This document shows positions 1 through 32,762 of a stretch of 32,762 nucleotides of DNA, in pieces. Numbering within the stretch: position 1 is the first letter of the stretch; each line of letters starts with the position of its first letter. A program made the translations under genes and the position numbers. The DNA is from a virus, in IMG/VR virus record IMGVR_UViG_3300027822_000029, positions 1-32,762 of that record; one strand, written 5' to 3'. The notes below the pieces were generated by a model that was not told the DNA's origin, ran no database searches, and worked only from the letters and a program-made list of their open reading frames with translations.

Positions 1-1
1 G

Positions 2-17
2 GCGGTGTCCACACCGC
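2..17. repeat. 7-bp inverted repeat at left edge
   Basis: GCGGTGT and ACACCGC face each other across two bases. As RNA this would fold as a 6-bp stem with a TCCA or TGGA loop. It lies 10 bases past the stop codon of the first leftward gene, so it may be an intergenic hairpin (weak terminator or processing site) of the leftward operon. No T-run is visible before the window ends, so a terminator call is not justified. Confidence 0.4.
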
Positions 18-27
18 AACGTCCATA

Positions 28-198
28 TCAACCAAACCTAATTTCAAAATCAGGCTCATTGTCGAACATCTTAGCCCGATCCATGTCTGGCTTAATCTCA
101 CGAATGATATCTGTGAGTGATACAGTCTTAACCGGACGCAAGGCTGACCGAGCGAGGTCTAACCTAAACTGCTCCTCTGTGTAGTTACTCAGAGCCAT
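28..198 (-). CDS. Small phage protein of unknown function (56 aa)
   Basis: This short leftward gene encodes a 56-residue charged protein beginning MALSNYTEEQ and ending EIRFG. The start is supported by GGAGG spaced eight bases upstream; this site lies within the last codons of the preceding gene, so the two are translationally coupled. No signal peptide, membrane segment or known motif is visible. Position and strand suggest an early-operon gene reading away from the late genes. I do not recognise a family. The strong ribosome-binding site and tight packing make a real gene likely. Confidence 0.6.
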   Translation of the reverse strand: MALSNYTEEQFRLDLARSALRPVKTVSLTDIIREIKPDMDRAKMFDNEPDFEIRFG

Positions 199-200
199 CT

Positions 201-350
201 TTAATACCTCCGTTCATTACCACGTCTTCGCTCAAAGTCAATCCTGTCTTCATCTTCATATATGTTGATAGGACCGACATCCCATGTAACTTCATCATAT
301 TCTAAAGAACATTCAACCATGTCTTCTTCATACTGTTCATCCTCAGTCAT
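201..350 (-). CDS. Small acidic phage protein (49 aa), first gene of the leftward operon
   Basis: The protein starts MTEDEQYEED and is strongly acidic for most of its length, then ends in a basic tail (ERRRGNERRY). AGGAGG lies 10 bases before this ATG. The open frame continues upstream to 416, but that part would read through the leader hairpin at 367-384 and has no ribosome-binding site, so the internal start is preferred. Very acidic early phage proteins are often DNA mimics or inhibitors of host enzymes; that is only a possibility here. It is the first gene left of the divergent control region and overlaps the binding site of the next gene. Confidence 0.6.
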   Translation of the reverse strand: MTEDEQYEEDMVECSLEYDEVTWDVGPINIYEDEDRIDFERRRGNERRY

Positions 351-366
351 ACTGTTATATCCTCCT

Positions 367-384
367 GACCGCCGGTAGGCGGTC
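367..384 (-). promoter_or_regulatory. Leader hairpin of the leftward operon
   Basis: A perfect 7-bp inverted repeat (GACCGCC and GGCGGTC) encloses a four-base loop. It sits directly upstream of the AGGAGG of the first leftward gene (start at 350), so it would form in the 5' end of that message. It could stabilise the transcript or be an operator; it has no T-run and is not a terminator. Confidence 0.45.
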
Positions 385-484
385 ATATATCTTATAATAA
401 CACTATCAAATATCAACTAAAGCTATTCTATACATGAGTCAGAGACCACAAGACACTATCAAAAAGCTCACATATATACATACA

Positions 485-502
485 ATCAATACCAATATTG
501 AT
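485..502. promoter_or_regulatory. Candidate operator, inverted repeat
   Basis: ATCAATA and TATTGAT form a perfect 7-bp dyad around CCAA in the middle of the divergent intergenic region. The size and position suit a dimeric repressor site. No cognate regulator is encoded in the window. Confidence 0.3.
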
Positions 503-571
503 ATAAACACCAAATCAGGGCTAAAAAAGCTGCAATTACTCATATATTAACACTTATTACTAACTATAAGC

Positions 572-601
572 TTTACAACCAATATGCTTAACAAGTACAA
601 T
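572..601 (+). promoter_or_regulatory. Sigma-70-like promoter for the late operon
   Basis: TTTACA (572-577) and TACAAT (596-601) each match the consensus hexamers at five of six positions and are 18 bases apart. The expected transcription start falls at about 608-609, right at the ATG of the small terminase gene. This would give a leaderless or almost leaderless message, which fits the absence of a ribosome-binding site there. The call rests on hexamer matching only. Confidence 0.4.
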
Positions 602-608
602 ATCATAC

Positions 609-1160
609 ATGAGCGAGGAAATACAAAAACGGGATAGAGCAGTCTCCGCCAGAGTACAAGATAGACTCGATATTCTTAAGGAAAAATTAGCAACCAAGAA
701 TAAGAGATCTCAGATAATCGAGTACATCAGAGACCAACATGCAGAATGGCGAGTAAGTGTAGGCACCATAGACAGTTACATTAAAAAGGCACGCATACAA
801 TTGATAGAAGAGAGCACTCAAACGCGTGCAATGCTGAAATGTGAGGCTGCTACGGACCTTAGATACATATACAGTAAGGCTATTGAGGAGAAGGATTGGA
901 CAGTCGCTTTGAGAGCCCGGATAGAGTTAAGCAAGCTGTATTCATTACATGGCAATGATGGGATGCTGCAGGCCGCAAGCGGCGGAGAGAAGGATGTGAC
1001 TCCATTAGAGGTGCAAGAGCATCTTAACGATGTATTCAAGCAGGAGCTATTGGAAGTTACTAACCCTCCAGATAGCGGAGCGGTAGCGACCGCGGTTGGG
1101 GCTCCAATGCAGGTCAATAAGGTAGTGGAAGGCAGTAAATTCGCTGATTTGGGGTTGTAA
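609..1160 (+). CDS. terS: Terminase small subunit (183 aa)
   Basis: This protein would recognise the packaging site on the phage concatemer and hand the DNA to the large subunit. Residues about 33-62 look like a helix-turn-helix (RSQIIEYI then VGTIDSYIKKARIQL), the usual N-terminal DNA-binding part of small terminases. Residues 63-115 are helical and suit the oligomerisation core; the C-terminal tail is variable and ends in ADLGL. It is the first late gene and lies upstream of the large terminase, although four unknown genes intervene. No Shine-Dalgarno sequence precedes the ATG, and a promoter-like -10 ends only seven bases before it. The family is recognised by layout and fold pattern, not strong motifs. 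Confidence 0.72.
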   Translation: MSEEIQKRDRAVSARVQDRLDILKEKLATKNKRSQIIEYIRDQHAEWRVSVGTIDSYIKKARIQLIEESTQTRAMLKCEAATDLRYIYSKAIEEKDWTVALRARIELSKLYSLHGNDGMLQAASGGEKDVTPLEVQEHLNDVFKQELLEVTNPPDSGAVATAVGAPMQVNKVVEGSKFADLGL

Positions 1161-1177
1161 TCCACATATAGTGTCGT

Positions 1178-1228
1178 TTTCAAATACGACACACGTGTCG
1201 TATTTAGTGTGACTACAGAGACTTAAGT
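1178..1228 (+). repeat. 51-bp repeat, copy 1, containing the AAATACGACAC palindrome
   Basis: The palindrome at 1182-1205 has 11-base arms AAATACGACAC and GTGTCGTATTT around AC. The 51 bases from 1178 match 9391-9441 at 47 positions by hand count, so similarity extends well past the palindrome. A further half-site, GTGTCGTTTT, lies at 1171-1180 and could pair with the left arm instead of the right arm. It starts about 20 bases after the terS stop. Possible roles are operator, phage promoter or mobile palindrome. Confidence 0.8.
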
Positions 1229-1362
1229 ATATGTTAAGTTATGGGATGAGGCTAGAGAGTATTTGAGTAGAGGAGGACCTGTTCCGACGAACAGGCGAGC
1301 GTAGCGAGTACAGATGCGCATCCGTACCTACAGAAACGGATCGCTTTTGAAGCCACCTTGCA

Positions 1363-1381
1363 CCCTCCCTCCCCCAACCCC
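1363..1381 (-). other. Potential G-quadruplex motif on the minus strand
   Basis: Read on the minus strand this is GGGG TT GGGGG A GGG A GGG: four G-tracts with loops of two, one and one bases, a pattern that usually folds stably in vitro. It lies 80-100 bases before the first unknown gene that follows terS. The rightward RNA would be C-rich, so any folding would be in DNA or in leftward transcripts. Confidence 0.55.
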
Positions 1382-1466
1382 AGGGGTCGCAAATTGATAC
1401 TAAGCCCTCTATGGTGTCACGGTAAATTTTAGGAATAGGCTTTCATGAGTCTAGAGGATGGTTAGA

Positions 1467-1970
1467 ATGCCCTGGATTGTTACTAAGCGGAAGATTTGGA
1501 AAAAGTTGCGACGAGAGAGTTTTGTTGGAGTATCTATGCGGAATGCGATTACGGATGAGTGTTTTGATAGGTACTCTGGGAAAGGTGGGAAGAGTTTTGA
1601 GAGGCGTAGGAAGTTGCGTCGAGAGCTTGCGCTCTTTGATAGCCCGGATTTATGGGTGGAGAGGCCGATTAGTGAGATGATTGATATTGGGAGAATGGAA
1701 AATAAAATTTCGAGCTGGGATAAACCTATCGAGAAGAAAGATTTTATACCTGATGATCGGAGTGATGATATGGGGACTCGTGATATTGATGATGGGCCTT
1801 TTTTGAGTGATCCTGCTTATATTGAAAAAGATAAAATCGAGCCTCCGGCTTTTTCTTTAGAAATAAAATTGCATGCTCCTCTTTCTAAAGAACAAAAGGA
1901 AGAGTTTTTTAGTTGGTTAGAATGCTGTGAGAAGGTTTTGTTGGAGAAGATAAATGGAATGGATATCTAG
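1467..1970 (+). CDS. Unknown protein between the terminase genes (167 aa)
   Basis: The N-terminal third is strongly basic (KRKIWKKLRR, ERRRKLRREL), the middle acidic (DDRSDDMGTRDIDDGP), and the last 45 residues look like a helical pair (SKEQKEEFFSWLECCEKVLLEKI). I prefer the ATG at 1467 because AGAGG at 1453-1457 is then nine bases upstream; the in-frame ATG at 1458 abuts that site. The protein has no recognised family. A basic patch plus a position between small and large terminase subunits could mean nucleic-acid binding or a packaging accessory role, which is inference. It overlaps the next gene by 17 bases. Confidence 0.6.
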   Translation: MPWIVTKRKIWKKLRRESFVGVSMRNAITDECFDRYSGKGGKSFERRRKLRRELALFDSPDLWVERPISEMIDIGRMENKISSWDKPIEKKDFIPDDRSDDMGTRDIDDGPFLSDPAYIEKDKIEPPAFSLEIKLHAPLSKEQKEEFFSWLECCEKVLLEKINGMDI

Positions 1971-2325
1971 GAAAAGATTAAAAGCGTCTATTGCCCAGAA
2001 AGATGATCTTATTAAGAGGTATTGTACTCTTATTGAGAAGACCCAAAACCAGATTGATTCTTTGATTGATAGGCATATTAACGATCTGGAACGTCTTTAT
2101 CCTGACAGGCCGCATGTAAAATTTGTTCATCCACAACTTGATCATTACAGTATGGCTCACAGAGAAGCACCTTTTGTGAGGAGAGTGGAAATTGGTGAAG
2201 AGCTTGAGTCTTGTGTTAAGCGTGAAGATATTAAGCTTAACAGGTTGGTGTATGAAGACCGGGAGATTCATGTTGGTTATTCAAAAGATTCTGAAACTTG
2301 GATTTTTTGCCTGGAGGAGGAATGA
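1954..2325 (+). CDS. Unknown protein (123 aa) between terminase genes
   Basis: The N-terminal 45 residues form a charged helix of coiled-coil type (RLKASIAQKDDLIKRYCTLIEKTQNQIDSLIDRHINDLERL). The rest is mixed, with no membrane segment and no catalytic motif I know. GGAGA lies eight bases upstream of the ATG. The gene overlaps both the preceding and, closely, the following gene, as expected for one translational unit running from 1467 to the large terminase. The function is not recognised. Confidence 0.6.
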   Translation: MEWISRKRLKASIAQKDDLIKRYCTLIEKTQNQIDSLIDRHINDLERLYPDRPHVKFVHPQLDHYSMAHREAPFVRRVEIGEELESCVKREDIKLNRLVYEDREIHVGYSKDSETWIFCLEEE

Positions 2326-2335
2326 AGGAGTTTTT

Positions 2336-2578
2336 ATGGAAGATTCGTTGATAGAGGTTAATCGTCGTGAGATTGTGAAAAATTTTACGGCAGCACTTGA
2401 TGAGGTTGGACCTTTATCAATTACAAATATTCAGGTAAACGATATAGAGCTTATGCGAGAGTTCCTATCTCTATCGCCTGATGACCGGAAAAAAGTTGTT
2501 AAGATGATGAAGGCCCAGAAGCATTCTAAGAACAAGAAGGCTATTAAAAAGGCCAAAAAAAAAGGAGATATTAAATGA
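2336..2578 (+). CDS. Unknown small protein with lysine-rich tail (80 aa)
   Basis: The start at 2336 (MEDSLIEVNRREIV) is chosen because GAAGGAG precedes it; the open frame upstream to 2192 runs over the neighbouring gene and has no binding site. The body is acidic to neutral. The last 25 residues are almost all Lys, Ala and Asn (KKVVKMMKAQKHSKNKKAIK), which suggests contact with nucleic acid or an acidic partner. The stop codon overlaps the next start (ATGA). No family recognised. Confidence 0.6.
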   Translation: MEDSLIEVNRREIVKNFTAALDEVGPLSITNIQVNDIELMREFLSLSPDDRKKVVKMMKAQKHSKNKKAIKKAKKKGDIK

Positions 2579-3033
2579 GTCCATTGGAAAAGATTTTAAA
2601 CCTTGATGGTATTTTGTCTGTATCGTTATCGGCAGAAGTCGCGAAGAATTTGGCTGCAGAAGTTGCGAGGCTTCGAGAGCATTTTGAGGCAATCAAAAAA
2701 GATTATAAAACGATCTCTATATGGAGTGGCGATATCCGGCATCAGATTATGTGTCATGAGGATGGGATGGAGAGGATAAAGGAAATTCTTGAAGGCAGGG
2801 ATGTTCTTGAGGGCAGGGATGTTCTTGAATTGGATAGTCTGCGGAAAGAGAACACTAGGCTTGAAGGTCTGAATGAGAGTTTAGAGTTTCGAATTACAAA
2901 ATTGCGAATGCGTGAAGAGCTTTTTGAAAAGGATTTTGAGTCAATTAGAGAGATGAGTTTCTTTAAAATAAAAAAAGCGTTTAAAGCAGCTTTAGAGAGC
3001 CATAAAGTCCTTTTAAGGGATATTTTTGAATAA
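2575..3033 (+). CDS. Coiled-coil protein of unknown function (152 aa), next to terL
   Basis: Most of the protein is predicted by eye to be coiled coil (VAKNLAAEVARLREHFEAIKK; LRKENTRLEGLNESLEFRITKL). It contains a perfect in-frame duplication of EGRDVL encoded by an 18-bp tandem repeat at 2785-2829. GGAG lies before the ATG, the start overlaps the previous stop, and its own stop shares one base with the terL start. Tight coupling to terL suggests a packaging or DNA-processing partner, but no motif proves this. Confidence 0.6.
   Translation: MSPLEKILNLDGILSVSLSAEVAKNLAAEVARLREHFEAIKKDYKTISIWSGDIRHQIMCHEDGMERIKEILEGRDVLEGRDVLELDSLRKENTRLEGLNESLEFRITKLRMREELFEKDFESIREMSFFKIKKAFKAALESHKVLLRDIFE
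2785..2829 (+). repeat. 18-bp in-frame tandem repeat (2.5 copies)
   Basis: Units ATTCTTGAAGGCAGGGAT and GTTCTTGAGGGCAGGGAT are followed by a half unit. They encode LEGRDV twice inside the coiled-coil gene and keep the frame. This looks like a recent slippage duplication. Confidence 0.8.
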
Positions 3034-4586
3034 TGACAAGAATTGAAACCCATCAATACTACACTAGGATCTTGAAGTCAGCTGAAGAGAAAGGTATAAA
3101 GTGGGAGGCAATGAGAAAATTGGTTCGAGAGGACCGGTTTTTTTTGTTGGTGTATATTTTAAAAAGGAAGGATGCTGATAATGATTGGTGTTATACCCGA
3201 TGCCGCGAGGTTGAAGCTGATCCGAATGAACGGTTAGATTTATGGGCCCGTGAGCATTATAAGAGTACGATTATTACTTATGCTGGTTCTATACAGGAAA
3301 TATCCAAGAATCCTGAGATTACGATAGGGATTTTTTCATTTAACAAATCTATTGCGAGGGCTTTCTTGTCGATGATAAAAGTTGAGATGGAGAAAAATAA
3401 GTTATTACAATGGTTATTTCCGGAAATATTTTGGGATGAACCTATTAGATATGCTCGGAAGTATGGGTTTGCCTGGTCGAAAGAGGCCGGGATTACCGTG
3501 AAACGGAAGACAAATCCGAATGAGAAGACTATTGAGGCTCATGGATTAACTGATGGGCAGCCGACTTCAAAGCATTTTATGTTGATGATTTATAATGATG
3601 TTGTAACTGATTCATCTGTATTGACTACTGAGATGATCCTGAAGACAACTTCAGCCTGGGAGCTATCTCAGTCCTTAGGACGAGATGGTGGTCATCAGTG
3701 GTATGAGGGGACTATATATCACCATGCGGAGACCTATTCAGAGATAATTAAGAAGGGAGTTATTAAGCCGCGGTTCTATCCAGCGACAGATGATGGTACT
3801 ATTACCGGAAATCCGGTTTTTATGACCCGGGAAGCGCTTGCTGTTAAGAGGAAAAATCAAGGGCCGTATACTTTTGCTTGTCAGATGTTGTTAAATCCAT
3901 CACATGAGGGGCAGCAGGGGTTTGATAAACTCTGGATAAAGACCTGGAATGCCAATAATTTCTCTAATTTAAACATAGTAATCCTGGTTGATCCAGCTTC
4001 AAAGAAGAAAAAGAAGTCAGATTACACTGTAATGTGGGTAATTGGTAAGGGGGCTGATAAGAATTACTATGTAATTGATGTAGTTCGTGATAAAATGAAT
4101 TTAACGCAGCGCTCTAAGAAGCTGATGTTGTTACATGAGCGGTATTCTAACCATTCTATCGACCAAATACAGGTAGGATATGAAGAATATGGGATGCAGT
4201 CAGATGTTGAACATATCGAAGGGGAGATGGATCGGGCCAATTATAGGTTTAATATAACCAGATTGGGTGGAAAGCTTGGGAAAATAGACAGGATTTTGCG
4301 TCTTGTGCCGGTATTTGAGCAGGGGAGAATCTTTTTCCCTAAAAAAGTCTCCTATGTAAATTGGGAGGGGAAATATGTAGACGCTATAGAAGAGTTTGTA
4401 GACGAAGAGTTTATTCCTTTTCCGTTTGGAGGGCATGACGATATGCTTGATGGCCTTGCAAGATTGCTTGATGATGATATATACCAACCATTCCCTACTG
4501 GCAAAAAGCCTTTCAGCGACAAGATTGTTGACATCGACGAATCCATAGAGCATGATGAAAAGGATTGGAGTCCTTATGAAGGTTGA
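3033..4586 (+). CDS. terL: Terminase large subunit (packaging ATPase/nuclease, 517 aa)
   Basis: This is the DNA-packaging motor: it cuts concatemeric DNA and pumps it through the portal using ATP. The ATPase half shows a degenerate Walker A, AREHYKST (about 72-79), of the kind seen in T7-like terminases, and a Walker B strand ending in ND (HFMLMIYNDVV, about 182-191). The nuclease half shows the three acidic clusters expected of an RNase H-like fold: D320 in ILVDPAS with D330, E384/E385 in GYEEYG, and HDD at 468-470 in GGHDDMLDGLARL. Length is normal for the family. The start codon overlaps the previous stop by one base, and the next small gene starts inside its 3' end. Confidence 0.93.
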   Translation: MTRIETHQYYTRILKSAEEKGIKWEAMRKLVREDRFFLLVYILKRKDADNDWCYTRCREVEADPNERLDLWAREHYKSTIITYAGSIQEISKNPEITIGIFSFNKSIARAFLSMIKVEMEKNKLLQWLFPEIFWDEPIRYARKYGFAWSKEAGITVKRKTNPNEKTIEAHGLTDGQPTSKHFMLMIYNDVVTDSSVLTTEMILKTTSAWELSQSLGRDGGHQWYEGTIYHHAETYSEIIKKGVIKPRFYPATDDGTITGNPVFMTREALAVKRKNQGPYTFACQMLLNPSHEGQQGFDKLWIKTWNANNFSNLNIVILVDPASKKKKKSDYTVMWVIGKGADKNYYVIDVVRDKMNLTQRSKKLMLLHERYSNHSIDQIQVGYEEYGMQSDVEHIEGEMDRANYRFNITRLGGKLGKIDRILRLVPVFEQGRIFFPKKVSYVNWEGKYVDAIEEFVDEEFIPFPFGGHDDMLDGLARLLDDDIYQPFPTGKKPFSDKIVDIDESIEHDEKDWSPYEG

Positions 4587-4734
4587 AAAGATTCAGAACC
4601 TGAAGATTGCGAGGATCTTCAAAGAGTTCGAGAAGTTAAACGATCGTTTACAGAATGGGCTTACGCCATTATCTGTAAAAGAACTCAAGGAGTATATAAT
4701 CGAGTTGGAGGGGAAGAATGGGAGAATGGACTAA
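4576..4734 (+). CDS. Small helical protein between terL and the PGBD gene (52 aa)
   Basis: The ATG at 4576 has GGAG five bases upstream and lies inside the 3' end of terL; an in-frame ATG at 4552 has no such site. The product (MKVEKIQNLK to EGKNGRMD) is one or two charged helices with no known motif. It overlaps the next gene by 17 bases. Tiny proteins at this place are common in podovirus genomes and are mostly unassigned. Confidence 0.5.
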   Translation: MKVEKIQNLKIARIFKEFEKLNDRLQNGLTPLSVKELKEYIIELEGKNGRMD

Positions 4735-5254
4735 TGAGAAACAAGCGGAGATAGTTAAGGCTATAGACCGGGTTATAGAAAAAGGACAATATGCTAATCC
4801 AAACAAGAAAAAGAAAGATGGTCTGGTAGCCCGGATTAAAGGAATGTTTTCTCCTGACCAGGCTGATTTGCCTACAGTTGAAGAAGCTGTTGATGCAGAA
4901 ATGCGCCAGTGGAAGCAAGAAAGGTATGATGAAAAGACATTGGCCGCAGAAGAATCTAAGAAGGAGCCGGAGACGCTTGCAGCCAGCAATGGAGAAGAAG
5001 TTCAAGGTTCTGTTGAGCAGCCGGAAGGCCGGCAGATGGAGTATGCAGCCGCTAGTGATCATCGCACAGACTTTGAGGCAGACAAAATAAAGAAAGTTCA
5101 AGAAGGTCTTATTGCTGGTGGATATGATGTTGATAAAGCTACTGGTGTTTTGGATGAAAAGACAATGAGTGCTGTTAAAATTATTCAGAGAATGTTTGGG
5201 CAAGAGGTCACTGGAATGATTGATGATAATTTATATGGGTTGTTTGACAGATGA
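4718..5254 (+). CDS. Protein with C-terminal peptidoglycan-binding domain (178 aa)
   Basis: Residues about 121-176 match the PG_binding_1 pattern: a helix beginning IKKVQEGLIAGGYDVD, then G.LDEKTMSAVKIIQRMFG, then VTGMIDDNLYGLF. Known members bind the bacterial wall in lytic enzymes. No lytic domain is fused here. The first 120 residues are charged and low in complexity, with basic KKKKDGLVARIKGMF near 31-44. The gene lies between the terminase and portal genes and overlaps the portal start by four bases. It may be a virion-carried wall-anchoring factor or a regulator of a partner lysin. The domain call is good; the role is inferred. Confidence 0.72.
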   Translation: MGEWTNEKQAEIVKAIDRVIEKGQYANPNKKKKDGLVARIKGMFSPDQADLPTVEEAVDAEMRQWKQERYDEKTLAAEESKKEPETLAASNGEEVQGSVEQPEGRQMEYAAASDHRTDFEADKIKKVQEGLIAGGYDVDKATGVLDEKTMSAVKIIQRMFGQEVTGMIDDNLYGLFDR

Positions 5255-6879
5255 ACGAAGAACTCGGAAAAATATTAGAACGCCGCCACGCTGTACTTGT
5301 TGAAGAAAAGGATGAGTATATTGATGGTATGAAGGAAAAAGCGAAGTATTTTGCTCCGCATTTAGCCCCAAGGCTGGAATCAGAAGACCCTGAAAAAGGT
5401 AAAGAGCTGACAGCCGAACTTTTCGATTCAACGACACTTTCAGCGGTGAGCATCGCTACTAACGGAACGATAGGATATACCATGAATCAGTCGGCTCCAT
5501 GGATGCATATTTCAACAGTTGACCGGCATGCAATGAAAGATCTTGAAGTAAAGAAATGGTTACAACATGCAACAATCCACTTATACGGATGCATAAACAA
5601 TTCAAACTTTTACAACGTGCTTCCGGCCTACGTTGAGCAAGGATGGACCGTTGGACCGGGTATTCTTTATAGAGAAAAGAATGTTGAGGAAAATCGGTAT
5701 GTATTCTCTGCCCGTGGCATAGGGGAATGTTATACCTCATTAAATGCATATATGGAGAACGACACCTTAAATAGGGTGTTTAAAGAGTCCCTTAGAAATC
5801 TTAAAGCGCGTTTCGGAGTAGAAGTTTTACCTGAATCATATAGATCAATGGCTGAGGGGGCAGAGACTCAGTATGAAATGGTGCAGGTTCTTCATTCTGT
5901 ATATCCATCTACTGATGGAAAATGGGCAAGTATAGGAAAGAAATATGTATCAGTTTACCAATTACTTGGAGAAGAAGGGGTTCTCTCTGAGCAAGGATAC
6001 GATGATTTCCCTTATTCAATATGGAACTGGCATTTAAACTCTGAAGAGACTTATCCACGAACGCCGGCCGACATCGCCCTCCCTGATGCAAGAGGGATTA
6101 ATGAAATGGCAAAGTCTATGTTGAAAGCTGGCCAGATGATGATAGAACCACCTATCGATGTGCCGGTTGAGATGAAAGGGAAGGTGCACAACTATCCGAG
6201 GGGTGTAAATTATTATTCAGATGCGAGTAGAATAGTAAAACCTCATCAGGGCCCTTCACAAATCCCCTATGCTGACGGGATATGGGAGAAGAAGAAAGGG
6301 GAACTGCAGGATCACTTCTTTGTAGACTTTTTCAAGATGCTTAACCAGTTAACTCAGAGAATGACTACTGTTGAGGTAATGGAGCGGCAGTCAGAAAAGG
6401 TTGCGTTAATTGGAGTCCCCATTGCGAAATTCTTAACAGATGGTCCGGATGGAATTATTGAGGGGATGTTTAGACAGGAAATGGCAGAAGGCCGAATACC
6501 TCCTCCACCTACAGGACTTGGTGGTGAAGCTCTTGAGATTATACATACTGGTCCTTTGGCGATGCTTCAGGAACGACTCGCAAAAGGACAACAGGTTACA
6601 AGAGCCTTCCAGGAACTACAGCCGGTTTTCCAGCAATTCCCGCAGTCTGGAGCGAAAATTAAGTTTGATGAGTTAGTTGCTTATTTAATGGAGGCTTATA
6701 ACTTTCCAGCAGAAGCAATTAAGACAGACAGAGAGCTGAAAGCTGAACAAGCCAAGGCTCAGGAAGAGGCCCAAAGGCAGCAGAGCCTTGAGCAAACCGA
6801 GGTCATGGGTAAAGCTCTTCCAGGTTTTGCAAAAGCACAGGAGATGACAGGTGGCGAACCTACTCAACCAATGGTTTAG
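5251..6879 (+). CDS. Portal protein, T7-type head-tail connector (542 aa)
   Basis: The product matches the podovirus head-tail connector family in length and layout: an N-terminal helical part (ILERRHAVLVEEKDEYIDGMKEKAKYFAP), the conserved stretch with STTLSAVSIATNGTIGYTMNQSAPWM, and a proline- and glutamine-rich helical C-terminus (AQEEAQRQQSLEQTE) that forms the barrel side. A dodecamer would sit at one capsid vertex, dock the terminase during packaging and later the tail. It starts four bases before the PGBD stop. The following gene starts with GTG inside its 3' end. Gene order terminase, portal, scaffold, capsid supports the call. Confidence 0.9.
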   Translation: MNEELGKILERRHAVLVEEKDEYIDGMKEKAKYFAPHLAPRLESEDPEKGKELTAELFDSTTLSAVSIATNGTIGYTMNQSAPWMHISTVDRHAMKDLEVKKWLQHATIHLYGCINNSNFYNVLPAYVEQGWTVGPGILYREKNVEENRYVFSARGIGECYTSLNAYMENDTLNRVFKESLRNLKARFGVEVLPESYRSMAEGAETQYEMVQVLHSVYPSTDGKWASIGKKYVSVYQLLGEEGVLSEQGYDDFPYSIWNWHLNSEETYPRTPADIALPDARGINEMAKSMLKAGQMMIEPPIDVPVEMKGKVHNYPRGVNYYSDASRIVKPHQGPSQIPYADGIWEKKKGELQDHFFVDFFKMLNQLTQRMTTVEVMERQSEKVALIGVPIAKFLTDGPDGIIEGMFRQEMAEGRIPPPPTGLGGEALEIIHTGPLAMLQERLAKGQQVTRAFQELQPVFQQFPQSGAKIKFDELVAYLMEAYNFPAEAIKTDRELKAEQAKAQEEAQRQQSLEQTEVMGKALPGFAKAQEMTGGEPTQPMV

Positions 6880-7171
6880 AGAAGATGGGCGTGTCGGAGG
6901 ACCCGCTTATGTTGATGATAATCTTCAAAGAATTAGAGAAGAAGAACTTCGGGCTGCACATAAAACGCAGTATGGAAAGCATGCGCTTATTCTTGAACTT
7001 GTAGGGCACTGTTTCTTCCGGGAAACCCAGACGGAGGAAGAGGTTGTCTTATGTAATATGGCTAAGCGTAAGTTGGCCATGATGGGGATATGGCTCCCCG
7101 GCAATGAAGAGAAAATTGTAGAGGCTCTTCTAAGAATTGCCAGTCCAATAAAAGGAGAGATAGATGATTAG
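6851..7171 (+). CDS. Conserved-type small protein between portal and scaffold (106 aa)
   Basis: The start is GTG at 6851 with GGAG seven bases upstream, inside the end of the portal gene. The protein (ANLLNQWFREDGRVGGPAYVDDNL) is soluble with a helical core and a Cys-containing stretch, LVGHCFFRETQTEEEVVLCNMAKRKLA. Podoviruses of this type often carry a gene of this size between portal and scaffold, with no proven function. It overlaps the scaffold start by eight bases, so the three genes are coupled. Confidence 0.65.
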   Translation: MANLLNQWFREDGRVGGPAYVDDNLQRIREEELRAAHKTQYGKHALILELVGHCFFRETQTEEEVVLCNMAKRKLAMMGIWLPGNEEKIVEALLRIASPIKGEIDD

Positions 7172-7928
7172 ATTAGGAAGAGAACTATTTGACTTGATTT
7201 GCTTTGATAAAGATGGTGGGGGGGCAGAGCCACCGGCAGATCCGCCGGCAGATCTACCAGCAGATCCACCAGCAGATCCACCGCCTGAAACCCCGCCCGC
7301 TTACGAACCGCATCCATACCAGGCTCAAGCCAGGGGCGATTTTAAGACTGATGAGTTCTTTAAGGATTTTACTGATATTACCTCAGTAATGGAATCTCTA
7401 AAGAAAAGTAGAGCAGAAATTACTGAATTAACTGCTAATCCACCGGTTAAGGCTCCTGAAGTGCCAGAAACCTATAAATTGCTGGACAATTCAGAGGTGG
7501 ATGGTGTATCATTAGAACCAGAAGAAGTTGAGACATTGCAAGCAAATGCTGCTGCAATATCCGCGACCCAAGAGCAGTTCGAGGCAATGGTTAAGTCCGT
7601 TGCTGCGGATAAGAAAGCTCAGTCTGATTTTATTCTTGAACGCCGGGATGCTTCAGTGAAGATGCTCCAGGACCTTTGGCCCAGCGAGAAAGAATATAAA
7701 GAAGGTTGGGCTCGGTATAATGCCGCCGCTGATGGGCTTGAAAAAGCCGGAATCAAGGGGGTAAGAAAGCTCATGGAGAATCCGTCATATGGCGATAATG
7801 CTGTGTTGATTCGGGTTCTTTCTGAGTTTGGCCGATTCTTTACCGACGATACCCTGCTTGACGGAAACGGCGGGATTATTCCTAATCAGAATAAGACTGG
7901 ACAGCTCACTTACACAACAATAGAATAA
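7164..7928 (+). CDS. Capsid scaffolding protein (254 aa)
   Basis: The gene lies between portal and major capsid genes, the standard place for the scaffold that directs procapsid assembly and then leaves. The product is acidic and helical, with a proline-rich N-terminal region made of PPAD repeats (about 23-40), a long central helix region (VETLQANAAAISATQEQFEAMVKSVAADKKAQSDFILERRDASVKML) and a C-terminal part that should touch the shell. GGAG sits before the ATG. There are no enzymatic motifs, so a fused protease is unlikely. The assignment is by position and composition. Confidence 0.75.
   Translation: MIRLGRELFDLICFDKDGGGAEPPADPPADLPADPPADPPPETPPAYEPHPYQAQARGDFKTDEFFKDFTDITSVMESLKKSRAEITELTANPPVKAPEVPETYKLLDNSEVDGVSLEPEEVETLQANAAAISATQEQFEAMVKSVAADKKAQSDFILERRDASVKMLQDLWPSEKEYKEGWARYNAAADGLEKAGIKGVRKLMENPSYGDNAVLIRVLSEFGRFFTDDTLLDGNGGIIPNQNKTGQLTYTTIE
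7230..7289 (+). repeat. 12-bp tandem repeat encoding PPAD
   Basis: About five units of CCACCGGCAGAT type, with single-base variants, encode P-P-A-D repeats near the scaffold N-terminus. The repeat keeps frame and probably varies in copy number between relatives. Confidence 0.75.
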
Positions 7929-8017
7929 CAAGACCCGAAACGGCCTGTTCCCCCAACCATAAGGGTAAGGGCTGCTGCGAAACGGAATTGTCAGAGAAAA
8001 CCTTTTAGGAGATTTTT
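7929..8017 (+). promoter_or_regulatory. Leader of the major capsid gene
   Basis: This 89-base gap is the largest inside the head module. It contains an exact 8-base direct repeat CGAAACGG (7936-7943 and 7978-7985) flanking a C-run followed by G-runs (CCCCC at 7950-7954, then AAGGG and AAGGG), which can pair in several ways. AGGAG precedes the capsid ATG. A promoter or RNA processing site boosting capsid synthesis is plausible, but no consensus promoter is clear. Confidence 0.35.
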
Positions 8018-8983
8018 ATGGCAACTATTACAAGCGGCAGCCTAACGCTTATAGATCTTGCAAAACGCATGAACAACAACAACATGCTGACCATTGCGGA
8101 AGTCCTCTCGGAAGAGAACGATTATATGCGCGATGCGGCTCATGTTGAAGCAAACGGCACCACATTAAATACTTTCAATCAGAGAGTATCCGAACCGACC
8201 GGCTCATGGAGGGCCCTCAATGAGGGAACTGAAGTTGAGCGTAGTATAGTAAAACAGGTAGAAGAAGGAATGGGAATGATCGAAGCCTGGTCACAGGTTG
8301 ACGCGAAGCTCGTTGATCTTGCACCAGACAAAGCAAAATTCCGTTCTGACGAAGACCTGGCTTTTGTTTCAGGTATCGGAAAGACTCATGCGTCAGCATT
8401 TGTCTATGGAAACCTTGGAACCAACCCGAAATCATTCAATGGCATAGCATCAAGATATTTCGATATCTCTGATAGTGCCAATGTATGGGACGGTGGGGGC
8501 TCAGCTAATATGACATCAATGTGGATAGTACAGTGGGGTTCAACCAAAGTACATTTTATCCATCCTCGTAACTCTAAAATTGGCCTCCAGACCGATGATA
8601 AGGGTAAGCGAGTTGTTCTTGATGCTAACCGCAATCCTTATGATGCATACCAGACTAAGTTCACTTGGGACACTGGCTTATGTATCCATGATGATAGATG
8701 CATCCAGAGACTCGGCAGAATTGATTCAACGGTAGACGTATCTACAAACAATATTGACAACGTCCTCATCCAGGCTCTTAATAAGATGCCTATGAAGGGT
8801 GCAGGCGCAATGATTTACATGAACGACACCATGCTTTCTCAGTTTGAAATCAACGCAAAGGACAAGACTAACGTGGATTACAGTACGAAGAATGTATGGG
8901 GCGAAGATGTAATCGCTTTCCGTGGCCGGCCGCTTAGGATGATTGACAAAATCACCAACGCAGAAACCGACTGTGTAGCGTAA
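8018..8983 (+). CDS. Major capsid protein, BPP-1-like (321 aa)
   Basis: The protein resembles the capsid proteins of BPP-1-type podoviruses. It begins with the typical MATITSGSLTLIDLAKRM..NMLTIAEVLSE, followed by a segment around W68-E85 (WRALNEGTEVERSIVKQVEEG) and FVYGNLGTNPKSFNGIASRY. The HK97 fold is expected, with 415 copies for a T=7 shell if built like relatives (known for the family, not seen here). Length is normal. AGGAG lies before the ATG, and the cement gene follows after 10 bases. A Gln at the end of the N-arm, or other cross-linking residues, cannot be judged by eye. Confidence 0.9.
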   Translation: MATITSGSLTLIDLAKRMNNNNMLTIAEVLSEENDYMRDAAHVEANGTTLNTFNQRVSEPTGSWRALNEGTEVERSIVKQVEEGMGMIEAWSQVDAKLVDLAPDKAKFRSDEDLAFVSGIGKTHASAFVYGNLGTNPKSFNGIASRYFDISDSANVWDGGGSANMTSMWIVQWGSTKVHFIHPRNSKIGLQTDDKGKRVVLDANRNPYDAYQTKFTWDTGLCIHDDRCIQRLGRIDSTVDVSTNNIDNVLIQALNKMPMKGAGAMIYMNDTMLSQFEINAKDKTNVDYSTKNVWGEDVIAFRGRPLRMIDKITNAETDCVA

Positions 8984-8993
8984 GGAGGAAGCT

Positions 8994-9365
8994 ATGATAA
9001 CTGATGTTAAAAATACTTTCGCAAAAGAACTGGAATCAGTAGGGGCTTCGGGCCAGGTTGGTGATATCATTGACCTCGGAGCTGAGTATGACGCTTCTGT
9101 CGGTAATGAGCTTGTGGCTCACGTAGTCGTGACTACTGACTATGCCGCAGGAACTTCACAGGCCTTTGCTGTGAGAACTTGTGCCACTGAAGGCGGCACT
9201 TACGTGGCAAAAGGCACGACAGAAGCAATTCTAACTGCCAGCCTCAAGGCCGGTCTTCATAAAGAGATTAAATTCTCTGGATTAAGCAGGTATCTTCAGC
9301 TTTACAGAACAGCCGTTGGTACTGCTACCGCCGGTAATATATCGGGTTGGGTAGCACCAAGATAA
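8994..9365 (+). CDS. Capsid cement protein, Bbp16-like (123 aa)
   Basis: The protein would sit on the outside of the shell and stabilise it. It shows the features of Bbp16-type cement proteins: an N-terminal VIDLG-like stretch (GDIIDLGAEYDASVGNELVAHVVVTTDY), alternating beta strands, and a closing pattern SGLSRYLQLYRTAVGTATAGNISGWV. The gene directly follows the major capsid gene with AGGAGG before the ATG. An intrinsic terminator lies five bases after its stop, so it ends the head transcription unit. Confidence 0.75.
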   Translation: MITDVKNTFAKELESVGASGQVGDIIDLGAEYDASVGNELVAHVVVTTDYAAGTSQAFAVRTCATEGGTYVAKGTTEAILTASLKAGLHKEIKFSGLSRYLQLYRTAVGTATAGNISGWVAPR

Positions 9366-9370
9366 ATTAA

Positions 9371-9393
9371 GGGGTGGAGTAATCCACCCTTTT
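9371..9393 (+). terminator. Intrinsic terminator after the head genes
   Basis: GGGTGGA (9372-9378) pairs with TCCACCC (9383-9389) around a GTAA loop of GNRA type; a G-T pair can extend the stem, and four T residues follow. It lies five bases after the cement gene stop. The T-run is short and merges directly into the palindromic repeat that follows, so termination may be partial. Confidence 0.75.
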
Positions 9394-9471
9394 CAAATAC
9401 GACACACGTGTCGTATTTAGTAGGACTGCAGAGACTTTAGTCACACTAAATACGACACACCTGTCGTATTT
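9391..9471. repeat. Composite palindromic element: two AAATACGACAC palindromes in opposite orientation
   Basis: The first palindrome (9395-9418; arms AAATACGACAC and GTGTCGTATTT around AC) begins a copy of the 51-bp repeat also found at 1178-1228. The second (9448-9471) has 10-base arms AAATACGACA and TGTCGTATTT around CACC. Between them, TTTAGT CAC ACTAAA (9436-9450) is another small dyad. The flank of the second palindrome (AGTCACACTAAATACGACAC) is the reverse complement of the flank of the copy at 1182-1205, so the element is two units head to head and could form a large cruciform. It lies between a terminator and the next gene. Confidence 0.8.
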
Positions 9472-9493
9472 GGTTATTAAATAAGGAGTTTTT

Positions 9494-9889
9494 ATGGAAA
9501 CAAAAGCGATTTGTATCGAACCGAATTTTCCCGGCACAAAACTATTTGAAGTTGGGGATGAAGCAGACCTGTCTGAGATAGATTACAATCTCAGGTATTG
9601 TTTTGAAATTGGTGGAGTCCGGTTGGACAAGATAGAAGAAATCAGCGATAAGCGATTCTATCTATCCAGAGAAACCTTGAAAGACGCAAAAGAGGTTGGG
9701 AAGAAGCTGAAGGCAGAAATTAAAGAGATTGAGGGTAAATCTAAATCTCTGGAAGCGGAAAATGCCGAGTTGAAGCTGAAGCTGGCAAAACTTGAAGGCG
9801 GTGGAAAGAAAAAAGATCTTAACTCTGCAGCAGTAGAAGTTGAGACTATCGTCAATGATGTAGATCCAATGATTGAGGATGCATTCTAA
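9494..9889 (+). CDS. Coiled-coil virion-module protein of unknown function (131 aa)
   Basis: The N-terminal half is a small folded domain (METKAICIEPNFPGTKLFEVGDEADL). Residues about 55-105 form a clear heptad coiled coil (RETLKDAKEVGKKLKAEIKEIEGKSKSLEAENAELKLKLAKLE). The tail is short and acidic. AAGGAG lies before the ATG. It is the first gene after the head terminator and the palindromic element, and the tail tube gene follows after two bases. It is probably a structural or assembly factor; family not recognised. Confidence 0.6.
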   Translation: METKAICIEPNFPGTKLFEVGDEADLSEIDYNLRYCFEIGGVRLDKIEEISDKRFYLSRETLKDAKEVGKKLKAEIKEIEGKSKSLEAENAELKLKLAKLEGGGKKKDLNSAAVEVETIVNDVDPMIEDAF

Positions 9890-9891
9890 TT

Positions 9892-10470
9892 ATGGCGAGC
9901 AAACTTGAAATCAAAAATATGGCCCTTCAGTCACTTGGCGAAGAGCCTATGGCCTCCGATGGGGAAACCACGAAGTCTGCAGTAATGACCGAAACGTTCT
10001 TTCAGCAGTCACTCGAAGAGATCCTTGTCAGGCATGATTGGTGTTTTGCTCATAAACGAGCATCGATTTCTTATGAAGTCGATGCTCCAGCATTTGGATA
10101 CTCATATAAATACTTACTACCGAGTGACAGTATAAGAATATCCAACATTAACAATGACAAAAATAAGCTTTATTCGATTGAATTGGGCTATATCCTTATA
10201 GATGATGATACCTGTGATTTGTTATATGTTTCCAAGATAGATAATTATGGGTTATTGTCTCCTGTTTTTGTTGCAAGCCTATCTGCTTTAATTGCCTCAA
10301 AATTAGCCTATGGGCTGGCTGGCAGCGATACTAAAGCCAAAGAGCAGCAAAGTATTTATCAAGCCTATTATGCTGAGGCTCTTATGGCAGACAAACTTGC
10401 CGGTCTTGGGGTAGATGAAGGCACTGAATATGGTGAGGGAGTCGGACAATGGGCAAATCGGGAAAGCTGA
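9892..10470 (+). CDS. Tail tube protein, T7 gp11-like adaptor (192 aa)
   Basis: The protein matches the tail tubular protein A pattern: MASKLEIKNMALQSLGEEPMASDGE at the start (families of this type open with a helix ending in LG..pi), EEILVRHDWCFAHKRA around 41-58, and a C-terminal helical region with QQSIYQAYYAEALMADKL. A dodecamer would dock under the portal. Length is normal. It overlaps the nozzle gene by 22 bases, as often seen for gp11/gp12-type pairs. Confidence 0.8.
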   Translation: MASKLEIKNMALQSLGEEPMASDGETTKSAVMTETFFQQSLEEILVRHDWCFAHKRASISYEVDAPAFGYSYKYLLPSDSIRISNINNDKNKLYSIELGYILIDDDTCDLLYVSKIDNYGLLSPVFVASLSALIASKLAYGLAGSDTKAKEQQSIYQAYYAEALMADKLAGLGVDEGTEYGEGVGQWANRES

Positions 10471-12500
10471 CAGATTATAATATAACAAACTTTATTTCAG
10501 GAGAGTTAAGTCCGCGGCTGCAGGGGCGTGTTGATATTAAATCATACATCCAAGGATGTAAGACTATACGAGACATGATAGTCCTTCCGCAAGGTGGAGT
10601 CACAAGAAGGCCAGGTATAGTCACAGAGAAATTATTAGGAACAGCAGTTTATGCTGGAATGGGATTTTCTCCAACGCCAGATGTAAATTATATTCTTATA
10701 CTCGACCATTTTGAAATAAATGTATATAAGCATACTAATAAAACACGTTGGATTTATGATCCTGAAATGGAATGGACTCTTTATGCAGCACTCCCTTGGC
10801 CTTCTACTTTGGCAATTAATCTCCCTGAAATTAAAACAGTAATAAACAATAATACTATTTATTTCTTTTGTAATGAAATGAAACCTACAGTTTTAACTTA
10901 TACAGGGACAACCTTTACCCTTGCTTTATGGGCTCCTGATGTAACAGCTTTTACAACTCCATTCGTGGCAACTTCACCTCTTGTGGCTGGAGGCTATCCA
11001 GGCTGTGGTACAATTTATGAAGGCCGGCTTTTAATTTCTGGATCTATAGATTATCCAGATCTTTATCATGGGACAGTAGCTGGAAATTATGATTCATTTC
11101 CAACTCCTGGTTCTCCAATAACAGATGCAGATGCGTATGAAAAAAGAGTCTCAATATCAGGATCTTCTGCTGTAGAGTGGATGCAGAATATTGGAGCATT
11201 AGTGTTTGGAACAGATGCCGGAATAGCAACAAGATCATCAAGACAGGAATTAATGACTTCCCTGACCAGCTCCTTTACTCTGATGGCTTCAGCGTATGGA
11301 GCCAGCTCGCAACAGGGTTTTCTCATGGGAGGGGAAGTCTTTTATATACAGAAAGGTGAACGAAAGATAAGAATGGCACAATATAATGCCAATACAGAAA
11401 CCTATCTTACTCCAGATTTATTAGGACATGCCGAACATATTACACAGTCAAGAATAAAGAAAGCTGTTTATATGCAGAATCCTGAATCAATATTATGGCT
11501 TTTACTTGAAGATGGGAATCTTGCTTCTATGACATATGATCAGTCATCTGGAATGCTTGCATGGGCTACACATATAACTGAAGGGAAAACAGTAGATATC
11601 TTTATAAGCGATGGACCGGAATCTTCAACACTTATGTTAATAACAGAGAAAGATATATTTAGTCATGAAACATATTTAGAATCTATGGACACCCTTTTCC
11701 CGTTAGATATAAAAGATAATAATTTTTTAAATAAAAGTATTAAACATCTTGCAGGCCCTGACATGGATATTGGCTATATAGAAGCTCGACCAATTGTTAT
11801 TGGGCCAGATACATTTTATTCACCGACAATTTATACATTTTATGGGAGTGGGTTTGATATTATGGATGGCAGCTATGTCAAGATTTATGATTCTGGGTTT
11901 GAAGAGCTGGACTATAAAATGTTTAAAGCTGAGATGCCGTTGCCAACACATACTGATAGAATATATTTAAAAGACGTTGTTACAGATGAATATATTTTAA
12001 TGGATGATTTTCCAATTGTGTATTATACAGGTAGGATCGTTGCCGTTTCTAATAGTGTGACAGGATTAACAACGTTTGCTGGCGAAGAGATAGATTATTC
12101 TATAGATGGCGGGGATGGTGGAAAGGCTGTTGTTTCTGCTGGGGGTGTTTTAGAACTATCTAGTTATGGAAATAAGATAATGATAGGGCATACTTATGCA
12201 TCATATATAATCCCTATGAATTTTGCAGGCTCAAAGAATAAGCAAAAAAGAATTGCAAAGATTTCTGCAGAACTTTATAACTCAGTCGGAGGCAAAGCTG
12301 GTAAAACGCTTGAGAGCTTAGATCCTTTACCGACAACAGAGGTAGTGGTTTTGGACGATCCTCCCAATTTAAATAATGGAATAATTAAAATCCCATTTCG
12401 CGGAGGGTCCTCATATGATGGAGATTTGATTCTATTACAAGACAGGCCGCTACCGTTTACGGTCCTTTCAATAATTGCAGAAGTGGAAATAGGGGAATAA
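10449..12500 (+). CDS. Tail nozzle protein, T7 gp12-like (683 aa)
   Basis: The N-terminus carries the family signature NFISGELSPRLQGRVDIKSYIQGCKTIRDMIVLPQGGVTRRPG (about residues 14-56; compare GELSPRL, GC, and PQGG..RRPG in relatives). The remainder is beta-rich, as expected of the nozzle, which forms the lower tail as a hexamer and holds the fibres. Length is at the lower end of the usual range but complete. It starts inside the tail tube gene, and the first ejection protein follows after one base. Confidence 0.85.
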   Translation: MGKSGKLTDYNITNFISGELSPRLQGRVDIKSYIQGCKTIRDMIVLPQGGVTRRPGIVTEKLLGTAVYAGMGFSPTPDVNYILILDHFEINVYKHTNKTRWIYDPEMEWTLYAALPWPSTLAINLPEIKTVINNNTIYFFCNEMKPTVLTYTGTTFTLALWAPDVTAFTTPFVATSPLVAGGYPGCGTIYEGRLLISGSIDYPDLYHGTVAGNYDSFPTPGSPITDADAYEKRVSISGSSAVEWMQNIGALVFGTDAGIATRSSRQELMTSLTSSFTLMASAYGASSQQGFLMGGEVFYIQKGERKIRMAQYNANTETYLTPDLLGHAEHITQSRIKKAVYMQNPESILWLLLEDGNLASMTYDQSSGMLAWATHITEGKTVDIFISDGPESSTLMLITEKDIFSHETYLESMDTLFPLDIKDNNFLNKSIKHLAGPDMDIGYIEARPIVIGPDTFYSPTIYTFYGSGFDIMDGSYVKIYDSGFEELDYKMFKAEMPLPTHTDRIYLKDVVTDEYILMDDFPIVYYTGRIVAVSNSVTGLTTFAGEEIDYSIDGGDGGKAVVSAGGVLELSSYGNKIMIGHTYASYIIPMNFAGSKNKQKRIAKISAELYNSVGGKAGKTLESLDPLPTTEVVVLDDPPNLNNGIIKIPFRGGSSYDGDLILLQDRPLPFTVLSIIAEVEIGE

Positions 12501-12501
12501 T

Positions 12502-13110
12502 ATGAATAAAGCAGCGGTAGAGAGAGGATTACTTGGTTTCATGGGGAGTATTCCTGGGTTTGGTGGAATAACAAATGCTGTTCTTGCTAAGAAATCAAGA
12601 GAAAAAGAAGATAGAATGGCTGGCCTTGAGGCTATAAATAGAGAGAAAATAGCCCAGAAAGAGAAAGATGATTTAATTTATAAAAAGAACCAAGCTCTCA
12701 TGGATGCCGCAACGAATACTACTTTAGCATCTGAGGCCGCGCAGTCTGCTGCACAGATACAGGAGCAAGGCAGGCAAGCTTCAGAGCAAATTAAAGTTAA
12801 GGGAGCAAAGACTCTTGGCTCGCAGAGCGCTATGTTAGCTGCGACCGGGCAGACAGGGGCAGGAAGCGCAACTGGTCTGCAGTCACAGACTGCAGCAAAC
12901 ACGGCTGCAGACGTAGAAACAACTCTATCTAATGCGGCATCAGAAGCTGGGATTTATTCAACAAAGGCAGAAGGTTATACAACACTAGCTACCACTCTTG
13001 GTGAACAGGCTACAGCTTATGAAGAGGCTGCTGAAGAAATAGAACCTGAAGATGAATATAATGCTTATATAGACGCGTATTATGGGAAGGAGGACCAACT
13101 TGCAATTTAG
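12502..13110 (+). CDS. Ejection (internal virion) protein A, gp14-like (202 aa)
   Basis: The protein has a small hydrophobic N-terminus (GLLGFMGSIPGFGGITNAVLA), then a long Ala-, Gln- and Glu-rich helix (EAAQSAAQIQEQGRQASEQIKVKG), a Gly/Ser/Ala-rich middle (MLAATGQTGAGSATGLQSQTAANTAAD) and an acidic tail. This composition and the place after the nozzle are typical of the smallest ejectosome protein of T7-like phages, which enters the outer membrane when DNA is released. AGGGGAATA precedes the ATG. Assigned by position and composition. Confidence 0.65.
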   Translation: MNKAAVERGLLGFMGSIPGFGGITNAVLAKKSREKEDRMAGLEAINREKIAQKEKDDLIYKKNQALMDAATNTTLASEAAQSAAQIQEQGRQASEQIKVKGAKTLGSQSAMLAATGQTGAGSATGLQSQTAANTAADVETTLSNAASEAGIYSTKAEGYTTLATTLGEQATAYEEAAEEIEPEDEYNAYIDAYYGKEDQLAI

Positions 13111-15439
13111 ACTTGAGGATAATGAAAAGGAAGTTCTCTCTGGTGTTCGTCAAACTTCGGGGGCAGTAAGACAGCAGGCAATATATCACCCGGGTGAATA
13201 TATCAGTATGGCCGCTCTATCTGGACTGAGAGGAGGTATGAGGCGCGACCAGTATACTGACCAAATATGGAGGGGTGTAGGCGACATGACCATGCAACTA
13301 GCTGGCATTGTGGCGGCTGGTATTGGAGCAGAAGCAGCTGGAGCAGCGAATTTAACGTCAACTCCTCAGTCCATACCTGAAAAGGAGACTCTTGGAGCAA
13401 AAGGTCCAATGGCAGGGGTCGAGGCAAATCTTACTCCTGAGATAACCAATGAGAGTCTGATGCCAGAATGGGAAAATGAATCGCCAAGTAAAACAAAAAC
13501 TATAGTTGAGGCTATGGCAAGACAAGCTTTTCCTACTATTGCTAATGCTTATGATAATGGGAATGCGCTGGCCAACTCAAGTGCAAAGATTTATGACCAG
13601 ACTAATGGAATTAATAGGCAGTTAAAAGACCAAGGTTCTTTACAGTCAGAAATTGCTCAGATGTTACAGGCTGAAAACCCAGAAGATTATGATAAAATGA
13701 CAGATGAAATATTTAATACATATATGGCTGCAGCTCAAGAAGATCTTACTAAGCCGGCTTATCAAGTGTATTATAAACAAATGCAAGAGTTGGAGAACTC
13801 TACAAGGGCTAAAATAGTATCAGCGGCTGGAAAAGCAATGTTTGATGATGCCCTACTTGCAAACACAAACCTCCTTGAGGCCGCCGTTCTAAATGGAAGC
13901 AAGGCAGAGATTGACTCAATAATAGATGCCGGCCGTACCGGGGCCGGAACAGGTGTTATGCTTTATGGTGATGTCGTTGCAGAGGACAAAAGGCAAAAGA
14001 GATACGCTGAAGTTGATATGAAGAATTTCCGCACCGACCTTTCAAAATTAGGATATGATAGGGCTTTATCTGTCCTTAATGATCCAAAGGCTTTTCCAGA
14101 TGTATACGATGAAGATGGTAATCTTGTTCGTCCAGCAATAACTAATGGACAAAGGGAGGCCCTTAAAGAAGAAATACTGGCCAATCGGGATCAATCAGAA
14201 AGAGACAAAAAGTATCGCTCGTCAAAAGCAAAAGAAGAGATAGCGAATTTGGCACCGCGAATAAGAAGTGGTGAATTAAATCTTTATGATGAAATGGCTA
14301 AAAAAGAGGAGGACTTATTACTATCAGATAAATCTGCTTTGCAGGCCTTCTTTAGAACAGGAGATGGTCCTGGTGGATTAACAGCTACTCAGGAGTTAAC
14401 AAAGGAGCTTACAGACGTTTATATAGATGTACAGAATCAAGTTATAACCCCACAAGAAGGAGTGGAAAAGACTCATAATATCATTAAAGGTTCACCAAAG
14501 GATGCTGTCATTCCAACCGCAACATTAATGACAATTGAAGAAGGGTATCGTAATAACGGAATAATGCCTGGTCTTGATGATTTTGTAAAAGAAATATCGA
14601 ATCTGACTGATAAAGATGATAAAAGTCTTTTAAACCCTGGACAAATTACTTTAGCAAGGTCTCAGGTTTACACCATGATGGGATCAAGAGAGTTTTTGGC
14701 AAAGACACCTGAAGAGCAATCTCTTGCTGTTAACAATATAATTGCTAAGATACAAGAAACTTCTTCTATAACTAGTGTTGAAGACGCAGGAACAGTAAGA
14801 CTTGGATATCAGAAGTTCGAGACTAAAGATAAAAAGAGTATTAATGATGAGAATACATATTTGGAATCATTGCAGGAAGTTTCCCAGCTAGGTGGATATG
14901 CTGGAATTGAACATAGAGAAATCAATAAGATTATTGGTCTTGGAGAGAACGGAGAAGAATTCTTTAAAGAAGAGATAGGCCATGAGTCTATGTATAAGTT
15001 TCTTGAAAATGGAGATTGGGTATATGTTGATGCTACAGGCGATGAATATTATGTTCGTATTAATCCAGCCAACAGTGATAGCGATAAAGTTGCAGAACTT
15101 GTGAAAATAGGAAGTGGTACAGACACTTCAGTAATCCATGATGACGAAGGGCGAGTCCAGAATGGGTTTGTTGCGGAGATAAAAAAGGGGAATGAAATTA
15201 TTTCTCCAGCATTTCTTGTTGATGGCGGTAAAAGGATTATGCTTGATATGGACTCGATAGCTAAAAAAGAGTCACCATTCACAAGAGATATAAATAAAAC
15301 ATTTATTATTGAACCATATGGGAGTGATTATCCATATGAGATAGATTTAAAGAATAAGTTTTCAGTAAGGATTACGGATTGGGATGAGTACTATAAGATC
15401 GGAACTGAATATTACGCCGCCAAGCAGGAAAGGCGATAA
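13100..15439 (+). CDS. Ejection (internal virion) protein B, gp15-like (779 aa)
   Basis: A perfect AGGAGG lies six bases before a TTG at 13100; the in-frame ATG at 13082 would place that motif inside the coding part, so the TTG start is preferred. The protein is mainly helical and has no membrane segment or signal peptide. By position between the gp14-like and giant ejection proteins it is the ejectosome tube protein expected in the periplasm during DNA entry. Length is close to T7 gp15 (about 750 residues). The stop overlaps the next ATG. Confidence 0.65.
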   Translation: MQFRLEDNEKEVLSGVRQTSGAVRQQAIYHPGEYISMAALSGLRGGMRRDQYTDQIWRGVGDMTMQLAGIVAAGIGAEAAGAANLTSTPQSIPEKETLGAKGPMAGVEANLTPEITNESLMPEWENESPSKTKTIVEAMARQAFPTIANAYDNGNALANSSAKIYDQTNGINRQLKDQGSLQSEIAQMLQAENPEDYDKMTDEIFNTYMAAAQEDLTKPAYQVYYKQMQELENSTRAKIVSAAGKAMFDDALLANTNLLEAAVLNGSKAEIDSIIDAGRTGAGTGVMLYGDVVAEDKRQKRYAEVDMKNFRTDLSKLGYDRALSVLNDPKAFPDVYDEDGNLVRPAITNGQREALKEEILANRDQSERDKKYRSSKAKEEIANLAPRIRSGELNLYDEMAKKEEDLLLSDKSALQAFFRTGDGPGGLTATQELTKELTDVYIDVQNQVITPQEGVEKTHNIIKGSPKDAVIPTATLMTIEEGYRNNGIMPGLDDFVKEISNLTDKDDKSLLNPGQITLARSQVYTMMGSREFLAKTPEEQSLAVNNIIAKIQETSSITSVEDAGTVRLGYQKFETKDKKSINDENTYLESLQEVSQLGGYAGIEHREINKIIGLGENGEEFFKEEIGHESMYKFLENGDWVYVDATGDEYYVRINPANSDSDKVAELVKIGSGTDTSVIHDDEGRVQNGFVAEIKKGNEIISPAFLVDGGKRIMLDMDSIAKKESPFTRDINKTFIIEPYGSDYPYEIDLKNKFSVRITDWDEYYKIGTEYYAAKQERR

Positions 15440-18400
15440 TGAGTGATCTTAGGGATAGGCCTGGGACTGATTCAGGGACATCTATAGACAGGTATAACCG
15501 CGGCGTTACAATAGAACCGTCAATTGAAAGCATAATGGCACAAGCCGCGAGTGGAGGGTATACTCCTGATGCAGAAGCCAGAGGTGTACCAATCCAGAAT
15601 GTAGAACAAGAACTTCCAGAAGTAGATAAAGAGCCTTTTAACTTACAGAATTACATAATGGAAGAGGCAATGAGGAAGGAGACAACTCCTCTTTTTACCT
15701 CTCAGGAAGAAGTAGATCAAAGTGACAGATTCACTGAGTTTGTAAGCAATCCTTTTATCCAGAATAAAATCCTTAATTCTGGGAATCCAGAGGAAGAACT
15801 CGCAAAAGCTTTTAATATTTTTGCTCTATCTGAAGAGTTAAATCTATCACAGGAAACAGTTTATAGAAATTATAGCACGATAGGTGATACTTATTTTGGT
15901 GAAGGCGGCACAGAGATTTCTCGAAAAGAAAAGAGAAAGTTATTCTGGAAAGCTGGACAGATGAATTATGAACAGGGCTTACTTGCTTATAAAGAAATGA
16001 CACAAGGCTTAAATGATGAAGAACGCCAGAGGTATGAAGATATAACGGCTATGATGCCTCAATTTAATATAGACAGAAAAGATATCCCTGAAGTGTTTCA
16101 GCATGCTTTACTCTCTAACCTTCCAATGATGATTGAGTCAGGGCTTGAAGGGATGGAAGAATCCTTGGCGACAGGGCTTGGCACAGCTGCCGTAGGAGCT
16201 GTTGGAGGATCGGCCGTTCCTGTCCTTGGTACTGGCGTAGGAGCTGCCGGCGGGTTTTCAACAGGGTTTGCTGTCGCAAAGACTTTTTATACAACAGATG
16301 CTATAAAGCGAATGACTGCAGGGCATACGTATATGAAGTTGAAAGCTATGGAAGGTGTAAATGGAGAGAAGATATCTGATGATGTAATCAGGAATGTTTC
16401 AGAAATATCTGGAGCCTTGTCTGCTGTCGCTGAAGTTGCTGGACTTGCTGCTCTCTTCACTGGAATCCCAGGGCTAAAAAATATCGTATCAGGGGCCATA
16501 AAGAATGGCCCTAAGATAATAACAGACACAATGCTTGGCCAGTGGGGAATGAAATTCATGGGCCATCTAACTGGCGCTGCAATCTCTGAGAACGTTGAAG
16601 AGTACACACAGTTTGGGATTGAAATGGCTGCAGAAAATGTTGCGATTGCATTATCTGATAATCCTGATGTCTTTAAATATACAAGGACTACACCGGAAGA
16701 GGTTGTAGATGAACTAAAAGCCACATGGCTTCCTACAACGTTACTTGCTCCATTCCTTGCTTTAGGACCTGCTGCTTTTCAAGCAGGATCGAATCAGGCA
16801 AAACTTATGGAGGATGTAAACCAGGCAGCAAGAGAAGCTGTAGCACTTGCCGGAGATGAAGGGGCAAGCGTAGAAAAGGCAATGCAGATTTTTAAAGATG
16901 ATCCGAGAGTTTCAATACTTTCAGACAAAAAACTTCTTAAAGTAATGGGGACTACAGAAGAAAGAGCCACTTTTTATAATTCATTAAGCAAAGACCCTGA
17001 GAATATAGATGTCAATTTAAGCGAGCTTTATGAGGATGAGGTTGATGCCGAATATGTTAAATATGTTGAGGGGATAGAGGAAGGGAAGACTCCAAAAACA
17101 AAAGAACAGTTTGAACAAGGATACTTATCTGCTCAAGGCCGAAGCGTTCCAGTCCGAGATTTTTCTACAGAACAAATAGGCTGGATGTATTCAAACAGAC
17201 AGAGAGAATATAGAGAAGCTGTGGCAAAGGGTATGGACCCTGATCCGTTGCCAACAATTGCAAAATACCAAGAACAGTTTGCTGATGCCAGTGAAATCTA
17301 TTCAGTTTTAAATAAGAAAAGTAAAACAGCAGAAACCCTTTCAAGAATGCAAGAAGCAAAAGATTCTCTGCAGCAGATGAGTGAAGAAGTTCCGGGCCAA
17401 ATCCCGGGTGTAATTGAAGATGCATTAAGGGTGATGCAGAGCAATATAGATTCTGCAAGAGAGGCTGCTGGACAATTGGTTGCTAACGCCGAAGGCGAAG
17501 CTGTTATTTATAAAGGGCCTGAAGCGTACACAACAAAAGATATTGAGCTTATAAATAATCGCAAGATACAAGAAATACAGAGGCAAATAAAAGAAATAGA
17601 AGAAGCTAAAAAGAGTTCTGAGGTCTCTCCAGTAATGGAGATGCAGGCAAATGAAAGGATGCTTGAACTTGAAGAGCGGATTATAAACCTCGAGAGAGAG
17701 AAAAAAGATATAGATTATTTCCTTCGCCAGCAGTTTTATAATCAGAGAAAAGCCGCTGAATACCTTGATAAAGCCAAAGAGCGTTCAGGTAGAATAAATA
17801 AGATTCTTGCGAAGAAGAACGACCCTGAGTTTATTAAAGATCTGTCTGATGCAGGAGCTGATGCGGTTTATGATGAGATAGTTGAACTTGAATCATCAGA
17901 CCTTGGAGCAAAGGATGTCCCGCTGGATATCGTTGCTCTGCTCGGCCTTGATGAGGAGCAGCTTAATGAGGCTGTTAAGACCAGGAATGCCTTTAAGCTT
18001 GTGTGGCGAAGAGCTTTTGAGATGGCAAATATTGAGAAAAAACTTGACATGGCCCTTGGCCAGCAGATGAAGGCCTATCAGAGCCAACAGGCTCGTAGAG
18101 TGGACTCTTTGCTTGCACAAATAAAGAAGCCTTTAGGAAAAATCTCTCCCAGGAGACAGGACCAGATTAGAACAGCCCAAGCACTTGTAGGCCTTAAAAC
18201 TTCTGAAGAAATCAATTACAGCAGGATTACTGAAGAAATCAAAAAGATAATGGATAGTGAAACCAAGAGGATTGCTAAGTCTCATCAAGGATATTTTGTC
18301 AGCATAATGAATAGAGTCTTGAGAGACGCTGAAGATTTGCGATTGCTTGAAGGCGAGATGCCTGAAGGTGTAAATGCTATTTTTAATAATCCTGAAGAAA

Positions 18401-20742
18401 TGCCATCAAGCAAGAGGGCCTGGAACTGGAAAGTTATGGTTAGGGATGCTGTCGCGACCGCAGCTACAATGGATGTTGATACTGAATCATCAAATATGGC
18501 TGCAGTAGAAACTCTTGCGGCCCTTGATGAGCTGGACCTTACAAATGCAGAGGACGATATTGTCTGGAATAATATTATCGACACTACTGTAAAAATAGCA
18601 GAAACAGCCCTCGAAAATGCAACTGTTACAGATTACACAAAAGAGGCTTTTAAAGATCAGATTGACGCGGTCATGGCAGAATATGAAGTTACTGAAGGCA
18701 AAGAAAAAACCCTTCGTTCAGTAGAAACCCTTGAGGCAACAAAAGCTTTAGTTGATTTTCTACGATATGCCGGCAAGGTTGAGGTTGAACAGATGAGGAC
18801 TGAGGTTGATGTAAAAAGTTCTTTGGCTTCTTCTCTTATTAATAATACTGTGGGATATACTCAGGAGGGGATTAAAGCTGGAATTGATCCGAATGAATCA
18901 TCTAATTTCAAAAAGAACAGACACGCTGCAGCAGGAACGTTTAAGCATCCAGGAGCATTTTTCCGTGAACTTGGTGGAGAAGCCCTGCAAGAAATGTATG
19001 TAACTGAATCAAGATATCTGGCTAATAAGAAAGAGATAGAGATAAAGAGACGCAGCGAAGCCATTCATAAAAAAATGGCTGATTACGGGATAAAGCTGAA
19101 AGATTTTCAGGAAACTGTGGAGCTTGGAGGCCGGCAGGTCCCCCTTCAGGAGCGTATGGGAATCTACCTCGCTACAAAGGATAAAAGGACATTCGATTCT
19201 CTGGTAGACACTAATGTGATAACAAGAGAGATCGGGAATAATATTACTGATAATCTAACAGAAAATGAGATGAAATTGGCAGATGCAATTGGAGAGGATT
19301 TTCTTGAAGCTTGGGAGCGGATGTCTCCGGTATATATGGCTACAAAGAAGAAGGCTCTTGGTAGAATCCTGAATTACCTGCCGATTATGAGAAAATATAT
19401 TGAGACGGATGATATAGAGACAAGTCTACTTGATAATATGCTGTTTGGTGACAAGACTTATGATTCTAATATATATGATAAGTTTGGCGAAACAAGACAG
19501 CTTGAAGGTTTAGATGAAAAAGCGATAGAAGAAAAAATCAATGAAGCTCAGGAAATAAGAGTTGACCTTTTTGATATGTGGTCAGACACTGTTCACAAGC
19601 AAGAACATTATATTGCTTCTGCAGAGCAAGTTGCCATAATGGATAATGGCTTAGGTGGATCAGCGCAACGATCAATAGAAAAGAAATATGGAAGTAAGGT
19701 TTATCGCCAAGCAAAAGACTATGTTAAGCATTATGCGAACCCGGCAATGATACATGGATCAACTTGGCTGGACAAAGCCGCGAGGACCCTTAGAGGGAAT
19801 GTTACCTTCGGACACTTGGCCGCTTCTCCATCAATAGTCTGGAGACAGGGATTATCAGGACCTCTATATATGATGTACGTAAGCCCTGGAGAATACTTTG
19901 GATCAATGGCACAGTTCTGGGCCCATCCAATCAATTCAATGAAGTGGATGAAAGAAAATATGCCTTATATTATTAAATCTGGTGTAGGGTTTGACCTTAT
20001 AAATACCAGGGTAGAAAATGCAAAAGGCGCTGCGGCAGTTAAGCGAAAGATACAAGATGCTGGAATGTTTGGGATTACGCTTGCTGACCAAGTGACAAAA
20101 GCCATAGGAGCTAAAGCCGTTTACAATCAGGATGTAGGGCTATACGGTCATGACCAGGCTGTTAAGAACGCTATCAAAGTTACAGATATTACTCAGCCAA
20201 CTTCTGACAGGACCGCTCTGCCCGATGCCTACCGGCATGGGGCCATATTCGATTGGGCCTTAATGTATCAGCAGCAACCATTGAAGATACTAAATCTTAT
20301 GACATATGAGATGAAGAATAAGGCAATGGACATAAAATATGATTCTGATGCCATAGGGAACATGATCTATGGTAGTATAGCTATTATGACATCAATGGCT
20401 GGGATTTGGATATTAAAGAACCGTAAGCTTCCAGAGACTCCGGGAGATATTGCTGAAATAATGCTATTAGGAGTTGTTGGTGATATTCCGGTTATTGGTA
20501 GGGAAATGATAAATGGGGCTACTGGAAGATATTCAGGGCCGTCAGCAGCATTTGATTTCGCCAGAGCTATTGGAAAGCTTGCTTCAGATGCTCCTGCGAA
20601 AGATAAGTTAGATGCAGCATTTTTCGATATTGGGCCGGCGTTTACAGGAGTTAATCCGGGAAACTCTGTGCAGAATGTTTTAGATTATATGGATACAGGC
20701 GCGATAGGAGAGGTACTTGTCGGCGGCCAATGGGGGGAATAA
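15439..20742 (+). CDS. Giant ejection (internal virion) protein C, gp16-like (1767 aa)
   Basis: This is the largest gene in the window. Residues about 235-290 are a Gly/Ala-rich hydrophobic stretch (GLGTAAVGAVGGSAVPVLGT) with a second at about 330-355, suited to membrane insertion. Residues about 380-400 hold the ISENVEEYTQFGIEMAAENV pattern seen in large phage virion proteins. A long coiled-coil region follows (about 690-900), and a single strong hydrophobic segment lies near 1640-1662 (MIYGSIAIMTSMAGIWIL). T7 gp16 has a lytic transglycosylase domain; I see none here. It would be the inner-membrane ejectosome channel. Identified by size, position and features; the C-terminal half has no recognised family. 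Confidence 0.65.
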   Translation: MSDLRDRPGTDSGTSIDRYNRGVTIEPSIESIMAQAASGGYTPDAEARGVPIQNVEQELPEVDKEPFNLQNYIMEEAMRKETTPLFTSQEEVDQSDRFTEFVSNPFIQNKILNSGNPEEELAKAFNIFALSEELNLSQETVYRNYSTIGDTYFGEGGTEISRKEKRKLFWKAGQMNYEQGLLAYKEMTQGLNDEERQRYEDITAMMPQFNIDRKDIPEVFQHALLSNLPMMIESGLEGMEESLATGLGTAAVGAVGGSAVPVLGTGVGAAGGFSTGFAVAKTFYTTDAIKRMTAGHTYMKLKAMEGVNGEKISDDVIRNVSEISGALSAVAEVAGLAALFTGIPGLKNIVSGAIKNGPKIITDTMLGQWGMKFMGHLTGAAISENVEEYTQFGIEMAAENVAIALSDNPDVFKYTRTTPEEVVDELKATWLPTTLLAPFLALGPAAFQAGSNQAKLMEDVNQAAREAVALAGDEGASVEKAMQIFKDDPRVSILSDKKLLKVMGTTEERATFYNSLSKDPENIDVNLSELYEDEVDAEYVKYVEGIEEGKTPKTKEQFEQGYLSAQGRSVPVRDFSTEQIGWMYSNRQREYREAVAKGMDPDPLPTIAKYQEQFADASEIYSVLNKKSKTAETLSRMQEAKDSLQQMSEEVPGQIPGVIEDALRVMQSNIDSAREAAGQLVANAEGEAVIYKGPEAYTTKDIELINNRKIQEIQRQIKEIEEAKKSSEVSPVMEMQANERMLELEERIINLEREKKDIDYFLRQQFYNQRKAAEYLDKAKERSGRINKILAKKNDPEFIKDLSDAGADAVYDEIVELESSDLGAKDVPLDIVALLGLDEEQLNEAVKTRNAFKLVWRRAFEMANIEKKLDMALGQQMKAYQSQQARRVDSLLAQIKKPLGKISPRRQDQIRTAQALVGLKTSEEINYSRITEEIKKIMDSETKRIAKSHQGYFVSIMNRVLRDAEDLRLLEGEMPEGVNAIFNNPEEMPSSKRAWNWKVMVRDAVATAATMDVDTESSNMAAVETLAALDELDLTNAEDDIVWNNIIDTTVKIAETALENATVTDYTKEAFKDQIDAVMAEYEVTEGKEKTLRSVETLEATKALVDFLRYAGKVEVEQMRTEVDVKSSLASSLINNTVGYTQEGIKAGIDPNESSNFKKNRHAAAGTFKHPGAFFRELGGEALQEMYVTESRYLANKKEIEIKRRSEAIHKKMADYGIKLKDFQETVELGGRQVPLQERMGIYLATKDKRTFDSLVDTNVITREIGNNITDNLTENEMKLADAIGEDFLEAWERMSPVYMATKKKALGRILNYLPIMRKYIETDDIETSLLDNMLFGDKTYDSNIYDKFGETRQLEGLDEKAIEEKINEAQEIRVDLFDMWSDTVHKQEHYIASAEQVAIMDNGLGGSAQRSIEKKYGSKVYRQAKDYVKHYANPAMIHGSTWLDKAARTLRGNVTFGHLAASPSIVWRQGLSGPLYMMYVSPGEYFGSMAQFWAHPINSMKWMKENMPYIIKSGVGFDLINTRVENAKGAAAVKRKIQDAGMFGITLADQVTKAIGAKAVYNQDVGLYGHDQAVKNAIKVTDITQPTSDRTALPDAYRHGAIFDWALMYQQQPLKILNLMTYEMKNKAMDIKYDSDAIGNMIYGSIAIMTSMAGIWILKNRKLPETPGDIAEIMLLGVVGDIPVIGREMINGATGRYSGPSAAFDFARAIGKLASDAPAKDKLDAAFFDIGPAFTGVNPGNSVQNVLDYMDTGAIGEVLVGGQWGE

Positions 20743-23700
20743 ATGTCAGTAGGAACAGAATTAGCAATAAAAAATACGATAATATCTAGTGGGGTTACAG
20801 AGTATTCATATTCATTTAAAATCTTAAAAGAAGAGACGTTAAAAGTCACACATTTTGATATAGACGGCAATGGTACTGTACTAGTTAACCCAACTGATTA
20901 TTCTATTGAAGGTGTAGGATTAGACGCTGGGGTTGTTGTACTAACGTCCGCTTTTACTGATGGAACTTTAAGTATGGAGAGGATTGAGACATATACCACA
21001 GAAACTATAATTAAAGAAGGATCGAGGTTTCCAGCAACAGCCCTGACATATTTGACCGATAGAATTACGATGATGCTGCAGCAAATAAATGATAGAGTAG
21101 AACGAAGTATTCAAGCTCCAATTAATGAAGATTATATAAATTTTACATTCCCTTCGCTTGAGCAGAGACGGAATACATATCTTACTTTTGATGAGAATGG
21201 GGCTTTACAAGTTGAAGATGGAGCAACTCCAGATGCATATTTTGGTAATTACCCGTTTAATAAGGGTGATATTATTCAGTATTATACAGAGGCTTTAGGT
21301 GGGCGCTTTTATATTTCTCTACAAACCGATAACCAAGGACATATTCCATCGGAGAATTTAGGAGTTTGGTGGGATGAATATTCCTTTGCAGCAGAGGGTG
21401 GCCTTCCAAATTATCTTGATAATCGTTTTGCTGCAATAACAGCCGATTCTGGGTTTACCGTCACGGCTCCAAATAGTACTACACCGATAAAAGAAGGGGG
21501 AGACATCCTTCTTGAAAAGGACGCCGCTGACCGTTCCGGCACCGGAATGTATTGGACTGTTGATATCTCAGAAACAGACTTATCGTCGAAACTTCAGGTT
21601 TCTTTTAATCTGAAAAGTAGCGATGCCGACAAATTGTCAGTTAAGGTAATGGATACTGATGCTGATCCAGACTTGACGTTATATGATGAGGTTGTAGAAG
21701 ATGTGGCTGAATACAATTCAGTTTCAGAGATTTACAGTTTCAATCGGATATTTGATACTAATCAGAACAATACTCTTAAGGTTCTGATTTACTGTAACTC
21801 TACGAGTGCGCTTGTCGCTTCGTGGAATTTGAGTGATGTATCGCTTGGAGCTCCGTTCTACTATACAGCACCTTCAACAGGAGACAAAGCTGGTACTTAT
21901 AAATGGTGGGGAGGGATTGACCTTCCAGATACAGCGCATCTTTATGCTTCTGGGCCTGCTGTAGAACAGGCTGATTATCCTGATTTATATTCAGCTATTG
22001 GCCATAGATGGAATGAAGAAAGACAGAACGCGGGATGGGCTGATGTTTCAAGTGGAACGACCTTTTACCCTGGGCCGAGTAGTCAGAATTATCTTCGTGA
22101 AGCTTTACCTCCAATTGAGTTTACAGATTCAGAAGTTGACTTTGCAGGTGATAGGCTCGACCTTACAGGATTGATTGATACCACAATGTTAGAAGCACTT
22201 CGGAATGGAATGCCAATGCAGTTGAAGCTTGTTAGTGGAACACTTCCTACAGGGTTGTCTGAACAGACTTATTATGTTGCAACTTATGTATCAGGTCTTG
22301 TGAGGTTTTTCACAACAGAGGCCGAGGCAATTGCCGAGACTCCATATGTAAGTATTAGTGATGCAGGCTCAGGAACCTTCCAACTTATTCAGGTCGGTGG
22401 ATATCTTGATGATGCTTTAGAGGCACACACACATGGAACATCTCCTTCCTCTACAGGTGTTGGAGTAATTCAGGCAGGTTCACAAGGTGAAACTTCAACG
22501 CCTACAATCAAAACAGGAGATGTTAGCGAAGCAACAACTTCAAACGAAACCCGTGGTCAAACCGCTTACTTGACGTTAATAGTCAGGGCTATAGATGTCC
22601 GTTCAGTAGAACTCATGAAACTACAGACCAACCGTGAAGATGCGGGCGAGAAGTTCGACAGCTATAAAGCTCCTGACGCAAATGGTCTTGGAAAATATAG
22701 TAGTTTAGTTTTTGATAGTTCATTTACTCATAACTGGTCAGACTATCCAGAATTACTTGCAATAGGGGCAACTGACCTTGCAATGTATATTACTGATAAT
22801 GGCGACGGAACTTTCAACATGCGAGATTTGAGTTATGACACAGGGTGGGTAAATAGAACTGATTGGACAGATAAACAAATAACTATTGCTCATAACCTTG
22901 GTTTTAATATTAGTGATTTAGATATACAAATAGTTTTTTCATCTGACGGAACAGATGGCAATGCTGTTAAAGAGGGTATTTTTGGTAGAGTGTATGCTTC
23001 CGCTACGCCTATCAATCAACATCTTGGCGTGAGCTATTTTGAAATCAATACAAATAGCTTAACATTACAGACTGCTGTAGATGGAGTTCGCTTTATAGGA
23101 GCTGCTGGAAATGAAATAGTTTTAGGCAGTTCTACTTCTTACTATTACAGAATAATAGTAACACGTAAAGATGCACCACAAGAAGGCACTTATGCCTATC
23201 TCCGCACAAAGTCATTATCACAGGTAATACTTGCAGAGATTAACTCTCAGGATGGTTACAATGGCTCAGTCTACCGTCCAACAGTTCAGGATATTTCCGC
23301 AGCTGATAAAACTACAAGTCTTGATCAATTTCTCTCAACAGGCTCAAGCCCAAAGCTTGACGGTTGGAGAATTAAGGTTACATGGAAAGATGGTGATGCT
23401 ACTTATGCTCATAAGTTTACTTCAAGTTTAAATCTCGCTAATGAATATGTTGACCTTCCTGCAGGAGATAATTCAGCAACCTTCGCATGGTGTGGCTATG
23501 GTTCAGGTGGTTTGACGCTTGTCAAAGATGAAGTTAACAGTCAGTGGATTGTTGAGACTGAAGGATGTTTTGATAAAGGGGAAAACGTAGGAGGAGCGTC
23601 TTTCAGTCAATGGGTAAATAGAGTTTTAATGAATAAAGGGACTCAGGCTGTCAGTAGTTCTTCAGAAGTTGTAACATTTCCTATTCCGTTTCATACTGTT

Positions 23701-23865
23701 AATGCAATTATTCCAACAGCTATACATGAGATAGCTGGAAGAATGATTTCTGTTGTTTCAAAAGTTGTAACAGGAATGACCATAAATGCAACGGTTTATG
23801 ATGGGTCAAACGACACAACAGGAAGTGATGCGTATTGGACAGCCACTGGCGAATGGAGAGATTAG
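20743..23865 (+). CDS. Tail fibre with T7 gp17-like N-terminus (1040 aa)
   Basis: Residues 1-130 match the T7 tail-fibre attachment domain (IISSGVTEYSYSFKILKEETLKVTHFD, DYSIEGVGLDAGVVVLT, then FPATALTYLTDRITMMLQQINDRVERSIQAP). A collar-like piece (EQADYPDLYSAIGHRW) lies near 407-425, and a repeated YPEL/HNLGFNISDLDIQIVFSSDG-type fragment near 665-735. The last 130 residues resemble the gp53-like fibre tip (VVTFPIPFHTVNAIIPTAIH to YWTATGEWRD). It binds the host surface. There is no obvious depolymerase motif. It follows the giant ejection protein with no gap. Confidence 0.85.
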   Translation: MSVGTELAIKNTIISSGVTEYSYSFKILKEETLKVTHFDIDGNGTVLVNPTDYSIEGVGLDAGVVVLTSAFTDGTLSMERIETYTTETIIKEGSRFPATALTYLTDRITMMLQQINDRVERSIQAPINEDYINFTFPSLEQRRNTYLTFDENGALQVEDGATPDAYFGNYPFNKGDIIQYYTEALGGRFYISLQTDNQGHIPSENLGVWWDEYSFAAEGGLPNYLDNRFAAITADSGFTVTAPNSTTPIKEGGDILLEKDAADRSGTGMYWTVDISETDLSSKLQVSFNLKSSDADKLSVKVMDTDADPDLTLYDEVVEDVAEYNSVSEIYSFNRIFDTNQNNTLKVLIYCNSTSALVASWNLSDVSLGAPFYYTAPSTGDKAGTYKWWGGIDLPDTAHLYASGPAVEQADYPDLYSAIGHRWNEERQNAGWADVSSGTTFYPGPSSQNYLREALPPIEFTDSEVDFAGDRLDLTGLIDTTMLEALRNGMPMQLKLVSGTLPTGLSEQTYYVATYVSGLVRFFTTEAEAIAETPYVSISDAGSGTFQLIQVGGYLDDALEAHTHGTSPSSTGVGVIQAGSQGETSTPTIKTGDVSEATTSNETRGQTAYLTLIVRAIDVRSVELMKLQTNREDAGEKFDSYKAPDANGLGKYSSLVFDSSFTHNWSDYPELLAIGATDLAMYITDNGDGTFNMRDLSYDTGWVNRTDWTDKQITIAHNLGFNISDLDIQIVFSSDGTDGNAVKEGIFGRVYASATPINQHLGVSYFEINTNSLTLQTAVDGVRFIGAAGNEIVLGSSTSYYYRIIVTRKDAPQEGTYAYLRTKSLSQVILAEINSQDGYNGSVYRPTVQDISAADKTTSLDQFLSTGSSPKLDGWRIKVTWKDGDATYAHKFTSSLNLANEYVDLPAGDNSATFAWCGYGSGGLTLVKDEVNSQWIVETEGCFDKGENVGGASFSQWVNRVLMNKGTQAVSSSSEVVTFPIPFHTVNAIIPTAIHEIAGRMISVVSKVVTGMTINATVYDGSNDTTGSDAYWTATGEWRD

Positions 23866-23882
23866 ATAAAAGGAGGCCAAAA

Positions 23883-24638
23883 ATGGCAAAACCAAAAAGA
23901 GATGAAAGGGGGTGTTTTATAAAAGGGGCCGTTCCTGCAAATAAAATAATACTTAATAAACAGATGTTACAGAATTTATATAAAGTTTATGGGTCGGTTA
24001 TGATAGCCAGAAAATTAAAAGTGAGCCAACAAATTGTATTAAGATGTTTACATGAATATAAGATCCCTATAAAGCCATCGCCGGAAAAATTACCAGCTTA
24101 TCATATTGCTGCCTTGCACGTATCAAAAACAAAACCCGCTTGGAATAAAGGGAAAACAAAAAAAACGAACGCAACTTTATTGCAAATGTCCAAAAAATTA
24201 GAAGGAAGTAATAATAAAGCTTGGAAAGCAGAATTACATACTGATGAAAAAATATTATGCAAATGTGGCTGCGGAGAAGTAATAGATAAATATGATAAAA
24301 AAGGGAGGCTTCGATATTATAAAAAGGGACATTGTAATGCAGGATGGTTTACAACAGAAAATATTAGCGGAGAAAATAATTATGCCTGGAAAGGCGGGGT
24401 GTCCTCTAAAGAGGAAACAGTAAGAGCCTCAAAGCAATATAAGCAATGGAGACTTTCTGTCTATAAACGAGATCATTACATATGCCAAAGCTGTGGTAGT
24501 AAAAAAGAAATTATTGCACATCATATAAAATATTTTAATGCATATCCAGAATTAAGATTTAACATAGATAATGGGATAACTTTATGTAGAAGTTGTCATC
24601 TAAAACTACATCAAAAGGAGAAAGAAAATGCCAAATAA
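23883..24638 (+). CDS. HNH homing-type endonuclease (251 aa)
   Basis: AGGAGG lies before the ATG at 23883. An N-terminal helix-turn-helix (VMIARKLKVSQQIVLRCLHEYKIP, 39-62) is followed by NUMOD3-like copies (KPAWNKGKTKK near 84, GSNNKAW near 108, GENNYAWKGG near 163) and a CKCGCG zinc site at 126-131. The C-terminal HNH domain has C201/C204, AHHI at 212-215, FNIDNG at 226-231, CRSC at 235-238 and a final H243. All catalytic positions are present. It is freestanding, between the fibre and small accessory genes, and is typical of a selfish endonuclease. It is rich in Lys and AT-rich compared with its neighbours, which suggests separate arrival. Confidence 0.9.
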   Translation: MAKPKRDERGCFIKGAVPANKIILNKQMLQNLYKVYGSVMIARKLKVSQQIVLRCLHEYKIPIKPSPEKLPAYHIAALHVSKTKPAWNKGKTKKTNATLLQMSKKLEGSNNKAWKAELHTDEKILCKCGCGEVIDKYDKKGRLRYYKKGHCNAGWFTTENISGENNYAWKGGVSSKEETVRASKQYKQWRLSVYKRDHYICQSCGSKKEIIAHHIKYFNAYPELRFNIDNGITLCRSCHLKLHQKEKENAK

Positions 24639-24750
24639 AAATGGGAAAGGGCCACGAAAACAAAGTCCAAGACCGAGTGTTAAAAAAGGAGGATTAGGCA
24701 GAGGCGGCTGCAAGACTACTAGAAAAACCGGTAGAGGAAGAAAAAAATGA
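24628..24750 (+). CDS. Very small basic protein (40 aa)
   Basis: The frame MPNKNGKGPRKQSPRPSVKK ... KTGRGRKK has AAGGAG before its ATG. It overlaps the HNH stop by 11 bases and the next start by four (ATGA), so it sits in a coupled chain. It is almost all Lys, Arg, Gly and Pro. The opening MPNKNGKGP and TGRGR ending recall short Gly/Arg phage and bacterial peptides of the MP..DGTGP...GPMTGRG type, function unknown. It may bind nucleic acid. Confidence 0.55.
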   Translation: MPNKNGKGPRKQSPRPSVKKGGLGRGGCKTTRKTGRGRKK

Positions 24751-25292
24751 GGACACCCTACAATGATGATCACTCATTAATCGGGGTTGAGGGGGATTGG
24801 AAAGTCAAATACGACACGTGTGTCGTATTTGTTAAAGCCACAAATAGTAAAGAAGATTGGCTTTCAAATCTCATAGCTATACCATTCCCTTTACAGTTGG
24901 TTGGAAAACTTGGCTGGTGTCATCTTGGATATAGAGGCTATGCCTATTGGTTAACCGGGATGATTCATACTATCCTAAGCAGCCGGCCAGAGGTCACAAA
25001 GCTTGTTGTTGTTGGTTATTCAATGGGTGGAGGTATTGCTCAAATGGTGGGGGTACTTGCTGACGAGTGGATTGATGATGTTACAACCAAGATTGTCAGT
25101 ATTGATGGCCCGCGAACAACTTCTAGGCTGCCGAAGAATATAAAACTTCTCAGGAATAGAGGCTCTCTTGTGGCTGACATCCCCCCTTGGTTTAAGAAAG
25201 CTCCTGAAACTGTTTTATCAACTACCTGTCGGCCATTCTGGAAAGCCCATAAAGATTATGATATTGAGGCAATAATAAAAAATGAAGAGTAG
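24747..25292 (+). CDS. Lipase class 3-like alpha/beta hydrolase (181 aa)
   Basis: Segments follow the class 3 lipase order: CVVFVKATNSKEDWLSNL (25-42, compare VVAFRGT.S..DW..DL), the nucleophile elbow VVVGYSMGGGIAQM with Ser92, a strand ending IDGPRT (119-124), DIPPW with Asp144, and His168 in KAHKDYD. A complete Ser-Asp-His triad is therefore visible. Lipases and esterases of this fold cleave ester bonds. In a tail-accessory region it could de-esterify surface lipids or polysaccharides. Codons 21-28 are exactly the 24-bp palindrome found elsewhere in the genome. It has no signal peptide. It overlaps both neighbours by a few bases. Confidence 0.7.
   Translation: MRTPYNDDHSLIGVEGDWKVKYDTCVVFVKATNSKEDWLSNLIAIPFPLQLVGKLGWCHLGYRGYAYWLTGMIHTILSSRPEVTKLVVVGYSMGGGIAQMVGVLADEWIDDVTTKIVSIDGPRTTSRLPKNIKLLRNRGSLVADIPPWFKKAPETVLSTTCRPFWKAHKDYDIEAIIKNEE
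24807..24830. repeat. AAATACGACAC palindrome inside the lipase-like gene
   Basis: Arms AAATACGACAC and GTGTCGTATTT surround GT, and one further C-G pair extends the dyad. Relative to the copies at 1182 and 9395 the centre is inverted (GT rather than AC), so it is the same sequence on the other strand. It covers codons 21-28 in frame and encodes KYDTCVVF, part of a predicted conserved strand. Confidence 0.85.
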
Positions 25293-25644
25293 CTACATAC
25301 AGATAAATAGATCTGTAAGAATTGAATCCGGCCCTGCCAGAGTTACAACTATTGTGAACAATGAGACGATAAGCGACAGGATTAGTCCGAGCCGATACCA
25401 GGTTAACAAGAAGGACGCGTATGGCCAGAGAATTAAAAGAGGTTGCAGCTTCACATATCTAGACGACAATAATCCTTGGGTGTGGTATGTTTATAGCAAG
25501 GATGATGGAGGGGCATATCGAACAGTAGGGGCTTATGAGACACAGCAGATGGCCGAAGAGATAGCAGCAGCCGTAATCAAAAAGGCGAAAGGGCCTTCTC
25601 TTATTAACAGAATAATGAGGCGGCTTCGGGGGGTAGAGAAATGA
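25282..25644 (+). CDS. Unknown accessory protein (120 aa)
   Basis: The product is a small mixed alpha/beta protein with a distinctive WVWYVYSKDDGGAYRTVGAYETQQMAEEIAAAVIKKAK segment and a basic C-terminus (INRIMRRLRGVEK). The ATG overlaps the lipase-like gene by 11 bases with only a weak binding site, indicating coupling. No family recognised. The surrounding genes are tail-accessory genes, so a virion role is possible. Confidence 0.55.
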   Translation: MKSSYIQINRSVRIESGPARVTTIVNNETISDRISPSRYQVNKKDAYGQRIKRGCSFTYLDDNNPWVWYVYSKDDGGAYRTVGAYETQQMAEEIAAAVIKKAKGPSLINRIMRRLRGVEK

Positions 25645-26009
25645 GCTATTTCACAGATAATGCAAAAGACGCTTTCCTCACCTATATCCGCTCGCGGCTA
25701 ACGGGTTTATATGTTTGTTCTCAGGAACCAGCAACCTACACAGAGGCTATAAGTACATATGCACTCGGCAGCAAAGCATCTCCGCTCTGTGAGGCCCTGG
25801 GAGATTATCCTGGAGGCCGCCAGTTCAGGGTTAACGAGATAAATGACGGGACAGTGACAACCACAGGGAGCGCGTCACATATGGCTCTAGTTGACAGTAC
25901 AGGACCGGAGCTGTTAGCGACAGAAGAGTTGCTGACAACCCAGACTATTATTATGGGGGAACCGTTTTCAGTAGCGGAGTTCTATGTGAGGTCTCCAGAT
26001 GCGGCATAA
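25641..26009 (+). CDS. Phage structural protein of the tail-accessory region (122 aa)
   Basis: The pattern MSYFTDNAKDAFLTYI...LYVCSQEPATYTEAISTYALGSK...GRQFRVNEINDGTVTTTGSASHMALVD...ELLATEEL...GEPFSVAEFYVRSPD is one I recognise from many phages, where it lies near tail fibre genes. It is beta-rich and probably a virion or fibre-associated protein; the exact role is not known. The start overlaps the previous stop (ATGA). Confidence 0.65.
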   Translation: MSYFTDNAKDAFLTYIRSRLTGLYVCSQEPATYTEAISTYALGSKASPLCEALGDYPGGRQFRVNEINDGTVTTTGSASHMALVDSTGPELLATEELLTTQTIIMGEPFSVAEFYVRSPDAA

Positions 26010-26059
26010 CAGGTGGGATAAATGATATTAGCAAAACATGAACCAGTAAGGAGTTTGAA

Positions 26060-26119
26060 ATGAGTTATACATGTACAGCTAGTCTAATAACTATAACCAT
26101 AGACCGGGAGGCGTTATAA
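26060..26119 (+). CDS. Mini-ORF, possible translational coupler (19 aa)
   Basis: AAGGAG lies six bases before the ATG, and the TAA overlaps the next gene's ATG. The peptide MSYTCTASLITITIDREAL resembles the start of the next protein (MAITYDSGTNLITLDND), so it may be a decayed duplicate of that N-terminus or a short leader peptide. A still smaller frame, 26022-26063, overlaps it by four bases. Confidence 0.3.
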   Translation: MSYTCTASLITITIDREAL

Positions 26120-27270
26120 TGGCAATAACTTATGATAGCGGTACAAATTTAATAACCTTAGACAACGATGCGGCAGATGGTCACGATTGGGCCCATGCTT
26201 TTGATATGGAAGATGTACTTGCTGCTAATAATTCTGGTAGTTGGGGAGTAGTAACAAAGCAAGGAGCTAATGCTTATGATGTTTCAGCGAGGATGCTATT
26301 TGAAGATGGAGTTTATTTTGTTAGTATAAAAGAGTTTGTAGAATTAAAACCTAATCCAATAAATCCAGCTTATACAATTCGAGCAGAAATAGGCTCGCAT
26401 ATCAAGTTTGGTGAGTATAATACAACTGATGAGTATTCCTATAATGGTACTTTTTGGCAAATATATTTACAGAGTACAACTGGCAGTCAATCTTCTACAG
26501 GAAATAGAATCATGGGCGAGTTTCTATGTTATGGTTCAAATATTATCTGTGACTCAATCGCTTATCAAAGGGGGCCACATTTTGTTGCGGGGGCTACTGT
26601 CAGGATTTATAATTCTATATGTAGATGGTCAGGTTATTTTTGGGCAAAGGATTGTAACTTACAAGACGTAAAATTCCACGGTGGTGGCGGTACTTATGAT
26701 ATGTTATTCGCTACAGGATACGATTATTCCTTTTCTGGTGTAACTGCAATAAATTGTAATTATGGAATATTTTTCTCTTCTACTACTACTGGTCCAGTAG
26801 ATATATATAACCAGAAATATCAGAGTTGCACTTATGATGTAGGCTTGCTTAGTACTAATTATTTAATAAGGGTTATAAATTCTCCTTTTACGACTTATTA
26901 CCCACTTGCTTCTGGTAGAAATTTTAAAGAGTGTTATGAGTTTAATATAAAAGTAACAGATAACGAAGGGACTCCAATTGTAGGAGCGACTGTCACATTG
27001 AAAGATGTAGACGGGACTAATGCTTTTACACCTGAAAATACTATAGCGGGTGGGATATTAACGGCAGATAAAGTAGTTGTAAGAAAATGGTTTAGGAATG
27101 TAAATCAAGGCGGAAATAAAGACTATAATAATCATACACTTACTGTGAGTAAAGACGGTTTTACAGATTATGAGACTGAAATAAATATTGACCATAAAAT
27201 CGAAGAGGATCAGGTCGTATTATTACAATATATACATTCCTCAGTAAACGTAGATCAGGAGGTACTCTAA
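26119..27270 (+). CDS. Beta-rich tail or fibre-associated protein with Ig-like C-terminal domain (383 aa)
   Basis: The N-terminus and middle are Gly-, Asn- and Tyr-rich and look like a right-handed beta structure (YICDS, IYNSICRWSGYFWAKDCNLQDVKF, TAINCNYGIFFSS), as in pectate-lyase-like fibres. Residues about 275-310 (FNIKVTDNEGTPIVGATVTLKDVDGT) match carboxypeptidase-regulatory or CnaB-type beta sandwiches; the end holds LTVSKDGFTDYETEINI. GGGAGG precedes the ATG. It probably decorates the tail or binds a surface sugar. It follows two mini-ORFs. Confidence 0.55.
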   Translation: MAITYDSGTNLITLDNDAADGHDWAHAFDMEDVLAANNSGSWGVVTKQGANAYDVSARMLFEDGVYFVSIKEFVELKPNPINPAYTIRAEIGSHIKFGEYNTTDEYSYNGTFWQIYLQSTTGSQSSTGNRIMGEFLCYGSNIICDSIAYQRGPHFVAGATVRIYNSICRWSGYFWAKDCNLQDVKFHGGGGTYDMLFATGYDYSFSGVTAINCNYGIFFSSTTTGPVDIYNQKYQSCTYDVGLLSTNYLIRVINSPFTTYYPLASGRNFKECYEFNIKVTDNEGTPIVGATVTLKDVDGTNAFTPENTIAGGILTADKVVVRKWFRNVNQGGNKDYNNHTLTVSKDGFTDYETEINIDHKIEEDQVVLLQYIHSSVNVDQEVL

Positions 27271-27711
27271 ATGAGATACTTAGAAGATGAAAGTACTTTT
27301 ATCTTAGCAAATTATGACACAGGCGATACGGTTACGATTGATGTGTATAGACTGTCTGACAATGTACAAGTTGTAACTGATGCTTCCATGTCAGAAATCG
27401 GGGCAACTGGACGCTATAAATATTCATTTTCACAGTCTGTTAGCGCAAAGACTGAATATTTGTATATAACTTCAAATTCAATTAATGAACAGCAGGGCAA
27501 GATCATACTAGGTGGTTATCCCGATGACATTAAAGACGAGACAGATAAGATACAAACTGTTGATAATAATGTGGATTCAGTACTTGCGGATACAAATGAA
27601 TTACAGGGGAATCAAGGAGATTGGGAAACTGCAACGGGGTTCTCAGTTCCTAACGAGTATGATACTGATTTCTCAACCATTCCTGCTGGGGTATGGGAGT
27701 ACGAACGATAA
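27271..27711 (+). CDS. Tail-accessory protein with coiled-coil stalk motif (146 aa)
   Basis: The N-terminal 90 residues are beta-rich (FILANYDTGDTVTIDVYRLSDNVQ). Residues about 91-125 form the DIKDETDKIQTVDNNVDSVLADTNELQGNQGDW pattern common in phage and virome fibre-like proteins, usually a trimer-forming stalk, followed by TATGFSVPNEYDT and GVWEYER. It abuts the preceding gene, and its stop overlaps the next ATG by one base. Virion-associated by context. Confidence 0.6.
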   Translation: MRYLEDESTFILANYDTGDTVTIDVYRLSDNVQVVTDASMSEIGATGRYKYSFSQSVSAKTEYLYITSNSINEQQGKIILGGYPDDIKDETDKIQTVDNNVDSVLADTNELQGNQGDWETATGFSVPNEYDTDFSTIPAGVWEYER

Positions 27712-27956
27712 TGGATGCATGGAATAGTCTTCGAGGTAATACCGGTGATGCTTGGGCCCGAATGAGCGGAACCTCTGGGGATGCGTGGACACGACTCCCA
27801 GGCAATATAGGTGATGCTTGGGAGCGATTGGCTGCAACTATCTTGCAGGTAGGGGATTTTGTGAATGGGGCACCGTGGATAAAGTTTAAGAGAGTTCCCC
27901 CATGGGGATTCCGATTGTTTGATAAGCCATTTTTTCGGTTTATACGGAGGGTATAG
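27711..27956 (+). CDS. Small protein with four 11-residue DAW repeats (81 aa)
   Basis: The start at 27711 overlaps the previous stop; GGGAG lies upstream. The first 45 residues are four tandem units: DAWNSLRGNTG, DAWARMSGTSG, DAWTRLPGNIG and DAWERLAAT. The DNA units are 33 bases but differ at many third positions, so the protein pattern is under selection. The second half is aromatic and basic (APWIKFKRVPPWGFRLFDKPFFRFIRRV). Eleven-residue periodicity suggests a right-handed coiled coil or a stacked fibre. It probably partners the adjacent fibre-like proteins. No family recognised. Confidence 0.55.
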   Translation: MDAWNSLRGNTGDAWARMSGTSGDAWTRLPGNIGDAWERLAATILQVGDFVNGAPWIKFKRVPPWGFRLFDKPFFRFIRRV

Positions 27957-27957
27957 A

Positions 27958-28269
27958 ATGACAGACTTAGAATTGACAAGCTGGATAGGTGTAGATAGCG
28001 GAGGGGCTTTTCTCCTAATGTTCGGACATATAGATACATCAGGGGCTACCGATGTGATGTCTTGGGCTAAGGTAGCTCCAGAAGGATTAACCCTTGCGAG
28101 AGGAATAGCTACCTATGTTGATGCCGATACGATGGAAATAAGTTCTTTAAATAAAACGATTAGTAATTTCATTAGAGGGATTGATGATGGTGATTGTGAC
28201 TGGTCAATATCTAGTGATATACTGACTTTAGAAATGAATAATGTAGTTGTTAAGATAAAGATGGAATAG
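27958..28269 (+). CDS. Unknown protein (103 aa)
   Basis: The ATG at 27958 has GGAGG seven bases upstream; the frame upstream of it overlaps the previous gene without support. The product (MTDLELTSWIGVDSGGAFLLMFGHIDTSG ... DILTLEMNNVVVKIKME) is beta-rich and acidic with no known motif. It lies between fibre-like genes and the lysis cassette. Confidence 0.5.
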   Translation: MTDLELTSWIGVDSGGAFLLMFGHIDTSGATDVMSWAKVAPEGLTLARGIATYVDADTMEISSLNKTISNFIRGIDDGDCDWSISSDILTLEMNNVVVKIKME

Positions 28270-28277
28270 GGGGACTT

Positions 28278-28721
28278 ATGAGTGATCATATTGATTTTAA
28301 CAACGAGATGATTCGGGAGCTTGAGGCGGTGAAAAACAGTATCGACAGCATGTCTACTACGTTTAAGGAGCGAATGAGTTCATTAGAAGATCGTATTGAA
28401 TCAAGTATAGAGATAACCAAAGGTCAGATGAAAGGAAAGTATGAACTTTTAGAGCAGGAACTTAATGGCCAAGGGAAAAGGTTTGATGATAAAGTCGCTA
28501 TAAATGAAACAAGACTTCAGGTAGTAGAGACTTCTGAATCTGAATGCCCAGAAAGAAGAGCAAAAATCCATGAGCGAATTGATAAACTTGAGGATGGAAA
28601 GGTCCAAGAGAATCTTTTAAGTATCATTACTCTTGGAACATATATGAAGATAACTTGGGGAATTCTTTGTGGTGTTGGTGCTGCGGTAGCATGGACAATT
28701 ATTGCACAGGTGGCGGGGTAA
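28278..28721 (+). CDS. Coiled-coil protein with C-terminal membrane anchor, XhlA/holin-like (147 aa)
   Basis: Residues 1-115 are a long coiled coil (MIRELEAVKNSIDSMSTTFKERMSSLEDRIESSIEI and later ERIDKLEDGK). A single membrane segment near 125-145 (ITWGILCGVGAAVAWTIIAQ) ends the protein. This layout is like XhlA-type lysis proteins and other phage membrane accessory proteins. The lysin follows after five bases. It is likely a holin partner or spanin-like factor; orientation in the membrane cannot be read. Confidence 0.6.
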   Translation: MSDHIDFNNEMIRELEAVKNSIDSMSTTFKERMSSLEDRIESSIEITKGQMKGKYELLEQELNGQGKRFDDKVAINETRLQVVETSESECPERRAKIHERIDKLEDGKVQENLLSIITLGTYMKITWGILCGVGAAVAWTIIAQVAG

Positions 28722-28725
28722 TAAA

Positions 28726-29178
28726 ATGATGGTTACACAAATGTTCGCTCATCTTGAAGAGCGTCCAGATTTTGAAATAGGGGATATTTTAACTAATAGA
28801 AAGTTAATAGGACGAATGGGAAGCACAGGCGTTTCTACTGCAGCGCATATCCATATGGGGAATGCTCTAGGTGTATATAAATTTCCATGGACATTGAAAC
28901 AATGTGAAGATGGCGATATAATTCCTGTCCCAAGAGAACTGAATTATTTTTTGGATGAATATCTTTTTCAGGCCCCACTAAAAATAACTACATATTACTG
29001 TGATCCAAAATATCAGGAACATTGGGAGAAGGTCCATTATGGTTATGATGTTTCTACTAAAAAGTCTTGGCCTTGGGAGTTTTATTGGAATAGAAGTAAG
29101 ACAGGATATGTAATGTTTAATAATTGGTATGATGCATATGGAAATGTAATATTGATTTCATATGATACAAAGGAGTAA
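28726..29178 (+). CDS. M23-type peptidase with circularly permuted motif order (150 aa)
   Basis: The N-terminal 45 residues match the C-terminal half of an M23 metallopeptidase: MFAHL (compare WYMHL), IGD.LTNRKLIGRMGSTGVSTAAHIHMG with HxH at 41-43. The C-terminal 70 residues match the N-terminal half: FQAPLKITTYYCDP, then VHYGYDVS with HxxxD at 104-108, then KTGYVMFNNW..AYGNVILISYD. All zinc-ligand motifs are present but in reverse order. The frame is closed by a stop at 28687, so no normal N-terminus was missed. It would cleave peptidoglycan cross-bridges or stems as the endolysin between two membrane proteins. It has no signal peptide. Confidence 0.72.
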   Translation: MMVTQMFAHLEERPDFEIGDILTNRKLIGRMGSTGVSTAAHIHMGNALGVYKFPWTLKQCEDGDIIPVPRELNYFLDEYLFQAPLKITTYYCDPKYQEHWEKVHYGYDVSTKKSWPWEFYWNRSKTGYVMFNNWYDAYGNVILISYDTKE

Positions 29179-29181
29179 GCG

Positions 29182-29718
29182 ATGGGAAAAATGAATTGGT
29201 TCGGGATAGCAAAGGAATTGATTATTCCTTCATCCGGGAAGAACTTAATTGAGAGCGGGGCTGATATTATAGACCGTTTTGTTGACACAAAGGGCGAAAA
29301 GGCTGAGAGAGAAGTTGCTGCAGTCGCAGCAAAGAGAGAGTTTGACCTTCTTATAAGAGAGTTTGAAGTCAGGGCCAACGAGGCAACCCTTAAAGACCGG
29401 CAAGATGCCAGGTCAATGTATAAGGAGGGGGATAATTTACTTCAGAAAATCTATGCTATGTTCTTTCTTGCTGCTTACTTTGCCATCATTTCATTTATGA
29501 TTTATACTCTGTTTGGTCCAGCCTTTTCTGCTAGTGTTATCGAAATCCCTGCTTGGGGGATATCTCTCATATCTTCGATATTTGGGGGAATGTCCACTAA
29601 GGTAAATACCATCACTGACTTCCTTTTTGGTGGGTCGCAAGGCGAGCGTGATAACACCTCTCGAATCCAGAATGACTTTAAGACCTCCTCTGCTAACCAA
29701 GCGAAGAAGACTCCGTAA
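29182..29718 (+). CDS. 3TM-type holin (178 aa)
   Basis: The protein matches the layout of the GTA_holin_3TM family: a charged helical N-terminal half containing TLKDRQDARSMYKEGDN (about 72-88), then hydrophobic segments near 93-116 (IYAMFFLAAYFAIISFMIYTLFG) and 121-142 (IEIPAWGISLISSIFGGMS), and the closing ITDFLFGGSQGERDNT. It would permeabilise the inner membrane to start lysis. AAGGAG lies before the ATG, after the lysin gene. It is the last rightward gene and meets the leftward block head to head. Confidence 0.72.
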   Translation: MGKMNWFGIAKELIIPSSGKNLIESGADIIDRFVDTKGEKAEREVAAVAAKREFDLLIREFEVRANEATLKDRQDARSMYKEGDNLLQKIYAMFFLAAYFAIISFMIYTLFGPAFSASVIEIPAWGISLISSIFGGMSTKVNTITDFLFGGSQGERDNTSRIQNDFKTSSANQAKKTP

Positions 29719-29793
29719 ATAAAAGAAACAGATAGAAGCCATAAAGAAAGAGGCGGCTAGTATTACAACAAAAAATATAACTACAAATGTCAT
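29491..29793 (-). CDS. Possible small membrane protein, antisense to the holin 3' end (100 aa)
   Basis: The ATG overlaps the RusA-like stop (ATGA). The first 25 residues (TFVVIFFVVILAASFFMASI) form a strong membrane segment followed by RSLLRLVSRGG. The membrane part is encoded by the 75 bases that are otherwise intergenic, while the rest is antisense to the holin gene and may be mere read-on. A T-rich strand can give such hydrophobic runs by chance. Codon-level evidence is not available, so this is tentative. Confidence 0.3.
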   Translation of the reverse strand: MTFVVIFFVVILAASFFMASICFFYLRSLLRLVSRGGLKVILDSRGVITLALRPTKKEVSDGIYLSGHSPKYRRYERYPPSRDFDNTSRKGWTKQSINHK

Positions 29794-30242
29794 GTCTTAT
29801 ATCCTTTAAGCTGCTGGTCTTCGACCAGGGCAGTTTCATATTCATTCAATGGGGACAAGAACAATGCTACCATATCCTTCTCAGATTTCTTGTGGTATCC
29901 ACGGATGATTGTTATATTTCGGATAAACTTGTCATCTTTGATTATCCCGCCTTGCTGCAGAGCATCAAGGATAGGCTTAATAACTCCATCGGTGTCTCGG
30001 ACTTTCCACATCCAGATGTAAATTGTTGCATCAAGGTATCTATCAATCGGTTTCATTGCCATTGCTGCTTGGTAAGCGAAGTCTGTTTTGAAATTCCTGT
30101 AGTCTTCGTTCTCAAATAGTGAAGGTTTAAGCTTGTCTTGGCGCCTAACCATTCTAGCTCCATGCCATCTATTTACACCAACAAGCTTTCCAACGTATGT
30201 GAATTCTTTATGGCATTGCTTTCCATCCTGATTCTTTTTCAT
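29790..30242 (-). CDS. rusA: RusA-like Holliday junction resolvase (150 aa)
   Basis: RusA-type enzymes resolve four-way DNA junctions and debranch DNA before packaging. The family core is visible: KVRDTDGVIKPILDALQQGGIIKDDKFIRNITIIRGYHKK (about 79-118), with the D.D..IKP..DAL and later DD pattern holding the catalytic aspartates. Asn of the usual D.DN is replaced by Gly. The ATG at 30242 is preferred, with GAGGAG at 30253-30258; the upstream TTG at 30260 would overlap that site. It is the last clear gene of the leftward operon and starts inside the 3' end of the previous small gene. Confidence 0.8.
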   Translation of the reverse strand: MKKNQDGKQCHKEFTYVGKLVGVNRWHGARMVRRQDKLKPSLFENEDYRNFKTDFAYQAAMAMKPIDRYLDATIYIWMWKVRDTDGVIKPILDALQQGGIIKDDKFIRNITIIRGYHKKSEKDMVALFLSPLNEYETALVEDQQLKGYKT

Positions 30243-30408
30243 AACGGTTAGTCTCCTCAAAAGATAATTTTCTTTGGATAATAAAGCCGTCTCTAAAGGC
30301 CATAAAAATTGAACCGTTAGGATAGCCCATTAGAACTCTTTTCCCATCTAGGTATTTAATAGCTGTATGATTTGAGCTATTATGTGCAACGTCTTTCATT
30401 GATGCCAT
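30208..30408 (-). CDS. Small unknown protein, possible cassette gene (66 aa)
   Basis: AAGGAG precedes the ATG by six bases. The product MASMKDVAHNSSNHTAIKYL ... KESGWKAMP is a small soluble protein of unknown family. It contains AHN at the place where the neighbouring cassette genes have SHN or SDN, and it may carry a weak attC-like repeat (30241-30383). It overlaps the RusA-like start by 35 bases. Confidence 0.5.
   Translation of the reverse strand: MASMKDVAHNSSNHTAIKYLDGKRVLMGYPNGSIFMAFRDGFIIQRKLSFEETNRYEKESGWKAMP
30241..30383 (-). repeat. Weak attC-like site F
   Basis: On the plus strand ATAAC (30241-30245) faces ATTAT (30379-30383), and CTCAAA (30256-30261) pairs with TTTGAG (30371-30376). 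The ends and frame position agree with sites A-E, but the stem is short and the distal end has ATTAT rather than GTTAT. It may be a decayed site or chance. Confidence 0.3.
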
Positions 30409-30420
30409 ATGATTCTCCTT

Positions 30421-30473
30421 ATAACGTTCCCGGAATAACCGCAGTTTCCAATTGCTCGGTTATTCCTTGTTAT
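30421..30473 (-). repeat. attC-like recombination site A
   Basis: ATAAC (30421-30425) and GTTAT (30469-30473) form the outer pair; GGAATAACCG (30432-30441) and CGGTTATTCC (30457-30466) form a perfect 10-bp inner stem. The unpaired spacers differ in length on the two sides, as in attC sites. The loop AGCAATTGGAAACTG read leftward is nearly identical to that of site B. The preceding gene's stop codon lies inside the stem. In the gene direction it runs CATAACA ... AACGTTAT, like the core ends of integron attC sites. Confidence 0.72.
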
Positions 30474-30678
30474 GTGATCGTTTCTGGTTAGCACGTTTTT
30501 TATGCTCCTTAGCCCATCGTCGCCTTTGCGCACGATTCATGCCTTGCAACTCGTTAAATTCATTATTCGATAATGGCATAAGCACGCTATTCGCTTCTGT
30601 CTCAGACATGCCCTTTTCTAAGGCATTTTTAAACGCATCATCAATGCTGTTGAATAATTCTCCTGTATCACCATTCAT
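30460..30678 (-). CDS. Small cassette-type protein of unknown function (72 aa)
   Basis: GGAG precedes the ATG. The protein MNGDTGELFNSIDDAFKNAL ... GMNRAQRRRWAKEHKKRANQKRSHNKE has an acidic helical front and a very basic tail. Its last codons (SHNKE stop) lie in the 5' half of attC-like site A. Site B lies immediately upstream, so gene plus site A make a 294-bp cassette-like unit. No family recognised; NRAQRRRWA is a pattern I have seen in small phage proteins. Confidence 0.6.
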   Translation of the reverse strand: MNGDTGELFNSIDDAFKNALEKGMSETEANSVLMPLSNNEFNELQGMNRAQRRRWAKEHKKRANQKRSHNKE

Positions 30679-30714
30679 TTTATCTCCTTACTGGTTAATT
30701 ACCAGAAATGTCAC

Positions 30715-30765
30715 ATAACGTTCATGGTTAAACGCAGTTTCTAATTGCGATTTAACCGCTGTTAT
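30715..30765 (-). repeat. attC-like recombination site B
   Basis: ATAAC (30715-30719) faces GTTAT (30761-30765). The inner stem pairs GGTTAAACGC (30726-30735) with GCGATTTAACC (30747-30757) with one extra-helical base, a feature that sets strand choice in known attC sites. The stem sequence differs wholly from site A, while the loop (CAATTRGAAACTGCG read leftward) is shared. The stop codon of the gene to its right lies in the stem. Confidence 0.75.
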
Positions 30766-30970
30766 CTGATAGTTGAGAGGGGGTTAAGTCCCTCCATTTT
30801 ATATCAGATATTACTTTGTCCTTCATGTAATCTGCCATTTCAAAAACACTACCTTTCCCTGTGCACCCTTTAGCGCTCCAATAGCATTTATTTATTTTAT
30901 CCTTGAGATCTTTCAGTGTTCTCGCTTTGCAAATAAAATCCATTGTTCCTATTCTTCTTAATACAAACAT
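30752..30970 (-). CDS. Small cassette-type protein of unknown function (72 aa)
   Basis: AGGAAGA lies just before the ATG. The product (MFVLRRIGTMDFICKARTLKDL ... DLTPSQLSDNSG) has a Cys/Trp-containing middle (KINKCYWSAKGCTGKGS) and ends SDNSG within attC-like site B. It has no membrane segment. With site C upstream it forms a 278-bp unit. No family recognised. Confidence 0.6.
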   Translation of the reverse strand: MFVLRRIGTMDFICKARTLKDLKDKINKCYWSAKGCTGKGSVFEMADYMKDKVISDIKWRDLTPSQLSDNSG

Positions 30971-30992
30971 TCTTCCTACCTCTCAATTTCAG

Positions 30993-31115
30993 ATAACGTT
31001 TGCGGTTATACGAAATGCGCTTTCAGAATTGTTTCTATAGTGTCTTTTACAGGCTCATTACCGAGAGACACATAATTTAATATATCATCTGCGCATTTTG
31101 AATAACTGTTGTTAT
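30993..31115 (-). repeat. attC-like recombination site C (long form)
   Basis: ATAAC (30993-30997) and GTTAT (31111-31115) end a long imperfect palindrome. TGCGGTTATACGAAATGCGC (31001-31020) pairs with 31091-31110 at 15 of 20 positions, and GTGTCT/AGACAC pair further in. The 123-base length is like long chromosomal-integron sites. The 3' part of the small gene to its right is contained in the loop and left arm. Confidence 0.62.
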
Positions 31116-31224
31116 CGGATCGTTCGAGATGTTCCGCTACATCCTTATAGAAACAAATAGGGCCGTCAGGGTGTTCAATTTTCCCACCGTTTGATTTTTC
31201 ATAATACCTTTTAATCTTTGTCAT
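31006..31224 (-). CDS. Small cassette-type protein of unknown function (72 aa)
   Basis: GGAGG lies upstream of the ATG. The protein MTKIKRYYEKSNGGKIEHPD ... EPVKDTIETILKAHFV is small, soluble and mixed in charge. ERSDNNSYSKC is encoded by the distal arm of site C, and the stop lies in its proximal arm. Site D lies directly upstream, giving a 252-bp unit. No family recognised. Confidence 0.6.
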   Translation of the reverse strand: MTKIKRYYEKSNGGKIEHPDGPICFYKDVAEHLERSDNNSYSKCADDILNYVSLGNEPVKDTIETILKAHFV

Positions 31225-31244
31225 ACTTCCTCCTCGAATGTCCG

Positions 31245-31364
31245 ATAATGTTTTGCGATTAGACGATGTGCCTCATTCGCCATGAATAGGGCATTCTCTA
31301 ACACGTTCTAATATTTTTCCATTTTCATCATGAGGGCATAGGCATATCGTCTTGTCGCTGTTAT
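31245..31364 (-). repeat. attC-like recombination site D (long form, altered core)
   Basis: ATAAT (31245-31249) and GTTAT (31360-31364) are the ends. TTGCGATTAGACGATGTGCC (31253-31272) pairs with 31341-31360 at 15 of 20 positions, and ATGAGG adds inner pairing. In the gene direction the proximal core reads AACATTAT where the other sites have AACGTTAT, so the G next to the expected cut point is lost. Confidence 0.58.
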
Positions 31365-31500
31365 GTGAAGGCTTTTGAACCTCAGCTAATATGTTCTTTA
31401 TGCGTTCCCATGCTTCCGGCGCATTTTCCATGCGTTCATAATTGTTAATCGTTACATCCAATGTTTCAATATCAGACCTTACCTGTGCATTAAAATTCAT
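31273..31500 (-). CDS. Small cassette-type protein with C-terminal CxC and CxxHxE motifs (75 aa)
   Basis: AGGAGG lies five bases before the ATG at 31500; an upstream in-frame ATG at 31530 begins inside attC-like site E and is not preferred. The first 40 residues are helical (VRSDIETLDVTINNYERM). The rest holds C-L-C-P-H and E-C-P-I-H-G-E, possible metal ligands. KPSHNSDKTIC is encoded by the distal arm of site D. The unit with its site is 284 bp. No family recognised. Confidence 0.6.
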   Translation of the reverse strand: MNFNAQVRSDIETLDVTINNYERMENAPEAWERIKNILAEVQKPSHNSDKTICLCPHDENGKILERVRECPIHGE

Positions 31501-31528
31501 AAAATCCTCCTCGTTCAAAAGCTTTTGC

Positions 31529-31667
31529 ATAACGTTCTGGATTATGTGCTGTCAGTTCTGCTGATTGAGGTGCTCTTTGCAATACTGGTCAAAATTAGGG
31601 TTTCTGTATTCATCGTCATTTAACCATTCGTTCCATATTCCAAGCGCCGCCGCATAATCCTTGTTAT
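31529..31667 (-). repeat. attC-like recombination site E (long form)
   Basis: ATAAC (31529-31533) faces GTTAT (31663-31667). GGATTATG (31539-31546), then TGC, pairs with GCATAATCC (31652-31660). TCCTTGTTATGTGAT at the right end is identical to the right end of site A. At 139 bases it is the longest clear site, and much of the small gene to its right lies within it. Confidence 0.52.
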
Positions 31668-31737
31668 GTGATTGATATTTCTTTAACCTACTGTTCTCTT
31701 TTGCCAACTCATCCCATGTCATTTTTCTATCGTTCAT
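31552..31737 (-). CDS. Small protein of unknown function at the array start (61 aa)
   Basis: The ATG at 31737 has AAGGAG eight bases upstream; the frame extends to 31767 without support. The product MNDRKMTWDELAKENSRLKK ... QYCKEHLNQQN is helical. SHNKDYAAAL is encoded by the distal end of attC-like site E, in the same frame as SHN/SDN in the other array genes. It overlaps the end of the Lar-like gene by 11 bases. No family recognised. Confidence 0.58.
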   Translation of the reverse strand: MNDRKMTWDELAKENSRLKKYQSHNKDYAAALGIWNEWLNDDEYRNPNFDQYCKEHLNQQN

Positions 31738-32077
31738 CCTGTGATCTCCTTTTGTGATATATCTCAAGGGCTTCAGGCCATGTTAAGCCTGTTAGCATTG
31801 TGACTTGTTCAACTATATAATAGGCGTGTAATTCTGTTATCTCACATGATGTAATCAAAGCATCTATCAGCTTATCCTCTGTTGGGTGGTTGTTCCAGTC
31901 CTCTATAGCTCGCTTTTTCTTTGTATACCACGCTGTTTCTAACCCACAGGAACAAGTTATCATAGTGTTCTTAAAGAAATCTTGCTTAATTATTCGTAAT
32001 ATTCCTTTATTACGAATCGGACACGGCCTTAGTTCACCTTTAAAGTAGCCAAGGTTTCGGGCTTCGACATTATTCAT
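31727..32077 (-). CDS. Lar-like zinc-ribbon protein (116 aa)
   Basis: The N-terminal part follows the Lar restriction-alleviation pattern: ELRPCP ... TMITCSCGLETAWYTKKKRAIEDWNNHP, compare LKPCPFCGG ... V.C..CGA......AI.AWN. The first zinc knuckle is damaged: the usual CPxC reads CPIR, and a perfect 10-bp inverted repeat (31992-32017) covers this place. The C-terminal 45 residues (LIDALITSCEITELHAYYIVEQVTML) are helical and extra to the family. Lar proteins ease host restriction, but many homologues are simply small zinc-ribbon phage proteins. GGAG lies before the ATG. Confidence 0.58.
   Translation of the reverse strand: MNNVEARNLGYFKGELRPCPIRNKGILRIIKQDFFKNTMITCSCGLETAWYTKKKRAIEDWNNHPTEDKLIDALITSCEITELHAYYIVEQVTMLTGLTWPEALEIYHKRRSQDER
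31992..32017. repeat. Perfect 10-bp inverted repeat inside the Lar-like gene
   Basis: ATTCGTAATA and TATTACGAAT flank TTCCTT. Read leftward it encodes IRNKGILRI, exactly where a second knuckle cysteine is expected. Confidence 0.7.
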
Positions 32078-32399
32078 CTTTCATCTCCTTGAGAAGGTTT
32101 CTACAACAATCCCCAATCCGATTATCGCCATAGCTATCTTCTCCATGCCCCTCTTCCCAATCACACTCATTATAGATAAAGTCTATTGCACCTTTTAGTT
32201 TTTTATTTTTTGCTTTAAGCTCTGCATTTTCATTCATGCGCTGTTTATTAACATTAAACAACTTGCTTTTTATTCTTTCAAGTTCCGCGTAGTCGGACTT
32301 AAGTTCTGCAATTTTATTCTTTAAGCTTCGTTGTCCACATCTAAACCCACCATTATAATTCTCCATTGCATAATTTCTGCCTTTATCTTCTCCGTCCAC
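32070..32399 (-). CDS. Coiled-coil protein of unknown function (109 aa)
   Basis: The start is GTG at 32399 with AGGAGG five bases upstream. Residues about 22-72 form a charged coiled coil (QRSLKNKIAELKSDYAELERIKSKL, then NENAELKAKNKKLKGAIDFI). The tail is acidic with two adjacent cysteines (DCCRNLLKEMKDE). It overlaps both neighbours. Such small coiled-coil genes are common in phage early operons; function unknown. Confidence 0.6.
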   Translation of the reverse strand: MDGEDKGRNYAMENYNGGFRCGQRSLKNKIAELKSDYAELERIKSKLFNVNKQRMNENAELKAKNKKLKGAIDFIYNECDWEEGHGEDSYGDNRIGDCCRNLLKEMKDE

Positions 32400-32556
32400 A
32401 ATTCCCTCCTGGAATTAAACATTTGCCATTCCTGTAATATATGCATTCCTCACAAAACTCAGGTTTCCTTGTGTCCAGACCTATCTTGTTATTTAAAGGG
32501 GTACATAATCTACTTACATCTTTTTTCCCAAAACTTGGACCTTTATTCTTTTCCAT
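32383..32556 (-). CDS. Cysteine-rich small protein (57 aa)
   Basis: This short gene is easily missed. It encodes MEKNKGPSFGKKDVSRLCTP and then FCEECIYYRNGKCLIPGGNCGRRR. Cysteines at 18, 35, 38, 46 and 53 with the spacing C-x2-C-x7-C-x6-C suggest a zinc-binding or iron-sulfur-like knot. AGGA lies nine bases before the ATG, and the stop overlaps the next gene's GTG start by 17 bases. Family not recognised; the CxxC.YY..G.C pattern is frequent in small phage proteins. Confidence 0.5.
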   Translation of the reverse strand: MEKNKGPSFGKKDVSRLCTPLNNKIGLDTRKPEFCEECIYYRNGKCLIPGGNCGRRR

Positions 32557-32688
32557 TGTTTACAATCCTTATAGAAATCCCCTCAGAACAATATGTAGGG
32601 GGGTAGGGGCCATTAGTTTACTAGAAAGGGAAATCTACAGCCATTAGTCTTTGTGTGCTGCAGCGTGGCATTATGTCCATTTAAAACA
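32557..32688 (-). other. Short intergenic stretch between ssb and the Cys-rich gene
   Basis: Only very short frames of 19 and 14 codons occur here. CCCCT (32580-32584) can pair with AGGGG near 32598, and a G-rich run GGGGGGTAGGGG follows on the plus strand. I see no supported gene. Confidence 0.4.
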
Positions 32689-32762
32689 TCAGAAGGGAAT
32701 TTCATCGTCATAGTCTGCACTATAAGGGCTTGGCTGGGCAGGTTTAGGTTCTGTTGGGACAT
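32689..32762 (-). CDS. ssb: Single-stranded DNA-binding protein, C-terminal end only
   Basis: The last 23 codons before the stop at 32689-32691 read VPTEPKPAQPSPYSADYDDEIPF. A proline-rich linker followed by an acidic tip ending D-D-E-I-P-F is the hallmark of bacterial-type SSB proteins, where the tip recruits partner enzymes. The OB-fold is beyond the right edge of the window. SSB protects single strands during replication, in line with a leftward early or replication operon that also has a RusA-like resolvase. Confidence 0.8.
   Translation of the reverse strand, partial: VPTEPKPAQPSPYSADYDDEIPF

Follow-up and report, generated by a model that had tools for sequence, protein, structure and literature searches.

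A 150-residue protein (P0001) encoded by a viral contig is very likely a circularly permuted M23 zinc endopeptidase of the LytM/lysostaphin type, acting as a phage endolysin. M23 is among the most studied families of peptidoglycan hydrolases and a source of enzybiotics, and permuted members may reveal overlooked lysins and virion hydrolases. The gene lies in a window of 32,762 nt (the whole stretch of DNA analysed, positions 1 to 32,762 of IMG/VR record IMGVR_UViG_3300027822_000029). The observations that carry this assignment are the order and completeness of the M23 motifs, the statistical match of both halves of the protein to the family, the genomic setting of the gene, and the occurrence of natural permuted relatives in other phages.

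Motif order and gene structure of P0001

P0001 does not follow the usual M23 chain order HxGxD - GN.V.I - Y.HL - HxH and runs Y.HL - HxH - HxGxD - GN.V.I instead, so that FAHL and GSTGVSTAAHIH, which belong to the usual C-terminal half of the domain, precede HYGYD and YGNVILI of the usual N-terminal half. The gene encodes MMVTQMFAHLEERPDFEIGDILTNRKLIGRMGSTGVSTAAHIHMG, then a linker, then LKITTYYCDPKYQEHWEKVHYGYDV and TGYVMFNNWYDAYGNVILISYDTKE; the first residues of the protein are MFAHL and the last ISYDTKE. The M23 residue set is whole, with HxGxD (the zinc His and Asp) represented by H104 and D108 in HYGYD, HxH (catalytic and zinc His) by H41 and H43 in HIH, and the catalytic His of Y.HL by H9 in FAHL, and with YGNVILISYD following HYGYD. 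By sequence, P0001 is a circular permutant of M23, its new ends placed in the turn between the GN.V.I and Y.HL strands.

On re-reading the sequence, the open reading frame, its coordinates and the motif positions given in the original prediction were all recovered, as were the zinc ligands that it had declared present (H43, H104 and D108, alongside H9 and H41). It had also held that a normal N-terminus is ruled out by an in-frame stop at 28687, and this stop was confirmed as a TAG. Because the frame opens only after this codon, and TTG at 28702 (+8 aa) is the sole alternative start upstream, an ordinary N-terminal M23 half hidden ahead of P0001 is excluded.

In the proposed mechanism, the chain would begin in the hairpin loop between the GN.V.I and Y.HL strands, pass from Y.HL to HxH, cross the linker of roughly 40 residues between the old ends, and continue through HxGxD to GN.V.I. 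The two halves would come together as a single M23 domain, with zinc bound by H104, D108 and H43 and catalysis assisted by H9 and H41. After holin action, the enzyme would cut the peptide cross-links of the host wall. The joint active site, zinc binding, peptidoglycan cleavage and lysis role are inferred.

Table 1. Parts of P0001 and the genes on either side of it (positions in the window).
Feature	Position	Strand	Basis
P0001 (150 aa), putative M23 peptidase in circularly permuted form; probable endolysin	28726..29178	+	ORF, motifs, profiles and AlphaFold core
P0001 residues 1-46, usual C-terminal half of M23: FAHL strand, EIGDILTNRKLIG hairpin, GSTGVSTAAHIHMG; H9, H41, H43	28726..28863	+	40.7 bits with the nC profile (residues 5-44); Pfam positions 46-85
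P0001 residues 47-85, linker between old C and N ends	28864..28980	+	low AlphaFold confidence over most of 52-90
P0001 residues 86-147, usual N-terminal half of M23: ITTYY strand, HYGYD (H104, D108), GYVMF, YGNVILISYD	28981..29166	+	nN profile 15.9 bits
Probable holin: coiled coil and C-terminal transmembrane helix, holin/hemolysin (XhlA)-like	28278..28721	+	phrog_1193 hemolysin 5.5e-4, phrog_1296 holin 0.026; weak
Membrane protein directly downstream of P0001	29182..29718	+	phrog_1544, unknown function

Profile matches and exchange of the halves in silico

With P0001 as encoded, the Pfam M23 profile (PF01551) gave two stretches (28.6 bits, 1.6e-6), the better of which placed residues 4-44 onto profile positions 46-85; the score misses the curated cut-off of 28.7 bits by 0.1 bit. 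Residues 1-86 alone scored 20.6 bits with this profile, and no Pfam M23 match was reported for the second half alone. When the halves were swapped in silico, a single Pfam M23 stretch was obtained (37.5 bits, E 2.8e-9), and phmmer aligned the swapped protein, with order preserved, to solved M23 structures that included lysostaphin, LytM and TagE.

Half profiles (nC and nN) were built from ordinary phage M23 halves collected in this analysis. Residues 1-60 scored 40.7 bits with the C-terminal-half profile, and residues 86-150 scored 15.9 bits with that of the N-terminal half; neither score was reached by any of 5000 shuffles. The latter score was also reached by none of 5000 shuffles in which the H, G and D of HxGxD were held fixed. 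Judged by these scores, the M23 resemblance of P0001 exceeds chance; the match of residues 86-150 is nonetheless modest, and is counted against the main reading. Searches of viral contigs, genome contigs and phage and plasmid records for whole-protein homologues of P0001 gave only the C-half of M23 or no match. Narrow DNA patterns (codons, spacing) for a P0001-like order also gave no match, by which absence is not shown.

Predicted structure

AlphaFold2 failed on P0001 when run without relatives (single sequence, pLDDT 37.6). With an alignment (A3) of 27 permuted domains from other phages (see below) and the halves of ordinary M23 domains, the model reached a pLDDT of 71.5 and a pTM of 0.68, with values of 80-93 over residues 1-50, 72-89 over residues 101-150, and mostly below 50 in the linker (52-90). 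As A3 includes M23 halves, the model does not test the fold of either half independently, and just 27 rows couple both halves.

Searches with the model by Foldseek (PDB, BFVD) and VIA-align returned no M23 chain. These aligners compare structures along chain order, and the M23 fold is therefore neither confirmed nor refuted by them. Of the structural check that had been proposed for P0001, the prediction step gave a confident core. The top VIA-align rows were RNA polymerase domains (Z 3.5, weak). One study aligned a peptidase M23 protein with HABAS domains of RNA polymerase and other proteins, and described three HABAS topologies that circular permutation relates to one another (PMC11515920). 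HABAS domains are not peptidases, and that study claims no permuted M23 enzymes; the RNA polymerase rows and the HABAS topologies are at most consistent with a permuted fold of P0001.

Permuted M23 domains in other phages

When viral contigs were searched with a DNA pattern of the M23 motif IGx[VIM]GxTGxxT[AG]xHxH, 120 loci were identified, most of them in the ordinary order, with HxGxD 64-93 residues upstream of the motif. Five loci (L039, L055, L062, L091 and L109) are permuted: they have no HxGxD upstream, and carry one 38-49 residues downstream, followed by G[YF]GN and an HL motif (e.g., L[AG]HL). A profile of these five found 72 permuted loci among the best 80 on viral contigs (counted by reading). 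From these, 27 non-redundant permuted domains were taken at about 90% similarity, the first five included. Among the best 80 loci that the permuted profile found in 84,980 prokaryote genomes, none was credibly permuted, within the limits of the pattern.

Several kinds of protein carry the permuted domain: (i) large proteins of virion type (L109, L039 and L137, among others); (ii) small proteins that stand alone, start with MAGIxFLGxVGSTG and end near GHM, with a capsid-like gene in the vicinity of one of them; (iii) tape-measure-like proteins with HLD for HxH, including the tape measure of Acinetobacter Vieuvirus R3177 (YP_009593409.1); and (iv) cyanophage virion proteins (S-TIM5, AEZ65701.1; S-TIM54, UYE97289.1). 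A protein of the isolate S-EIV1 (AHV82231.1), annotated 'peptidase M23 family', belongs to kind (ii) and has the permuted order, while further Acinetobacter tape measures, as well as Moraxella tail proteins, gave matches of kind (iii). In these four named phages (S-TIM5, S-TIM54, S-EIV1 and R3177) the annotation of the proteins goes no further than tape measure, virion protein or M23. The HLD variant, which puts Asp at the third zinc-ligand position, was seen in L157, L158, L166, L176, L181, L193 and L204, and in the R3177 tape measure (L128). The S-TIM5 virion protein (L129) also has a Phage_lysozyme2 domain (residues 866-993, 1.9e-22), which places two wall hydrolases in one protein.

A Pfam scan of five whole records of phages with such domains gave half-matches only, in swapped order where both halves were seen, and none of the five was over the cut-off; permuted domains that had been trimmed out were over it in some cases. 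Separate half-matches below the Pfam cut-off make a permuted M23 easy to miss in current annotation, and may explain why these domains have gone unnoticed so far. Among the open papers covered, none was found that describes natural circular permutants of M23. The original prediction had known of no family of permuted M23 lysins, and this holds for the literature covered; the order itself is not unique to P0001, since M23 domains with a break at a neighbouring loop occur in many phages. Permuted M23 domains are thus present in many phages, mostly in tail or virion proteins, and are apparently undescribed. Together with the profile statistics and the half-swap test, these natural relatives with the same overall order support the reading of P0001 as a permutant.

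Break site and origin of the permutation

P0001 shares with the M23 family (PF01551; lysostaphin, LytM, TagE) the motifs HxGxD, GN.V.I, Y.HL and HxH, and matches it in order after the half swap; it differs in that the halves are reversed in the chain, which now starts and finishes in the loop ahead of Y.HL, while a linker of about 40 aa bridges the former ends. It meets the criterion of the permuted set (HxH before HxGxD in one domain, without HxGxD upstream), and the profile of the 27 permuted domains matched it in one stretch (positions 3-111 of 127, 29.4 bits). Like P0001, the phage permuted M23s (S-TIM5, S-TIM54, S-EIV1, R3177 and many IMG/VR contigs) have HxH, or HLD in several cases, before HxGxD, but they are mostly parts of large virion proteins and have L[AG]HL as the last motif, the break falling after Y.HL. 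The break of P0001, before Y.HL, is one strand earlier than in all of them. Circularly permuted NlpC/P60 peptidases (YaeF/LRAT-like) have been described (PMC6403190); these are, like P0001, natural circular permutants of a peptidoglycan peptidase fold, but the fold is an unrelated one, that of a cysteine peptidase.

A tree was inferred from the 64 columns shared by the domains, the permuted set having been picked by similarity. The permuted domains group together strongly on these columns, with 2 changes where shuffling gives 20.7, and the rows nearest to P0001 are all permuted, although its own branch is very long (2.79 changes per column). One clade of permuted domains including P0001 was neither shown nor rejected (AU p 0.40), and a tree on these columns cannot resolve the origin of the permutation. 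On balance, an undescribed class of M23 domains in circularly permuted form, with at least two break sites, seems to be widespread in phages; its members, found in tape measures, in virion hydrolases and, here, in a stand-alone endolysin, may stem from one ancient duplication-and-trimming event that is still sliding the domain ends. It is quite conceivable, if somewhat doubtful, that the break in P0001 had an origin separate from that of the other permuted M23s and did not come about by end-sliding of one ancestral permuted domain. The displaced break would fit such an origin, as would the linker, which has no sequence similarity to those of the other permuted domains; the clustering on shared columns, the permuted nearest rows and the unrejected single clade speak against it, although their support is weak given the long branch and a set chosen by similarity.

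An extra M23 piece resembling Y.HL/VKxGD was seen upstream of the permuted domain in the S-TIM5 protein (L129, residues 434-457, 14.4 bits) and in the ORF of L055 (residues 130-149, 8.1 bits). These pieces are possibly, by inference, remnants of a tandem duplication, such an overlap being expected from permutation by duplication. With two break sites and cyanophage proteins that carry an extra M23-like piece upstream, permutation by duplication becomes testable on real sequences, and natural permutants show which loops are able to hold chain ends, a direct test of M23 folding and tolerance.

Gene neighbourhood and probable lysis role

P0001 is a stand-alone gene following the tail genes, with the holin-like gene upstream and the membrane-protein gene downstream (Table 1). 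Two distant relatives of the downstream membrane protein (L006 and L007) are each immediately preceded by an M15-like peptidase, assigned from motifs by eye and without a profile. Around P0001, the scanned neighbourhood held nothing else that was recognised as a candidate lysin. Because of the holin-like neighbour and the M15-like peptidases in the equivalent slot, P0001 is probably a stand-alone endolysin; the lysin role put forward originally is backed to this extent, but it is inferred and remains without proof.

Since most permuted relatives are virion proteins and lie outside lysis cassettes, the main rival is that P0001 is a virion-associated (entry) hydrolase, the permuted M23 serving to open the wall when DNA is injected. 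Nearly all of the relatives do lie in large virion or tape-measure proteins, or in small genes near capsid genes, whereas P0001 is a 150-aa gene on its own between holin-like and membrane-protein genes, after the tail genes; as L006 and L007 carry M15-like peptidases at the equivalent position, and no competing lysin was recognised in the neighbourhood scanned, an entry role is unlikely.

Two other readings concern the fold. The 60 residues from H43 to H104 and the low predicted confidence of the linker would allow the halves to complement between two chains, as a domain-swapped dimer, and not within one; this is very improbable, as there are permuted relatives in which HxH and HxGxD are just 37-45 residues apart, so that swapping has less room, and the core of the monomer model is confident. 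There is very little reason, finally, to regard P0001 as lacking a functional fold, whether as a degenerate remnant (two M23 halves left by the decay of tandem copies) or through misassembly. Its branch is long, it has no close homologue and a single metagenomic contig covers it, but its frame is open with a start and a stop, all ligand and catalytic residues are kept, the break sits in a hairpin loop, and independent natural permuted domains occur in many contigs and named phages. The permuted endolysin remains the preferred reading of P0001.

A search of viral contigs with the terminase (window 3033-4586) matched only four. An identical terminase is encoded in contig IMGVR_UViG_3300001750_000045 (12.3 kb), and the others are 49-54% identical; none of the four, this contig included, covers the lysin region. 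As judged from these matches, the source phage is of a little-sampled, podovirus-like lineage. Between its terminase and portal genes lies one (window 4718-5254) whose product carries a PG_binding_1 domain at the C-terminus (9e-10). A lipase/PGAP1-like alpha/beta hydrolase (window 24747-25292; PF07819 5.4e-7, PF01764 6.8e-6) is encoded ahead of the lysis region, separated from it by a few genes. Between this lipase-like gene and a tail-fibre-like gene lies another (window 23835-24638) with an HNH-like C-terminus (YICQSCGSKKEIIAHHI), the start of which overlaps the preceding gene.
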